Assembly (NCBI RefSeq): GCF_000801295.1
Contig: NZ_AP012978.1
Coordinates: forward strand, 372,001 to 436,000
Length of the DNA stretch: 64,000 bases
From: an endosymbiont of unidentified scaly snail isolate Monju
GTDB taxonomy: Bacteria > Pseudomonadota > Gammaproteobacteria > Chromatiales > Chromatiaceae
Reading direction: 5' to 3'
The position numbers and the translations under genes are program-made. The stretch's first letter is position 1. The number at the start of each line of letters is the position of its first letter. Of this stretch, positions 1 to 64,000 are shown one piece after another. The notes under the pieces were generated by a model. The model searched no databases. It was not told where the DNA came from and saw only the letters and a program-made list of their open reading frames with translations.

Positions 1-52
1 AGAAGGTGGCGGGCGAAGAAAACTTGAACCAGTTGATAAGCCTGTTCTGCAT
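1..52 (-). CDS. ccmC: CcmC haem exporter subunit, N-terminal fragment (runs off the left edge)
   Basis: Only the first 17 codons are in the window. They read MQNRLINWFKFSSPATF, which matches the usual CcmC opening (a basic/amphipathic stretch followed by S-P-x-x-F). CcmC is an integral inner-membrane protein that presents haem to CcmE during cytochrome c maturation. The position supports the call: it lies downstream of ccmA and ccmB on the same strand, in the standard ccmABC order. The gap to ccmB is about 140 bases, longer than usual. No strong ribosome binding site is visible, so the exact start is uncertain. Confidence 0.6.
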   Translation of the reverse strand, partial: MQNRLINWFKFSSPATF

Positions 53-193
53 GTGATTGCGGTGTGTTGGGGGTGGTTCGGGCGAGCCGTGAGGTTAACC
101 GATGATCTAGACCCACGCAAAAGGCGCAAGTTCACCCTTGCCGTCGGTGTCTCGTGGATTTATGACGCAGGTCATATCGGCCTGCGAACGTGG

Positions 194-862
194 TCATTCG
201 CTGGCGACTCGCAGTGCGGCTGCGGTGGCCAGCGGGGTGCCGAGGAGGGCCACCAGCAGGATGGCCCCGAGCATCGACAGGTGCGCCCCGCCGCCCAGGC
301 CCGAGGTGGTTGCCTCCACCGCGCCGGCGCCGAAGATCAGCACCGGAATGTAGAGTGGCAGCACCAGCAGAGCCACCAGCACGCCACCCGAACGCAGCCC
401 CAGGGTGAGTGCCGCGCCGATGGCGCCCAGCAGGCTGAGGGGGGGCGTGCCCAGCAGCAGCGACCAGACCATGACGGTCAGTGCCTCGGCCGAGAGGTCG
501 TATTGCAGGCCCAGCACCGGGGCCATGATCACCAGCGGCAGGCCGGTGATCAGCCAGTGCGCGATCACCTTGCCGATCACCAGCAGCGGCAGCGGTTGTG
601 GGGCCAGCAGCATCTGTTCGAGGGTGCCGTCGCGGTGGTCGGCCAGGAACAGTTGCTCGAGTGCCAGCATGGAGGCGAGCAGGGCGCCTACCCAGACCAC
701 CCCGGGGGCAATCAGGCGCAGGGTGTCGAGTTCCGGGCCGATACCCAGCGGGAACAGGCTGACCACGATGAGGAAGAAGATCAGGGTGGTGAACACATCG
801 GTGCGCCGACGCAGGGCGATGGTCACGTCGCGGCGCACGATCCAGAACAGCGCCTCAAGCAT
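194..862 (-). CDS. ccmB: Haem exporter protein CcmB
   Basis: The product is 222 residues, the usual CcmB length. CcmB is the membrane subunit of the CcmABCD ABC complex that releases holo-CcmE during c-type cytochrome assembly in the periplasm. Six hydrophobic segments can be seen, including a first one near residues 25-45 and a C-terminal one ending in an Ala-rich tail. The family-typical stretch LFLADHRDGTLEQMLLAP lies around residues 72-89. Its start overlaps the end of ccmA by 8 bases, indicating translational coupling. The dihaem cytochrome at 2424 is a plausible client of this system. Confidence 0.95.
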   Translation of the reverse strand: MLEALFWIVRRDVTIALRRRTDVFTTLIFFLIVVSLFPLGIGPELDTLRLIAPGVVWVGALLASMLALEQLFLADHRDGTLEQMLLAPQPLPLLVIGKVIAHWLITGLPLVIMAPVLGLQYDLSAEALTVMVWSLLLGTPPLSLLGAIGAALTLGLRSGGVLVALLVLPLYIPVLIFGAGAVEATTSGLGGGAHLSMLGAILLVALLGTPLATAAALRVASE

Positions 863-1511
863 GGCTCACCTCCGGGGTCTCCGCGCCCAGAGTGACACAG
901 CAGACGGTGCCCGAGGTCAGATCGACCTCCTGGTGGGTGGTAAGGATGACCATGCCGCCACGTGCCAGGTGATCGCGGATCACCGCCTGCAGGGTGTTCA
1001 CCGCGGCCACGTCCAGGGCACTGAAGGGTTCGTCCAGGATCCACAGTGCCGCCCGGCTGCACCACAGGCGGGCCAGTGCCACGCGGCGCTTCTGACCCTG
1101 CGAGAGGTGCTTGATCGGCAGGTCCTCGTGACCGCTCAGACCAATGTCTTCGAGCAACCGCCAGGCGGCCTGTTCATCCATGGCATGGCCGCGCACCGCG
1201 CCGTCCATGCGCAGGTTCTCGATGGCGTTGAGGTCGCCCTTGAGCGCGTTGAGATGGCCGAGATAGAGCAGCTCGTCGTGGAAGGCGTCGCGCTGGCGCT
1301 GGATCGGCTCGCCATTCCACAACACCTCGCCCGATTCCGGCTGCAGCAGCCCCGCCAGGGTGCGCAGCAGGGTGGTCTTGCCACTGCCGTTGGGACCACG
1401 CAGGTACATCAGCTGGCCGCTCTCGAGCGAGAAGTCGAGGCAGCGGAACAGCTGCCGGTCTCCCCGGCTGCAGCAGAGCTTGCTGGTCTCCAGGCGGTGG
1501 GTTGGGTTCAC
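855..1511 (-). CDS. ccmA: Haem exporter ATP-binding protein CcmA
   Basis: The product is a 218-residue ABC ATPase of the cytochrome c maturation system. The Walker A motif GPNGSGKT is at about residues 39-46, the signature LSQGQ at 136-140 and the Walker B LWILDEP at 156-162. The protein energises the CcmBC membrane complex that frees haem-loaded CcmE. It is the first visible gene of the ccm operon, followed by the overlapping ccmB. The 183 bases upstream separate it from the divergent Crp/Fnr-like gene at 1695, so the two could share a control region. Confidence 0.95.
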   Translation of the reverse strand: MNPTHRLETSKLCCSRGDRQLFRCLDFSLESGQLMYLRGPNGSGKTTLLRTLAGLLQPESGEVLWNGEPIQRQRDAFHDELLYLGHLNALKGDLNAIENLRMDGAVRGHAMDEQAAWRLLEDIGLSGHEDLPIKHLSQGQKRRVALARLWCSRAALWILDEPFSALDVAAVNTLQAVIRDHLARGGMVILTTHQEVDLTSGTVCCVTLGAETPEVSHA

Positions 1512-1694
1512 GTCTCGGCTTCTGGTCGAGGGCTGCTGAGGACCGGCAGTCTACACCATCGGGCCGGGATGCGGGTTTACCCCTCATGCAATTTGGGAAG
1601 ACTCGTGCAAAGATTGGCGAACGACCCGCTTTCGCGGGGACGAGAATACCGGCGTCGGAGCGGCGCCGCCGAGTCCTTGGAAAAGAGGGATTGC

Positions 1695-2330
1695 ATGTCC
1701 AGGTTCCTGAAGCCGCGTGCCCGGCCGACCCAGTGCGCGGCCTGTCCCATCCGCCAGAACGCGCTGTTCCAGGTGGTACCCGTCAGCTATATAGATGATG
1801 CCCAGTCGCGGCGTACCGACCAGTATCACCTGCCGGCGCGGCGTCTGCTCTATGAGGAGGGGGCGCCGGCGACCATGGCCTACACCCTCTACGAAGGGTG
1901 GTTGATGTTGTACCGTTCGCATTCCGACGGGCGCCGCCAGGGGCTGCGCGTGGCCCTGCCTGGCGACTTCTTGGGTTACATGCCGCCCGGCGAGGGGTAT
2001 ATCCACCATTCCGCGCTGGCAATCACCAACGCGGTGGTCTGCGGTTTTGGCCAGGCTGGCCTGCACGAGATGATGGGCAAGCATCCCGATCTGGCCGCGC
2101 ACATCACCCGTATCCAGGCGCGCTACATGGCCAGTTGCCAGAGCGCCATGCTGGGCCTGGGGCGCAAGACCGCCGAGCAGCGCATCGCCTTCCTGATTGC
2201 CGAGCTGTTCCACCGGCTGCGCAAGCGGCGCCTGCGGATGGATGGCATCGCTCGCGCCGAGCGACAGCGGCTGGAGATTCTCGATCTGGATGCCCTGGTC
2301 CGGTTGGGCGAGTTCGTCGAAACCGAGTAG
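1695..2330 (+). CDS. Crp/Fnr-family protein apparently lacking its helix-turn-helix
   Basis: The reading frame from the ATG at 1695 gives 211 residues. The N-terminus carries a CxxC pair (CAACPIRQNALF, residues 14-25), as in FixK/FNR-like proteins. Residues 35-120 form the cyclic-nucleotide-binding-like beta roll, and the long dimerisation helix follows. At about residues 160-182 it reads GRKTAEQRIAFLIAELFHRL, the normal lead-in to a Crp-type HTH. After RMDG it goes directly to IARAERQRLEILDLDALVRL, the normal tail that follows the recognition helix. The 25-35 residues of the HTH itself are missing in frame. If so, it cannot bind DNA in the usual way and may be a non-functional remnant or a dominant-negative partner. 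The frame is open far upstream, but this start fits the family N-terminus. Confidence 0.8.
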   Translation: MSRFLKPRARPTQCAACPIRQNALFQVVPVSYIDDAQSRRTDQYHLPARRLLYEEGAPATMAYTLYEGWLMLYRSHSDGRRQGLRVALPGDFLGYMPPGEGYIHHSALAITNAVVCGFGQAGLHEMMGKHPDLAAHITRIQARYMASCQSAMLGLGRKTAEQRIAFLIAELFHRLRKRRLRMDGIARAERQRLEILDLDALVRLGEFVETE

Positions 2331-2369
2331 TTCTCCCTGCCAGGGATAGGTAATTGTATCGCCAGCCGG

Positions 2370-2375
2370 TATAAT
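2370..2375 (+). promoter_or_regulatory. Putative -10 element (TATAAT) for the dihaem cytochrome gene
   Basis: A perfect TATAAT lies 48 bases before the GTG start at 2424. No convincing -35 hexamer is seen at 16-18 bases upstream, so an activator may be needed or the match may be chance. Confidence 0.4.
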
Positions 2376-2423
2376 CGCGGCCGAATTTCACCCTTTCGAC
2401 CCACTTCATCACGGGAGATTGCC

Positions 2424-3317
2424 GTGTCCGCACAAAACGATTCTGGTTTCCTGCGCATGTTTCTCTTCGTTCTGGGCGCTCTGGTCGCCTTTACCATCCT
2501 CATCATGTTTGCCGCCGGCTCGGTGAGTGAAACGCTCGAGGAGAAACACGGCAGCGACAGCCGTAAGCAGGCCGCAATCGCCGAGCGCATCAAGCCGGTG
2601 GGCGAGGTGGCCGTGGCCAAGGCCGGTGCCGCGCCCGCCGCCCCGCGTTCCGGCAAGGACGTGGTTGGCGCCGTCTGCGGCGCCTGCCACGCCACCGGCG
2701 CGCTGAATGCGCCCAAGATCGGCAGCGCCGATCAGTGGCAGCCGCGCTTCGACGCCAACGGCGGTCTCGACGGTCTGGTCAAGAGCGCCATTGCCGGCAA
2801 GGGCGCCATGCCGCCGCGTGGGGGCGGCAATGTCAGCGACGAGGAACTGCGTAACGCCATTACCTACATGTTGAAGCAGGCCGGTATCGATGCCGGTGCT
2901 GGCGATGGCAAGGCCGCGGCGGCTGCGCCGGTCAGCCCGGCACAGGCCGCTGCCGACATGGTCGGCAGCGCCGTCGAGGCGGCGACCCAGGCTGCGGGCC
3001 CGGCAATGAATGCCGTCACCGAGGCGGTGGCGCCTGGCGCCAGTCAGCCTGCCGCCGCGCCGGCGGTCGAAGACGCCAGCGCGCTGGCCCAGGCCAAGGG
3101 TTGCCTGGGTTGTCACCAGGTGGCGGCCAAGGTGCTCGGCCCGGCCTACAAGGATGTTGCGGCCAAGTACCGCGGGGATGCGGGGGCGCTCGACCGCCTG
3201 GTGGCCAAGGTCAAGTCCGGTGGCGCCGGTGTCTGGGGGCAGATCCCCATGCCGCCCAACAACGTGAGCGACGAGGAGGCTACCCGCCTGGTGAAGTGGA
3301 TCCTCAGCCTGCAGTGA
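2424..3317 (+). CDS. Membrane-anchored dihaem cytochrome c (c5-type)
   Basis: The product has 297 residues. One N-terminal membrane helix (about residues 11-31) has no obvious cleavage site, so the protein is probably tethered in the inner membrane facing the periplasm. Two CxxCH haem sites are present: CGACH at 85-89 and CLGCH at 227-231. Each is followed by a candidate axial methionine (M129 in GAMPP, M276 in IPMPPN). The two domains are joined by an Ala/Pro-rich linker (about 155-220). The first domain resembles cytochrome c5, the second a c-551/c5 module. Such proteins carry electrons between the quinol-oxidising complexes and oxidases. The GTG start is preceded by a purine-rich stretch (cgggaga) at a suitable distance, and a strong terminator follows the gene. 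Confidence 0.88.
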   Translation: MSAQNDSGFLRMFLFVLGALVAFTILIMFAAGSVSETLEEKHGSDSRKQAAIAERIKPVGEVAVAKAGAAPAAPRSGKDVVGAVCGACHATGALNAPKIGSADQWQPRFDANGGLDGLVKSAIAGKGAMPPRGGGNVSDEELRNAITYMLKQAGIDAGAGDGKAAAAAPVSPAQAAADMVGSAVEAATQAAGPAMNAVTEAVAPGASQPAAAPAVEDASALAQAKGCLGCHQVAAKVLGPAYKDVAAKYRGDAGALDRLVAKVKSGGAGVWGQIPMPPNNVSDEEATRLVKWILSLQ

Positions 3318-3367
3318 TCGTTCGGCGGTCCCGTACCGTACCGCCTGAGCCGATCCTCGACTGGCCA

Positions 3368-3396
3368 GGCCCCGCCCTCGTGGCGGGGCCTTTTTT
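3368..3396 (+). terminator. Rho-independent terminator after the dihaem cytochrome gene
   Basis: A perfect 9-bp stem (GGCCCCGCC / GGCGGGGCC) encloses a 5-base loop and runs straight into six T. It begins 50 bases after the stop codon. Confidence 0.93.
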
Positions 3397-3464
3397 GTAT
3401 CGGCGAGCGGGTACCTGGGTTCGTGCTCACCGGCGGGGAAACACGGGGCCGTCGGACAGGCAAC

Positions 3465-3488
3465 AAAAAACCCCGCCGGATGGCGGGG
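3465..3488 (-). terminator. Rho-independent terminator for the sulfur-globule-like gene
   Basis: On the minus strand a 7-bp perfect stem (CCCCGCC / GGCGGGG, loop of four) is followed by six T. It sits about 28 bases beyond the stop codon of the gene at 3516-3857 and faces the terminator at 3368-3396. Confidence 0.88.
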
Positions 3489-3515
3489 TCTCTGCCGTCG
3501 GCAAGGGCGCCGGTC

Positions 3516-3857
3516 TTACTTGGCGGCCGGGGCCTGCGGAGCGGCGGGGGCAGCAGCCGGGGCCGGAGCGGCAGCCGGTGCCACCGGGGCGCCATAGTAG
3601 TAGGGCGCATAGTAGGGCTGGTCGTAACCATAGCCCGAGAAGTTGCCGTCGGTCGAGCCGTTGCCCTTGAAGTCGCCAGCGGTCTTGCCACGGCCCTTGA
3701 AGGTCATGGAGAAGGTGGCCTCGCCTTCGGCGTTGCCGTTGCCGACGAAGTCGCCGTTGCCGTTGTAGGCACCGTTGGTGGAACCATTGTTGGAATCCCA
3801 GAAGGCAGCGGCCTGGGCGGAAGCGATGATGGCAGCGATAGCGATGATCTTTTTCAT
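3516..3857 (-). CDS. Sulfur-globule-like secreted low-complexity protein
   Basis: The product has 113 residues. A clear signal peptide (MKKIIAIAAIIASAQA) is predicted to be cleaved before AAFWDSNNG. The mature part is rich in Gly, Asn, Asp, Tyr and Phe, with irregular repeats of the type NGNGDFVGNGN and KGNGSTDGNFSG, then a Tyr-rich patch (YYAPYYYGAP) and a Pro/Ala tail. The AFWxxNNG opening and the Gly/Asn/Tyr bias are typical of sulfur globule envelope proteins of purple and colourless sulfur bacteria, which coat periplasmic sulfur deposits. The call rests on composition and not on a catalytic motif, so another secreted structural protein is possible. The start is set by the signal peptide and an AAGGAG site 8-12 bases upstream; the longer open frame to 3929 is unlikely. 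Confidence 0.65.
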   Translation of the reverse strand: MKKIIAIAAIIASAQAAAFWDSNNGSTNGAYNGNGDFVGNGNAEGEATFSMTFKGRGKTAGDFKGNGSTDGNFSGYGYDQPYYAPYYYGAPVAPAAAPAPAAAPAAPQAPAAK

Positions 3858-4044
3858 GACAGCTCTCCTTGTGAATTCGTTATTGCGAGGTTCGGGAATT
3901 CGGCGGTACTGCTGCCGGTGTTCACGCACAAGTATATTAGTAAATGCTTAAATGTCAATACGCTGATATTTGCATGGCGCAAACGGGGGGGGCGCGGCGG
4001 GGCGCCGATCCCACATGCAGGAGGGCTCGTCCCCGGGCCCAACA

Positions 4045-4097
4045 TTCGCGGCGAGGACGCCGCTCCTGCCCGTAGGAGGCTCGTCCCCGGGCCGAAC
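4045..4097 (+). repeat. REP-like dispersed repeat, copy A, within the 3858-4220 gene-free stretch
   Basis: This 53-base unit recurs at 30618-30670 with about five differences. It contains a small hairpin (GCGGCG-AGGA-CGCCGC) and a GTCCCCGGGCC segment. The end of the unit (ggctcgtccccgggcc) is also duplicated just upstream at 4024-4039. Both copies are intergenic and precede a gene on the plus strand (trpE here). The rest of 3858-4220 shows only an AT-rich patch near 3930-3970, which probably carries the promoter of the sulfur-globule-like gene. Confidence 0.75.
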
Positions 4098-4220
4098 AGG
4101 GGGCTGCAGCACCTTTGGCTTGGCCTCTGCGCGGTTTTTGGCTATGGTTCGGACTTTCAGGCATTCGGACGACCACACCATGGCCCTGGCAGCCCACCAC
4201 AGAAAGGAAAAGACCACGCG

Positions 4221-4283
4221 ATGGCGTTGAGCGCTGTCGTGTCGCTGTTCCTTGTCTTTCTGTCTGCGTGGAGTCCCTCATGA
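4221..4283 (+). CDS. Possible 20-codon leader ORF coupled to trpE
   Basis: An ATG at 4221 opens a 20-codon [23 protein letters not shown], whose stop overlaps the trpE start (ATGA). A purine-rich site (agaaagga) lies about 12 bases upstream. The peptide is hydrophobic and has one Trp codon near its end, so it is not a classical tandem-Trp attenuator. A second short ORF (4180-4230) ends in Trp-Arg just before it. No attenuator hairpin with a T run is visible. Either may be a chance frame or a leader that controls trpE by coupling. Confidence 0.25.
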
Positions 4284-5776
4284 ATCCTGAGCAATTCGCC
4301 GCCCTGCAGGCGCAGGGCTACAACCGCATCCCGGTGGTGCGCGAGGTGCTGGCCGACCTCGACACCCCGCTCAGCGTTTATCTCAAGCTGGTCGACGGTC
4401 CCTACGGCTATCTCTTTGAATCGGTCCACGGCGGCGAGAAGTGGGGCCGCTATTCCATCATCGGCCTGCCGGCCCGCACCCGCCTGGAGGTGCGTGGCGG
4501 CCAGGTGCGCCTGATCGGCGAGGCCGGCGAGGAGGTGGTCGAGAGTGACGACCCGCTGGCCTTCGTGGAGGATTTCCGCGCCCGCTTCCGGGTGCCGGCG
4601 CTCGAGGGGCTGCCGCGCTTCCACGGCGGCCTGGTGGGCTATTTCGGCTATGACACCGTCGGCTACATCGAGCCGCGCCTGCGCAATCCCGACAAGCCCG
4701 ACCCGTTGGGTACGCCCGACATCCTGCTGATGGTCTCGGACGAGGTGGTGGTGTTCGACAATCTGCGCGGGCGCATGTACATCGTGGTACACTCCGATGT
4801 GGAGGCCGGACAGACCCTGGCGGATGCCGAGGCGCGGATCGAGACGCTCTACCGGCGCATGCAGACCGGGGCCCCGCGCCCGGAATTGCCGCCGTCACGG
4901 AAAGTGCAGGAGTCGGACTTCGTCTCCGGCTTCACCGAGGCGGGCTTCAAGGCGGCGGTGGGGCGCATCAAGCAGTACATCCTCGACGGCGACTGCATGC
5001 AGGTGGTGCTCTCGCAGCGCCTGAGCATCCCCTTCTCGGCGCGCCCGCTGGATCTGTACCGCGCGCTGCGCGGGCTCAATCCCTCGCCCTACATGTACTT
5101 CCTCGATCTCGACGAATTCCAGATCGTCGGCTCCTCGCCGGAGATCCTGGTGCGCCTGGAAGACGGCGAGATCACGGTGCGGCCCATCGCCGGTACCCGC
5201 CGTCGCGGTCACACCGAGGAAGAAGATGGTGCGCTGGAGACCGAACTGCTGGCCGATCCCAAGGAGCTGGCCGAGCACCTGATGCTGATCGACCTGGGGC
5301 GCAACGACGTGGGCCGGGTGGCCAGGGTCGGCACGGTGCGGCTCACCGAGAAGATGGTGGTGGAGCGCTATTCGCACGTGATGCACATCGTCTCCAATGT
5401 CGTTGGTGAACTGCGTGAGGGGCTGTCCGCCATGGACGTGCTGCGCGCCACCTTCCCGGCCGGTACCGTTTCGGGGGCGCCCAAGATCCGCGCCATGGAG
5501 ATCATCGACGAGCTCGAGCCGGTCAAGCGCGGCATCTATGCCGGCGCGGTGGGGTACCTAGCCTGGAACGGCAATATGGATACCGCGATTGCCATCCGCA
5601 CTGCGGTGATCAAGGGGGGGCAGTTGCATATCCAGGCGGGTGCCGGGGTGGTTGCCGACTCGCGCCCGGAACTGGAGTGGAAGGAGACCATGAACAAGGG
5701 GCGGGCGGTGTTCCGCGCGGTGGCGTTGGCCGAGGCCGGCCTGGACAGGGCGATCGGTACGGATGGGGAGGGCTGA
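4280..5776 (+). CDS. trpE: Anthranilate synthase component I
   Basis: The product has 498 residues, full length for TrpE. It converts chorismate to anthranilate with ammonia passed from TrpG, the first committed step of tryptophan synthesis. The N-terminal domain starts [18 protein letters not shown]. The C-terminal chorismate-binding domain contains [39 protein letters not shown] (about residues 290-312) and [18 protein letters not shown] (about 393-410). The start at 4280 is chosen because GGAG lies 6 bases upstream and the family N-terminus begins here, although the frame is open further upstream. trpG follows at once. Confidence 0.96.
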
Positions 5777-5779
5777 GCC

Positions 5780-6382
5780 GTGCTGCTGATGATCGACAAT
5801 TACGATTCCTTCACCTTCAACATCGTGCAGTACCTGGGTGAGCTGGGCGCCGAGGTGAAGGTGGTGCGCAACGACGAGATCGACATCAATGGCATCGAGA
5901 CCCTGGCCCCGGAACGGCTGGTGATCTCCCCCGGTCCCTGCACTCCGCACGAGGCCGGCATTTCGGTCGAGGCCATCCGCCACTTTGCCGGGCGCCTGCC
6001 CATCCTGGGGGCCTGCCTGGGACACCAGTCCATCGGCGAGGCCTTCGGCGCGCGCATCGTGCATGCGCGCGAGGTGATGCACGGAAAGACCTCGCCGGTA
6101 TACCACGCCGATGTCGGGGTGTTCACCGGGCTCGACAACCCGTTCCGCGCCACCCGTTATCATTCGCTGGTGATCGAAAGGGAGTCGCTGCCGGACTGTC
6201 TCGAGGTGACCGCCTGGACCGAGCATGATGGCGAGGTGGACGAGATCATGGGCGTCCGTCACCGCGAACACGACATCCAGGGCGTGCAGTTCCACCCGGA
6301 ATCCATCCTCACCGAGCAGGGGCACCAGCTGCTGAAGAATTTTCTGGATGGTAAATGGCCGCAAAGGGCGCAAAGGGCTTGA
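5780..6382 (+). CDS. trpG: Anthranilate/aminodeoxychorismate synthase glutaminase component
   Basis: The product is a 200-residue class I glutamine amidotransferase. The nucleophile is in [14 protein letters not shown] (Cys near residue 79) and the His-Glu pair in VQFHPES (near 172). It supplies ammonia to TrpE and probably also to PabB, as in other gammaproteobacteria with a single TrpG/PabA. It starts with GTG three bases after the trpE stop. The last codons (KWPQRAQRA) are unusual: they are the left arm of an inverted-repeat element that continues to 6470, so the C-terminal tail was acquired from the repeat. Confidence 0.94.
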
Positions 6383-6470
6383 ATGCGAGACGATTCAGCC
6401 GGTCGGGTTTCGATCTGACATGGCGGGCTGCAACCCAGCCGGTGGCATTTTCGCGTCCTTCGCGGTAAAT
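6355..6470. repeat. Degenerate inverted-repeat element between trpG and trpD
   Basis: The left arm (CCGCAAAGGGCGCAAAGG, 6359-6376) is roughly complementary to the right arm (cgcgtccttcgcggtaaat, 6452-6470). It belongs to the same type as the elements at 13801-13933 and 33565-33742, in which short units such as CACRAAGGACACRAAGG face each other. The left arm overlaps the 3' end of trpG and supplies its last codons. Confidence 0.55.
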
Positions 6471-6490
6471 CTGAATGCTTGGAGTACTGG

Positions 6491-7522
6491 ATGATGAACA
6501 TGTCTCAGGCAATCGCGCGGGTGGTCGATCGGGGGGATCTCTCGGCCGGGGAGATGACCGAGGTAATGCGCACCATCATGACCGGCGGCGCCACCGATGC
6601 GCAGATCGGTGGTTTCCTGATCGGTCTGCGCATGAAGGGTGAGACGGTGACCGAGATCGCGGCCGCGGCCTCGGTGATGCGCGAGCTGGCTGCCGGCGTG
6701 GATATCGGCGGGCTGCCGCACGCGGTGGATATCGTGGGCACCGGGGGCGATGCCTCCGGCACCTTCAACATCTCGACGGCCAGCATGTTCGTGGCCGCCG
6801 CCGCGGGCTGTCACGTGGCCAAGCACGGCAACCGCTCGGTCTCCAGCAAGTCGGGCAGCGCCGACGCGCTGGAGGCTGCGGGCATTCACCTGGGGCTGAC
6901 CCCCGAACAGGTCGAGCAATGCGTGCGCGAGGTCGGCGTGGGCTTCATGTTCGCACCCGGTCACCACAGTGCCATGAAACACGCCATCGGCCCGCGCAAG
7001 GAGATGGGGGTGCGCACCATCTTCAACGTTCTTGGGCCACTCACCAATCCCGCGGGGGTGCCCAACCTGCTGCTCGGGGTGTTCAGTGAAACCCTGCTCG
7101 AGCCGCTGGCCGAAGTGTTGCGTGAGCTGGGTGCGCGCCATGTCATGGTGGTGCATGCGCGCGAGGGGCTGAACGAGATCGGCATCGGCGATCTCACCGA
7201 CGTGGCCGAACTGCGCGATGGCGAGATCCGTCGTTACACCATCGATCCGGCCGAGCACGGCATCGAGCGCGCCGGGCTGGAGACGATCCGCGCCGAGGGC
7301 CCCGAGGAGAGCCTGGCTGCCATCCTCCGGGTATTTGCCGGCGAGCCGGGACCGGCGCGTGACATCGTCACCCTCAACGCCGGGGCGGCCATCTACGTGG
7401 CGGGCGTGGCCGACTCGCTGGCCGCGGGCCTGGTCCGGGCACGCGAGGCCATCGACAGCGGTGAAGCCGAGCGCCGCCTGCAGCGGCTGGCCGAGCTGAG
7501 CCAGCGCCCGGGGGCGGCATGA
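6491..7522 (+). CDS. trpD: Anthranilate phosphoribosyltransferase
   Basis: The product has 343 residues from the ATG at 6491. It joins anthranilate to PRPP to make phosphoribosyl-anthranilate. The PRPP-binding signature [18 protein letters not shown] is near residues 78-95, with [16 protein letters not shown] following and [17 protein letters not shown] near 172-188. The ATG at 6491 has GGAG six bases upstream, which is better supported than the TTG twelve bases earlier. The stop overlaps the trpC start (ATGA). The gap of about 108 bases to trpG is filled by a repeat element. Confidence 0.95.
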
Positions 7523-8319
7523 GCGGCACGCCGGACATCCTGAAGAAGATCGTCGCGCGCAAGCACGAAGAGATTGCCGAGCGCCGCGCCGCTGTGCCCG
7601 AAACCGAGCTGGCCGCGCGCGTCCGCGAGATCGACGCCCCGCGCGGCTTCGTCGCCGCCCTCGAGGCGCGCATCGCTGCGGGACAGGCCGGCGTGATCGC
7701 CGAGATCAAGAAGGCCTCGCCGTCCAAGGGGGTGCTGCGCGAGCACTTCGACCCGGCGACGATCGCCGCCAGCTATGCCCGGCACGGGGCTGCCTGCCTG
7801 TCGGTGCTCACCGACCGTGACTTCTTTCAGGGCAGCGAGGCCTACCTGCAACAGGCGCGTGCGGCCTGCGAGTTGCCGGTGCTGCGCAAGGATTTCATCG
7901 TCGACCCCTACCAGGTGATCGAGGCGCGGGCCATCGGGGCGGACTGCATTCTGCTGATCGCCGCTTGCCTGGATGATGCGCAGATGACCGAACTCAACGC
8001 CCGGGCCCAGGCGCTCGGTATGGACGTGCTGGTGGAGGTGCATGATGCCGGTGAGCTGGAGCGCGCGCTGGCGCTGCCGGGGGCGCTGCTGGGGATCAAC
8101 AATCGCAACTTGCGCACCTTCGAGGTGAGTCTGGAGACCACCATTGAACTACTGCTGCCGGCCATTCCCGGCGGTCGCCTGGTGGTGACGGAGAGCGGCA
8201 TCCTGGCGCCGCAGGACGTGCACTACATGCGCGAGAACGGGGTACACGCCTTCCTGGTTGGCGAGGCCTTCATGCGCGCCGACGACCCTGGCGTACGGCT
8301 CGCCGAGTTGTTTGCCTGA
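7519..8319 (+). CDS. trpC: Indole-3-glycerol phosphate synthase
   Basis: The product is a 266-residue stand-alone TrpC TIM barrel, not fused to TrpF. It closes the ring of carboxyphenylamino-deoxyribulose phosphate to indole-3-glycerol phosphate. The catalytic lysine is in [18 protein letters not shown] (near residues 60-77). Other family stretches are [26 protein letters not shown]-type sequence near 190 and a late glycine-rich phosphate site. Translation is coupled to trpD by a 4-base overlap. No further trp gene follows; the next gene is on the other strand. Confidence 0.96.
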
Positions 8320-8328
8320 ACCGTCGCT

Positions 8329-9012
8329 TCAGCGGGTGCCAAAGACCACGATAGTCTTGCCGCTGACGCTGATCAGGCCGCGCTCCTCCAGGTCCTTGAG
8401 TACCCGTCCGGCCATCTCGCGCGAGCAGCCGACGATGCGGCCGATCTCCTGGCGGGTGATGCGGATCTGCATGCCGTCGGGATGGGTCATGGCGTCGGGC
8501 TGCTTGCACAGGTCGAGCAGGGTGCCGGCGATGCGTCCGGTGACATCCAGAAAGGCGAGGTGACTCACTTTCTGGCTGGTGGCCACCAGGCGTTCGGTGA
8601 GCTGGCGACCAATGGCATACAGGATGTCCTTGGCATGCTCCTTCAGGTCGCTCTCGAACAGGTTTTCGAGCTTGGTGTAGGAGATCTCCGCCAGCTCGCA
8701 GGGTGCGCGGGTGCGCACCGTCACCGAGCGGGTGGGCTGCGGTACGAACAGGCCCATCTCGCCGATGAACTCGCCCTTGTTGAGGTAGGTGAGGATGATT
8801 TCGCGGCCGTCGTCGTCTTCCATCAGTACCGTCACCTGGCCGGAGACCAGGTAGAAGATGCTGTCGGCCGAGTCGCCCGGGTGAATGAAATCTGTTTTGG
8901 CCGGGTATTTTCTACGGTGACAGTGTGCCAGAAAGGGTTCCAGCCAAGCAGGATCCTGGGGGGGCGGTTTGGCGATGCTGCTGGTGGTGCTGGATTGCGT
9001 CATAAGTGTCAT
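8329..9012 (-). CDS. crp: cAMP receptor protein family regulator (Crp/Vfr type)
   Basis: The product has 227 residues from the ATG at 9012, or 224 from the ATG at 9003; E. coli Crp has 210, so the extra length is an N-terminal tail rich in Ser/Thr/Pro. The cNMP domain contains [20 protein letters not shown], matching the cAMP-binding GE...R-S/T pattern. The HTH contains [20 protein letters not shown], almost identical in type to Crp/Vfr. It should bind cAMP and then TGTGA-type sites. It lies divergent to the OsmC gene, the crp/yhfA arrangement of many gammaproteobacteria. Neither candidate start has a strong ribosome binding site. Confidence 0.92.
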
Positions 9013-9114
9013 AGTAGTCGAGTTGCAAGCAGATTCTAGGCAATGCCCCTGAAGGCTGTCGAATAAAGTCCGGTAGAAATTTTCCCATTTTTTCCGTTTT
9101 GTGAGCCAGGTCTG

Positions 9115-9534
9115 ATGAAAGCACGAGTAAAGTGGATCGAAGGCGCCCTGATGCTGGGCGAGTCGCCCAGTGGGCACGCGGTGGTGATGGATGGCCCCGA
9201 GGAGCACGGTGGACGCAACCTCGGGGTGCGGCCGATGGAGATGCTGTTGCTGGGCATGGGTGGATGCAGCGAATTCGACGTGGTGCACATCCTGAAGAAG
9301 TCCCGCCAGGACGTGCGCTTCTGCGAGGTGGAGCTTACCGCCGAGCGGGCAGAGACCGAGCCGAAGGTGTTCACCCGCATCCATGCGCATTTCCGGGTCG
9401 GCGGGCCAGGGCTGAGCGAAAAGGTGGTCGAGCGCGCGGTGAAACTGAGCGCTGAAAAGTATTGCTCGGCCTCCATCATGCTCGGCGCCATGGCCGAGAT
9501 CACCCACAGCTTCGAACTGGTGGAAGTCGATTGA
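9115..9534 (+). CDS. yhfA: OsmC-family protein (YhfA-like)
   Basis: The product is 139 residues. Two conserved cysteines of the OsmC/Ohr fold are present, in [11 protein letters not shown] (near residue 52) and [10 protein letters not shown] (near 117). Members of this family are thiol-dependent peroxidases; the YhfA subgroup has no firmly known substrate. The gene is divergent from crp, as in E. coli, which supports orthology. The gap of about 100 bases between them should hold both promoters. Confidence 0.88.
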
Positions 9535-9610
9535 TCGCCCGGGCTAGGCGAGACGGGTTTTTTGGGGTAATTTTCGCCGTCTTTTCCAGCGGCAGACCGG
9601 GGGTGGGCCA

Positions 9611-10420
9611 ATGCGTGCCTCGCGCATGAAACTGCACGGGTTCAATAACCTGACCAAGACGCTCAGTTTCAATATCTACGATATCTGCTATGCCGCCACG
9701 CCGGCGCAGGTGAAGGAGTACATCGAGTACATCGACGAGGCCTACAACGCCGAGCGCTTGACCCACATCCTGCAGGACGTGGCCGAGATCATCGGCGCCA
9801 ATATTCTCAACATCGCGCGCCAGGACTACGATCCCCAGGGGGCCAGCGTGACCATGCTGATCTCCGAGGAGCCGGTGGCGGCGCGCGAGCTGTCCAATAC
9901 CGAGGCCCCGGGCCCTCTGCCGGAGGCCATCGTGGGGCATCTGGACAAGAGCCACCTCACGGTGCACACCTACCCCGAGAGCCATCCCGACAACGGGATC
10001 TCGACCTTCCGCGTGGACATCGACGTGTCCACCTGCGGACGCATCTCGCCGCTCAAGGCACTCAACTACCTGATCCACAGCTTCGATTCGGACATCGTCA
10101 CCATGGACTATCGGGTGCGCGGCTTCACCCGGGACGTCAACGGCAAGAAGCACTACATCGACCACAAGATCAATTCGATCCAAAACTTCCTGGCGCGGGA
10201 TACCCGCGAGCGCTACCAGATCATCGATGTCAACGTGTACCAGGAGAACCTGTTCCACACCAAGATGATGCTCAAGGACTTCGACCTGGACAGCTATCTG
10301 TTCGGTATCGATGCCGAGGATATCCCGCCACGCGAGCAACGCGAGATCACCGACAAGTTGCGCCGCGAGATGCTGGAGATCTTCTACGGCCGCAACATCG
10401 CCCGCGGCCGGTTGCGCTGA
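9611..10420 (+). CDS. speD: S-adenosylmethionine decarboxylase proenzyme
   Basis: The product has 269 residues, the long E. coli-type (class 1A) SpeD. The enzyme makes decarboxylated SAM for spermidine synthesis. It cleaves itself at [13 protein letters not shown]; the serine (residue 114) becomes the pyruvoyl cofactor. The opening [20 protein letters not shown] is very close to the enterobacterial sequence. The ATG at 9611 is preceded by a GGGGTGG site; a second ATG 15 bases later is also possible. speE is not adjacent. The gene converges on apaH with six bases between the stops. Confidence 0.95.
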
Positions 10421-10426
10421 GCGGCT

Positions 10427-11269
10427 TCAGGCAAAGCGTGCCGGGTCCTGTGCACCGGGGCACTCGTGGGCAAAGGGGCGTGGTTCGGCCCCGTCGATGC
10501 GCAGCAGGGTCAGGCGACCGCCCCAGAGGCAGCCGGTGTCGATGGCCCAGACGTTGTGACGCGCCATATAGCCCAGGGTGGACCAGTGGCCGCAGACGAT
10601 GCGCTCCCCGCGGCTGGCGCGCCCAGGGTGATCGAACCAGGGCAGGGCCTGCGGGTCCTGCGCCGAGCCTGGCGGCCCCTTCTCCTTGAGCAGCAGCCGG
10701 CCGTCGGGGGTCACGAAGCGCAGCCGCGTGAAGCAGTTGGTAATGAATCGCAGGCGGTCCATGCCGGCGAGTTCCTCCGACCAGCGATCCGGCTGATTGC
10801 CATACATGTGGGCAAAAAAGGCAGGATGGTCGTCGCTGCGCAGCACCGATTCCACCTCTTGCGCATGCGCCGTCGCTTCGGTCAGTGTCCATTGCGGTGG
10901 CAGCCCGGCGTGGAGCAGGGTGAAGTCCAGGGCCGGTTCGTGATGCAGCAGGGGGCAGTGGCGTAGCCAGTCGATCAGCTCGTCACGGTCGGGCGCAGCG
11001 AGGACCTCATCGAGATGGTCCTTGTCGCCCGGCAGGCCGTGCCCGGCGGCCAGCGCCAGCAGGTGCAGGTCGTGGTTGCCCAGTACTACCGTTGCGGCTT
11101 TGCCCAGTCCGTGCACGAAACGCAGCACCTCGAGCGACTGCGGCCCGCGGTTCACCAGGTCGCCCACGAACCACAACCGGTCGCGTGCGGGGTCGAAGCT
11201 TACGCCATCGAGGGCTGCGCGTAGCGCGTCGTAGCAACCCTGGACGTCACCGACGGCGTAGACCGCCAT
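10427..11269 (-). CDS. apaH: Symmetrical bis(5'-nucleosyl)-tetraphosphatase (diadenosine tetraphosphatase)
   Basis: The product is 280 residues and full length. It is a metallophosphatase that hydrolyses Ap4A to two ADP. The metal-binding motifs GDVQGCYDAL (residues 7-16), FVGDLVNRGPQS (near 34-45) and LGNHDLHLLA (near 63-72) are intact. It is the gene after apaG on the same strand with three bases between, the standard apaG-apaH pair. In many relatives this pair follows pdxA and rsmA; here that link is broken. Confidence 0.96.
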   Translation of the reverse strand: MAVYAVGDVQGCYDALRAALDGVSFDPARDRLWFVGDLVNRGPQSLEVLRFVHGLGKAATVVLGNHDLHLLALAAGHGLPGDKDHLDEVLAAPDRDELIDWLRHCPLLHHEPALDFTLLHAGLPPQWTLTEATAHAQEVESVLRSDDHPAFFAHMYGNQPDRWSEELAGMDRLRFITNCFTRLRFVTPDGRLLLKEKGPPGSAQDPQALPWFDHPGRASRGERIVCGHWSTLGYMARHNVWAIDTGCLWGGRLTLLRIDGAEPRPFAHECPGAQDPARFA

Positions 11270-11272
11270 GGC

Positions 11273-11656
11273 TCAGTGCAGGGTGCGCGGGATGGCGAGG
11301 GTGAAGCGGGGGATGTGCGCGAGAAAGTCACGGCCGTCGCTGGTGACCATCTCGTATTCCCCTTCCATGGTGCCCACCGGTGTCTCGATCACCGCCCCAC
11401 TGGTGTACTGGAAATACTCTCCGGGCTGGATGTGCGGCTGCTCGCCGACCACCCCTTCGCCGCGCACCTCCTGCACCTTGCCGTTCGAGTCGGTGATCAC
11501 CCAGTGACGGCGCAGCAGCCGGGCGGCCTCCTGTCCCAGGTTGCTGATGGTGATGGTGTAGGCAAAGGCGTAACGGTTGGCCTCCGGGTCGGATTGCTCC
11601 GCGACATGGGTGACCTCGACCTTGATGTCGATTTCGGGGGTATTGGCGACGTTCAT
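11273..11656 (-). CDS. apaG: ApaG, Co2+/Mg2+ efflux-associated FN3-like protein
   Basis: The product is 127 residues, the usual ApaG length. The family sequences RYAFAYTITISNLG, LLRRHWVITDSNGK and GEGVVGEQPHIQPGEYFQYTSG-type stretches are present. ApaG folds as an immunoglobulin-like domain; its role is not firmly defined and is linked to cobalt resistance and magnesium efflux in enterobacteria. It sits directly upstream of apaH, so the two probably share a transcript. It is divergent from the ankyrin gene at 11748. Confidence 0.95.
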   Translation of the reverse strand: MNVANTPEIDIKVEVTHVAEQSDPEANRYAFAYTITISNLGQEAARLLRRHWVITDSNGKVQEVRGEGVVGEQPHIQPGEYFQYTSGAVIETPVGTMEGEYEMVTSDGRDFLAHIPRFTLAIPRTLH

Positions 11657-11747
11657 GCAGTCAGTTTGCCATAGTTGTAACGATTATCTAACGCTAAGCG
11701 CAGGCGCGGGTAAAAGCAAGCATAAAGATCCGCCGTCACAGGCCGAT

Positions 11748-12242
11748 ATGCGGGGCATGAAAGGGCGATTGATAGGCATGGTGCTGGTCTCTCTGCTGTC
11801 GGGCGGCGAAGTCCTGGCGCTCGATGCCGGTGCGCAACTGCTGGCCGCCGTGGGGCAGGGCCGGGTACAGGCGGTGCGCGACCTGCTCGCTGCCGGTGGT
11901 GACGCCAATGTCAAGAATCCCGCGGGTGTGCCGGCCCTGCTGCTGGCGGCGCGGGCGGGCAACGTGCGTAGCGCACGTGCGCTGCTGCTGGCCGTGGCCG
12001 ATGTCAACGCGGTGGATGCCGCAGGCAACACCGCGCTGATGGATGCCAGCGCCTATGGTCATGCCGAGGTAGTGGCCCTGCTGTTGCGCGCGGGTGCCGA
12101 TCCGAACCTCAAGAACGCCGCCGGCAAGACCGCCCTGGCACGCGCCACCCTCGCCGGCGAGGTGGCCATCGTCGAGCAACTCAAGGCCGCCGGGGCAGTC
12201 GACGAGTCGGCCGACGACGAGAAGAAGGACGGCAAGTCCTGA
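11748..12242 (+). CDS. Secreted or periplasmic ankyrin-repeat protein
   Basis: The product has 164 residues from the ATG at 11748 (ATG at 11757 is an alternative). An N-terminal signal-like segment (KGRLIGMVLVSLLSGGEVLA) ends near residue 24. Three to four ankyrin repeats follow, seen as AVRDLLAAGGDANVKN, ARALLLAVADVNAVDAAGNT, EVVALLLRAGADPNLKNAAG and a shorter fourth. The tail is acidic/lysine-rich. Ankyrin proteins of this size often bind or protect a partner such as catalase, but no partner is evident here. The neighbours (apaG divergent, a small membrane protein downstream) give no functional hint. Confidence 0.82.
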   Translation: MRGMKGRLIGMVLVSLLSGGEVLALDAGAQLLAAVGQGRVQAVRDLLAAGGDANVKNPAGVPALLLAARAGNVRSARALLLAVADVNAVDAAGNTALMDASAYGHAEVVALLLRAGADPNLKNAAGKTALARATLAGEVAIVEQLKAAGAVDESADDEKKDGKS

Positions 12243-12447
12243 CGCCGGCCGGCGTTCCCTCCTCCCGCTTCCTTTTCGGACCTTGTGCACACTCGCAGCG
12301 TGTCCGCCGTCCCCACGGCGCGTGACGTGGCTCGCCGTTTTGCACATTCCCCCCTGTCCTGACGGGTCAGGCGTGTGCTGGCGCACACTTTTGTGGCACC
12401 TCCTCTACCACACTGGGGTCACACCAAAGGCAAACGAGGTGATCCCA

Positions 12448-12723
12448 ATGAAATTCCTGGACAACCCCATCGGTGGGCGCCCCGATCTGTTCGGCGTCGT
12501 GGTGATGGTGGTCTCCATCGCCTTTTTGCTGACCTTCGCGGCACAGGTCAGTGCCCGTGGCGACCAGGAGCGGCAGCGCCAGTACCAGCGGCTGGCCTCC
12601 TGCAGCTCCCTGATGCAGATCACCGATACCCGCGTCGATGGTCGCACCGCTCGCAAGGCCCGACCCTGTCGTGCCGCCGCTCCATCGCTCATGCTGGGTC
12701 TCTGGGTCGTGTCTTCCCGCTGA
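12448..12723 (+). CDS. Small single-pass membrane protein of unknown function
   Basis: The ORF encodes 91 residues. It begins MKFLDNPIGGRPDLFGVVV, and residues 14-34 form one strong membrane helix, followed by a basic, soluble tail with two Cys. A good ribosome binding site (GAGGTGATC) lies five bases before the ATG, which is the main evidence that it is a real gene. No family is recognised. The 205 bases before it contain a 12-base palindrome (CGCCGGCCGGCG) just after the ankyrin gene and a GTGTGC/GCACAC dyad near 12373-12388, either of which could be regulatory. Confidence 0.55.
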   Translation: MKFLDNPIGGRPDLFGVVVMVVSIAFLLTFAAQVSARGDQERQRQYQRLASCSSLMQITDTRVDGRTARKARPCRAAAPSLMLGLWVVSSR

Positions 12724-12823
12724 GTTTCCTCCTGCGTCGGCGCCAGGGATGGCCCCTTTTTCCGCGCGGTCTCTGCCTGCTTTCTGATACCCTTCCGTCC
12801 TTTCCAGAGTCGGAGGCGCTACA

Positions 12824-13768
12824 GTGGCAAAACTTGCTGTCGGGGTGGTTGGTGTCGGCTACCTGGGGCGTTTTCATGCCCTGATCCATGCGCGGCATCC
12901 CGAGGCCGAACTGGTCGGCGTGGTCGATACCGATGCGCAGACTGCCCGCAAGGTGGCCGAAGAGGCCGGTTGTGCAGTGTTCGAGGACGTCGGTGCCCTG
13001 CTCGAGCAGGTCGAGGCGGTGAGCATCGTGGTGCCCACCACGGCTCACCTCGAGGTGGCCCGCCCCTTTTTGCAGGCCGGGCGGCACGTGTTGCTGGAGA
13101 AGCCCATCGCCTCCACCGTCGAGGAGGGGGGAGAGATCGTGCGTCTGGCGCGCGAGGCCGGTGTGGTGTTGCAGATCGGGCATCTCGAGCGTTTCAACGC
13201 CGGGGTGATGGCGCTGGCCGAGCGTATCGAATCGCCACGCTTCATCGAGGCGCACCGCATGAGTCCCTTCGTGGCGCGGGCCACCGACGTGGACGTCATC
13301 TCCGACCTGATGATCCACGACATCGATATCGTGCTGTCGCTGATCGACAGCGAGATCGCGAACATCTCGGCAGCCGGCGCGGCGGTGCTCACCGACCACC
13401 TGGACATCGCCAATGCGCGGCTGGAATTCGCCAACGGCGCGGTGGCCAACGTGATCGCCAGCCGGGTCTCGCGCGAGCGCATGCGGCGCATCCGTGTGTT
13501 CGAACACCACCGCTACCAGTCGCTCGACTTCATCGAACAGGCCCTGGACATCGCCTACCCACAGCAGAAGGACGGCGCCGAATGGCCGGAAATCGTTACC
13601 GAGCGTGTCGCCATCGAGCCGGTCAAGCCGCTGGATGCCGAGATCGACGCCTTCGTACGCTGCATTCGTGACGGCGAGCCCCCGCTGGTGGGTGGCGAGG
13701 TTGGCCTGCGGGCGCTGGAGGCGGCCCTCCAGGTCAAGGAAAAGATCGAGGCCTCGTCGGCCCCCTGA
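12824..13768 (+). CDS. Gfo/Idh/MocA-family NAD(P)-dependent sugar oxidoreductase (GnnA-like)
   Basis: The product has 314 residues. The Rossmann motif GVVGVGYLGRFHA (residues 6-18) and the family EKP motif in HVLLEKPIAS (near 92-101) are present, followed by QIGHLERFNAGV. The GHLERFN pattern and overall length resemble UDP-GlcNAc 3-dehydrogenases of the GnnA group, which prepare the diamino sugar for lipid A in acidithiobacilli and leptospires. A GnnB-like aminotransferase is not next to it, so that role is only a suggestion. The GTG start has GGAGG seven bases upstream. Confidence 0.85.
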   Translation: MAKLAVGVVGVGYLGRFHALIHARHPEAELVGVVDTDAQTARKVAEEAGCAVFEDVGALLEQVEAVSIVVPTTAHLEVARPFLQAGRHVLLEKPIASTVEEGGEIVRLAREAGVVLQIGHLERFNAGVMALAERIESPRFIEAHRMSPFVARATDVDVISDLMIHDIDIVLSLIDSEIANISAAGAAVLTDHLDIANARLEFANGAVANVIASRVSRERMRRIRVFEHHRYQSLDFIEQALDIAYPQQKDGAEWPEIVTERVAIEPVKPLDAEIDAFVRCIRDGEPPLVGGEVGLRALEAALQVKEKIEASSAP

Positions 13769-13800
13769 AACCCCGTGGACACGAACGAGCACCCGGAACA

Positions 13801-13933
13801 TTCACCACAAGGGGCACGAAGAACACCAAGGGATTAAGGTGGTGACCTTGCCAAGGACTCGGGGTGCTCGCCGTCAGTGCGAGTCCCGACGATGCATTTC
13901 AATCTTTGTGTCCTTCGTGTGCTTCGTGGTGAA
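13801..13933. repeat. Inverted-repeat intergenic element at the 3' end of pdxA
   Basis: The left arm (13801-13830, starting TTCACCACAAGGGGCACGAA) faces the right arm (13905-13933), whose complement starts TTCACCACGAAGCACACGAA. About 75 unrelated bases lie between. The right arm runs into pdxA and encodes its last residues, [11 protein letters not shown]. The same element type occurs at 33565-33742 and in degenerate form at 6355-6470. Confidence 0.8.
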
Positions 13934-14903
13934 CCCTCCCCGTCATGGTCATGGCCTGTTCGATGGCGGCGACCAGGCTGCCGGGGTCGGCGCGTCCGCT
14001 GCCGGCCAGTTCCAGGGCGGTGCCGTGATCGACCGAGGTGCGCACGATGGGCAAGCCGAGGGTGATGTTGACCGCCTGCCCGAAGCCCTTGTGCTTGAGC
14101 ACCGGCAGGCCCTGGTCGTGGTACATGGCGAGCACCGCGTCGGCGCCTTCGAGCAGGCGCGGGGTGAACAGGGTGTCGGCCGGCAGGGGGCCGGTCAGGT
14201 CCATGTCTGCGGCGCGCAGGCGCTCGAGTACCGGGGTGATGATCTCGATTTCCTCGTGGCCCAGGTGGCCATCCTCGCCGGCATGCGGGTTGAGGCCGCA
14301 GACCAGGATCCGTGGGGCCTCGATGCCGAAGCGCTTGCGCAGGTCGTCGTGCAACACGCGAAGGACCGTCTCCAGCCGCCCGGGGGTGATGGCATTGGCC
14401 ACCGTGCGCAGTGGCAGGTGAGTGGTGGCCAGCGCCACGCGCAGGCCGGGGCAGGCAAGCATCATCACCGGGTGGCCGCCGGTGATTCCGGCGAGGAATT
14501 CCGTGTGTCCGGTGAAGGGGATGCCGGCCGCGTTGATCACGCCCTTGTGCACCGGGCCTGTCACCAGTCCGGCGAAACGGCCTTCGAGGCAGCTCCGGGT
14601 CGCCGTCTCCAGGGTCTCCAGGACATAGGCGGCATTCGCCGGGTCGAGCCGACCGGGCTGTGCTGCGTGACGCAGAGCGACCGGCAGCACGTGGAGGGCG
14701 CCGGGTGGGGCCGGCGGGGTGCCGTCCTCGAAGGGCAGCAGGGTCAATGGCAGGTCGAGGCGTTTGGCGCGTTCTTCCAGCAAGGCCGGGTCGGCGACCG
14801 CTACCAGCGGGCGGTCCCAGGTACGCTGCGCGATCTGCGCGACCAGGTCGGGCCCGATGCCGGCGGGTTCACCCGGTGTGATCGCCAGGGGGCGGGGATT
14901 CAT
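13899..14903 (-). CDS. pdxA: 4-hydroxythreonine-4-phosphate dehydrogenase
   Basis: The product has 334 residues. It oxidises 4-phosphohydroxy-threonine in the DXP-dependent vitamin B6 pathway. The metal-binding histidines are visible in [14 protein letters not shown] and MYHDQGLP, and it begins with the typical [17 protein letters not shown]. It overlaps surA by four bases and follows lptD-surA, the usual order. The final residues [11 protein letters not shown] are encoded by the arm of an inverted-repeat element and are not part of the family, which suggests the original stop codon was displaced. Confidence 0.95.
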
Positions 14904-16210
14904 GCGTCCGGGTCGTCGAGGTGGATCTCGACAAAGGCCTCGTCGCGCAGGCGGCGCAGGTACTGTTCGGTCGCTTCACGCGCCTTGCGTTCGCGAATCG
15001 CCTTCTTTGCTGCCAGCCGGCGCGCCTCCTCGGTCTCGTCGTGCTGGCGCTTGCCGAGCACCTGCACGATGTGCCAGCCGAAGCGGGTCTTGAAGGGCTC
15101 GCTCACCTGGCCCACCGGGGTGGTGGCCAGCTTTTCCTCGAATTCGGGCACCATGTTGCCCGGGCTGATCCAGCCCAGGTCACCGCCCTTGATGGCCGAC
15201 CCCTGGTCCTGCGAGTGCGAGCGCGCCAGGGTGGCGAAGTCTTCACCGTTGCGCACCCGCGCGGCGAGTTGCTCGAGACGCTGGCGGGCGTCGGCGTCAG
15301 AGGTCACCTCGTCAGTGCGGATCAGGATGTGGCGCGCGTGGATCTGCGGGACGATGCGTCGCTCCTCCTGTTTGCCACCCCGGAACTCCGCCACCTTCAG
15401 CAGGTGAAAGCCCGCGCCGCTGCGAAAGGGGCCGATCACCTCTCCCGCATTGGCCTTGGAGACCACCTCGGCCATCGTCGGGGTCAGTTGTCCCAGGCGG
15501 ACCCAGCCGAGGTCGCCGCCCTGGATGGCGTTGCGGGCATCGGAATACTCGCGCGCCACGCTGGCGAAGTCGGTGCCCTGCTCGAGCTTCTTGCGCGCCT
15601 CGGTGGCACGAGCACGCGCCCGGGCGATCTGCTCGGTCGAGGCGCCGTCGGGCGTGGCTACCAGGATGTGCATCAGGTGCACTTCGCGTTTCTCGTCGGG
15701 CGCGGCGGCCTCGCGCGCCAGGTATTGGTCGATCTCGGATTCCGAGACCTGGATGCGGCGGGTGACCTCGCGGTTGATCAGGCGCGAGATGATGAGCTGG
15801 TGACGGATCTTGTTGCGAAACTGCTCGAAGGACACGCCCTCGCTGGCCAGCGCCTCGCGCAGTTGCGCCACGCTGAGCTGGTTTCTCGCGGCGATACGCG
15901 CGATGGCCTCGTCCACCGTCTTGTCGTCGGTGGTGATCCCCAGGCGCTGCGCCTCGGCCAGTTGCAGCTTGTCGAGGATCAGTTTCTCCAGTGCGCTGTT
16001 GACAATCTGCTGCTCGCTGGGCAGTGAGCCGGGATTGCTGTGCCGCAATTCGCCGGCCAGCTCGCGAGTCTTTTCGCGCAACTCGCCGAGCGTCACCACG
16101 TCGTCGCCGGCCACGGCCACGATGCGGTCGAGCACCTGGGCGGCTTGCAGCACGCCGCTGGTCAGCAGGAGGATCAGGGAAATCGGCAGGAGGTGTCGGA
16201 GTCTAGTCAT
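14900..16210 (-). CDS. surA: Periplasmic chaperone / peptidyl-prolyl isomerase SurA
   Basis: The product has 436 residues. A signal peptide ([19 protein letters not shown]) is cleaved near residue 23 (VLQAAQ). Then come the SurA N-terminal domain ([19 protein letters not shown]), two parvulin domains (near 170-270 and 285-385; [10 protein letters not shown] and [10 protein letters not shown] mark their starts) and the short C-terminal helix. SurA escorts outer-membrane beta-barrel proteins, including LptD, through the periplasm. It overlaps both neighbours: the end of lptD by 8 bases and the start of pdxA by 4. Confidence 0.96.
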
Positions 16211-18914
16211 CGTCTCTGCGGTAGCCGTAGATGCCGTTCTTCAACAGGGCATCGATGTTGTCGCCCAGTTTACCCAGGCCGTTGAGTTCGAGTTGCAGCA
16301 GGAAGGACAGGTCCTGGGTGTTGCCGGTCCCCGTGACCTGCTGGCGCACCAGGGCACGCAGTCGCCAGCAGCACTTGCCATACTCGATGCCGGCGAGCGC
16401 GTCGAGGTTGCGGCCTTCGCTGAGCGAGTAGTTCCAGCGGGCGATCGCGCGGGTGCGTTCGCCGATGGGCCAGATCAGGCCGAGATCGGTATGCGTGGAC
16501 AGGCCGTCGCGCAGCCGGTAGGCAAGGTTGATCACCCGGTCGTCGTCCTGCCGATAGCTGAACTGGGCCAGCGCCTGCTCGATCGTGTCGCTGTTGGGAT
16601 TCCATTGCAGGCCACCCCGCGCACGCCAGCCGTCACCCAGCTGCACGGCCAGTTCGCCGATCACTGCGGAGTTGTCGTCCACCGCTGTCGGCACGCCGGG
16701 CAGTTGCACCTTGCGGTCGGCCAGGTAGAGGACCTGCCCGATGCTGGCACGAGCCAGCTCGCGACCGCTGTCGTTCCGGATGCGGCTGGTCAGTGCCAGA
16801 CCCAGGCGGTTGGCGTCGCCCTGTCGGTCGGGGCCGGTGAAGCGGTTGTCCCGGAACAGTGCATCGAGGCCGAAGTCGTACTCCCTGGTGTCGAACAGGG
16901 GGATGTCGTTCTGCTTGCGGTACGGGACGTACAGGTAATAGAGCCGGGGTTCCAGGGTCTGGGTCGCGGCCTGCCCGAACCACTGGGTAGCGCGATCGAA
17001 ATAGAGTGCGCCGTCCAGGCTCAGGATGGGGGTGAACCGGTCGGGACTGCTGCTGAGCCCTGGCGCCTGGTTGTGGAGGCGGTAGCGGGTATAGCGCAAG
17101 CCGGCGCTGGGCACCAGATGGTAGAAAGCGGTCTGCCGGGGCAGGCTGAGCGTCGGGTGCAGGTCCAGGCGGTCACCCTCGACGAAGCCACCGGACTTCC
17201 GAAAGCGGACATATTCGGCATCCAGGCCATAACGTAGCGGCACGTCGGTGGCACTGTCGGCGAAGGCCAGCTGCAGTTGTGGCAGGCGTGCATAGGGACG
17301 ACTGGCCTTGGGCAACAAGGGGTCGATGGTCTGGAATTCCTGTACCCGCGCCAGCGCCTGCCAGCGGTCGCTGGCATAGCGCAGTTCAGCGGTGCGCTCC
17401 AGGTGGGTGGTGCTGGTCGATTCCAGATCGGCGCCGAAATCGGTCAGGTAGCGCTCGTCCGACACGTAGTTCAAACGCAGCGTGCTGCTGAGGTGTGGTG
17501 TGTAATGGCCGTCAGTGCTCAACGACAGGGCGCCTCGCCGTGAGTCTCCCGTCGGCCCCTGCCGGTCGTGCGGCAGGTAGTTCGCGGTGATGCGTCCTTC
17601 GTGCGCCCGGGTCAGGAAACGGAATTCCCCGCCCAGCAGCAGGCCGCGCTGGCCGAGCAGGCGCGGGGTCAGGGTCAGGTCGTAGTTGGGCGCGAGGTTG
17701 AAGTAGTAGGGCAGGCTCAGGTCCAGTCCCAGGCGATCGCTGTAACCCAGGCTGGGAATCAGCAAGCCGCTGCGCCGCCGGTCGTCGATGGGGAAGGTCA
17801 GCACCGGCACATAGGCCATCGGCACCCCCTTGAACGACAGCCGCGCGCCGTGCGCGGTGCCCAGTCCTTCCCTGGTGTCGATGTCGAGGCTCTCGGCAGT
17901 GAGCTGCCAGTCGTCGTTGCCGGGCGGGCAGGTGGTGTAGGTGATGCGCTGGTAACGTCCGGTGCCGGGGCCGGTCAGCTCGGCGCGTGCCGCGGTGCCG
18001 CGTGCCAGGATGCCGGGTAGCCGGTACTCGGCCTGCTCGGCGTGGCCCAGGCGGGTGTTCAGGTTGTAGTGAACCTGTTCTGCGGCCAGGCGCAGGTCGG
18101 GCCGGCTGAGCAGAACACCGCCGCTGGCGGTGAGTTCCCCGCTGTCGCGCTGGAAGGCGATACGCGCGGCACGCAGGCGGTCATGGCCATGCAGCAGATC
18201 GACGTTGCCGCTGAACAGGGCCTGATCGTCGATCACCGAGGCCTTGGCGCTGTCGGCGGTGACCTCGACGAGGGCGGTTTCGGCGACAGGTTGCGGGGCC
18301 GCCGCGAGACGGGTGCAGGACTGCCAGGGGATGCCGGCATCGAGCAGCGCGCGGGTCTCCAGGGACGGGGCGGTTGCTTCCCGTCGGGTTGGCTCCGAAG
18401 CCGCGGTGGCCTGTTCGGGTTTCCCGGAGGCAAGGGGGGGCGTTGCGCTCCCGGGCGCGGGCCGTGGCGGCGAGACTTCGAAACGCGACGGGGCTGCTGG
18501 CGTCTGTCCGCCGGTTGCCGCCGGCGGTGTATTCGACCGGCTGCTGTCCTGTTCCGCTGTTACAGGCCGGGGTGGCGCCGGGGCAGGTGGGGGGGCGGGG
18601 ACGTCCTTCACTGCGGCCGGGGCCGACGCCTGTGGTGTCAGGCGATCACGCGGGGGCGCGGGCGGTGGCGGGGAGGATGGAACGCTGATGCGCCCGGCGT
18701 CGCCGGTGCAGTCCCAGCCGCCACCGACCGTGGCCTTGCAGTCCCAGCCATTCGCCCTGGCCGGCACCAGGACGGCCATGCCCAGGACGCACAACAGGGC
18801 GTGGCCCAGACGATGTCTTCGGAACAGGTGATGGCGGCCGGAACGGGGGTTGTATGACACGGTTAGCGTTCTACCAGGTGCTTGGGCCGGGAGGTATGCC
18901 CCCTGGCGCTTCAA
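16203..18914 (-). CDS. lptD: LPS-assembly protein LptD
   Basis: The product has 903 residues. It is the outer-membrane barrel that inserts lipopolysaccharide, working with LptE. A signal peptide covers about residues 35-57 (LLCVLGMAVLVPARA). Mature cysteines appear at WDCK and WDCTG, at WQSC and at CCWRL near the C-terminus, consistent with the inter-domain disulfides of LptD. The OstA-like beta-jellyroll begins near residue 210 (VTADSAKASVIDDQALFSG) and the barrel from about 330. Between the first cysteines and the jellyroll is an unusual Pro/Ala/Ser-rich stretch (about 78-185). The start is uncertain, since an internal ATG nearer the signal sequence also exists. It is divergent from the AmgK-like gene. 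Confidence 0.94.
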   Translation of the reverse strand: MKRQGAYLPAQAPGRTLTVSYNPRSGRHHLFRRHRLGHALLCVLGMAVLVPARANGWDCKATVGGGWDCTGDAGRISVPSSPPPPAPPRDRLTPQASAPAAVKDVPAPPPAPAPPRPVTAEQDSSRSNTPPAATGGQTPAAPSRFEVSPPRPAPGSATPPLASGKPEQATAASEPTRREATAPSLETRALLDAGIPWQSCTRLAAAPQPVAETALVEVTADSAKASVIDDQALFSGNVDLLHGHDRLRAARIAFQRDSGELTASGGVLLSRPDLRLAAEQVHYNLNTRLGHAEQAEYRLPGILARGTAARAELTGPGTGRYQRITYTTCPPGNDDWQLTAESLDIDTREGLGTAHGARLSFKGVPMAYVPVLTFPIDDRRRSGLLIPSLGYSDRLGLDLSLPYYFNLAPNYDLTLTPRLLGQRGLLLGGEFRFLTRAHEGRITANYLPHDRQGPTGDSRRGALSLSTDGHYTPHLSSTLRLNYVSDERYLTDFGADLESTSTTHLERTAELRYASDRWQALARVQEFQTIDPLLPKASRPYARLPQLQLAFADSATDVPLRYGLDAEYVRFRKSGGFVEGDRLDLHPTLSLPRQTAFYHLVPSAGLRYTRYRLHNQAPGLSSSPDRFTPILSLDGALYFDRATQWFGQAATQTLEPRLYYLYVPYRKQNDIPLFDTREYDFGLDALFRDNRFTGPDRQGDANRLGLALTSRIRNDSGRELARASIGQVLYLADRKVQLPGVPTAVDDNSAVIGELAVQLGDGWRARGGLQWNPNSDTIEQALAQFSYRQDDDRVINLAYRLRDGLSTHTDLGLIWPIGERTRAIARWNYSLSEGRNLDALAGIEYGKCCWRLRALVRQQVTGTGNTQDLSFLLQLELNGLGKLGDNIDALLKNGIYGYRRDDD

Positions 18915-18967
18915 CGGCCGCTAAAATCTCATAGAATGGCGCTTTCTTCAATGTTGGAGGGAGCGGC

Positions 18968-19957
18968 ATGCCAGGCAGAGAGGCGCAGATGCATCACTGG
19001 CTCGAGGGCCGATGCGGCCTGTTCGGTTTCAGCCTGGTGGCGGCATCCTCTGATGCCAGCTTCCGTCGCTATTTCCGTTTGCTGCTGCCGGACGGTGAAA
19101 CGCGTATCGTCATGGATGCCCCGCCCGCGCATGAGGACTGCCGTCCTTTCGTCGAGGTGAACCAGCGGCTCGAGGCAGCGGGGGTGCATGTGCCGCGCAT
19201 CCATGCGCAGGATCTCGAGCGCGGTTTCCTTCTGCTCGAAGACCTGGGCGACCGTTTCTACCTTGGCGAACTCGACGAGGCCTCGGCCGACCGGCTCTAC
19301 GGCGAGGCCATTGACACCCTGCTGTGTATCCAGCGCGCCGATGCCTCGGGCCTGCCGGACTACGATCGTGCCCTGCTGGCCCGCGAGATGGCGCTGTTTC
19401 CCGACTGGTTGCTGGATGTGCACCTGGGCCTGGATCTGGCGCCGGCCGAGCGGCGGATGCTCGATACCGTGTTCGAGCACCTGATCGACAACGCCCTGGC
19501 TCAGCCCCGGGTGCTGGTGCACCGCGACTACCATTCGCGCAACCTGCTGGTCTGCGACGCGAACTCGCCTGGAGTGATCGATCACCAGGACGCGGTGCTC
19601 GGACCGGTCACCTACGACCTGGTCTCTCTGCTGCGAGACTGCTACATCGCCTGGCCGCATGAGCGGGTCGCCGGTTGGCTGGACGACTATGCCGCGGCGG
19701 CGGTGGCCGCCGGTGTGCTGGACGAGGCGCAGCGTGCGCGGCTGCCCGAGTGGTTCGATCTGATGGGCGTGCAACGGCACCTGAAGGCGGCGGGCATCTT
19801 CGCCCGCCTGTATCACCGTGATGGCAAGTCGGGTTACCTGGGTGATATCCCGCGTACCCTGGGGTACATTCTCGCGGTGGCCGAACGGCATCCGCCGGTG
19901 GCCCCGCTGGCCGGTTTTCTCGAGCGGCGGGTGATGCCCGCATTGCAGGCAGCATGA
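18968..19957 (+). CDS. amgK: AmgK-like N-acetylmuramate/N-acetylglucosamine anomeric kinase
   Basis: The product is a 329-residue aminoglycoside-phosphotransferase-fold kinase. The catalytic loop VLVHRDYHSRNLL (near residues 178-190) and the metal-binding IDHQDAVLGPVTYDL (near 201-215) are intact. Location supports AmgK: in pseudomonads and relatives amgK is divergent from lptD. AmgK phosphorylates the anomeric position of recycled MurNAc. The usual partner murU (nucleotidyltransferase) is not the next gene; a HAD hydrolase takes its place, with ATGA overlap. Confidence 0.82.
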   Translation: MPGREAQMHHWLEGRCGLFGFSLVAASSDASFRRYFRLLLPDGETRIVMDAPPAHEDCRPFVEVNQRLEAAGVHVPRIHAQDLERGFLLLEDLGDRFYLGELDEASADRLYGEAIDTLLCIQRADASGLPDYDRALLAREMALFPDWLLDVHLGLDLAPAERRMLDTVFEHLIDNALAQPRVLVHRDYHSRNLLVCDANSPGVIDHQDAVLGPVTYDLVSLLRDCYIAWPHERVAGWLDDYAAAAVAAGVLDEAQRARLPEWFDLMGVQRHLKAAGIFARLYHRDGKSGYLGDIPRTLGYILAVAERHPPVAPLAGFLERRVMPALQAA

Positions 19958-20661
19958 GTACCTGGTCGCCGCATCCGGTCCATCTGCTGACCTTCGACCT
20001 GGACGATACCCTCTGGCCTTGCATGCCGGTGATCCAGGCCGCCGAACGGGCAGTACACGACTGGTTCCGCGAGGCCGCGCCGGTGATCGCCGAGCGTTAC
20101 GACATCGACAGCCTGCGTGAGCACCGCATCCGCGTGGCGCGCGAGAACCCGCACTGGGCGCACGATCTCACCGGCATTCGCCTGCACAGCTACCGGCAAC
20201 TGGCGCGCCAGCATGGGCTGGACGAGGCCATCGCCGAACAGGCCAATGCCGTGTTCCGCCGCGAGCGCAACAAGGTCACGCCCTGGCCCGAGGTGGTCGA
20301 GGCACTGCGCACCCTGCGCGAGCACTTCGTGCTGGTGGCAGTGAGCAACGGCAATGCGCAGATCGAGCACACCCCACTGGCCGACTGCTTCCATCATGCC
20401 TTCATGGCCGAGGAGGTCGGTGCGGCCAAGCCGGATCCGGCGCTGTTCCATGCCGCCGCCAAGGTCAGTGGCATTCCCCTGTCGCAGGCGGCGCATGTCG
20501 GTGACGATCCGCACCGCGATGTCGAGGCGGCGCGGCGCGCGGGCATGCATGCCGTCTGGGTCAATCGCAACGGCACGGCCTGGCCCGACGACTTGTCACC
20601 GCCCGATCACACCGTGAGCGACTTGCGCGCGCTCGTGGCCGCCTTGCTGGACGATCGCTGA
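19954..20661 (+). CDS. HAD-superfamily hydrolase (YigB-like phosphatase)
   Basis: The product has 235 residues. Motif I LTFDLDDTLWP (near residues 9-19), motif II VAVSNGNAQ (near 128-136), motif III lysine in AAKPDPALF, and motif IV HVGDDPHRDVEAAR are all in order, so it should be an active Asp-nucleophile phosphatase. The cap and sequence resemble YigB, which can act on FMN or sugar phosphates. It is coupled to amgK by a 4-base overlap, so a phosphatase role in amino-sugar recycling is possible but unproven. Confidence 0.88.
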   Translation: MSTWSPHPVHLLTFDLDDTLWPCMPVIQAAERAVHDWFREAAPVIAERYDIDSLREHRIRVARENPHWAHDLTGIRLHSYRQLARQHGLDEAIAEQANAVFRRERNKVTPWPEVVEALRTLREHFVLVAVSNGNAQIEHTPLADCFHHAFMAEEVGAAKPDPALFHAAAKVSGIPLSQAAHVGDDPHRDVEAARRAGMHAVWVNRNGTAWPDDLSPPDHTVSDLRALVAALLDDR

Positions 20662-20670
20662 GGAGCATGC

Positions 20671-21963
20671 ATGGACAGGGAACTCAAGCAGGCACTCAAG
20701 CTTTACGGGCCGGCCGCCGTGCTGGTGCTGATTGGCTTCATCGTCGCTTACCAGTTCATCAAGCCGGCGCCACCGGATCATGTGCGCATCGCCAGCGGCG
20801 GTCCGCAGGGAGCCTATTACCGCTACGCCCAGGCCTATGCCCGCGAGCTGGCGAAGGAAGGCATCACCCTCGAGGTAGTGCAGACCGCAGGCTCGGTGGA
20901 GAACATCCGCCTGCTGCGCCAGGGCAAGGTGGACATCGCTCTGGTGCAGGGAGGCATCCCCGACGACAGCCCGGGACCGGCGCTGTATTCGCTGGGCAGT
21001 CTGTACTACGAACCGCTCTGGTGGTTTGCGCGCCGCGACCTTGCACTCGACGACCTGCGCGCCCTGCGCGCCCTGCGCGGACTCCGTGTGGCCACCGGCG
21101 GCGAGGGCTCGGGTACCCGCGCCCTGGTGCTGCGTCTGCTCGCCGAGAACGGCATCGACGCGAACAATACCACCCTGATCGCCACGAGCAGCAGTGATGC
21201 TGCCGCGCGTCTGCGCCGTGGCGAGCTGGATGCCGCCTTCTTCGTCACCTCGCCGGCCAGCTCGCTGATCCAGGAATTGCTGCGTGCGCCCGAGGTGCAA
21301 TTGCTCTCCTTCCGGCGCGCCGAGGCCTATGCGCGACGTCACCGTTTCCTCACCGGCGTGCCCGTGCCGGAAGGCGTGGCCGACCTGCGCGACAACCTGC
21401 CGCCGCACGACGTGCAACTGCTGGCCCCGGCGGCCAATCTGGTGGTCTCCGAGCATGTCCACCCGGCGATCAACGACCTGCTGTTGCAGGTCATCGGGCG
21501 GCTGCACCGCGCAGGCGACTGGTTCGCCGCCCACGGCGAATTTCCGCCTCCCGACCTGCTGGCCTGGCCGTTGGCTCCCGAGGCGCAGCGGTACTACGAG
21601 CACGGCCCACCCTTCCTGCAGCGCTATCTGCCGTTCTGGGCCGCCTCGCTGATCGACCGCCTGAAGGTCATGCTGCTGCCGCTGATCCTGATGTTGCTGC
21701 CGCTGTTCAAGGCCATCCCTCCGCTGGTGGACTGGCGCATGGCCTCGAAGATCTACCGCTGGTACGACGACCTGGCGCAGGTGGACGACGCCCTGGTCGA
21801 TGCCACCCCGGAACTCCGCGAGGCCGCGCTGGCCGAGTTGAAGCGTATCGAGGGCGAGGTGCGGCAGATCGAGGTGCCGCTCTCCTACGCCCGGCGTCTC
21901 TACCACCTGCGCCAGCACATCGACCTGGTGCGGCGGCGGGCGTTGTCCGATCGTATCGCTTGA
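20671..21963 (+). CDS. TAXI-family TRAP-type solute-binding protein, membrane anchored
   Basis: The product has 430 residues. It has an N-terminal membrane helix (AVLVLIGFIVAYQFI, about 15-30), then a TAXI substrate-binding domain starting VRIASGGPQGAYYRYAQAYA, with VVQTAGSVENIRLLRQGKVD. A second hydrophobic segment (VMLLPLILMLLPLFKAI, near 335-351) and a coiled C-terminal domain follow. No TRAP permease genes are adjacent, which is common for this TAXI subgroup. The ligand is unknown. It follows the HAD gene by nine bases and is probably in the same operon. Confidence 0.85.
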   Translation: MDRELKQALKLYGPAAVLVLIGFIVAYQFIKPAPPDHVRIASGGPQGAYYRYAQAYARELAKEGITLEVVQTAGSVENIRLLRQGKVDIALVQGGIPDDSPGPALYSLGSLYYEPLWWFARRDLALDDLRALRALRGLRVATGGEGSGTRALVLRLLAENGIDANNTTLIATSSSDAAARLRRGELDAAFFVTSPASSLIQELLRAPEVQLLSFRRAEAYARRHRFLTGVPVPEGVADLRDNLPPHDVQLLAPAANLVVSEHVHPAINDLLLQVIGRLHRAGDWFAAHGEFPPPDLLAWPLAPEAQRYYEHGPPFLQRYLPFWAASLIDRLKVMLLPLILMLLPLFKAIPPLVDWRMASKIYRWYDDLAQVDDALVDATPELREAALAELKRIEGEVRQIEVPLSYARRLYHLRQHIDLVRRRALSDRIA

Positions 21964-22077
21964 CGAGATGCTGTGCGACGGAATGAACGTCCGGGCAGAC
22001 GGCCTTGTCCGGTGACAGGGCGGCCGAATCGGTGGTGCTATGATCGGTCACGGGTTCCGGATAGGGGAGGGCAAGGC

Positions 22078-22569
22078 ATGAGACTGCCGATTCCAAGGCC
22101 CTGCGAGGCGCTGTCGTTGCCATTGAAGTGGATGCCGGCCGGGATGCATGCCCGGGGGCTGGCGCTGGTGGTCAATCGTCTTTTCGCCGATGCACTGGAT
22201 GCCGGGGAGCTGGACTTCCTCGAGGGTAAGGTGCTGCACGTCGAAGTGGAGGACGTCGGACTCCATTACCGACTGGTGATGCGTGGCGGACGTTTTGCCG
22301 CCGCGGCCGCCGAGGCGCCTGTCGACGTTGGTTTCCGCGGCGAGCTGCAGACCTTCCTGCAGCTGGCGGCCCGGCGCGAGGATGCCGATACGCTGTTCTT
22401 TCAGCGGCGCCTGCGCATCGAGGGTGATACCGCGACGGGCCTGCACCTGAAGAATTTTCCCGATGCCCGGGAGGGGGCATTGCTGCCCCCCGCGCTGCAA
22501 TATTCGCTCGAGCGCATGACCGATCTGTACGGTCGCTATTGCGGTCGCGAGGACGTGGCAGCGGTCTGA
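22078..22569 (+). CDS. ubiT: Ubiquinone biosynthesis accessory factor UbiT (SCP2 lipid-carrier domain)
   Basis: The product has 163 residues. An SCP2/sterol-carrier fold is seen (VLHVEVEDVGLHYRLVMRGG, then VDVGFRGELQTFLQLA and TLFFQRRLRIEGDTATGLHL). UbiT is the quinone-binding scaffold of the oxygen-independent ubiquinone pathway and works with UbiU and UbiV. Those genes lie just downstream on the opposite strand, and the stops of ubiT and ubiV overlap by 34 bases. A strong GGGGAGGG site precedes the ATG at 22078; the longer open frame to 21973 is not needed. Confidence 0.9.
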   Translation: MRLPIPRPCEALSLPLKWMPAGMHARGLALVVNRLFADALDAGELDFLEGKVLHVEVEDVGLHYRLVMRGGRFAAAAAEAPVDVGFRGELQTFLQLAARREDADTLFFQRRLRIEGDTATGLHLKNFPDAREGALLPPALQYSLERMTDLYGRYCGREDVAAV

Positions 22570-23470
22570 GCCGACCAGTGCAGTCCGGGGCGGCCGTGCC
22601 AATAGCCGTCGCAGGGGCCGTGCGGGAGGTAGCGCAGCAGTTCGTCGAGTGCCTCATCGACCGGGCGTCCCTGGCGCAGTACTTCGGCATGAATCTCGAC
22701 GATGCGCCCGGTGTGACGTGACTGGGGGCTGATGCGCAACAGCTCGACTCCCAGTTCTGCGACCTCGGCCAGTACGCCCAGCAGGGTGAAGGTCTGTGCC
22801 GATTGGGTCTGGATGCCGTTGAGGGTGAGAAAGCGCTGCTCTTCCTGGGTCGACAGCAGCATGCCGTCGGGGTAGTCCAGGCAGCGGAACTGGCAATCGT
22901 CCTTCGGCAGCCGGTGCGCGCGGGCGGTGAAACAGCGTGCCGAGAGGGCCAGGGGCAGGCGGCCGAAGGCGAAGATCTCGGTCTCCACCTTCGGTGGGCG
23001 CTTGGCCTGCATGCGGGCCAGTGCCGCCTGTGACAACTCCACCGGCATGACCCAGCGCCGCATCCCCAGCGAGACCAGCTTGTGCAGGGTGCGGTGGTTG
23101 TAGATGTTGATGAAGGGGCCCGCCACGAAGGGTGAACGGCCTGCAAGGCGTTGCACGGCGGCCATGTCGTTGGCCTCGACCAGGAACCGTCCGTTGTCAC
23201 ACAGGCGGCGCAGGGCCTTGAGCTCGGACTCGGCCTCGATCAGGGCCAGGCTGGAGAGCACCACTTCCTTGCCGGCCGCCGCCAGTTCCTCACCGATCGC
23301 CAGCCAGTCTTCGAGCTTCAGGCTGCGCCGCTTGGCGCACACCGTCTCTCGCCCAGGTAGACCGTCTCCACCGGGTGGGATGCGATGTCGCGGTAGAAGG
23401 CGAACAGTTCGTCACGCGACCAGTAGTAGAGGATGGGGCCCAGGGACAGGCGGAGTGGTGAGGCGTGCAT
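22536..23470 (-). pseudogene. ubiV: UbiV, anaerobic ubiquinone hydroxylation subunit, frameshifted
   Basis: Two frames join to give one UbiV of about 310 residues. The 5' part (from 23470) reads SLGPILYYWSRDELFAFYRD and ends VETVYLGE; the 3' part (from about 23342) reads VCAKRRSLKLEDWLAIGEEL. The break is at a TCTCTC dinucleotide run (23345-23350); removing two bases restores the frame. The break lies just before the first [4Fe-4S] cysteine; the other ligands (SARCFTAR, KDDCQFRC) remain. UbiU-UbiV hydroxylate ubiquinone precursors without oxygen. As written, only a 60-residue fragment with a wrong tail would be made. A sequence error is possible. The gene follows ubiU after 19 bases. Confidence 0.88.
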
Positions 23471-23489
23471 GGCGGTGCTTCTCCCGGGT

Positions 23490-24485
23490 TCATTGCCAGG
23501 TGCGGGCATAGGCGCCCAGGGTGGTCTGTTGCCCCTCGCTCACCCGGCCCAGCACCTGCTGCCATTCCTGCAGTGGTCGGTAGTGTTCGGGATCGCGCAG
23601 GCAACTGTCGATGGCAGCGCGCCAGACCTGGGTCACCTGGCGTACGTAGGCCGGGCTGCGCTGGCGTCCCTCCAGCTTGATGGCGGCCACGCCGGCTTCG
23701 GTGAGTTCGGGCAGCAGGTCGAGGGTATTGAGGCTGGTCGGTTGTTCGATGGCGTAGCAGGTCTGTCCATCCACCTGGTAGCGGCCCTTGCACAGGGTGG
23801 GGTAGCCGGCATTCGCCCCCTTGGGCACGCTGTCGACCAGCACGCCACCTAGGCGTGTCTCGAGTCCTTTCGAGGTCTCCACCCATTGGACCGCCGCCGC
23901 CGGCGAACAAACGCCGTGTGTGTTGGGCGACTTTCCTGCCGCGTAGGAAGACAGCAGGCAGCGTCCTTCCACCATCACGCAAAGACTGCCGAAGCCGAAG
24001 ACCTCGATCTGCACCGGGCTGTGCTCCACGACCTGGCGGACCTGGGCCATCGAGAGCACGCGCGGCAGTACCGCGCGTCGCACGCCGAACTGTTCGTGGT
24101 AGAAGCGCAGCGCCTCGTAGCTGGTGGCCGATCCCTGCACGGAGAGGTGCAGGTTCAGCCCGGGGTGTCGGGTACTGGCGTAGTCGAGGACACCGATGTC
24201 GGCCGCGATCAGGGCATCCACGCCGAGATCGGCGGCCCGGTCCACTGCCGACTGCCAGGTGGGCCAGCCCTCCGGGCGGGGATAGGTGTTGAGCGCCAGG
24301 AAGACACGGCGGCCACGCGCGTGCGCGTGGGCGATGCCCTGGGCCATGCTGTCATGGTCGAAGTTCAGACCCTCGAAGTTGCGAGCATTGGTGGCGTCCC
24401 GGAAGCCGATGTACACCGCATCGGCACCGGCGTCCACGGCCGCCTTGAGGGAGGTCAGGTTTCCGGCTGGGCAGACGAGTTCCAT
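23490..24485 (-). CDS. ubiU: Ubiquinone biosynthesis protein UbiU (U32 peptidase family)
   Basis: The product has 331 residues from the ATG at 24485, which gives the family start MELVCPAGNLTSLKAAVDAG. The frame is open slightly further upstream, but that part is not conserved. Cysteines of the [4Fe-4S] site appear in EGRCLLSSY, HGVCSPA and YPTLCKGRY. It forms a complex with UbiV for O2-independent hydroxylation of the quinone ring. Its start overlaps the end of the yhcC gene by about 31 bases, and ubiV follows, so yhcC-ubiU-ubiV form one operon. Confidence 0.94.
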   Translation of the reverse strand: MELVCPAGNLTSLKAAVDAGADAVYIGFRDATNARNFEGLNFDHDSMAQGIAHAHARGRRVFLALNTYPRPEGWPTWQSAVDRAADLGVDALIAADIGVLDYASTRHPGLNLHLSVQGSATSYEALRFYHEQFGVRRAVLPRVLSMAQVRQVVEHSPVQIEVFGFGSLCVMVEGRCLLSSYAAGKSPNTHGVCSPAAAVQWVETSKGLETRLGGVLVDSVPKGANAGYPTLCKGRYQVDGQTCYAIEQPTSLNTLDLLPELTEAGVAAIKLEGRQRSPAYVRQVTQVWRAAIDSCLRDPEHYRPLQEWQQVLGRVSEGQQTTLGAYARTWQ

Positions 24486-25435
24486 GAGATGACCGCCTCG
24501 GTGGTTGGGGGATGGGGCCAAGCGCTGCCCTGGCGGGTACCGCGCTGGATCAGGGGCTGGGCGATGCTATCGATCACCTGCCATTTGCGGGCGCACCAGG
24601 CCGGGGCCAGCAGGATGCCGGCCGGTGCGGTACCGCTCAGGCGGTGGTAGAGCACCTCGGGCGGAGTCGCCTCGATCAGGTCGGCGGCGGTCTCGACGTA
24701 GGTCTCCAATGGCCAGGGGCGGTATTCACCGCGTCGCCACTGGTTGGCCAGCAGGGTGCCCTTGACCACGTGCAAGGGGTGCAGCTTGAGACCATCGACG
24801 CCTTCGGAGACCACTCGTTCCAGGGTCTGCAGGGCGTGCTCCGGACCCTCGCCGGGCAGGCCCACGATGAGGTGGGTGCATACCTTCAGGCCCCGGCCGC
24901 GCGCCCGCCTTGCCGCGTCCCGGTACTCGGCGAAGCCGTGGCCCCGATTGACCCGTTCCAGGGTCTGGTCGAAGGCCGATTGCAGACCGAGTTCCAGCCA
25001 TACCTCGTGTCCCTCCGCCTGGTAGCCCGCGAGCAGGTCGAGCACTTCGTCCGGCACGCAGTCCGGGCGGGTGCCGATCGACAGGCCGATCACGTCCGGT
25101 TCGCGCAGTGCCTGCCGGTACAGCTCGTCCAGCCGTTCCACCTCGGCATAGGTGTTGGTGTAGGCCTGGAAGTAGGCAATGAAGTGGCGGGCACCCGTAC
25201 GCTTGCGGATCACCGCGCGGCCCTTGCGTATCTGTTCGCCGACCGATGGCTGGTTGCGGGCGTTGGGGCTGAAGGAGACGTTGTTGCAGAAGGTGCAGCC
25301 ACCGCGTCCCTTGCTGCCGTCCCGGTTGGGGCAGGTGAAGCCGGCATTGATCGCAATCTTGTGCACCCGCTGCCCATGGCGCCGTTTCAGGTCCTGGCCA
25401 AAGGTATTCACGAGTTGGGGCAGCAGGTGGGTCAT
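24455..25435 (-). CDS. yhcC: Radical SAM protein of the YhcC/TIGR01212 family
   Basis: The product has 326 residues. The iron-sulfur cysteines are in the family pattern CPNRDGSKGRGGCTFC (residues 35-50), a spaced version of the radical SAM motif. Further marks are SIGTRPDCVPDEVLDLL and KVCTHLIVGLPGEG. The substrate of YhcC is not known. It is first in an operon with ubiU and ubiV and is divergent from nrdD, which places it in an anaerobic gene set and under the FNR-type box at 25498-25511. Confidence 0.9.
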   Translation of the reverse strand: MTHLLPQLVNTFGQDLKRRHGQRVHKIAINAGFTCPNRDGSKGRGGCTFCNNVSFSPNARNQPSVGEQIRKGRAVIRKRTGARHFIAYFQAYTNTYAEVERLDELYRQALREPDVIGLSIGTRPDCVPDEVLDLLAGYQAEGHEVWLELGLQSAFDQTLERVNRGHGFAEYRDAARRARGRGLKVCTHLIVGLPGEGPEHALQTLERVVSEGVDGLKLHPLHVVKGTLLANQWRRGEYRPWPLETYVETAADLIEATPPEVLYHRLSGTAPAGILLAPAWCARKWQVIDSIAQPLIQRGTRQGSAWPHPPTTEAVISWNSSAQPET

Positions 25436-25497
25436 CGGGAGGCCTGAAGGATCGACGCATGCTGCGGAGATTATCGGATCGCCGCGGCAGCCCCCCC

Positions 25498-25511
25498 TTG
25501 ATCTTGGTCAA
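25498..25511 (+). promoter_or_regulatory. FNR/DNR-type binding site upstream of nrdD
   Basis: TTGATCTTGGTCAA matches the FNR consensus TTGAT-N4-ATCAA in nine of ten positions. Its centre (25504.5) lies 41.5 bases before a start point expected from the TGTAAT element at 25534-25539, the classical class II activator position. It lies between yhcC-ubiU-ubiV and nrdD-nrdG and may serve both. Confidence 0.75.
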
Positions 25512-25533
25512 GTTGCAACCGGCGATATTGGGG

Positions 25534-25539
25534 TGTAAT
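25534..25539 (+). promoter_or_regulatory. Putative -10 element of the nrdD promoter (TGTAAT)
   Basis: TGTAAT sits at the distance from the FNR-type box expected for a class II FNR promoter, giving transcription from about 25546. There is no -35 hexamer, as expected when FNR activates. The start point is inferred from spacing only. Confidence 0.5.
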
Positions 25540-25548
25540 CCGTCATGA

Positions 25549-25566
25549 ACCACAACATGTTGTGGT
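25549..25566 (+). promoter_or_regulatory. NrdR-type box 1 (perfect 18-bp palindrome)
   Basis: ACCACAACATGTTGTGGT is a perfect palindrome. Its core CACAACATGTTGTG differs from the NrdR consensus (CACWATATATWGTG) at two symmetric positions. NrdR represses ribonucleotide reductase genes when dATP is high. It overlaps the expected transcription start. Confidence 0.7.
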
Positions 25567-25581
25567 GTCGTGATTGTCGAA

Positions 25582-25597
25582 CTATAAGATCTTGTGT
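25582..25597 (+). promoter_or_regulatory. NrdR-type box 2
   Basis: CTATAAGATCTTGTGT matches the NrdR consensus in about 11 of 16 positions. Its centre is 32 bases from the centre of box 1, the three-helical-turn spacing typical of paired NrdR sites. It lies 30 bases before the nrdD start codon. Confidence 0.6.
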
Positions 25598-25626
25598 TGA
25601 GCCCACCCGCCGAAGGAGGAAGTTCC

Positions 25627-27666
25627 ATGTCAGCCAATATTCAAGAGGTCGCCCGTCTCCCGGGGCGCGTACGCCGGCGTGACGGCACCGAGACGCCGTT
25701 CGACAGTCGGCGCATCCTGTCGGCGATCCGTCGGGCCGGCGAGGCCACCGGGGAATTCGGCGAGGAGGAGGCCGGACGGCTCACCGCCCAGGTCGTCAAG
25801 GTACTCGCCCACGGGCATTTCCCGGACGGCGTGCCGGACATCGAACGCATCCAGGACATCGTCGAGCAGACCCTGATCGCTGCCGACCACCTGGCCACGG
25901 CCCGTGCCTATATGCGCTACCGGGATCGCCACCAGCGCCTGCGTGCCGATCGTCGTACCCTGCTGGACGTGGCCGAGTCGGTGGACGAGTACCTCGATCG
26001 CACCGACTGGCGGGTGAACGCCAATGCCAACCAGGGATATTCGCTGGGTGGCCTGATCCTCAATACCTCCGGCAAGGTGATCGCCAACTACTGGCTGAAT
26101 CACGTCTATGCGCCCGAGGCGGGCAAGGCGCATCGCGAGGGCGATATCCACATCCACGACCTCGACATGCTGGCGGGCTACTGTGCGGGCTGGTCCTTGC
26201 GCACCCTGCTGCAGGAGGGGTTGAACGGCGTGCCGGGCAAGCTGGAATCGGCGCCGCCGCGTCACATGTCCTCGGCCATCGGCCAGATCGTCAACTTTCT
26301 CGGCACCCTGCAGAACGAGTGGGCGGGTGCGCAGGCCTTCAGTTCCTTCGATACCTACATGGCGCCGTTCGTGCGCAAGGATCGCCTCGATTACGCGCAG
26401 GTCCGGCAATACCTGCAGGAGCTGATCTACAACCTCAATGTCCCGTCGCGCTGGGGAACCCAGACGCCGTTCACCAACCTGACCTTCGACTGGGTCTGTC
26501 CCGTGGACCTGCGTGAGCAGGTGCCGGTGATCGGCGGTGAGGAGATGCCCTTCTGCTACGGCGATCTGCAGGCGGAGATGGACATGATCAACCGCGCCTA
26601 CATCGAGGTCATGAGCGCCGGTGATGCGAAAGGTCGGGTATTCACTTTCCCCATTCCCACTTACAACATCACGTCGGATTTTCCCTGGGACAGCGAGAAC
26701 GCCAACCTGCTGTTCGAGATGACGGCCAAGTACGGCCTGCCCTACTTCCAGAACTTTCTCAATTCCGAGCTCAAGCCCAACATGATCCGCAGCATGTGCT
26801 GTCGCCTGCAGCTCGATCTGCGCGAGTTGCTCAAGCGGGAAAACGGCCTGTTCGGATCGGCGGAGCAGACCGGTTCACTGGGGGTGGTCACCATCAATTG
26901 CGCACGTCTCGGCTATCTGTACAAGGGAGACGAAACTGGTCTGCTGGCACGCCTGGACGAGCTGCTGCGTATCGCGCGTGACTCCCTGGAGGTCAAGCGC
27001 AAGGTTATCCAGCGCTACATGGAAGATGGCCTGTTTCCCTATACCAGGCGCTATCTCGGCACCCTGCGCAATCATTTTTCGACCATTGGGGTGAACGGCA
27101 TCAACGAGATGGTGCGCAATTTCACCGGCGACCGGCACGACATCACCACGCCCGAAGGGGAGGCCATGGCGCTGCGCCTGCTCGATCACGTGCGTGCGCG
27201 CATGGACGAGTTCCAGGAGGAGACCGGCCACCTGTACAACCTGGAAGCCACGCCAGCCGAGGGTACGACCTATCGCTTCGCCCGGGAGGATCGCCGGCGT
27301 TTTCCGGACATCCTGCAGGCAGGTACCCCCGAGGCCCCTTACTACACCAACAGTTCACAGCTCCCGGTCGGTTTCACCGACGACCCCTTCGAGGCCCTGG
27401 AACGCCAGGAGGCCTTGCAGAGCCGCTACACGGGGGGCACGGTGCTGCACTTGTACCTGCCGGAGAAGGTCTCCAGCAGCGAGGCCTGCAAGCGCCTGGT
27501 GCGGCGTGCCCTGGGTAATTTCCGTCTGCCCTACATCACGATCACGCCGACCTTTTCGATCTGTCCCCGACACGGTTATCTGGCCGGCGAACACGAATTC
27601 TGTCCCAGGTGCGACCAGGAACTGGTCGCCCGCAAGCAAGCCGAGGAGGTAAACGCCCATGCATGA
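25627..27666 (+). CDS. nrdD: Anaerobic ribonucleoside-triphosphate reductase, catalytic part lacking the glycyl-radical segment
   Basis: The product has 679 residues. An N-terminal ATP-cone (about 12-105; VRRRDGTETPFDSRRILSAI) is followed by the class III ten-stranded barrel. The finger-loop cysteines are in IRSMCCRLQLD (near 388-398), and a C-terminal zinc site lies in ICPRHGYLAGEHEFCPRCD (near 645-663). The enzyme reduces NTPs to dNTPs without oxygen. Normally a glycyl-radical motif follows the zinc site in the same chain. Here the chain stops after it, and the radical segment is encoded by the next small ORF. The start is set by AAGGAGG eight bases upstream. Confidence 0.92.
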   Translation: MSANIQEVARLPGRVRRRDGTETPFDSRRILSAIRRAGEATGEFGEEEAGRLTAQVVKVLAHGHFPDGVPDIERIQDIVEQTLIAADHLATARAYMRYRDRHQRLRADRRTLLDVAESVDEYLDRTDWRVNANANQGYSLGGLILNTSGKVIANYWLNHVYAPEAGKAHREGDIHIHDLDMLAGYCAGWSLRTLLQEGLNGVPGKLESAPPRHMSSAIGQIVNFLGTLQNEWAGAQAFSSFDTYMAPFVRKDRLDYAQVRQYLQELIYNLNVPSRWGTQTPFTNLTFDWVCPVDLREQVPVIGGEEMPFCYGDLQAEMDMINRAYIEVMSAGDAKGRVFTFPIPTYNITSDFPWDSENANLLFEMTAKYGLPYFQNFLNSELKPNMIRSMCCRLQLDLRELLKRENGLFGSAEQTGSLGVVTINCARLGYLYKGDETGLLARLDELLRIARDSLEVKRKVIQRYMEDGLFPYTRRYLGTLRNHFSTIGVNGINEMVRNFTGDRHDITTPEGEAMALRLLDHVRARMDEFQEETGHLYNLEATPAEGTTYRFAREDRRRFPDILQAGTPEAPYYTNSSQLPVGFTDDPFEALERQEALQSRYTGGTVLHLYLPEKVSSSEACKRLVRRALGNFRLPYITITPTFSICPRHGYLAGEHEFCPRCDQELVARKQAEEVNAHA

Positions 27667-27829
27667 GGTGACCATCAAGCTCGATGATCGTGAACGGACC
27701 CGCTGTGAGATCTGGACCCGGGTGATGGGCTATCACCGGCCTGTCTCCTCCTGGAATCCCGGCAAGCGCTCGGAGCATGCCGAGCGGCGCTATTTCGTCG
27801 AACCGGGCGGAGCCCGCCCCCGGGCATGA
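27659..27829 (+). CDS. Separate glycyl-radical peptide of anaerobic ribonucleotide reductase
   Basis: This 56-residue ORF overlaps the end of nrdD by 8 bases in another frame and has its own GAGGAGG site nine bases before the ATG. It contains [20 protein letters not shown] (residues 14-33), the glycyl-radical segment of class III reductases, with Gly24 in RVMGY as the radical site. It ends in a charged tail. Together with the long nrdD product it would rebuild a complete NrdD from two chains, as YfiD supplies a replacement radical domain to pyruvate formate-lyase. The dedicated ribosome binding site argues against a plain frameshift. Its stop overlaps the nrdG start (ATGA). Confidence 0.82.
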
Positions 27830-28504
27830 AGGCCCTGCGGGTCGGCGGCCTCCCGCCGCTGACCACCATCGACTATCCCGGTGAGCTGGCGGCGGTGGTG
27901 TTCTGCCAGGGCTGTCCCTGGCGCTGTCGCTATTGTCACAACGGCCACCTGTTGCGCGGTCTCGTCCATCGACTGGCCGGAGGTGCTGTCCTTCCTGCGC
28001 AGGCGGCAGGGACTGCTGGATGCCGTGGTCTTCTCCGGGGGCGAGCCGACCCTTCAGGCGGGCCTGCCCGATGCCGTCGCGGCGGTACGCGACCTGGGGT
28101 TCAGGGTCGGGTTGCATACCGCCGGGTGTTACCCGGAGAGGCTGGCGGCCCTGTTGCCGTCACTCGACTGGGTCGGGCTGGACATCAAGGCCCTGGAGGG
28201 CGACTACCCGGTGGTGACCGGGGTGCCGGACAGCGGTGTGCGTGCCTTCGAGAGCCTGCGCTACCTGCTGGAGGCCGGCGTGCCCTGCGAGGTGCGGGTG
28301 ACGGTCCATCCGCGCCTGCTGCCTTCCGACCGGCTGCAGACCTTGCTGGACCGCCTGCAGAGCCTGGGGGTCGCCTCCATCGTCCTGCAGCGCTGCCGGG
28401 TGACGGGGATGCTGGATCCCGCACTGGGACCGCCGGGCAGCTTCCCCGAGGCCATCGCAGACGGTGGCGTGGTGTGCTGGCGCGGAGGGGAATCGGCGGG
28501 GTGA
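27826..28504 (+). pseudogene. nrdG: Anaerobic ribonucleotide reductase activating enzyme NrdG, frameshifted
   Basis: The 5' frame encodes [20 protein letters not shown] and the radical SAM motif CPWRCRYC (near residues 36-43), ending CHNGHLLRG. The gene then continues one base out of frame as [20 protein letters not shown], with the SAM-binding FSGGEPTLQ and the rest of the barrel to the stop at 28504. The break lies at about 27955-27966; removing one base gives a normal 225-residue enzyme. NrdG generates the glycyl radical on NrdD. As written, the activase and so the reductase would be inactive. A sequencing error cannot be excluded. The product is shorter than related proteins just at the break, so a small deletion may also have occurred. 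Confidence 0.85.
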
Positions 28505-28543
28505 TCGGCGGCAGGCCCCCAGCCTGTCCCGCTTCGTCGACGG

Positions 28544-29749
28544 TTACAGTTCCCGCAACCCCTCCGAGGGCTCGATGCGCGCCGAGCGCAGGCCGGCCAA
28601 TGCGGCAGCGAGCACCGCGGCGGTCACGGTCAGTCCCAGCGCCCAGGCGTAGTGTTCGGGCAGCAGCACGCAGACCTGCTGGCCGTCGGCGAGCTGGTCG
28701 GAGAGCATGTCGTTGATGGCCCAGGCGGCGCCGCGATAGATGACGATCGCCAGTCCCCAGCCGAATACCGCGGTGTAGAAGGCCTGCACCACGGGGAACC
28801 AGACGATGTCCCCGGTGCGGAAGCCGACCAGGCGTAGTACCGACAGCTCGCGGCGCTTGCGGTCCACGTTGGCCCACAGGCTGGCGCCGAGTGACAGCGA
28901 GAAGCCGACCAGGCCGATGATGGCGATGGCCCAGTAGATGGCGCTGAGGTTGCGGTCCATCTTCATCACCAGTTCGATGTCGGCGGCGCGGGTGCGCACG
29001 TCGATGCCCTGTTCGGCGAGCAGGGCCTTCAACGGCGCCACGTCGTAGATGGAGCGCGCGTACAGGCGGAAGCCCGGGTAGCTGCGTTGCTCGGGTGGGG
29101 GGACGCCCTTCCAGCCCAGGGCGGGCACGGCGTGGCCGTCGCGGAAGTCTTCCAGCGCCTCGAGCAGCACCAGGTCGACGAAGGCGCCGTCGCGCGCGAA
29201 GGCTGACTCGGGCGCCACGGCGACCACTTCCAGCGGCAGATGGACGCGCTCGCGCCGGCCCTGGTAGCGCCGTGCCAGGCTGCCGTCGATGATATCGCCG
29301 GCCTGTACCTTGAGTTTCTGCGCGGCGCTGTGCGAGAGCACGATCCGGCGCAGGCCTTCGGGGGTGACGCCCAGGCCATGCAGCAGCGGGTCATTGTGAT
29401 CCGAGGGGATCATCTCGGCATCGAGGATGCGCCCGGCCTTGTCGGATCGCAGTTGCAGGGTGGCGGCGATCGAGCGGGTGCGCGGCACCAGGAACGCCAC
29501 ATCCGGACGCTTGCGCAGGGCATCCAGCCAGGCAATGTCATGGTGGCCGCTGCCCACCGGGCGGATCTCGCGGTTTGCCGGGTCCTCGATGAGCTGCTCG
29601 AGCATGCCGCCGATGATGCCGAACTTGAGCCCGAACAACACCAGCATGGGGCCGAGCACCGCCGCCAGGGCCAGCGCGAAGCAGCCGGACATCTGCCATT
29701 CGTGGAAGTAGTCGCGGCTCGCCAGACGAATGATCTTGAACAAACGCAT
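28544..29749 (-). CDS. FtsX/MacB-like ABC transporter permease
   Basis: The product has 401 residues from the ATG at 29749, five bases from the stop of the ATPase gene. One membrane helix lies near the N-terminus (about 19-45), then a large extracytoplasmic domain (about 50-275), then three C-terminal helices (starting [20 protein letters not shown]). The ending [14 protein letters not shown] is typical of the MacB/LolE permease group. This topology suits extraction of lipoproteins or peptides from the membrane and not import. The substrate is unknown. It converges on nrdG. Confidence 0.87.
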
Positions 29750-29753
29750 GGGC

Positions 29754-30515
29754 CTACCCGTTGACGACCGTCTCGGTGGTGCGTCCATCCGGCGAGCGCT
29801 GGGTGTGGTGAGCGAGCCGGCGCAGGCCCAGACGCTTGATGTGCCGCCAGGCGTGGCTGGCGACGATCACCGTGATGTTGCGCTCCTCGGCCAGGCCGAT
29901 GAACAGCGACATGATCTTCTCCGCGGCAAAGGGATCGATCGAGGCAGTGGGCTCGTCGGCGATCACGATGGACGGTTCGTGCGCCAGTGCCCGGCCGATG
30001 GCCACACGCTGGCGCTCGCCGGTGGACAGGGTTTCGGGCAGCTTGTCCAGGTGGCGGGCGATACCCAGCTCGCGCGCCAGCTCCTCGATCACCGTGCCTT
30101 CCTTCAGTCCCAGCACGCTGCGCGAGAGGTTCATGTTCTCGCGCACCGTGAGATAGGGCAGCAGGCCGCCGGTCTGCATCACGTAGCCGATGTGCTGCTT
30201 GCGCAGCTCGCCCAGGCGGTTGAGCTGGTGGCGCTTCCAGAAGGCCCCCACGTCGATGGGCTCGCCGGTGTTCTCCGGGCGGAAGCGGAAAGCGCCGATG
30301 CCGGTCGGCTGGGCGATGAAGGCCAGGATATCGAGCAGGGTCGACTTGCCACAGCCCGACTCACCGATCAGCGCGATCTTCTCTCCCTGGGCGATCTGCA
30401 GCGAGGGCACGTTCAGGCGGAAGGAGATCCCCTGGGACTCGCGGTCCAGCACCACGTCACGCAGGTGGTAGATGATGCCGCGGTCGCGGCTTGGGCTGGT
30501 GAGGAAACTGCTCAA
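29754..30515 (-). CDS. ABC transporter ATP-binding protein (LolD/MacB-like)
   Basis: The product has 253 residues. Walker [10 protein letters not shown] (near 50-58), the Q-loop region [17 protein letters not shown], signature LSTGERQRV and Walker B IVIADEP, then the switch His in VIVASHAW, are all intact. It pairs with the permease that follows by five bases. The insertion between Walker A and the Q-loop is longer than in LolD. A REP-like repeat (30618-30670) lies just upstream of the gene. Confidence 0.9.
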
Positions 30516-30617
30516 GGTAAATCGGTCCGCTGCGGTTCGGGGGGGGCGCTATTGTACTGTGCGAACCGCCCTGGGGAACCGGAAATGGGGCCCGTTTCCG
30601 CTTCGCCCCGCGCATTG

Positions 30618-30670
30618 TTCGCGGCGAGGTCGCCGCTCCTGCCGGCAGGAGGCCCGTCCCCGGGCCGAAT
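30618..30670 (+). repeat. REP-like dispersed repeat, copy B
   Basis: This copy matches the 53-base unit at 4045-4097 in about 48 positions, including the GCGGCGAGGTCGCCGC hairpin and the GTCCCCGGGCCGAA end. It lies between the ABC ATPase gene and the divergent thymidine-phosphorylase-family gene. Confidence 0.75.
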
Positions 30671-30744
30671 GTTTGCTTGACCTGCGGCATGGCGAGGCGG
30701 GCGGTGCTCGGCCATACTGGGGATGGAATTCCTGGAGCATCGGC

Positions 30745-32286
30745 ATGGCCCGGACTCGTCAGACCCTCAAGCTGCGGCGTGTCGCCATCGACACCTTTCG
30801 CGAGAACGTGGCCTACATGCACCGCGAGTGCCCGGTTTATCGCGCCGAGGGCTTTCAGACCCTGGCCAAGATCGAGATCGGCGCCGGGCGCAAGCGGGTG
30901 CTGGCGGTGCTCAACGTGGTGGACGATGCCACCCTGGTGGCGCCCGACGAGCTGGGCCTGAGCGAGCAGGCCTTCGATCAGCTCGGACTCAAGGAGGGGC
31001 GCCCGGTGCGCGTGGCGCATGCCCGGCCGCCGGCCTCGCTGGCGGCGGTGCACCGCAAGATCGCCGGTGAGGAGCTGGGCTACGAGGAGTTGCGCGCGCT
31101 GGCGCGCGATATCGTGGACAACCGCTATTCCAAGATGGAGATGGCGGCCTTTCTGGTGGCCTGCGGCCAGAACGGCCTGAGCCGCGAGGAGGTACTGTCC
31201 CTGACCCGCGCCATGGCCGATACCGGCGACCGCCTGGACTGGGGCGAACCGCTGGTGGCCGACAAGCACTGCATCGGTGGCATACCGGGTAATCGCACCA
31301 GCATGCTGGTGGTGCCCATCGTGGCGGCGCACGGCATGCTCATCCCCAAGACCTCCAGTCGTGCCATCACCTCGCCGGCGGGCACAGCCGACACCATGGA
31401 GCTGCTGGCCGAGGTCGAACTCAGCCCGCGCCGGCTGCGCCAGATCGTGCGTCGTCAGCGCGGCTGCCTGGCCTGGGGCGGTACCGCGCGGCTGGCGCCG
31501 GTGGACGATATCCTGATCTCGGTCGAGCGCCCGCTCTCCATGGACTCCCCGGGACAGATGGTGGCGTCCATCCTGTCCAAGAAGGTTGCCGCCGGCTCCA
31601 CCCACCTGTTGCTGGATATTCCCATGGGACCGACCGCCAAGGTGCGGCGCACGCAGGACGCGGTGGCCCTGCGCAAGCTGTTCGAGTTCGTGGGCGACCG
31701 CATGGGTTTGCACGTCGAGGTGGTGATCACCGACGGCAGCCAGCCGATCGGGCGCGGCATCGGTCCCTGGTTCGAGGCGCGCGACGTGATGCAGGTGCTG
31801 CGCAATGACTCCGAGGCGCCGCAGGACCTGCGCCAGAAGGCCTTGCGGCTGGCCGGGCGTATCCTCGAGTTCGATCCCGACATCCGTGGTGGCCAGGGTT
31901 ATGCCATCGCACGCGACATCCTCGACTCGGGACGCGCCCTGGAGCGCATGCAGGCCATCATCCGGGCGCAAGGGGCGGTCGAGACCCCGCCGGCGCCCGG
32001 CCACCTCTGCCAGCGGGTGCGTGCCCCGCGCGCCGGTTACGTGACCGCCATCGACAACCTGCGCATGGCGCAGATCGCGCGACTTGCTGGTGCGCCCATG
32101 GACAAGGGGGCCGGCGTGGATCTGCACCGCAAGCTCGGCGAGCGGGTGAGCAAGGGCGAGGTGCTCTACAGCATCCATGCCAATTTCCCTTCCGACTTCC
32201 GCTTCGCGGTGGTGGCAGCCGAGGAGGACAGCGGTTTCACCATCGACCGTTCCCGGCCCGAGCCGCTGGAAAGTGGAGTGTTCTGA
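30745..32286 (+). CDS. Thymidine phosphorylase family protein (AMP-phosphorylase-like)
   Basis: The product has 513 residues, the length of the long archaeal-type group and not of E. coli DeoA (440). The family signature [10 protein letters not shown], the [19 protein letters not shown] stretch (near residues 185-203) and the phosphate-site [20 protein letters not shown] are intact. Archaeal relatives phosphorolyse AMP to ribose-1,5-bisphosphate and adenine. The next gene encodes a PRPP-synthetase-like protein, so the pair may handle ribose phosphates from nucleotides. The start has GGAG seven bases upstream. Confidence 0.85.
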
Positions 32287-32287
32287 G

Positions 32288-33151
32288 ATGTTGCTGGCCT
32301 TTCCCGAGTACCGCGAGCCGGCACGGCGGCTGGCCGCCGCGGCCGGGCTGGACTATGCCGAGGTGGAGCTGCACCGCTTTCCCGATGGCGAGACCCGGGT
32401 GCGCCTGCCGCCGGAGTTGCCCGATTCGCTAGTGTTGTGCCGCAGCCTCGACCACCCCGACGACAAGCTGGTGGCGCTGCTGCTGGCCGCCGAGGGTGCG
32501 CGCAATCTCGGTGCGCAACGGCTCACCCTGGTCGCCCCCTATTTGTGCTACATGCGCCAGGATCGCGCCTTCCATCCCGGCGAGGTGGTCAGCCAGCGGG
32601 TGATCGGCGGCCTGCTGGCCCGCTACTTCGATGGTCTGGTCACTGTCGATCCGCACCTGCACCGCGTGCATTCGCTGGCCGAGGCGGTGCCCCTGGCGCA
32701 CCCGCGGGCGCTCAGCACGCGGGATCCCATCGCGGATTTCCTGCGTGAGCGGGCGCCGGATGCCCTGCTGGTGGGGCCGGATGCCGAGTCCGAACAATGG
32801 GTCTCGGCGGTGGGCCGGCGTGCTGGCCTGGACTGGCGCGTGGGCGAGAAGACCCGACGGGGCGACCGCGAGGTGAGCATTCGCCTGCACGGCGATTTCG
32901 CCGGGCGGCACGTGGTGCTGGTGGACGACGTGGCCAGTACCGGCCGCACCCTGGAGGTCGCCGCGCGCAAGGTGCTCGATGCCGGCGCGGCGGTGGTCTC
33001 GGCGATGGTCACCCATGCCTTGTTCGCGGACGACGCGGCCGAGCGCCTGCGCGCGGCAGGGGTGCACGAGATCTGGAGTACCGATAGCATTCCTCATCCG
33101 AGCAACGTCATCGCGCTGGCGTCCCTGCTGGCCGCCGCGCTGCAGGAATGA
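32288..33151 (+). CDS. Ribose-phosphate pyrophosphokinase-like protein
   Basis: The product has 287 residues, about 25 shorter than housekeeping Prs. The PRPP-binding motif LVDDVASTGRTL (near 214-225), the catalytic flexible loop region KTRRGDREVSI and the ATP-binding CYMRQDRAFHPGE near 84-96 are present. It follows the thymidine-phosphorylase-family gene by one base, so the two are co-translated. This Prs subgroup is widespread next to that phosphorylase. Whether it makes PRPP from ribose-5-phosphate or acts on a ribose-1,5-bisphosphate-type substrate is unknown. Confidence 0.84.
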   Translation: MLLAFPEYREPARRLAAAAGLDYAEVELHRFPDGETRVRLPPELPDSLVLCRSLDHPDDKLVALLLAAEGARNLGAQRLTLVAPYLCYMRQDRAFHPGEVVSQRVIGGLLARYFDGLVTVDPHLHRVHSLAEAVPLAHPRALSTRDPIADFLRERAPDALLVGPDAESEQWVSAVGRRAGLDWRVGEKTRRGDREVSIRLHGDFAGRHVVLVDDVASTGRTLEVAARKVLDAGAAVVSAMVTHALFADDAAERLRAAGVHEIWSTDSIPHPSNVIALASLLAAALQE

Positions 33152-33164
33152 GGAGGAGAGCACC

Positions 33165-33503
33165 ATGCCGTTGTTGAAGATCAATACCAACCGCACCGTC
33201 GAGGCGACCGATGCGGTATTGCAGGCGGCCTCGCGCGCGGTGGCCGAGATGCTGGGCAAGCCGGAACGTTACGTGATGGTGGAACTGCACGCCGATCTGC
33301 CCATGAGCTTTGCCGGCACTACCGAGCCACTGGCCTATCTCGAACTCAAGAGCATCGGCCTGCCGGAGGAGCGTACCGCCGAATTCTCCGCTGCCCTCTG
33401 CCGCCTGATCGACGAGCAACTGGGGATACCCGCCGAGCGGATCTACATCGAGTTCAGCGACGCCCCGCGCCACCTCTGGGGCTGGAATGGCGCGACCTTC
33501 TGA
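33165..33503 (+). CDS. Tautomerase / MIF-family protein
   Basis: The product has 112 residues. The N-terminal proline (MPLLKINTN), exposed after removal of Met, is the catalytic base of this superfamily. The middle contains YVMVELHADLPMSFAGTTEP and the end has IYIEFSDAPRHLWGWNGATF, as in macrophage migration inhibitory factor-like phenylpyruvate tautomerases. The physiological substrate is unknown. A strong AGGAGGAG site lies about six bases upstream, and it follows the Prs-like gene by 13 bases. Confidence 0.88.
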   Translation: MPLLKINTNRTVEATDAVLQAASRAVAEMLGKPERYVMVELHADLPMSFAGTTEPLAYLELKSIGLPEERTAEFSAALCRLIDEQLGIPAERIYIEFSDAPRHLWGWNGATF

Positions 33504-33564
33504 CTCTCATGACGCGGGTCGCCCACACCCCTGATCATGGAAGATGCGTATGTGCCCCTTGATA

Positions 33565-33742
33565 TTCACCACAGAGGACACAGAGCGCACAGAGCTCATG
33601 ATGGCAAAAGGCAAGGCGCGGATCTTCCTGCAGGTGGATCATCGGTTCGTCGGTCGCGGGTTGCAGCCCCGCCGGGGCACAACCCCGTCGGGACAACCTC
33701 CAACTTCACCCCCTCCGTGATCTCTGTGTCCTCTGTGGTTAA
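33565..33742. repeat. Inverted-repeat intergenic element, best preserved copy
   Basis: The left arm (33565-33594) starts TTCACCACAGAGGACACAGA and matches the complement of the right arm (33713-33742) in about 26 of 30 positions. Between them lie about 118 bases with no gene. It fills the gap between the tautomerase and the end of the vWA gene, and is the clearest of three copies in the window. Confidence 0.85.
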
Positions 33743-33752
33743 TCCGCCCAAA

Positions 33753-35729
33753 TCAGGGCAGCATTTCCAGGGGCACGGGGAACACCGAGTCGCCGTCCAC
33801 CGGGCCGCCGTCCAGGCTCACCCAGAGGTCGGTGTGGTCGTGCAGGGCGCGGTAATAGGCGATCTTGTCTTCCAGGCGTTGCAGGAAGGCGATCTGTTCG
33901 CGCGCCGGCCAGGACTCCCAGTCGGCCAGCGACAGGTTCATCACCTCGCCGGTGTAGGGGAGGTCCTCGATATACTCGCGCATGAAGCCCAGGTCGGCCA
34001 GGCTGTTGCCCTCGCCGGCGGTGGTGGCGGTGGTTTCGCCGAGTTGCTCGGGATCACGCGCGATGGTGGCGGCCAGGCTCTTGAGTTCGTTGAGGAAGTT
34101 GTCCGGCGACAGCAGGCCTTCCTCGGCGGTGGCCAGCACCTGGCGCAGGATGTCGTGCAGGTCGGAGAGCTGGTCACGGGTCAGCAGCACCTGCACGTCC
34201 AGGGTGCGCTTCTCGGGGTTTGCGATGTCGTGGTCGAGCAGCCAGGCGTTGAACACCCGGGGGATGCCGCCCCCCGCGGTCTTTTCCAGGTAGCGCATGC
34301 GCAGCGCGTAGCCCAGCTTGGCGATCTTGCCCTTCAGCTCGGCCAGTTGCGGGTTGTCGGGTGCGGCCGGTTCGGGCTCCACCACGGGTTTGGCCGGACG
34401 CTGTTGTCCGGTGGCCGCGACCTGCACCTGCAGGGTGATCTGGCCGGCGATGGTGTCGAGCACCCGGCTGAATTCTTCCACGTCGCCGGTCGGCACGCCG
34501 TAGTACAGGCTGCCCACGCCCGGGAAGCGGGACAGTTCGCGGTAGGCGCGCGCCGCCGCTGCGTGGTCGGCCAGGCTGGCGGGGGTGAGCAGGTGCATCA
34601 CGAAGATGGCGATGCCCTTCTCGCGCGCCAGGCGGCGCAGCTGCTCGGCACTCTTGCCGGTGGTCGAGAGCGGGTCGTCGGGCCCGCGCGGGCGTGCGTC
34701 GGTGACCAGCACGATGTAGCGCGCGGCATGACCTTCCCAGTCCATCTCCTCAATGGCCTTGAGCACCCCGGCATAGGCGTCCTCGCGGAAGTCCTGACTG
34801 GAGATCTGCGCCGCCTTCAGGGTGTTGACCTGTTGCAGGAAGGTACCGGGATTGCGCCCCTGCTCCAGGGTGACATAGGTGCGGGCCAGGTACTCAAGTC
34901 CCGGTGCGGCCTTCGGGTTGTCGCGGAAGGCGATCAGGCCGAAGTTGACATTGCCCAGCAGGCCGGCGTCCTCCAGGGTGTCGTAGATCTTCATCACCGC
35001 CTCGCGGGTCCGGTCGATATAGGGGTCCATCGACAGGGTGGAGTCGATCACGAACACCAGGCCGGCGTTGTAACCAGGCACGCCAGCCGGCTGCTTCGCG
35101 TCCGTCTTCGGTCTTGCGGCGGGTTTCGGCTTCGCGTCCTGAAGGGGCACGCTGGCGACCTTGAGCATGCGCGCCTGCTCGTTGCCCAGGTAGATGTCGC
35201 GATGCTCGAGGATGGGCACCAGGTAGAAGTCCTTGCGGATGTCCAGCTTGCCGGGCGGCTGGATGGCCACCACCGGGGAGTCGGGCAGCGAGCGCCCCTC
35301 GAGTGCGGTGCGGTAGAGGGAACGGTAGCGTTCGGGGTCGCCGGCGACCTGCTCGAGTGCGCTGGCACTGCGGAACAGCAGGGCGCGGTTGTGATCCTTC
35401 GGTTCGCGGAAGGCCACGGTCAGGCCCTGGTTCCAGGCGATGGTGTCGCCGGTCTTCAGCCAGCCCTCTAGAGTGCCGTGGCGGTCGGTGCCGACCTGTA
35501 CCCAGCCGTTCTTGCGTGCATAGACGTAATACGCGGTGAACGGCGTGGTGGGCCGGCCCTCGCCCGCTTCGGGGGCTTCGTGCAGCCGGCCGCCGGGCAC
35601 CACCAGCACGCGCTGGTAGAGTGCCTGCTTGCCCGGCATCAGCAACGGGGTGTCGGCTGCCGAAAGTGCAGGGGCGACCAGCATCGTGGCCAGCCACAGC
35701 ATCAGGAGAGATATCCGGGTCGCTTTCAT
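33753..35729 (-). CDS. Secreted von Willebrand factor A domain protein (PpkA-like vWA)
   Basis: The product has 658 residues. The signal peptide (LLMLWLATMLVAPALSA) ends near residue 24. An SH3-like module (YYVYARKNGWVQVGTDRHG) follows near 50-75. The vWA domain begins near residue 220 with the metal-site motif FVIDSTLSMDPYI and continues through LVTDARPRGPDDP. A long helical C-terminal part follows. Similar architecture is found at the C-terminus of the type VI-linked kinase PpkA, but no kinase or secretion genes are adjacent. It is followed upstream on the same strand by a Sel1-like membrane protein with four bases between, and the two probably work together in the periplasm. Confidence 0.85.
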   Translation of the reverse strand: MKATRISLLMLWLATMLVAPALSAADTPLLMPGKQALYQRVLVVPGGRLHEAPEAGEGRPTTPFTAYYVYARKNGWVQVGTDRHGTLEGWLKTGDTIAWNQGLTVAFREPKDHNRALLFRSASALEQVAGDPERYRSLYRTALEGRSLPDSPVVAIQPPGKLDIRKDFYLVPILEHRDIYLGNEQARMLKVASVPLQDAKPKPAARPKTDAKQPAGVPGYNAGLVFVIDSTLSMDPYIDRTREAVMKIYDTLEDAGLLGNVNFGLIAFRDNPKAAPGLEYLARTYVTLEQGRNPGTFLQQVNTLKAAQISSQDFREDAYAGVLKAIEEMDWEGHAARYIVLVTDARPRGPDDPLSTTGKSAEQLRRLAREKGIAIFVMHLLTPASLADHAAAARAYRELSRFPGVGSLYYGVPTGDVEEFSRVLDTIAGQITLQVQVAATGQQRPAKPVVEPEPAAPDNPQLAELKGKIAKLGYALRMRYLEKTAGGGIPRVFNAWLLDHDIANPEKRTLDVQVLLTRDQLSDLHDILRQVLATAEEGLLSPDNFLNELKSLAATIARDPEQLGETTATTAGEGNSLADLGFMREYIEDLPYTGEVMNLSLADWESWPAREQIAFLQRLEDKIAYYRALHDHTDLWVSLDGGPVDGDSVFPVPLEMLP

Positions 35730-35733
35730 CGGT

Positions 35734-36441
35734 TCACTTCCATTGCAACATCAGGCGTTGAGCCTGTTCGTCGCCGGCCGCAGCGGCCTGTTCGACGCGT
35801 GCGCGTAGTCGGGCCTGTGCCTGCCGGGCCTCGTCGACGCCGGCCGCGGCCGCGCGGCCATACCATTTGTGGGCCTGCAGGGGGTCGGCCTGCGCGAACA
35901 GCCCGCCCTCATGAAAGCTGGCCGGATCGGCGGCTCGCGCCAGCTTCATGGCCGCGGGGCCATGGCCCTCGCGTGCAGCAAAGAAATACAGCAACAGGGC
36001 ATCGTCGGTGCGCCCGGACTGTTCGAAGTCCCGGGCCGCCTGCCAGGCGCGCTCCAGATCCGGACTCCCGGCGGTGCGCAGTTCGCGGATCAGGCGCCGC
36101 GCGGCCGCGCCGGGGCGGTCGTCTGCGAGCGGGGGGGTGGAGGGGGTGTCTGCTACGCCCGACGGTGTTGCCGTTTCGCTGGTCGCAGGCTCGCTCGCGT
36201 GTTCTGCGGTCTGTACCTTGCCGGTCTCGGGCGAGGCCGGGGCGGCCTGTTTTTCGAGCAGGCTGGGGCGCTCGATCGGGCGCGTCGATGACGGTGTTTC
36301 CTGCTCGTCCTTGCGGCCGGGCACCAGCATCACCGCGATCACGGTGATGACGATGACAGCAAGGATCAGCTTGCCGGCGTGGCTCTGGTGTTTCGGTTCA
36401 CCCGTTTGTGTCGGGTCGATGTCCTGATCCTCTGCTTCCAC
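35734..36441 (-). CDS. Membrane-anchored Sel1/TPR-like repeat protein
   Basis: From the GTG at 36441 the product has 235 residues. One membrane helix (LILAVIVITVIAVMLV, near residues 25-40) leads to a Pro/Ser/Thr-rich linker. A C-terminal region has Sel1-like repeats (DDALLLYFFAAREGHGPAAM, AHKWYGRAAAAGVDEARQ). The frame is open to an ATG at 36519, but that codon overlaps the strongly supported start of the divergent endonuclease gene, so a start further in is preferred; the exact codon is uncertain. It is coupled to the vWA gene. Such repeats usually mediate protein contacts. Confidence 0.7.
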   Translation of the reverse strand: MEAEDQDIDPTQTGEPKHQSHAGKLILAVIVITVIAVMLVPGRKDEQETPSSTRPIERPSLLEKQAAPASPETGKVQTAEHASEPATSETATPSGVADTPSTPPLADDRPGAAARRLIRELRTAGSPDLERAWQAARDFEQSGRTDDALLLYFFAAREGHGPAAMKLARAADPASFHEGGLFAQADPLQAHKWYGRAAAAGVDEARQAQARLRARVEQAAAAGDEQAQRLMLQWK

Positions 36442-36517
36442 CTGCTTGACTCGCTCTGCGATCCTCGGGAAAGTCGGGATTATCCTGCCGAGAAGGCGAA
36501 TGTGCAAAGGAGGGATC

Positions 36518-37132
36518 ATGCTCGTACAGGGAAGACGTTGGTTCGTCGTGCTGTTGTTGTGGGTGGGTCTGGCGAATGCCGACTATCTGGAAACCATTCC
36601 GCAATTCTGGCGCAACCTGTATCCGGATGGCGGCACCGGCCTGTATTGCGGCAAGCGTTTCGGTGCCTACGACCGCCACTACAACATCGAGCACGTGTTC
36701 CCCATGGGCTGGGTGGCGCGCCAGTTGCGTTGCGGCGATCGTGACCAGTGCCGGCGGCGCAGCGCATTGTTCAACCGTATCGAGTCGGATATGCACAACA
36801 TGTACCCGGCGCGCAAGGACCTGAACCGCGAGCGCGGAAGCTACGCCTACGGCATCATCAAGGGAGAGCGCTGGGTCGAGCGCGGCTGCGATTTCGAGCT
36901 GGATCACCGCCGTCATCGCGCCGAGCCGCGCCCAAAGGTGCGCGGCGACATCGCGCGTGCCATGCTCTACATGGCCGACACTTACGACCTGGAGCTGTTC
37001 CGCCGCCAGCGCGAGTTGCTGGAGCGCTGGCATCGCGCCGATCCCCCGGATGCCGCGGAGCGCCGGCGCAACCGCATCATCCGTCGCGTGCAGGGGCGGG
37101 GGAATCCCTGGATCGAGAGGCAGAGACCTTAG
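36518..37132 (+). CDS. endA: Endonuclease I family secreted nuclease
   Basis: The product has 204 residues. A signal peptide (WFVVLLLWVGLANA) ends near residue 22. The catalytic ββα-metal region YNIEHVFPMGWVARQL lies near 58-73, followed by DMHNMYPARKDLNRERG, as in EndA/Vvn-type nucleases. The mature enzyme acts in the periplasm or outside the cell and cuts DNA without base preference. The start at 36518 is supported by AAGGAGGG six bases upstream. Its strand and neighbours give no operon partner. Confidence 0.88.
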   Translation: MLVQGRRWFVVLLLWVGLANADYLETIPQFWRNLYPDGGTGLYCGKRFGAYDRHYNIEHVFPMGWVARQLRCGDRDQCRRRSALFNRIESDMHNMYPARKDLNRERGSYAYGIIKGERWVERGCDFELDHRRHRAEPRPKVRGDIARAMLYMADTYDLELFRRQRELLERWHRADPPDAAERRRNRIIRRVQGRGNPWIERQRP

Positions 37133-37188
37133 ATGAGACCGTACCCTCCCTGACAGGGTTGTGGGCCCTGCCAGGGGGGCGTGGGGAA

Positions 37189-37593
37189 TCAGTCGGTTTC
37201 GATCTTGCCCATCAGGGCGAAGCTCTTGACGAAGGGGCCGGCCATGCGCGGGTCCTTGATCATGCTCTTGAAGTCGCCCTTGAGGAACTTCAGCTTGCCC
37301 ATGGCGAAGGCGGTGCCCAGGCCGGTCATGCCGATGCCGTCCTTCGCCCATTTCTTCCAGTCCTTGGGCTTGGCGCGCATGTCCCAGTCGGGGTCGCTGC
37401 CGTCGTAACTGCCGGCCTCGACGCATTCGCCATTGACCACCTTGAAGATGCCGCGCGGCTGGTCCTCGCCCTTGAAGCCGCAGGCGATCACCGAATTGAA
37501 GCCGATCTCGGCCAGCTTGTCCTTCACTTCCGGTTCGGTGTTCCAGGCATCCTTGAGCGCCTTCATCCATTCGTCGGAAAAGAGTTCTGCCAT
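37189..37593 (-). CDS. SCP2 sterol-transfer family protein
   Basis: The product has 134 residues, from an ATG with GAGGAGG about eight bases upstream. It reads as a single SCP2 domain: LAEIGFNSVIACGFKGED, then GIFKVVNGECVEAGSYDG and FLKGDFKSMIKDPRMAGPF. Such proteins bind lipids or act as small carriers; a link to quinone or alkane metabolism is known for some but not shown here. It is a separate protein from UbiT at 22078, which belongs to the same fold. It lies between endA and the divergent metH. Confidence 0.8.
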   Translation of the reverse strand: MAELFSDEWMKALKDAWNTEPEVKDKLAEIGFNSVIACGFKGEDQPRGIFKVVNGECVEAGSYDGSDPDWDMRAKPKDWKKWAKDGIGMTGLGTAFAMGKLKFLKGDFKSMIKDPRMAGPFVKSFALMGKIETD

Positions 37594-37767
37594 TTTCTGT
37601 CCTCCTCGAGGTCGTGGATGCCATGGGGGCATCGGTACTGCCGATCCGGTGGTCACCGGGCGCCGCCCACTGGCGCCCGGCTATTCAAGCACAAACCGGC
37701 ATGCGCTTCCCGTGACCTTCGTTGATGGGGGTTCCGGGGCTTTCGCGGTGTCCGGGGTTGCGGCCTG

Positions 37768-37773
37768 TATAAT
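37768..37773 (+). promoter_or_regulatory. Putative -10 element (TATAAT) upstream of metH
   Basis: A perfect TATAAT lies 31 bases before the metH start codon, with TG directly in front. No good -35 hexamer is seen. There is too little space after it for a riboswitch in the leader. Confidence 0.45.
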
Positions 37774-37803
37774 GCGACGTTTTGATTCCGCGGCCCGAGC
37801 ATC

Positions 37804-41493
<3,690 letters not shown>

Positions 41494-41677
41494 GGAGCGG
41501 GCGTTGGGCGTTTTCATGCATAACGAAGCGATGATCTACCTGCCTGGGCTGGCGAGCCTGCTGCCGTTGCTGTAGACAAGGATTCGACGAGCACACGCGA
41601 TGCCGGCGCTGTTCGACGGGTGAAATATTCGGGCTAAGCTTGATACAGGCCCTTCCGGCAACGAGGTATCGAGGTGA

Positions 41678-42319
41678 ATGATGGCAGGCAGTGAGCTTCG
41701 GCCGGTGGACCCGGCGCGCATCCAGGACAAGCTCGACCAGATGGTCGAGCTGGCACGGGGCGAGCTGGAACTGGCATTGATGGCGCTCGAGACCCAGGCG
41801 CCCGAGCAGGCGCAGGCAGTGATGGAGCGCGATGTCGGCCTGGGCCAACTCTATCGTATCGTCGAGCAGGCCTGCCTGGACGCGCTGGCGGGCGAAGGTC
41901 GTTCCGTCGAAGCGCGCGAGGTGGTCGGTTGCCTGCAGATAGCCGGCGAGCTGGTGCGTATCGGCGGGCATGCCCGGGACATTGCCGCCATCGTGCTGGC
42001 CATGGATTCGGCGGATTTCTCCGGCCCAATGGAAAAGCTCTCGCGCATGGGCGACCTGGTACTGGAGATGCTGGCCCAGGTCGGCGAGGCAGTGACCAAT
42101 CGCGACCTGTCACTGGCACAGCGGGTGGCTGCCGAGGACCGCGAGGTAGATGAACTGGACGAGGAGACCGTGTCCAGCCTGCTGATGACACTGATGACCG
42201 CACCCGATCGCAGCATGCACTCTACCCATCTGTTGTGGATCGCCTATCACCTCGAGCGCATCGGCGACCGGGTCGGCAACATCGCCGATCGTGTCGACTT
42301 CATGGCAAATGTTTCGTGA
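41678..42319 (+). CDS. PhoU-domain phosphate regulator
   Basis: The product has 213 residues and is all-helical. It carries two PhoU-type three-helix repeats, including LVRIGGHARDIAAIVLAM (near 91-108) and HLLWIAYHLERIGDRVGNIA (near 183-202), the second with the E/D-R-x-x-D metal pattern. Proteins like this control phosphate uptake. It lies directly before a Na/Pi cotransporter gene whose own C-terminus is PhoU-like, so it probably regulates that transporter and not a Pst system, which is absent from the window. Two adjacent ATG codons are possible starts. Confidence 0.85.
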   Translation: MMAGSELRPVDPARIQDKLDQMVELARGELELALMALETQAPEQAQAVMERDVGLGQLYRIVEQACLDALAGEGRSVEAREVVGCLQIAGELVRIGGHARDIAAIVLAMDSADFSGPMEKLSRMGDLVLEMLAQVGEAVTNRDLSLAQRVAAEDREVDELDEETVSSLLMTLMTAPDRSMHSTHLLWIAYHLERIGDRVGNIADRVDFMANVS

Positions 42320-42334
42320 GCCTGCCGCGCTGAA

Positions 42335-44104
42335 ATGCGTCGCCTGCTGCTCCCGACCATCCTGGCGGTCCTGGCCTATGGCTTCTGGCTGAGTCCGGAT
42401 TTTCGCGAGATCAGCGCCGGGGTGGCGATCTTCCTGTTCGGCATGCTGTCGCTGGAGGAAGGGTTCAAGGCCTTCACCGGCGGTGGCCTGGAGGGAGTGC
42501 TGCGGCGAACCACCGGGACGCTCTGGAAGTCCCTGGGTTTCGGCATCGTCACTACCGCACTCATGCAGTCCAGCTCGCTGGTCTCGGTGATCACCATTTC
42601 CTTTCTGAGTGCCGGACTGTTGGGGCTGCGTGAGGGCATCGGCATCATTTTCGGCGCCAACCTGGGGACCACCACCGGCGCCTGGCTGATCGCCGGCCTG
42701 GGGCTCAAGGTGAAGATCGCCGAGTATGCCATGCCTCTGCTGGTATTCGGTGTCATCCTGCTGTTGCAGCGCGGCCGGACACTGCGCGGCGCGGGCTATG
42801 TGCTGGCCGGCCTGGGCTTCCTGTTCCTCGGTATCCACTACATGAAGGAGGGGTTCGAGTCCTTTCGGGCGCTCATCGATCTCACTCGTTACGCCTTGCC
42901 GGGATGGCAGGGGCTGTTGAGCTACACCGCGCTTGGCCTGCTGGCCACCGTGATCCTGCAATCCAGTCACGCTACCCTGGTGCTCATCCTCACCGCCTTG
43001 TCCAGCGGCCAGATCACCTACGAGAATGCCCTGGCGCTGGCCATTGGTGCCAATCTCGGCACCACCATCACCGCCGTGCTGGGTGCGATCGGCGCCAATG
43101 CGGCCGGGCGTCGGCTGGCGGCCGCGCACGTGCTGTTCAATCTGGTCACCGGCCTGGTGACCATCCTGCTGATGCGTCCCATCCTGGTGGTGGTGGAGTG
43201 GCTGGCAGGCGGGCTGGGGCTGGCGGACGGTGAATACACTCTGCGGCTGGCCCTGTTCCACACCCTGTTCAACCTGCTCGGTATCGCCATCATGCTGCCG
43301 CAGACAGAACGCCTGCTGGCCTGGCTGAGCAGGCTGTTCCGCACCCGCCGGCCCCGCGTGGTGCGTGCGCGTTATCTCAACGCCGCGGTACTGGAGGTGC
43401 CCGACGCGGCCATGGCCTCGCTGCGCAAGGAGATGCGTCACCTGTTCGAGCAGGCCTTCGGCATCCTGGCGCACGGCCTCAACCTGCACCGCGAGACCCT
43501 CGTCTCGGATTTCGATCTCGATCGTCTGATCGAGGCACCGCCACGGCAGGGAGACTACGACATCGAGGCCCATTACGAGCGCAAGCTCAAGCAGCTCTAC
43601 AGCGACATCATCGACTTTGCCAGCCGCCTGCGCGCGCAACTGCCGGAACGCCGCGAGGCCGATCTGCACGCTCTGCGCAATGCCGCCCGTGGCATCGTCG
43701 AGGCGGTCAAGGAGGTCAAGCACATGCGTGGCAACCTGGTGCGTTACACCGGGCACGAGAATGCGTACATCCGTGGTGAGTACAATCGCCTGCGGGCCAT
43801 GCTGGCGCGCATATTGCGCCTGATCCATCGGTTGGTGGTCGAGCGCCGCCCCGATGTCGGTGAAGCGGCGCTGGAGCGGCTGGCTGCAGAGGTCCGGCAG
43901 GCCGAGACGGCCCTGGACGAGCGCCTGGACCAGTTGATCCGCCACCAGCGCATCACCTCCCGGATGGCCACCTCGCTGATGAACGATGCCGGTTATGCCT
44001 TCAATGCGGCCAGGGCGCTGATCCGTGCGGGTGAGGTGCTCTACCGCGCTGCCGCGGACGAACCGCCGCGTCAGCGTTCGGTCGAACAGGGACTGCGCGG
44101 CTGA
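42335..44104 (+). CDS. Na+/phosphate cotransporter family protein with C-terminal PhoU-like domain
   Basis: The product has 589 residues. The membrane part (about 1-330) contains the two inverted Na/Pi repeats, marked by ALMQSSSLVSVITISFL (near 69-85) and VILQSSHATLVLILTALS (near 206-223), and the matching GANLGTT motifs (GIIFGANLGTTTG and AIGANLGTTITAV). Residues 370-580 form helical PhoU-like bundles. It should import phosphate with sodium, or work in reverse. It follows the phoU-like gene by 15 bases in the same operon. Confidence 0.92.
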   Translation: MRRLLLPTILAVLAYGFWLSPDFREISAGVAIFLFGMLSLEEGFKAFTGGGLEGVLRRTTGTLWKSLGFGIVTTALMQSSSLVSVITISFLSAGLLGLREGIGIIFGANLGTTTGAWLIAGLGLKVKIAEYAMPLLVFGVILLLQRGRTLRGAGYVLAGLGFLFLGIHYMKEGFESFRALIDLTRYALPGWQGLLSYTALGLLATVILQSSHATLVLILTALSSGQITYENALALAIGANLGTTITAVLGAIGANAAGRRLAAAHVLFNLVTGLVTILLMRPILVVVEWLAGGLGLADGEYTLRLALFHTLFNLLGIAIMLPQTERLLAWLSRLFRTRRPRVVRARYLNAAVLEVPDAAMASLRKEMRHLFEQAFGILAHGLNLHRETLVSDFDLDRLIEAPPRQGDYDIEAHYERKLKQLYSDIIDFASRLRAQLPERREADLHALRNAARGIVEAVKEVKHMRGNLVRYTGHENAYIRGEYNRLRAMLARILRLIHRLVVERRPDVGEAALERLAAEVRQAETALDERLDQLIRHQRITSRMATSLMNDAGYAFNAARALIRAGEVLYRAAADEPPRQRSVEQGLRG

Positions 44105-44128
44105 TCAGCCTTCGGCGCGGGCGTTGTC

Positions 44129-45961
44129 TCAGGTCGTCGGTTCCCAGCATGCCACCCGGTTGCGGCCTTCGGCCTTGGCCCGGTAGAGCGCCCGGTCGGC
44201 GCGGCTGAGCAGCTGGGTGAGGGTGAGCGGGCGGTCGTCCGGCAGGGCCACGCCGATGCTCACTGTGGGTTGGTAGGTCTCGCCGTCATCCAGCGACACC
44301 CGCAGTTGCTCCACGGCATGACGCAGGCGTTCGGCCAGTTCCAGCGCATCGCCCGCCTGGAGACAGTGCATCAGTACGGCGAACTCCTCGCCGCCCAGAC
44401 GACCCAGCAGGTCGTCGCTGCGCAGCCCTTCGTGGATGCGACGGCTGACCTGGCGCAGCACCTCGTCTCCGGAGAGATGGCCGAAGCGGTCGTTGACCTG
44501 CTTGAAATGGTCCAGGTCGAGGATCAACAGGGCGCTGTGGGTAGGTGCCTCGGCCAGCTTGCGCTGGGCGCGCTCGAACAGGGCGCGGCGGGTGAGCATG
44601 CCGGTCAGCTCATCGGTGGAAACCATGTGTTCCAGCGCATCCTCTTCGCGCTTGCGCTCACTGATGTCCTGCAACACGGTGAGCACGTAGTCGCCATCGT
44701 CGGGCATCAGGGCGGCGGTCAGCAGTACCCAGCGTTCGCGTCCCTCGGCGGTCTTGATGCTGACCTCGTACTGGCGCGCCACGCCGTCGTTGTGCAGGCG
44801 TTCGATCAGCTCTGTTCGATCCTTCGGGTTACAGTAGAAGTCGACGGTGCTGGTGCCGATCAGGCGATCGGGCGTTGTGTCGAACAGTTCTGCCGCTGCT
44901 TCGTTCACCTGTTCCACGTAGCCGTCGCTGGCGCGGCTCATGACCATGGGTGCGGGCAGGGCCTCGATGATGCGCTCCAGGCGTGCGTGGCTTTCGGTCA
45001 GCTTGCGTGTACGGTCGCGTACCTGGCGTTCCAGCTCTCGGGTGAGTTCACGCAGCAATTCATTGGCGTGTCGTCTTTCCTGGTCGAGGGTGCTGATCAC
45101 CAGTACCAGTGCACCGAGCAGGCCGATGCGCAACTGCAGGATGGTGATCGCCTGCTCCTTGTCGATCGAGGCCAGGGGCCCCGTGCCCGAGAGGGTGCCG
45201 GCCACCATGATGACGAAGGTCAGGGCCAGCAGGGTGTAGGCATCGCGCGGGTGCAGGCGCAGTGCCGCCCAGGCCAGCGGCAGGAGGGTGATGGGCAGGG
45301 CCTCGTTGGTGATGGATTGCTGCAGGTGACCGGCGGGTAACAGGTAGAGCCAGGCGGCCGAGGCGAACAGCAGAGCGGCGGTGATCACCAGTTCGACGGC
45401 TGACTTGGGTGGATGCCGCCAGGGCGGAGCCTGGAGCCATAGCAGCAGGGCGGGTGCCAGCAGCACTGAGCTGGTGGCATCACCGATAGCCCAGCTGATC
45501 CAGGTGGCGGAGAAGTGCTCTGGCCCAAGCCCTTCGAGGTTACGTATTCCGGTGGCGCCGAAGAAACCGCTGAGTGCCCCGTTGAGCAGGACGAACAGCA
45601 GGAAGAAGGCCGTCACGTTGCGTACCCGGTCGAACACCTTGGCGGGATCGGGCTCGATCCGACGGAAGATCTCCCAGGCCAGCAGGGGCGAGAGGGTATT
45701 GCCCAGGGTGACCCAGAGTGCTCCCGGGGTGCTCCACCCCAGCAGCAGGTCGTTGGCGGCCCAGGAGCCGAGTACGATGCCGGGTACCCAGCGCCAGCCG
45801 CCGAGCAGTACGGCGGTCACGGCCAGGGCGGTGGAAGGCCAGATGGGGGCAGGCTGGGCGAATGCCAGGGACACCAGCCAGGCCAGGCTGGTATAGGCCA
45901 GCGCTATCAGCAGATTGATGCCAAGGAAGGGCCAGGTCATAGCGATTGTGCCCGGCAGCAT
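44129..45961 (-). CDS. MASE1-PAS-GGDEF diguanylate cyclase
   Basis: From the ATG at 45961 the product has 610 residues. The first ~300 form a MASE1 sensor with eight or so membrane helices (WPFLGINLLIALAYTSLAWL at the start; PIWPSTALAV is typical). A short coiled coil and a PAS domain (about 335-450; ALPAPMVMSRASDGYVEQVN) follow. The C-terminal cyclase has LGRLGGEEFAVLM with an intact GGEEF site. RSDD lies five residues before it, a product-inhibition site. It should make cyclic di-GMP in response to an unknown membrane signal. The frame is open for 750 bases upstream; the start chosen fits the MASE1 N-terminus, and the ATG at 45940 is an alternative. Confidence 0.9.
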   Translation of the reverse strand: MLPGTIAMTWPFLGINLLIALAYTSLAWLVSLAFAQPAPIWPSTALAVTAVLLGGWRWVPGIVLGSWAANDLLLGWSTPGALWVTLGNTLSPLLAWEIFRRIEPDPAKVFDRVRNVTAFFLLFVLLNGALSGFFGATGIRNLEGLGPEHFSATWISWAIGDATSSVLLAPALLLWLQAPPWRHPPKSAVELVITAALLFASAAWLYLLPAGHLQQSITNEALPITLLPLAWAALRLHPRDAYTLLALTFVIMVAGTLSGTGPLASIDKEQAITILQLRIGLLGALVLVISTLDQERRHANELLRELTRELERQVRDRTRKLTESHARLERIIEALPAPMVMSRASDGYVEQVNEAAAELFDTTPDRLIGTSTVDFYCNPKDRTELIERLHNDGVARQYEVSIKTAEGRERWVLLTAALMPDDGDYVLTVLQDISERKREEDALEHMVSTDELTGMLTRRALFERAQRKLAEAPTHSALLILDLDHFKQVNDRFGHLSGDEVLRQVSRRIHEGLRSDDLLGRLGGEEFAVLMHCLQAGDALELAERLRHAVEQLRVSLDDGETYQPTVSIGVALPDDRPLTLTQLLSRADRALYRAKAEGRNRVACWEPTT

Positions 45962-46221
45962 GATGCGGGCCCGCACGAGATCTCGCCAGCCGGTTCGGAT
46001 TGTCGGGTGATCAACAGCACGTCCCTGGTCCTTGTCCTGTTCAGTTCGAGGGCGCGGAAGCGGGGACGGTGCCCGTTCCGCCGGTTTGTCCGCCTGCGCG
46101 GGCGGGGCATGCTCACGGTACGCAATATAGTCTGTCTGTAGTCTTTTGCCATGCGCAACGCAGCCGGGAGGACAGCGGCAGTTGCCGTTGAAACTTGAGA
46201 TCGGGAACCTGTTCCCGCAAC

Positions 46222-48717
46222 TCAACTCCTGGGCTTCCGTCCCGGTCGGCAGGGGGCGGCGTTCAGTGGGTCTTCGGGCCAGTGGTGCTTTGGGTAGCGG
46301 CCTCGCATCTCCTTGCGTACCTCGGTATAGGCATGGGTCCAGAAGTGCGCCAGGTCGCGGGTCACCTGCAGGGGGCGGCCGGCGGGCGAGAGCAGGTGCA
46401 CGACCAGGGGAATGCGCCCTCCGGCGAGGCGCGGGGTTTCGCGCTCGCCGTAGAGTTCCTGCAGGGGCACGCGCAGCACGGGGTCGCCGTCCTCGGGGTA
46501 GTCGATGGGACGACGACTGCCAGCGGGGGTCTGGTAGTGCTCGGGCAGCAGGGTATCGAGCTGCCGGTTTCGCTCCCAGCCGAGCCACTGGCGCAGCGCC
46601 CCGGCCACGTCTACCCGGCGCAGCGCGCGCAGGCTGGTGATACCGTCCAGCCAGGGAACGAACCAGTCTTCGAGTCGAGCCAGCAGGGCGGGGTCGGTGC
46701 AGTCCGGCCACTCTTCCCCGAGGTACCGGCGCAGCAGGGCGATGCGTCCTTGCAGGTGGCGCAGTGCGGGGGCCTGGTCGAACAGGTCCAGTCCGCGTTT
46801 CCGCACCTGCTCGAGCAGCAGGGGGACGGGATCGTCTTCGGCCACGAGTGGTACCGCCTGCTCGCGCAGCGACAGCGGACCGAGACGCTGGCAGAGACGC
46901 GCGCTCACGGCCTGGCGCTGCGGGTCCCAGCGCAGTTCGCGGACTGTTTCCAGCCAGTCGGCGAAGTCCCGTGCCAGTTCGTCTGCCTGCAAGGCCGCGG
47001 CCAGCCAGATACGCGCCTCACGCCGCCCGGCATCGAGCCTGGCTACGGCCAGCAGACGCTCGCCGCGCAGGCTGTCGTGTTCGGGCAGCACGGCGCCGCA
47101 CCCGTTGCGCAGGCGAAAGCGTGTGCCGCCGTCTTCGCGCGCCAGGGCGATGCGCTCGGGAAAGGCGCTGGCCAGCAAGGGGCCCGGGCCGTGCAGGGTG
47201 CCGGCCTCGCTGCCATCGAGCAGGCGCGCCAGTTGCCGGCTGGCCTGCGCGATGTGCGCCAGCGCACCGGGATTGCTGTCATCCGCGGCGCGGCGTTCGC
47301 GCCATGCGGCCAGTCGTTGCAGACGCGGAACCAGGTCGCAGGGCGGAGGTTCACCGTTGCGGCTCCGCAGCGGGTCGCGTTCGCTCAGCAGGGCGGCCAG
47401 GTCACAGGCGGTCTGGCGCGCGTCGGTGCTGGCGGCCAGCAGCATGCGGGCCAGGCGAGGATGCAGCGGCAGGCGCAGCATGGCCTGGCCCGTTGTGGTG
47501 ATGCGGCCGCCATCGTCCAGTGCGCCGAGCTGTTGCAGCAGCTCGCGCGCCTGTGTCCAGTGCGCCAACGGCGGTGGGGTCACCCATTGCAGCGCGTCGG
47601 GTGAGTGCACCCCCCAGCCGGCCAGCTCCAGTACCAGCGGTGCCAGATCGGCTTCGAGGATCTCGGGCGGGGAGGCCTCTTCGAGCCGCGCCTGCCGCGT
47701 CTCGGTCCAGACGCGATAGCAGTCGCCCGAGGCCTGGCGTCCGGCGCGCCCGGCACGTTGCAGGGCCGAGGCCTGCGAGATGCGACGGGTCTCCAGCCGG
47801 CTCAGGCCGCTGTTGGGATCGAAGGCGGGCTTGCGTGTCAGTCCCGAGTCGATCACCACGCGAATGCCTTCGATGGTGAGGCTGGTCTCGGCGATGTCGG
47901 TGGCCAGTATCACCCGTCGGCCCTCTCCCTCCCCACGAATGATGGCGTCCTGCTCGGCGGGTGGCACCTCGCCGTGCAGGGCCTGCACGCGCACGCCCTG
48001 TGTATCCAGGTCGGCCAGCGCCTCGGTCAGGCGGCGGATCTCGCCCTTGCCCGGCAGGAACACCAGCAGGTCGCCGGGATGTCGGCTCAGCGCCTCGCGC
48101 ACTACCCGTTCCAGTACCCGGGGCAGCTCGCGCGGATCGGGATCACGCGGCAGATGGTGCATCGCCACCGGATATGAACGGCTCTCGGTCTGCAACCACG
48201 CCGCGCCCAGCTGCCCGGCGAGCGTCTCGCCGTCGAGTGAGGCGGACATCAGCAGCAGGCGCAGGTCTTCGCGCAGCCCGTCGGCCACATCGCGACACAG
48301 TGCCAGCGAGAGGTCTGCTTGCAGGTTGCGCTCGTGAAACTCGTCGAAGATCACCAGGCCCACGCCGGACAGCTCGGGATCGGCCTGCAGGCGGCGCAGC
48401 AGCAGGCCCTCGGTGAGCACCTCGATACGGGTGTGCGGGCCGATGCGCCGGTCGAAACGCACCTGGTAGCCCACGGTCTCGCCGATCTTCTCACCGAGCA
48501 GTGTCGCCATGCGGTGCGCGGCCATGCGCGCTGCCGGGCGGCGCGGTTCGAGCATCAGGATGCGTTGCCCTGTCAGCCAGGGGGCATTCAGCAGCGCCAG
48601 CGGCACCAGGGTGGTCTTGCCTGAACCCGGGGGCGCGCCGAGCACCAGGTGGCCTTCGGCCAGGCGCTCGGCGATCTCGGGCAGGGCCGGGGTGATGGGC
48701 AGATCGGGCAGGGACAT
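46222..48717 (-). CDS. hrpB: ATP-dependent helicase HrpB
   Basis: The product has 831 residues, the standard HrpB length. Walker A GAPPGSGKTTLVPLAL (near 27-42), Walker B VIFDEFHERNLQADLSLAL (DEFH, near 122-140), motif III LLMSASLDGE and motif VI QRAGRAGRQASGDCYRVW are intact. The C-terminal HrpB-specific region is complete. The protein is a DEAH-box RNA helicase-like enzyme whose role in most bacteria is unclear; in some plant-linked species it affects surface adhesins. No operon partner is evident. Confidence 0.95.
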   Translation of the reverse strand: MSLPDLPITPALPEIAERLAEGHLVLGAPPGSGKTTLVPLALLNAPWLTGQRILMLEPRRPAARMAAHRMATLLGEKIGETVGYQVRFDRRIGPHTRIEVLTEGLLLRRLQADPELSGVGLVIFDEFHERNLQADLSLALCRDVADGLREDLRLLLMSASLDGETLAGQLGAAWLQTESRSYPVAMHHLPRDPDPRELPRVLERVVREALSRHPGDLLVFLPGKGEIRRLTEALADLDTQGVRVQALHGEVPPAEQDAIIRGEGEGRRVILATDIAETSLTIEGIRVVIDSGLTRKPAFDPNSGLSRLETRRISQASALQRAGRAGRQASGDCYRVWTETRQARLEEASPPEILEADLAPLVLELAGWGVHSPDALQWVTPPPLAHWTQARELLQQLGALDDGGRITTTGQAMLRLPLHPRLARMLLAASTDARQTACDLAALLSERDPLRSRNGEPPPCDLVPRLQRLAAWRERRAADDSNPGALAHIAQASRQLARLLDGSEAGTLHGPGPLLASAFPERIALAREDGGTRFRLRNGCGAVLPEHDSLRGERLLAVARLDAGRREARIWLAAALQADELARDFADWLETVRELRWDPQRQAVSARLCQRLGPLSLREQAVPLVAEDDPVPLLLEQVRKRGLDLFDQAPALRHLQGRIALLRRYLGEEWPDCTDPALLARLEDWFVPWLDGITSLRALRRVDVAGALRQWLGWERNRQLDTLLPEHYQTPAGSRRPIDYPEDGDPVLRVPLQELYGERETPRLAGGRIPLVVHLLSPAGRPLQVTRDLAHFWTHAYTEVRKEMRGRYPKHHWPEDPLNAAPCRPGRKPRS

Positions 48718-48759
48718 GTGTGGATGACTGGGAGGCGGTGACGACCTGGCAAGTCTCGC

Positions 48760-49776
48760 TCAGCGTCCGCCCGATTGCATGCGTCGCTGTTCCTCGAGCA
48801 GCGGCTGTACCTCGGCCAGCCCCCGGGTGGCGAGCAACTGGCCGGGCTCGGCGGCGAGCGCCTGTTCGAAGGCGCGGGCGGCGTCCTCAAAGCGGCCCTG
48901 GTAGAGCCAGACATAGCCCAGGTTGGCCAGGTAGAGGGGGTCGTTGTCGCCGGTATCGACCAGCTCGCGGTAGACGCGTTCGCTCAGCTCGAGGTCGTTG
49001 CGCGCGAGCAGCAGGCGATTGAGGGTGACCACCAGTTCGGGGTCATGGCGGCTGGTGCGCAGACCGGCGATGGCCTGTTGCAGGGCGTCCTCGACATTGC
49101 CACGGCGTTCGGCAACGGCGCTCAGGCCGGCGTGACAGAGGTGGCAGCGGACATCGTGCTCCAGACCGCGCGAGAAGGCGCGTTCGGCGGTCTCGAGGTC
49201 GCCGCGCGCCAGCGCGACCCAGCCGCGACCGACCCAGGGCAGGGTGTTCCAGGTCTGCATGATGCCGGTGGCGATGGAGATGTACTCGGCATCCTCGAAA
49301 TACAGGGCCTCCTCGGTCTTGTCGAACCAGTCGGCAGCCCGGTCGAGTTCGCCTCGGTAGAAGGCCAGCCAGCCGCGTGCAGCGAACAGCATGGGTCGCT
49401 GGTGCTGGCCCATCCAGCGCTCGGCGCGATCCAGCAGCGGTGGCACCTTGTCGAAGCGGCCGCGTTTCATCATCACCCAGGCCTCGCCCAGCCAGGGGTG
49501 GAAACGCGAGGGCTGGTCTTTTTGCATGGCGCGGAACTCGCGCAGCGCCTCCTGGTAATGAGCGAGCTGGAACCAGGACCAGGCGTGCAGCACGCGGTCC
49601 TGCCAGGAGGCGCTCGCCTTGCCGGTCAGTTGCAGGGTGCGGACGTAGTCCTTGGCCCCATAGGCCTCGAGGACGGCGTTGCCGCCGCTCGGACGTTCGA
49701 GCGTGGTCTGGCAGGCTGCCACCCACAGGGCCAGCAGGAAGATGGGGAAGCGCAGGGGATGCCTCATGGTGTTCAT
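48760..49776 (-). CDS. TPR lipoprotein, last gene of the PqqD/ATP-grasp/decarboxylase operon
   Basis: The product has 338 residues. The N-terminus MNTMRHPLRFPIFLLALWVAACQTT carries a lipoprotein signal with the acylated Cys near residue 22. About eight TPR-like helical pairs follow (for example WQDRVLHAWSWFQLAHYQEA, LYLANLGYVWLYQGRFEDAA). A CHLCH-like stretch (RCHLCHAGLSAV) is present; it has the right spacing for a haem site, but the protein shows no cytochrome fold, so I do not call it a cytochrome. The start overlaps the previous gene's stop (ATGA). It probably lies in the outer membrane facing the periplasm as a scaffold for the operon's product. Confidence 0.8.
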   Translation of the reverse strand: MNTMRHPLRFPIFLLALWVAACQTTLERPSGGNAVLEAYGAKDYVRTLQLTGKASASWQDRVLHAWSWFQLAHYQEALREFRAMQKDQPSRFHPWLGEAWVMMKRGRFDKVPPLLDRAERWMGQHQRPMLFAARGWLAFYRGELDRAADWFDKTEEALYFEDAEYISIATGIMQTWNTLPWVGRGWVALARGDLETAERAFSRGLEHDVRCHLCHAGLSAVAERRGNVEDALQQAIAGLRTSRHDPELVVTLNRLLLARNDLELSERVYRELVDTGDNDPLYLANLGYVWLYQGRFEDAARAFEQALAAEPGQLLATRGLAEVQPLLEEQRRMQSGGR

Positions 49777-50393
49777 TTGTCGTCCAGCTTCAGATAACGG
49801 CGCGCCGCCGGGTTCTCCGGATCGAGGATGAATACCGCGTGATACAACCGGGTCGCCTCGTCGGTCTGCCCCTGAAGGGCATGCACTGCGGCGAGCTCGG
49901 CGAGGAAGCGCACGTCCGCGGGGTAGACTGCCAGCATGCGTTCGGCGACCGTGCGCGCGGCTTCGTATTTTTTCTGTCCCTTCAGCGCGAGCAGCAGGCG
50001 CAGGTTGCCATAGTAGTTGTACAGGTCGGTGCGCAGCACCTGGGTCGCCACCTGTTCGGCGCGGCCATAGTCGTGCTGTGCCAGCAACGGCAGCAGCAGG
50101 CCGAGGCGCGCCTCCAGCGAGGCGGGAACGGCCTTGATCGCCTGGCGGTAGTGCTTGCGGGCATTGGCATGGTGGCCGGCCAGGTAGTGTAGCCAGCCCA
50201 TGCGCAGGTTGACCGTGTAGGCCTCGGGATAGCGTTCGAGTACGGCGGCCAGCGCCTTCATGGCGTCGTCGTATTTCTGTACCCGTTCGTAGGCCAGTGA
50301 GCGATGGTAGGCGTCCGTGACCCAGGTGTCGTCCGATGCGGCCAGCGCCAATGCCGAGCAGAGCAGCAGGGTGGCGAGCAGTCCGTGTTTCAT
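49773..50393 (-). CDS. Periplasmic TPR protein
   Basis: The product has 206 residues. A signal peptide (HGLLATLLLCSALALAAS) ends near residue 20. Four to five TPR units follow (YDDAMKALAAVLERYPEAYT, ANARKHYRQAIKAVPASLEA, YEAARTVAERMLAVYPADVR, ATRLYHAVFILDPENPAARR). It overlaps both neighbours by four bases, so it is co-translated with the urea-transporter/M23 fusion upstream and the TPR lipoprotein downstream. It probably acts as an adaptor in the periplasm; no catalytic residues are seen. Confidence 0.82.
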   Translation of the reverse strand: MKHGLLATLLLCSALALAASDDTWVTDAYHRSLAYERVQKYDDAMKALAAVLERYPEAYTVNLRMGWLHYLAGHHANARKHYRQAIKAVPASLEARLGLLLPLLAQHDYGRAEQVATQVLRTDLYNYYGNLRLLLALKGQKKYEAARTVAERMLAVYPADVRFLAELAAVHALQGQTDEATRLYHAVFILDPENPAARRYLKLDDK

Positions 50394-52507
50394 GATGGTG
50401 TCTCCCGGGGGGCTGTGATGTCGGTATCCGTGTCTCCATGTGTCGGCTGGAGAGGGCGCATCTGCAGTACCTGTCCGTTGGATTCGATGCGTTGCAGCAG
50501 GCCCTGCCCCTCGGCGAGCAGGATGTGGAAGGTCTCGCGCGCGCCCTGGCGGTCGCTGGTCTCGCCCTCGATCTCGCGGCGGCCGACGAAACGTGCCTGG
50601 TAATCGATGCGACCGAGGTCGGGGGCGAGCAGGCGTGCCAGGTTGAGCAGGTGCCGGGAGGCGCGATTCTCGTGCACTGCCATCGGCAGTACGTCCTTCC
50701 ACCACAGGCCCGGCTGGTGGCTCAGGGGGAGTCGTGGCAGGTAACGGAACAGCGCCGCCAGCAGCGGGTCATGACCCTCGAGCCGGTAGAAATAGAACTG
50801 GCCGGTGTCACGGTGAAAGAACAATTGTGCCTTTCCGCTGTCGAGGCAGGTTTCGCCCGCCGCGTTCATGCGCACGTGCAGCTCGCGCGTCTCGCCGACC
50901 TGGTTCTCCAGGCGCCAGCGGCTGTCGAGGACCAGTGCGGTGGCGGTCAGCAGGTGGTCGTCGGGATGCAGTGGTGCGACGCGGTCGCCTTCGGCGGGTA
51001 CGGCGGCGGGAACGAAACGCCCGCCCGATTTGCGATAGTCCTGTACCAGGAAGGGCAGGGTCGCCTCGCCCGGCATGGCGCCGGCCTGGACATGCAGGTG
51101 GATGTGCGGCTGTGGCGAGTAGCCGGAGTTGCCACACAGGCCGAGGCGGGTGCCGGGTTCCACCCAGTCGCCGGCCTTGACCTGGAGGCTGTCCTGGGCG
51201 AAGTGCGCGATGATCACGTGCCAGCCAGCACCGGTGTCGATGCTTACCCAGTTGCCCCAGTTGTCGCGCTCGTTGAGCTTGCCGGGGGCGTTGTCCGGCA
51301 CGCCGTCGTGGACCATGGCCACCCGCCCGCGCACCGGCGAGAGCACCGGTTTGTGCCAGGCGTGGTAGTCGGTCAGCGCCAGGCCGTCGCCGCGGAAGCT
51401 GCTGTCGTTGCGCAGCATGAGGAAGTCCAGGGCGTGGGTCTGCAGGCCCTGGTGGGTCCAGCGCCCGTCGAAGCCCTGCCAGACCGACCACTCGCCGCTG
51501 AAGGGCAGTACCACGCGCTTCGGTTCCAGTGGAAAGCGATGGCGCCGGTTGAGGTGGTCGTCGAGGGTGTCTTCGGGCGTGGCGCCGATGCGATCGGCCA
51601 CCATGGGGTAACCGACCAGGATCAGCACGTAGAGCAGGCTCAGGGTCACCAGGTTGAACGGCAGGGTGAAGGCCGGCAAGCCGTACAGTGCCCAGAACAG
51701 CTTGACCGCGCTCATCAAGAGGGCGGCGAGCATGACGCCGACCGCGGCGATCGCCAGGCTGCGCCGCGAGGGCACCAGGAAGACGCCACCGAGCGCCATG
51801 GCGATGAGGATGAAGTTGAAGTTGTTGGGGTCCAGGTAGGCGCTGTCGGGCGCGCCTTGCATCAGCGCCACCAGGCCGGTGCCCACCAGGTAGCCGAGCA
51901 CCGCCAGCAGGAACAGGATGCGCGAGTACAGCAGCAGCACCAGGGCGAATATCAGGCCGGTGAGCGGATAGGGCAGGAACAGGATGGCACCCAGTGCACG
52001 CAGGAAGCCGTCGATGACGGTTGGCAGTGCCTGTGGGGTCCAGGCCGCGAGCAGCCCGGCATCCTCGCGCACCAGCAGGTTGCTGTAGCCCAGCGAGGCC
52101 AGGTAGACCACCATGCTGATGATCACGAAGGGCAGGCTGAGAATGGGCAGTTGCAGGAACTGGCGGAACAGGCTGTTGAGTATCAGGCTCAGGTTCAGAC
52201 TCATTACGCCCGCGGTGGCGGCGAGCAGCAGACTCAGTGGCGTGATCTGGAACAGGCTGCCGATGCCCAGCCCGGTGAGCAGGGCGTTGTAGGTAAAGAA
52301 GCCCGTTTCGAGAAACGCCGCCCCCATGCCGATGAAACTCGCAAAGGCATGGGCGGCGGCGACCGAGACCAGCCCCGCCGTGCCCACCGAGGGTACCGTG
52401 AAGGTGGCTGCCAGCATCAGCGCGCCCGGCCAGGCGCGTTGCAGGAACAGGATCTCCGAGTAGCTGTCGGAGAGGCTGCGGACGAGCGACAGGAGACGGT
52501 CCGGCAT
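50390..52507 (-). CDS. Urea-transporter-family membrane protein fused to an M23 peptidase domain
   Basis: The product has 705 residues. Residues 1-310 form a urea-transporter fold with both family signatures LPxxTxPF: LPILSLPFVI in the first half and LPAFTLPFNL in the second. From about 325 a soluble domain follows. An M23 (lysostaphin-like) peptidase core lies near 350-490: HALDF with the first His and Asp, WHVIIAHFAQDSLQVKAGDW, and PHIHLHVQ with the HxH zinc ligand. A further domain of unknown fold (about 520-690) follows. M23 enzymes cut Gly-containing peptides, often in cell walls. Fusion to a transporter suggests cleavage of something passed through or held at the membrane. Stop and next start overlap (ATGA). 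Confidence 0.85.
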   Translation of the reverse strand: MPDRLLSLVRSLSDSYSEILFLQRAWPGALMLAATFTVPSVGTAGLVSVAAAHAFASFIGMGAAFLETGFFTYNALLTGLGIGSLFQITPLSLLLAATAGVMSLNLSLILNSLFRQFLQLPILSLPFVIISMVVYLASLGYSNLLVREDAGLLAAWTPQALPTVIDGFLRALGAILFLPYPLTGLIFALVLLLYSRILFLLAVLGYLVGTGLVALMQGAPDSAYLDPNNFNFILIAMALGGVFLVPSRRSLAIAAVGVMLAALLMSAVKLFWALYGLPAFTLPFNLVTLSLLYVLILVGYPMVADRIGATPEDTLDDHLNRRHRFPLEPKRVVLPFSGEWSVWQGFDGRWTHQGLQTHALDFLMLRNDSSFRGDGLALTDYHAWHKPVLSPVRGRVAMVHDGVPDNAPGKLNERDNWGNWVSIDTGAGWHVIIAHFAQDSLQVKAGDWVEPGTRLGLCGNSGYSPQPHIHLHVQAGAMPGEATLPFLVQDYRKSGGRFVPAAVPAEGDRVAPLHPDDHLLTATALVLDSRWRLENQVGETRELHVRMNAAGETCLDSGKAQLFFHRDTGQFYFYRLEGHDPLLAALFRYLPRLPLSHQPGLWWKDVLPMAVHENRASRHLLNLARLLAPDLGRIDYQARFVGRREIEGETSDRQGARETFHILLAEGQGLLQRIESNGQVLQMRPLQPTHGDTDTDITAPRETPS

Positions 52508-52517
52508 CGTGCGGTGT

Positions 52518-53874
52518 TCAGTCGGCCAGGTGTGCGGGCAGGCGTTCGGGCGCGGTCATCATCGCCAGGTCTTCGCGCTCGCGGATGACATGGGGCTTGC
52601 CGTGCTCGTCGATGAGCACGATCGCCGGTCGGTACTCGATGAACTGCATCCACTGGGTGACGTTGTAGGCACCTACCGGTGACAGGGTCAGGCGGGTGCC
52701 GCGCGGCATGTGCGGCAGCATGGCCGCCTCGTCGATCACGTCGATGTTCATGCACAGCGGACCGTTGAGGATCGCCGGTTCGTTCATGCCCAGGAGTTCG
52801 CGGTCGGGCTCGATGGTGAAGTTGTACCAGGTCGAGGTGTAGAGCAGATTGACCCCGGCATCGAGCACGTAGGCGCGGCGGCCGTCGGGCAGGCGCTTGC
52901 TGGCGTTGACCGTGGTGATCAGGTAGCCGGCCTCGTCCACCATGGCGCGGCCGGTCTCGAGTACCAGCTCCGGCAGTTCGCCGGGACGCAGCGCGTTGTA
53001 CAGGCCCTCGGCGATCTTCTCGGCAAAGGCCTCCACCGGCGGCACCGCCACCTCGGGGGGGGAAGTACACGCCCTTCAGGCGACTCTTCGAGGGCAAGCC
53101 GCCGCCGATGTCGTAGTAGCGCAGGCTGTAGCCGAAGGCCTCTTCGATCTCGTGACCGAAGCCGACCAGCTTTTCCATGGCGACCCGGTAGGCATCGGGC
53201 TCGAGCAGGAAGGTGCCGATATGGCAGTGCAGGCCGACGATGCGCATCCTCCCGCCGGCATGGATACGGCGCACCGCGTCCAGCGCCTGGCCGGATTCCA
53301 GGTTGAAGCCGAAGCGGCTCCACTGCGGCTGAATGCCCGAGTCCAGGTTGAGGCGGATGGCCACCTCCAGTTCGCGATCGAGCGCGTCGGCCAGTGCCTC
53401 GAAATCCTCGATCTCGTCGAAATGGTCGATGTGGATGCGCGCGCCCTCGGTGGCCGCCACCCGCAGCGCCTCGCGCGACTTGTTCGGGCCGTTGAAGATG
53501 ATGTTCTCTCCCGGCACGCCCAGTCGCCGCGCCTTCTGGTATTCCATCTCCGAGATCACCTCGGCGAGGGAGCCCTCCTGGTGGAAGATGGCGCAGATGG
53601 CATCGAGGTAGTTGGTCTTGTACGACCAGCCGAAGGTGACCTTGGGGTAATGGCTGCCCAGCGCGGCGCGGATCTCGCGTGCCTTCTCGCGGATCGCCCG
53701 CTCGGAGAAGACGAACAGCGGCGAACCGAAGCGTTCGGTCAGTTCGGCCACGGGTACACCATCGATGGCCTCGCGCACCGGGCGCGCAAAGTAGGGCGAG
53801 GCCCCGAACTTGTTGAGCGCTCCCCCGGTGTTGAGCCGGGTGATGCTGGGTTTCACGTATTCGTTCTGGGTCAT
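52518..53874 (-). pseudogene. PLP-dependent decarboxylase (DAP/ornithine decarboxylase fold III), frameshifted in a G8 run
   Basis: Two frames join to a 451-residue protein. The first (from 53874) has an N-terminal tail (YVKPSITRLNTGGALNKFG) and a fold-III decarboxylase core with the PLP lysine in FGWSYKTNYLDAI (near 80-92) and LHCHIGTFLL and YDIGGGLPSKSR further on. The second frame continues EVAVPPVEAFAEKIAEGLYN with LVLETGRAMVDEAGYLI. The break falls in eight consecutive G on the plus strand (53055-53062); seven would restore the frame. Homopolymer error or phase variation are both possible. The enzyme probably decarboxylates an amino acid or peptide end. It overlaps the ATP-grasp gene (ATGA). 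Confidence 0.83.
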
Positions 53875-54908
53875 GTCTCTCCCCGGGTGATCATGTTCTG
53901 GAAGGTTTGCATGTCGCTGATCTGCTCCATGGTGTAGCGAACGTACAGTTTGCCGGTCGGGTAGTCGCTGGTGCGCTCGGTGTCGTATCCCAGCGCCAGT
54001 CGCACCAGGCGCGCCGGCAGGTTGACGCCGACCCCGGTGGCGAAGTGCACCCAGGCAGGAAAGCGCGGGTTGATCTCGATCAGCCAGATGCGGTCGTCGC
54101 GCACGATGCATTCCATCTCGAAGCCGCCGCGCCAGCGGAAGGCCTCGACGAAACGCCGCACCGCGGCCTCGAGCTGCGGATGGCGGATGGTTACCCCAGT
54201 CCAGATCTTGCCCAGCTCGGTCACGCTCAGCTTGCGCGCTGCCACCAGGCCGGCGTCGCCGCCCTCGCCGTCGCCCAGGCCGATGACGTTCAGTTCGTCA
54301 CCATCGACGCGCTGCTGCACGATCACCGGGTAGCCCCATTCGGCAGCGATGCGTCCGAACAGGTTCATGGCGGCATCCAGGGTATGTGCCACGTAGGCCT
54401 TGTAGAGCGCGCCCTTGATCATCACCGGGAAGCCCAGCGCCTGGACCGCTTCGATCAGTTCCTGGTGGCTGCTGACCAGGCGTTGCGCCGGCGCCTCGAT
54501 GCCTGCCTGTGCCGCGACCTCCTGCAGGTGGTCCTTGGCGCGCAGGCGGAACTGGTCTTCGGTAGGCAGCAGGGCGCGGATACCCGCCGCTTCCAGCTTC
54601 TCCGCGTTGCGCACGTAGAAGGGCAGTTCCGAATCCAGGGTCGGCACCACCACGTCCATGCCGAACTGCTGCTGCACGTACAGGATGCGTTGCATCAGCG
54701 CGTCGTCGCTGGCCGTGGGGAAGGGGACCATGAAGCTGCGCTCGAACAGCCAGTTGAGATACACGCCGGGTTCCAGCGCGTCGTAGGCCAGGCCGGCGAT
54801 GCGGCACTCCAGACCCGGGTCTTCCTTCAGGCTGCGCGCCACCCCGGTGCCGGGGGCGGGATTGTCCGAGGCGTTGATGCCGGAGACGGCGATGGCGACC
54901 GTGCTCAT
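53871..54908 (-). CDS. ATP-grasp ligase (carbamoyl-phosphate-synthase-like)
   Basis: The product has 345 residues. The ATP-grasp domain is seen in FPVMIKGALYKAYVAH (nucleotide-binding lysine, near 160-175), VIVQQRVDGDELNVIGLGDG and the metal-binding IWLIEINPRFPAWVHFATGV (near 275-294). An N-terminal Rossmann-like domain precedes it. Such enzymes make an amide or ester through an acyl-phosphate. Lying between a PqqD-like protein and a decarboxylase, joined to both by 4-base overlaps, it probably links an amino acid to a carrier peptide or small molecule. Its substrate cannot be read from the sequence. Confidence 0.85.
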   Translation of the reverse strand: MSTVAIAVSGINASDNPAPGTGVARSLKEDPGLECRIAGLAYDALEPGVYLNWLFERSFMVPFPTASDDALMQRILYVQQQFGMDVVVPTLDSELPFYVRNAEKLEAAGIRALLPTEDQFRLRAKDHLQEVAAQAGIEAPAQRLVSSHQELIEAVQALGFPVMIKGALYKAYVAHTLDAAMNLFGRIAAEWGYPVIVQQRVDGDELNVIGLGDGEGGDAGLVAARKLSVTELGKIWTGVTIRHPQLEAAVRRFVEAFRWRGGFEMECIVRDDRIWLIEINPRFPAWVHFATGVGVNLPARLVRLALGYDTERTSDYPTGKLYVRYTMEQISDMQTFQNMITRGET

Positions 54909-55147
54909 GCGATCAGGCGCAGCAGGCGCAGTTGCTGCAGGAACTCGGTGACATCGCGCGAGGCCTGTTCGGCCGGGATGGCCCAGTTTTCGGTCAGCCC
55001 GGTGGCCAGTGCCTCGGCGTCCTGCCCCTGCTTGATGCCGTCGAGCAGGAAACGCGCGGTCTCATTGATCAGGAAGCTCTCCCCGGTATGCGGGTCGAAC
55101 ATGAAGCCCTCGTCATTGAGGGCCATGCGGGAAAGTGTGTCGCTCAT
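54905..55147 (-). CDS. PqqD-like peptide-recognition protein
   Basis: The product has 80 residues. It reads as a single PqqD domain: MALNDEGFMFDPHTGESFLI with INETARFLLDGIKQGQDAEA and a C-terminal helix FLQQLRLLRLI. PqqD domains (RiPP recognition elements) hold the leader part of a peptide for modifying enzymes. It is the first gene of the six-gene operon and is coupled to the ATP-grasp gene (ATGA). No precursor peptide gene is visible between it and the tRNA; none of the PQQ enzymes is present. Confidence 0.84.
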   Translation of the reverse strand: MSDTLSRMALNDEGFMFDPHTGESFLINETARFLLDGIKQGQDAEALATGLTENWAIPAEQASRDVTEFLQQLRLLRLIA

Positions 55148-55274
55148 GGTCGCTGTCTTGTCCTCGTCGTTCGTGCCGTCAGGGCAGGAGGCCCCGCCAT
55201 CATTTCATTGTCCCAGCTCGTCGCATCCCCTGTCGTGGTGTACCGCACGCAATGGCGTGTTGCCCTGGACCACC

Positions 55275-55303
55275 TTGGCAAGCAGCTCCTGTTGCGGTAG
55301 CAT
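55275..55303 (+). promoter_or_regulatory. Promoter of the tRNA-Val gene
   Basis: TTGGCA (55275-55280) and TAGCAT (55298-55303) are 17 bases apart. Transcription would start near 55310, just before the tRNA. Confidence 0.75.
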
Positions 55304-55316
55304 TCGCCTCCCTTCA

Positions 55317-55391
55317 GGGCGCGTAGCTCAGCGGGAGAGCACTGCCTTCACACGGCAGGGGTCACAGGTTCAATTCCTGTCGCGCCCACCA
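55317..55391 (+). tRNA. tRNA-Val (anticodon CAC)
   Basis: The 75-base gene folds into a full cloverleaf. The acceptor stem GGGCGCG pairs with CGCGCCC, the anticodon stem CTGCC/GGCAG encloses TTCACAC with anticodon CAC, and the T arm contains GGTTCAATTCC. The CCA end is encoded. It reads GTG codons. A terminator follows. Confidence 0.95.
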
Positions 55392-55400
55392 GGTTCGATG

Positions 55401-55427
55401 AAAGGCCGCCGTACTGGCGGCCTTTTT
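55401..55427 (+). terminator. Rho-independent terminator after tRNA-Val
   Basis: A perfect stem AAAGGCCGCC / GGCGGCCTTT with a five-base loop is followed by a T run. It begins ten bases after the tRNA end. Confidence 0.92.
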
Positions 55428-55642
55428 CTTGTTTCCCAACCCTCCATGTGGTCCGGCCCACGGCACCTTGGCCGATTCTCCCGGTTGCCGGACAATGTTG
55501 CAATTGATCATTACTGTAATCAACGCGCCACCATGGCCGAGGTTGACAGGCCTTGTTGTCAGATTGGTGAAATGCTTTCATCGAAGGCCTGTGCGAAGAT
55601 GCCGGCGAGCCGAGGGAAGGCATAGGGAGGAGTGATTGCGCC

Positions 55643-56545
55643 ATGAGACGACAGACGAGGATGGGGTTGGCGTGGACGTTGTGGTGCCTTTGGGGCCTGG
55701 CACAGGCGGCGGTCTCCCTGCCGGGGGCGGTGGTCGATGGCGCCTGGCTGAAGGCCCATGTGGATGCGCCGGAACTGGTGATTCTGGACGTACAGGAACA
55801 GGCCCAGTACCGGCAGCATCATGTCCCGGGGGCGGTGAACATCCCCTTTACCCGCTGGCGCAGCGGGGCCGACGAGCAGCCGCCTCTGTCCCTGCCGCCG
55901 CTCAAGCGCCTGGCTTCCCTGCTGGGTTCGGAGGGGATAGACCGCGAGACGCCAGTGATCATCATGAACACGGGCGCCGGGCCGGGTGACGTGGCCGCGG
56001 TCGCCCGGGTGTACTGGTCGCTGGTCGTGCTTGGACACGAGCACATGGCGATCCTCGACGGCGGCCTGGTCGACTACGTCAACCGGCACCACGGCGCCTA
56101 TGTGCGTGGCGCTCCCCCGAACCGCGAGCCTGCCATGTACCGGCCACGTCCCAACAAGCAGGTGCTGGTCACGCGCGACCAGCTGGCCCGGGGGGTGACC
56201 AATCCGCTGCTCGATGCGCGCTCCCTGCCCGAACACGTGGGGCTGGTGGCCGGCCCGGGGGATCGCCCCGGTACCCTCCCCGGTGCCCGGCACCTGCCGT
56301 TCGACTGGTTGGTGGACGACAAGGGGTTGCTGCGCGACAAGGCGGCACTCGACAAGCTGTTCGCCTATGCCGGCATACCACAAGGCGGCGCGGTGCACTT
56401 CTGTCATACCGGCAACCGGGCAGCACTCACCTGGTTTGCCGACTACGCATTGCTCGGCCACCGGGATGCGCGTCTCTACGACGGTTCGATGATGGAATGG
56501 TCGCGTGATCCGAGCCTGCCGCTCGAACGCAAGCTGGACCTGTAA
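55643..56545 (+). CDS. Periplasmic two-domain rhodanese-like sulfurtransferase
   Basis: The product has 300 residues. A signal peptide (LAWTLWCLWGLAQA) ends near residue 22. Two rhodanese domains follow. The first (about 30-150) has IIMNTGAG where the catalytic loop would be and so lacks the Cys. The second (about 165-295) has the active loop FCHTGNRAAL with Cys near residue 253. This is the normal pattern for tandem rhodaneses: a structural first half and a catalytic second half. The protein should transfer sulfane sulfur in the periplasm, in line with a sulfur-oxidising host. A purine-rich site precedes the ATG. Confidence 0.88.
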   Translation: MRRQTRMGLAWTLWCLWGLAQAAVSLPGAVVDGAWLKAHVDAPELVILDVQEQAQYRQHHVPGAVNIPFTRWRSGADEQPPLSLPPLKRLASLLGSEGIDRETPVIIMNTGAGPGDVAAVARVYWSLVVLGHEHMAILDGGLVDYVNRHHGAYVRGAPPNREPAMYRPRPNKQVLVTRDQLARGVTNPLLDARSLPEHVGLVAGPGDRPGTLPGARHLPFDWLVDDKGLLRDKAALDKLFAYAGIPQGGAVHFCHTGNRAALTWFADYALLGHRDARLYDGSMMEWSRDPSLPLERKLDL

Positions 56546-56612
56546 GGGGATCTTCGACCCTGTCTGTTACGTGTGCTTCGGGAGTTGACAGCGCTGTCCG
56601 GTCTGGCAGAGG

Positions 56613-56948
56613 ATGAAATCCATGTGGCATCGATTGCTCATCGGCTGGCTCGCGACATCGCTGCTGGGGCTCTCCCTGGCGGGGCCGGTCGTCGCTGCCT
56701 GGACGCAGTCTGTGCCGCACGAGGATGGATCGCTCCTCAGCGAGCGTCTGGCCGCCGAGATGCCGGTGATCGAAGATCACGACTGCACGCATCTCTGTCA
56801 TGTCAGTGCCCATATCCTGGGGCTGGATAGCGCCCTGCCGCGCCTGTTCCGGCGCCTGCTGGCCGTCGACATGCATGTCGAACCCACCGCCTGGCTGGTA
56901 CGCCGAGAAGACCAGCCGCCCACCCCACCCCCCTGCCACATCGCCTGA
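56613..56948 (+). CDS. Small secreted His/Cys protein at the head of the RND efflux operon (CzcI-like)
   Basis: The product has 111 residues from the ATG at 56613; the ATG at 56622 has a better-placed AGAGG site. A signal-like segment (LLIGWLATSLLGLSLAGPVV) comes first, then a mature part with HDCTHLCHVSAHILGL (near 56-71), a likely metal-binding stretch. Position, size and the His/Cys motif resemble CzcI, the small protein before czcCBA in many proteobacteria, whose role is thought to be regulatory. Sequence similarity is weak, so the assignment rests mainly on context. Confidence 0.6.
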   Translation: MKSMWHRLLIGWLATSLLGLSLAGPVVAAWTQSVPHEDGSLLSERLAAEMPVIEDHDCTHLCHVSAHILGLDSALPRLFRRLLAVDMHVEPTAWLVRREDQPPTPPPCHIA

Positions 56949-57014
56949 TCGCTGCTGACACCGCGGCGGCACGGTGCCGTCGTTCCGTCTGTTTCCAGAT
57001 TCAGGTGAATAATC

Positions 57015-58241
57015 ATGTTTTGTCGATCGTTCGGAGCGTTCGTGCGCTCCCTGTCGCTGGCCGCCTGCGTGGCGCCGGCAATGGCCACGGGGACCGAGCT
57101 GCCCCTGCCCGACGGGCTGCGTGCGCTGGTACGCAGCGCGGTGGCCGACCATCCCGAGGTCCGGGCCGCGCAGGCGCGCGTGCGGGCCGCCGAGGCGCGC
57201 CGCGATGGTGCCGCGCGTCCGCTCTACAACCCCGAACTGCAACTTGATGCCCAGCGCACCTCGACCGGCAGCAACAGCCTCGAGGCGGGTCTGTCGCAGG
57301 CGCTGGACTGGCACGGCAAGCAGGCGGCGCGGACTGTCGGCAGCGAGCACGAGCTGGCGCTGGCGCGCGCCGGCCTGGTGACGGTGCGTGCGCGTCTCGC
57401 CGGCGAACTGCTCGCCGCCCTGCGCCGTTGCGAGGAGGAACGCGCACAGCGCGACCTGGTGCAGGCCCAGCACGACCTGCTGGCGCGTTTCACACGCCTG
57501 ACCGAACGCCGTGCGCGGGCCGGTGGCGTGCCGCCAGCGGCGGTCCGGCTGGCGCGCCTGGCAGTGCGGCAGATGGCCCTCGAGCTCGCATCCAGCGAGG
57601 CGGCTGCCGGTGTGCAAGTGCTGGGGGCTGGCGGCTGTCCCGAGCCTGGCCTGTTCCCGGCGCTGCCGCCGGATCTGCCAAAGGCACTGGCCGAGGGGCT
57701 GGACGAGCGCCATCCCGAGTTGCAGGAGCTCGCAGTTGCGGTGACGGCAGCGCAGGCGCAGATACGCCAGGCCGACACCGAACGCCGGGCCGATCCTTCC
57801 CTGGGGCTGCGACTGGGCCGCGACGCGGGCGAGAACCTGGTGGGGCTGAGCTTCGCCCTGCCGCTGCAGGTCCGCAACGACTACCGCGAAACGGTGCGTG
57901 CCGCGCGAGCCGCGCATGCCGAGGCCCTGGCCGGGTTGGCCGCGGCCCGGCAGCGCCTGGAGGCGACACTCGACGGCAGTGTGCGCCGGCTGCATCGGCT
58001 GCACCGGGCCTGGGAGGAGTGGATGGCCGGCTCTGGAGCCTCGGGGTCTTTCGATCGGGATGGCGAGCTGGAACGCCTGTGGCGGGCCGGCGAACTGGAT
58101 ACCGGTGACTACCTGCAACAACTGCAACAGGCGCTCGACACTCGTGCCGCGGCGGAATCGCTGCGTGCCGCGCTGTGGACGGCCTGGCTGGACACCTGGG
58201 CCGCGAGCGGCCTGCTCTCGCGTTGGATCGAAGAGGAATGA
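57015..58241 (+). CDS. czcC: Outer-membrane efflux protein (CzcC/TolC family)
   Basis: The product has 408 residues. A signal peptide runs to about residue 25 (SLAACVAPAMATG). The rest is mainly long coiled helices in two repeats, with NPELQLDAQRTSTGSNSLEA at the first barrel strand and DPSLGLRLGRDAGENLVGLS in the second, the usual CzcC layout. It is the outer-membrane channel of the RND pump encoded by the next two genes. The stop overlaps the start region of the adaptor gene. Confidence 0.9.
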   Translation: MFCRSFGAFVRSLSLAACVAPAMATGTELPLPDGLRALVRSAVADHPEVRAAQARVRAAEARRDGAARPLYNPELQLDAQRTSTGSNSLEAGLSQALDWHGKQAARTVGSEHELALARAGLVTVRARLAGELLAALRRCEEERAQRDLVQAQHDLLARFTRLTERRARAGGVPPAAVRLARLAVRQMALELASSEAAAGVQVLGAGGCPEPGLFPALPPDLPKALAEGLDERHPELQELAVAVTAAQAQIRQADTERRADPSLGLRLGRDAGENLVGLSFALPLQVRNDYRETVRAARAAHAEALAGLAAARQRLEATLDGSVRRLHRLHRAWEEWMAGSGASGSFDRDGELERLWRAGELDTGDYLQQLQQALDTRAAAESLRAALWTAWLDTWAASGLLSRWIEEE

Positions 58242-58246
58242 ATGAA

Positions 58247-59446
58247 ATGAAAAAGACAGCCCGAAATTGGCTGGCCGTACTGCTCTGCCTGCCGGTGGGC
58301 ATTATCTGGGCCGGCGAAGGACAGGATCACGATACGCACGATGACACGCAGGCCGTCGTTTCCAAGGCGGGGCGCGACCATCCCGGGGAGAAGGGGCATG
58401 GCGAAGACGCTCACGGGCATGGTGGCGACCACGAGGACAAACCGCTGATGCTGACGCCCGAACAGGTGCGCATGGGAGGCATTCGCGTGGAGGTCGTGCG
58501 TAACCGCCCGCTGGCGCGCGAACTGACCGCGCCGGGCGAGGTGCGCGCCAACGACTACCGCAGTGCCCGCGTGGCTGCGCGGGTCCAGGCACAGGTGGTC
58601 GAACGCCTGGCGCGCCTGGGCGACTGGGTGGAGGCCGGCACACCCATGGTGACGCTCTCCAGCGTGGCGGTGGCCGACGCCGAGGGCGAGCTGCTGGCTG
58701 CCGAGCGTGAGTGGGCCCGGGTGCGCCGCCTGGGACGCAAGGTCGTCTCCGACCGGCGCTATACCGAGGCGCGCCTGGCCCGCGACCGCCTCGAGGCGCG
58801 TTTGCTGGCGATGGGGCTGGGCAAGCAGGACATCGATCGCCTGCTCGAGAGCGGACGTTCCGATGGCCGCTTGGCGCTGCGCGCGCCGCTGGCCGGCCGG
58901 GTGCTGGCCGATGCCTTCGTGCTCGGCGAGGTGGTCCAGCCGGGCCAGGTGCTGTTCGAACTGACCGACGAGCGTGAACTGTGGATCGACGCGCGTCTGC
59001 CTGCCGTGCAGGCGGCGCGGGTGCGCTCGGGCGATGCCGCCACGGTGGTTGTCGATGGCCACCGCCTGGCCGCCGAGGTCATGGCGGTCGAGCACCGGCT
59101 CGACGAAGTGAGCCGTACCCTGGGCGTTCGCCTGCGCGTGCGCAACGAGGACGACCGCCTGCATCCAGGCCAGTTTGTGAACGTGCGCATCCGTACCGGC
59201 GAAAAGGTGGGGCAGGGCGTGCTGCTGCCCGAATCCGCGGTGCTGCGCAGCGCGGATGGCGACTGGCAGGTGTTCGTGGTCGAGGGGCCCGGGCGGTTCG
59301 AACCGCGCGAGGTCGAGGTGCTGCAGCGCCTGCCCGGGCGCATGGCGGTCGGCGGCCTGAAAGACGGCACCGAGGTGGTCGTCGAGGGCGCCTTCTTCGT
59401 CCAGTCCGAGCAGGCCAAGTCGGGCTTTGCCGTGCACAACCACTAG
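58247..59446 (+). CDS. czcB: Efflux RND periplasmic adaptor (CzcB family)
   Basis: The product has about 399 residues from the ATG at 58247, which has AGAGGA nine bases upstream; an ATG at 58238 overlaps the czcC stop. A signal peptide is followed by a His/Asp-rich stretch (residues 30-65; DHPGEKGHGEDAHGHGGDHE) that probably binds metal ions. Then come the barrel-sandwich halves (ARVQAQVVERLARLGDWVEA and RAPLAGRVLADAFVLGEVVQ), the alpha hairpin and the beta-barrel. It joins the inner-membrane pump to CzcC. The His-rich tail suggests zinc, cobalt, nickel or copper as substrate. Confidence 0.9.
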   Translation: MKKTARNWLAVLLCLPVGIIWAGEGQDHDTHDDTQAVVSKAGRDHPGEKGHGEDAHGHGGDHEDKPLMLTPEQVRMGGIRVEVVRNRPLARELTAPGEVRANDYRSARVAARVQAQVVERLARLGDWVEAGTPMVTLSSVAVADAEGELLAAEREWARVRRLGRKVVSDRRYTEARLARDRLEARLLAMGLGKQDIDRLLESGRSDGRLALRAPLAGRVLADAFVLGEVVQPGQVLFELTDERELWIDARLPAVQAARVRSGDAATVVVDGHRLAAEVMAVEHRLDEVSRTLGVRLRVRNEDDRLHPGQFVNVRIRTGEKVGQGVLLPESAVLRSADGDWQVFVVEGPGRFEPREVEVLQRLPGRMAVGGLKDGTEVVVEGAFFVQSEQAKSGFAVHNH

Positions 59447-59455
59447 GAGGTCGCC

Positions 59456-62400
59456 ATGCTCAATCGTCTGATCGACTGGTCGGTGGCCAACCGGCTACTG
59501 GTGCTGCTCGGCCTGCTGGGCGTGCTCGGCGCGGCTGCGGCGTTGATTCCGAAACTCAATCTCGACGCTTTCCCGGATGTCACCAACGTGCAGGTGCAGA
59601 TCAACACCGAGGCGCAGGGACTGGCCGCCGAAGAGGTGGAGCAGCTCATCACCTATCCCATCGAAGCGGTGATGTACGCGCTGCCCGACGTGGAGGAGGT
59701 GCGTTCCATCTCCAAGACCGGTCTGTCGGTGATCACCGTGGTATTCAAGGAAGGCACCGACATCTATTTCGCCCGCCAGCTGGTGTTCGAGCGTCTGCAG
59801 GATGCGCGCGGCCAGATCCCCGAGGGCGTCGGCACTCCCGAGATGGGGCCGAACACGTCCGGTCTGGGGCAGGTATACCAGTACATCCTGCGCGCCGAGG
59901 ATCCGGCACGTTACGACGTGATGACCCTGCGCAGCCTCAACGACTGGGTGGTGAAACAGGTGTTGCTGCCGGTACCGGGCATCACCGGCGTGCTGTCCTA
60001 CGGCGGCGAGGTGCGCCAGTACCAGGTACAGGTCGATCCGCGCAAGCTGCTGGCCTACGACGTGAGCCTGGACGAAGTACGCCAGGCCATCGAGGACAAC
60101 AACCGCAACGCTGGCGGCTGGTACCTGGATCGCGGCGCCGAGCAACTGGTGATTCGCGGCGTGGGCTGGGTGCGTCCCGGCGAGGATGGCTTGCGTGACA
60201 TCGCCAGCGTGCCACTCAAGAGCCGTGACGGGGTGGTGGTGCGCGTCGGCGACATCGCTCGCGTGACCTTTGGCGGCGAGATCCGCCAGGGGGCGGTGAC
60301 CATGACCCGGCGCAATGCCGACGGCGAGCCCGAGCAGCTCGGCGAGGTGGTCGCGGGCATCGTGCTCAAGCGCTTGGGTGCGAATACCAAGGCTACTATC
60401 GACGCCATCGAGGAACGCCTGCCGATCATTCGCCAGGCCCTGCCCGAAGGGGTGAGTATCGAGCCCTTCTACGACCAGGGTGTGCTGGTGGAGAAGGCGG
60501 TGGACACCGTGACCCGCGCGCTGGCCGAGGCCTTCGTGCTGATCGTGGCGGTATTGCTGCTGTTCCTGATGAATCTGCGCGCGACCGTGCTGGTGCTGAT
60601 CTCGGTGCCCTTGTCGGTCGGGCTGGCGCTGACCGCCATGAGCTGGTGGGGCCTGTCGGCCAACCTGATGTCGCTGGGCGGCCTGGCGATCGCCATCGGC
60701 ATGATGGTGGATGGCTCGGTGGTGATGATGGAGAACATCTTCAAGCACCTTTCGCATCCCGATCCAGCGCACGAGGAGCACGCGCGGCGCGAGCTGGCCC
60801 CGGGCGATCCCGATCCCTACGACGCGGTGCACGACGATCACGGCATCGGCCTGCGCATCCAGGAGGCGGCGCGCGAGGTCGGGCGCCCCGTGTTCTACGC
60901 GGTGATCATCATCGTGGTGGTGTTCGCGCCGCTGTTCGCCCTGGAAGGTGTCGAGGGCAAGCTGTTCCAGCCGATGGCCATCTCCATCGTGCTGGCCATG
61001 CTCACCTCCCTGGTGGTGGCGTTGGTGGTGATGCCGGCGCTGGCCAGCTTCGTGTTCCGGCGCGGTGTGCGGCACCGCGAGAGCCCGGTGTTCCGCCCGC
61101 TCGAATGGGTCTATCGCCACCTGCTGCGCGGCGCGCTCAGGGTGCGCGGGCTGGTGGTGGGTGGCGCATTGGCGCTGTTCGTCGGCGCGATGCTGTTGCT
61201 GCCGCGACTGGGCACCGAGTTCGTGCCCGAGCTGGAGGAGGGCACCATCAACATCCGCACCACGCTGGCGCCCTCGGCCAGCCTTGATACGGCCCTCTCG
61301 GTGGCCGCGAAGCTGGAACGCCAGCTCATGCAGTTTCCCGAGGTGGTCTATGTCTCCAGCCGTATCGGCCGGCCCGAGCTGGGCGGTGACCCCGAGCCGG
61401 TGTCCAACGTCGAGCTGTACGTCGGCCTGAAGCCGGTCGACGAATGGACCAGCGCGCGCAATCGCTTCGAACTGCAACAGCGCTTCCAGGAGGTGCTCTC
61501 GGTGCACCCCGGCCTGCTGTTCACCTTCTCGCAGCCGATCGCCACCCGGGTGGACGAGCTGCTCTCCGGGGTGAAGGCGGCGCTGGCGATCAAGCTGTTC
61601 GGTCCCGACCTGGAGGTCCTGGCCGAGAAAGGGCGCGAGATCGAGGCACTGGCGCGCCGGGTCGAGGGCACGCGCGACGTGGAGATGGAACAGATCGCCG
61701 GTGAGGCGCAGCTGGTGGTGCGGCCGAAGCGCGACCTGATGGCGCGCTACGGCATCTCGGTCGGGCAGATCATGGACTTGGTCGCCGACGGCATTGGCGG
61801 TACGGCGGCCGGGCAGGTGATCCAGGGCAACGAGCGCTACGACATCTACGTGCGCCTGGCCCCGGCCTTCCGTTCCGATGTGGCCTCGCTGCGCGAGCTG
61901 CTGCTGCAGTCGCCGACCGGTGCCTGGGTGCGCCTGGGCGAGGTGGCCGAGGTGGGTATCGAGTCGGGCCCGCCGCAGATCCGCCGCGACGACGTGCAGC
62001 GCCGGGTGGTCATCCAGTCCAACGTCGAGGGCCGCGACATGGGCGGTCTGGTGGCCGAGCTGCGCCGGCGCATCGCCGAGGAGATCGATCTGCCCCCGGG
62101 CTACTCGGTGGTGTTCGGTGGCCAGTTCGAGAACCAGCAGCGCGCGCAGACGCGGCTGATGATCGTGGTGCCGGTCTCGCTCGGGCTGATCTTCCTGCTG
62201 CTCTACTTCGCCTTTCACTCGATGGGGCAGGCGGCGCTGATCATGCTCAACGTGCCGCTGGCACTGATCGGCGGCATTGCCGCGCTGTACTGGACCGGGC
62301 AGTACCTGTCGGTGCCTGGCTCGATCGGTTTCATCGCCCTGTTCGGCGTGGCGGTGCTCAACGGGGTGGTGATGGTCAATGCCATCAACCAGAACCTGAA

Positions 62401-62662
62401 GGCCGGCATGGACATGCACGAGGCGGTGTACCGTGGCGCCCTGTCGCGGCTGCGGCCGGTGCTGATGACGGCCTTCATCGCGGCTTTGGGGCTGATCCCC
62501 ATGCTGCTCTCGCACGGCGTGGGCTCGGAGGTGCAGCGCCCGCTGGCCACGGTGGTGGTCGGCGGCCTGGTCTCCAGTACCCTGCTCACGTTGTTCATCC
62601 TGCCGTCACTCTATCCGCTGTTCTCTCGGATAGTGGCGAAGGAGCGCGGTTCGCTCGCCTGA
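59456..62662 (+). CDS. czcA: Heavy-metal RND efflux pump (CzcA/CusA family)
   Basis: The product has 1068 residues, full length for the HME-RND family. It starts LNRLIDWSVANRLLVLLGLL and has twelve predicted helices with two large periplasmic loops. The family stretches NTEAQGLAAEEVEQLITYPI and SISKTGLSVITVVFKEGTDI are near the N-terminus. In helix 4 it reads AIAIGMMVDGSVVMMEN (near 408-424): two of the three acidic residues of CzcA are present, while the first (Asp in CzcA) is Ala, as in CusA-like pumps. The transported metal is therefore uncertain. An insertion rich in His/Asp/Glu (about 438-465) follows helix 4. Confidence 0.92.
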   Translation: MLNRLIDWSVANRLLVLLGLLGVLGAAAALIPKLNLDAFPDVTNVQVQINTEAQGLAAEEVEQLITYPIEAVMYALPDVEEVRSISKTGLSVITVVFKEGTDIYFARQLVFERLQDARGQIPEGVGTPEMGPNTSGLGQVYQYILRAEDPARYDVMTLRSLNDWVVKQVLLPVPGITGVLSYGGEVRQYQVQVDPRKLLAYDVSLDEVRQAIEDNNRNAGGWYLDRGAEQLVIRGVGWVRPGEDGLRDIASVPLKSRDGVVVRVGDIARVTFGGEIRQGAVTMTRRNADGEPEQLGEVVAGIVLKRLGANTKATIDAIEERLPIIRQALPEGVSIEPFYDQGVLVEKAVDTVTRALAEAFVLIVAVLLLFLMNLRATVLVLISVPLSVGLALTAMSWWGLSANLMSLGGLAIAIGMMVDGSVVMMENIFKHLSHPDPAHEEHARRELAPGDPDPYDAVHDDHGIGLRIQEAAREVGRPVFYAVIIIVVVFAPLFALEGVEGKLFQPMAISIVLAMLTSLVVALVVMPALASFVFRRGVRHRESPVFRPLEWVYRHLLRGALRVRGLVVGGALALFVGAMLLLPRLGTEFVPELEEGTINIRTTLAPSASLDTALSVAAKLERQLMQFPEVVYVSSRIGRPELGGDPEPVSNVELYVGLKPVDEWTSARNRFELQQRFQEVLSVHPGLLFTFSQPIATRVDELLSGVKAALAIKLFGPDLEVLAEKGREIEALARRVEGTRDVEMEQIAGEAQLVVRPKRDLMARYGISVGQIMDLVADGIGGTAAGQVIQGNERYDIYVRLAPAFRSDVASLRELLLQSPTGAWVRLGEVAEVGIESGPPQIRRDDVQRRVVIQSNVEGRDMGGLVAELRRRIAEEIDLPPGYSVVFGGQFENQQRAQTRLMIVVPVSLGLIFLLLYFAFHSMGQAALIMLNVPLALIGGIAALYWTGQYLSVPGSIGFIALFGVAVLNGVVMVNAINQNLKAGMDMHEAVYRGALSRLRPVLMTAFIAALGLIPMLLSHGVGSEVQRPLATVVVGGLVSSTLLTLFILPSLYPLFSRIVAKERGSLA

Positions 62663-62674
62663 ACCGCACGAGGA

Positions 62675-62691
62675 TGCCCGGCCGGACCGGG
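62675..62691 (+). terminator. Possible weak terminator after the RND operon
   Basis: A six-base stem GCCCGG/CCGGGC with a five-base loop is followed only by CTTTGGG, so there is no proper T run. It may act as a weak or factor-assisted stop. The remainder of 62692-62887 shows no gene. Confidence 0.35.
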
Positions 62692-62887
62692 CCTTTGGGC
62701 AATCGCGTGCCGCCTCCCCTGGCGCGCGGTTGCTTTTTTCGTTTTCGGAGCGGGAGAGGATGGTTCGTCACTAAGGGTTACAAAAGCCGATCCGGACGAC
62801 TCAAGCGAGCAACAGCCCGGGTCTTCAATAGGGACAATGGCCGGCCATGGCATGTCGCCTGGAATGTGCCGCCAGCAAGGGGAACGA

Positions 62888-64000
62888 ATGATGAAGGCAG
62901 GCAACGACAAAGATCCGGTGTGCGGCATGAGCGTATCGCCAGATACGAAGTGGCGGGGCGTTCACGGGGATCGCGAGTGGTTGTTCTGCAGCGAGGACTG
63001 TCGCGCGCGTTTTCTGATGGCGCCGGATCGATACGCCGCGGCCGCCTCGAAGCACGAGGCCCATTCCTGCGCGCACGGGGAAACCGAAGGCCATGGGCAG
63101 CACGGTGAACAACGGGAAGGCGTCCTGTACACCTGTCCGATGCATCCCGAGGTCCGGCAGCAGGGGCCCGGAAACTGCCCCAAGTGCGGCATGGCGCTGG
63201 AGCCGGCTGCCCCGGCGGCGCCGGCCCGGCGTACCGAATACGTGTGCCCCATGCATCCCGAGGTGGTGACTGATGCCCCGGGAAATTGTCCCAAGTGCGG
63301 CATGGACCTGGAGCCCCGGGATGTCGCTGTCCAGCCGGAGGACGACACGGAGCTTCGCGACATGACGAGGCGCTTCGTGTTCAGTAGCACCCTGGCTGTC
63401 CCGGTATTCCTGCTGGCCATGGTGGCGGACCTGGCTCCCGGGTGGCTGCCCTCCGCGCTTTCGATGCGCGAGGTGCAGTGGCTGGAGTTTGTACTGGCCA
63501 CGCCCGTGGTGTTGTGGGGTGGTTGGCCCTTCTTCGTGAGGGGATGGCGGTCGGTCGTCTCCTGGAATCTCAACATGTTCACCCTGATCGGCCTGGGAGT
63601 GTCGGTCGCCTGGCTCTACAGCGTGGTGGCCCTGCTGTTCCCGGCCATGTTCCCGCTCACCATGCGTTCGCCGGAGGGTACCGTGCCGGTGTATTTCGAG
63701 GCGGCCGCGGTGATCACCGCCCTGGTGCTGCTGGGGCAGGTGCTGGAACTGCGGGCGCGTTCGCGGACCAACAGTGCCATCCGCATGCTGCTGGAACTGG
63801 CCCCCAATACCGCGAGACGGGTCTATCCTGACGGTCGGGAAGAAGACGTGGCGCTCGAGCAGGTTCAGGTTGGTGACCGCCTGCGTGTGCGTCCCGGTGA
63901 GAAGGTCCCCGTCGACGGAGAAGTCATCGAGGGCAACAGTGTCGTCGACGAATCCATGGTCACGGGCGAACCGGTTCCTGTGGCCAAGGAGCCTGGCGAT
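62888..64000 (+). CDS. Copper/heavy-metal P1B-type ATPase, N-terminal part with YHS and two HMBD domains (runs off the right edge)
   Basis: The first 371 residues are in the window. A YHS domain (DPVCGM at 9-14; [10 protein letters not shown] at 33-42) comes first, then a His-rich linker. Two tandem copies of the heavy-metal-binding domain follow: YTCPMHPEV...GNCPKCGM at 81-102 and YVCPMHPEV...GNCPKCGM at 118-139. After that are the first four membrane helices (from about 165) and the actuator domain with VTGEPVPV (TGE at 359-361). The P domain lies outside. This architecture is typical of copper/silver or zinc/lead exporters. AAGGGGA precedes the start; the ATG at 62891 is equally possible. 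It extends the metal-resistance island. Confidence 0.93.

Follow-up and report, generated by a model that had tools for sequence, protein, structure and literature searches.

What does a bacterium make with a PqqD-like protein, an ATP-grasp enzyme, a PLP decarboxylase, a fusion of a urea-transporter (UT) domain with an M23-like domain and two TPR proteins (TPR1 and TPR2), all encoded in a single run of genes? These six genes lie in this order on the minus strand from 55147 to 48760 of the window, i.e. the whole stretch of 64,000 nucleotides analysed here, which belongs to an endosymbiont of the scaly snail isolate Monju. The preliminary description of this DNA regarded them as a coupled operon of no named system that makes, trims and exports a modified peptide or amine, an interpretation that is partly supported by the analysis below.

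Gene arrangement

The six-gene operon is confirmed. ATGA overlaps join PqqD to ATP-grasp, ATP-grasp to the decarboxylase, UT/M23 to TPR1 and TPR1 to TPR2, and a 10-nt gap separates the decarboxylase from UT/M23, in agreement with the overlaps and near-zero gaps of the preliminary description. Coordinates are given in Table 1. The decarboxylase reaches 93.6 bits with Orn_Arg_deC_N and 37.4 bits with Orn_DAP_Arg_deC; the ATP-grasp protein lies narrowly above the cut-offs of two Pfam models and above those of no NCBIfam model. Signal peptides, the lipobox and beta-barrel assignments, here and below, come from reading the sequences, not from a tool. The plus strand carries a tRNA-Val (cac) gene a short way upstream of the operon (55317-55391), and an RND-efflux-like gene set is present in the window from near 57015.

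Table 1. Features of the operon, with positions in the window
Feature	Position	Strand	Basis or remark
PqqD-like RiPP recognition element (RRE), 80 aa	54905..55147	-	PF05402, 51 bits
ATP-grasp ligase, 345 aa	53871..54908	-	NCBIfam PRK12767-type below curated cut-offs; predicted fold
PLP alanine-racemase-fold decarboxylase	52518..53874	-	PF02784/PF00278; frameshifted in assembly
Predicted RRE-binding tag, decarboxylase residues 6-24, YVKPSITRLNTGGALNKFG	53803..53859	-	motif and conservation
G8 run shifting the decarboxylase frame	53055..53062	.	
UT/M23 fusion protein, 705 aa	50390..52507	-	PF03253, 195 bits, and PF01551, 42.4 bits, in one ORF
UT channel domain	51626..52477	-	dvUT E187 filter residue replaced
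M23-like domain, predicted cytoplasmic	51008..51520	-	invariant H352, D361, H435, H468, H470
TPR1, predicted periplasmic	49773..50393	-	TPR Pfam matches; signal peptide by eye
TPR2, predicted lipoprotein	48760..49776	-	TPR Pfam matches; lipobox VAAC by eye

The decarboxylase, taken for one open gene in the preliminary description, occupies two frames in the assembly, as the run of eight G shifts the frame after GVYFPP and leaves an N-terminal and a C-terminal part. CTD079 (locus L002), the closest relative found in a contig scan that detects close relatives only, possesses an intact decarboxylase ORF with one C fewer at the homopolymer. Within the six genes no other indel separates the two genomes (approximately 6.4 kb; the surrounding alignment is 91.5% identical). 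The frameshift may be either a sequencing error in the homopolymer or a genuine lesion.

Conservation across genomes

The gene order PqqD, ATP-grasp, decarboxylase, UT/M23 recurs in 28 of the neighbourhoods read (27 recognised by script, plus L064, whose PqqD the script had missed), which come from 18 families. The co-occurrence of at least four of the genes in unrelated genomes, which the preliminary description had set as its test, is thereby found. Among 274 genomes of the class, a protein search matches the UT/M23 fusion in 14 and a profile search matches the ligase in 11, all 11 being among those 14 (hypergeometric 2.7e-17, shared descent ignored). Full decarboxylases are found in the same genome set, except for the split copy of the window, a truncated copy in G179 and two weaker matches. 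More families were added from 398 genomes of the phylum. G233 and G250 contain UT/M23 and lack both the ligase and the type-III decarboxylase. The remaining loci run into contig ends, have another gene arrangement (L086) or possess UT/M23 without the ligase-decarboxylase pair (L059, L060); in L060 (G250, 1-8909), the genes upstream of UT/M23 look like those of metal RND efflux and a P-type ATPase. Plasmids gave only partial matches to UT/M23, those listed being confined to the M23 part; none was a fusion that spans 80% of the query. The open-access literature on ATP-grasp and urea transporter combined with decarboxylase or M23 yielded nothing relevant and no published description, in line with the preliminary view that no named system has this combination. 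The ligase, decarboxylase, PqqD and UT/M23 cassette is apparently a conserved pathway not yet described.

The ligase and the decarboxylase

The predicted structure of the ATP-grasp protein (AlphaFold, pLDDT 92.4) has the ATP-grasp fold, with 2pn1 (Z 31.5) and PylC 4ffl (Z 24.9) among its nearest folds. Biotin carboxylases score between these two, so the fold alone gives no substrate.

The nearest PDB structure to the decarboxylase, searched after removal of one G to match CTD079, is the N-citrylornithine decarboxylase 7kh2 (E=8.7e-52), whose substrate is an ornithine conjugate (PMC7857480). FslC/FigC of rhizoferrin synthesis, the known enzyme of this type, shares the fold and acts on a conjugate, but the cassette has no NIS synthetase, and the FslC-type relatives L093 and L094 lack the N-terminal tag described below. 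The BtrK structures 7ru7 and 2j66 are also among the PDB matches. In butirosin biosynthesis, BtrJ and BtrK form an equivalent pair of ATP-grasp ligase and alanine-racemase-fold decarboxylase, the latter acting on a bound amino acid; the cassette differs in having no acyl-carrier protein. An assignment of the decarboxylase as LysA is contradicted by its TIGR01048 scores (131.7 and 69.7 bits for the two pieces, cut-off 297.9 bits), by the replacement of the Arg-Pro segment of diaminopimelate decarboxylases (IRPSIY and MRPAMY in 2p3e and 1twi) with YTSTWY and by a separate LysA of 526 bits elsewhere in the genome.

The PqqD-like RRE and the decarboxylase tag

The family profile of the PqqD-like protein identifies an RRE of the lasso type, with TfuB1 (6jx3, E=1.5e-8) and TbiB1 (5v1u, E=3.7e-8) as best PDB matches. 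In the window and many other loci PqqD stands alone, without a TetR domain. A TetR-type domain precedes the PqqD domain in L077 and L082 (TetR matches) and, by alignment read by eye, in several others, and such fusions occur in several families.

The decarboxylases have in common an N-terminal [WY]xxPx[LIM], followed by GxxNKFG in most homologues and a variable linker to the catalytic domain. The pattern [YWF]xxPx[LIVM] is present in 31 of 31 decarboxylase homologues against 1.8 expected from shuffles, the 31 being related sequences, not independent events, and is absent from the two FslC-type relatives. Mean information is 2.83 bits in the tag and 1.59 in the following linker; the Lys of NKFG is retained in 26 of 27 sequences and replaced by Arg in one. 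The tag has the spacing of the lasso leader motif YxxPxL. Lasso B1 recognition depends on the leader residues Tyr(-17), Pro(-14) and Leu(-12) (PMC10368454), and the motif W/Y/LxxP is general to RREs (PMC12710340). Trp or Tyr in the tag pairs with L/F/I against S/G/M/H in one PqqD column, a suggestive pattern that is confounded by descent. Six decarboxylase N-termini matched no lasso-precursor family in NCBIfam, and a 27-residue tag peptide, with Tyr typed for the motif Trp, had no match in PDB. Taken from sequence patterns, docking of PqqD on the decarboxylase tag is a strong lead.

The UT/M23 fusion protein

In the predicted structure of the fusion (AlphaFold, pLDDT 87.3), the UT part matches the urea transporter dvUT (Foldseek, 3k3g, E=5.4e-16) and the C-terminal part matches M23 peptidases, including ShyA, lysostaphin and DipM. 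Fold and the conserved Asn of both repeats are as in dvUT, but the fusion has no filter Glu and carries the M23-like and a further domain at its C-terminus. At the site of E187, one of the dvUT filter residues (PMC4357013), the window protein possesses Ala, hence neither Glu nor Gln; 27 of 29 homologues have Ser, Ala, Gly or Thr and two have Gln. In the M23-like domain, the usual HxxxD spacing is altered, and the His expected four positions ahead of D361 is not retained.

Loop charges favour an N-in/C-in orientation and, together with the UT fold, place both ends inside, so that the M23-like domain is predicted to be cytoplasmic, which would be unusual for an M23 domain. In L087 (4897-6819) and L088 (5072-6643), a UT-like protein with TPR repeats between its halves is encoded near the AsnB-type gene beside UT/M23; TPRs at this place in the second UT fit a central loop on the periplasmic side. 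The M23 relatives that stand alone are mixed, with a signal-peptide-like N-terminus in L089 and no evident one in L020 and L021 (approximately 243 aa).

Accessory genes and a second version

The preliminary description counted two TPR proteins in the set. Not all loci have both. Homologues of TPR1 are common, but the TPR2 lipoprotein was found to follow TPR1 in the window and, besides it, only in CTD079 and L073; many other loci possess a beta-barrel-like gene of approximately 300 aa in its place. AsnB-type genes adjoin UT/M23 in L086-L088 and would fit an amide product.

A second version of the module occupies L104 (1224-10039) and comprises UT/M23, a TPR protein, a fold-type-I Orn/Lys/Arg decarboxylase, a 496-aa protein, an AAT-family protein, a beta-barrel-like protein and another TPR protein. 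The 496-aa protein has no Pfam match and is ATP-grasp-like by sequence reading. L059 begins as L104 does. No PqqD was seen in the stretch of L104 that was read, so PqqD is not essential to the UT/M23 module. Since two unrelated ligase-decarboxylase pairs share one UT/M23 module, an amine or amide product is supported.

Proposed pathway and alternatives

We give about even odds to a conserved pathway that yields a small amine or amide of non-peptide nature, in which PqqD organises or senses the enzyme pair and the UT domain moves the product. The ATP-grasp enzyme would link an amino acid with a second molecule, and the decarboxylase would remove the carboxyl group of this amino acid, most probably while it is part of the conjugate. 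Bound to the decarboxylase tag, PqqD may keep the enzymes in contact or, in its TetR-fused form, couple enzyme level to transcription. The product would cross the inner membrane via the UT domain, the filter of which lacks the urea-type Glu/Gln, while the M23-like domain, probably on the cytoplasmic side, may act on the cargo or gate it. From there the route outward may continue by way of the TPR protein with the signal peptide and, in the many relatives that possess it, the beta-barrel-like protein. There is a very slim chance that the tag itself is a built-in carrier, presented by PqqD, on whose NKFG Lys the ATP-grasp enzyme builds a substrate that the same chain decarboxylates and the M23-like domain cuts free for the UT channel.

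Ligases with the ATP-grasp fold modify peptides in graspetides, and this precedent, together with the proximity of PqqD to lasso RREs, speaks for a true RiPP pathway, in which PqqD binds a separate precursor, the ATP-grasp enzyme and the decarboxylase modify it and UT/M23 trims and exports it. The motif, however, sits on the decarboxylase in all 31 homologues, and a precursor search through 43 loci (652 kb) found 11 small motif-bearing ORFs, none alike at E 1e-3 and none recurrent, so that the conserved short ORF sought in the preliminary description did not appear. Unlike in lasso B1 systems, the tag is on an enzyme, no precursor was found in the loci read and the B2 transglutaminase-like protease PF13471 has no match in the genome of the window (G000). 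A RiPP pathway is accordingly improbable; from the earlier alternative of a peptide or an amine, the amine fits the decarboxylase, and the peptide is not supported. It is unlikely, though less so, that PqqD is a regulator only, controlling the operon in response to the decarboxylase tag or to a ligand and taking no part in catalysis. RREs are thought to be derived from DNA-binding regulators (PMC7470986), and TetR-PqqD fusions in several families point the same way; against this, PqqD lacks TetR in the window and many loci, and its gene is the first of the operon and overlaps that of the ligase.

The matches of the M23 fold to ShyA, lysostaphin and DipM, the signal-peptide-like N-terminus in L089 and the predicted periplasmic location of the TPR proteins would suit a cell-wall system, with UT/M23 as a peptidoglycan hydrolase anchored in the membrane and an amine from the enzymes serving to modify or protect the wall. 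The N-in/C-in loop charges, with which the central-loop TPRs of L087 and L088 agree, put M23 inside; neither L020 nor L021 shows a signal peptide, and the usual His before D361 is not conserved. We therefore attach a low probability to a cell-wall role, and trimming by M23 on the periplasmic side is doubtful. An operon for polyamine or urea turnover, with an ordinary amino-acid decarboxylase and a urea channel, would agree with the fold families of the parts and with the OKR_DC protein of the second version; it is highly unlikely, because the E187 residue of dvUT is lost, the best match of the decarboxylase is an enzyme for a conjugate, and the ligase and the RRE are left unexplained.

A cassette common to at least 18 bacterial families would, under the proposed amine or amide pathway, point to a widespread metabolite not yet known. 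If PqqD docks on an enzyme, the use of stand-alone PqqD/RRE proteins as markers of peptide pathways would need revision, and the TetR-RRE fusions would suggest a means for the cell to sense enzyme level.
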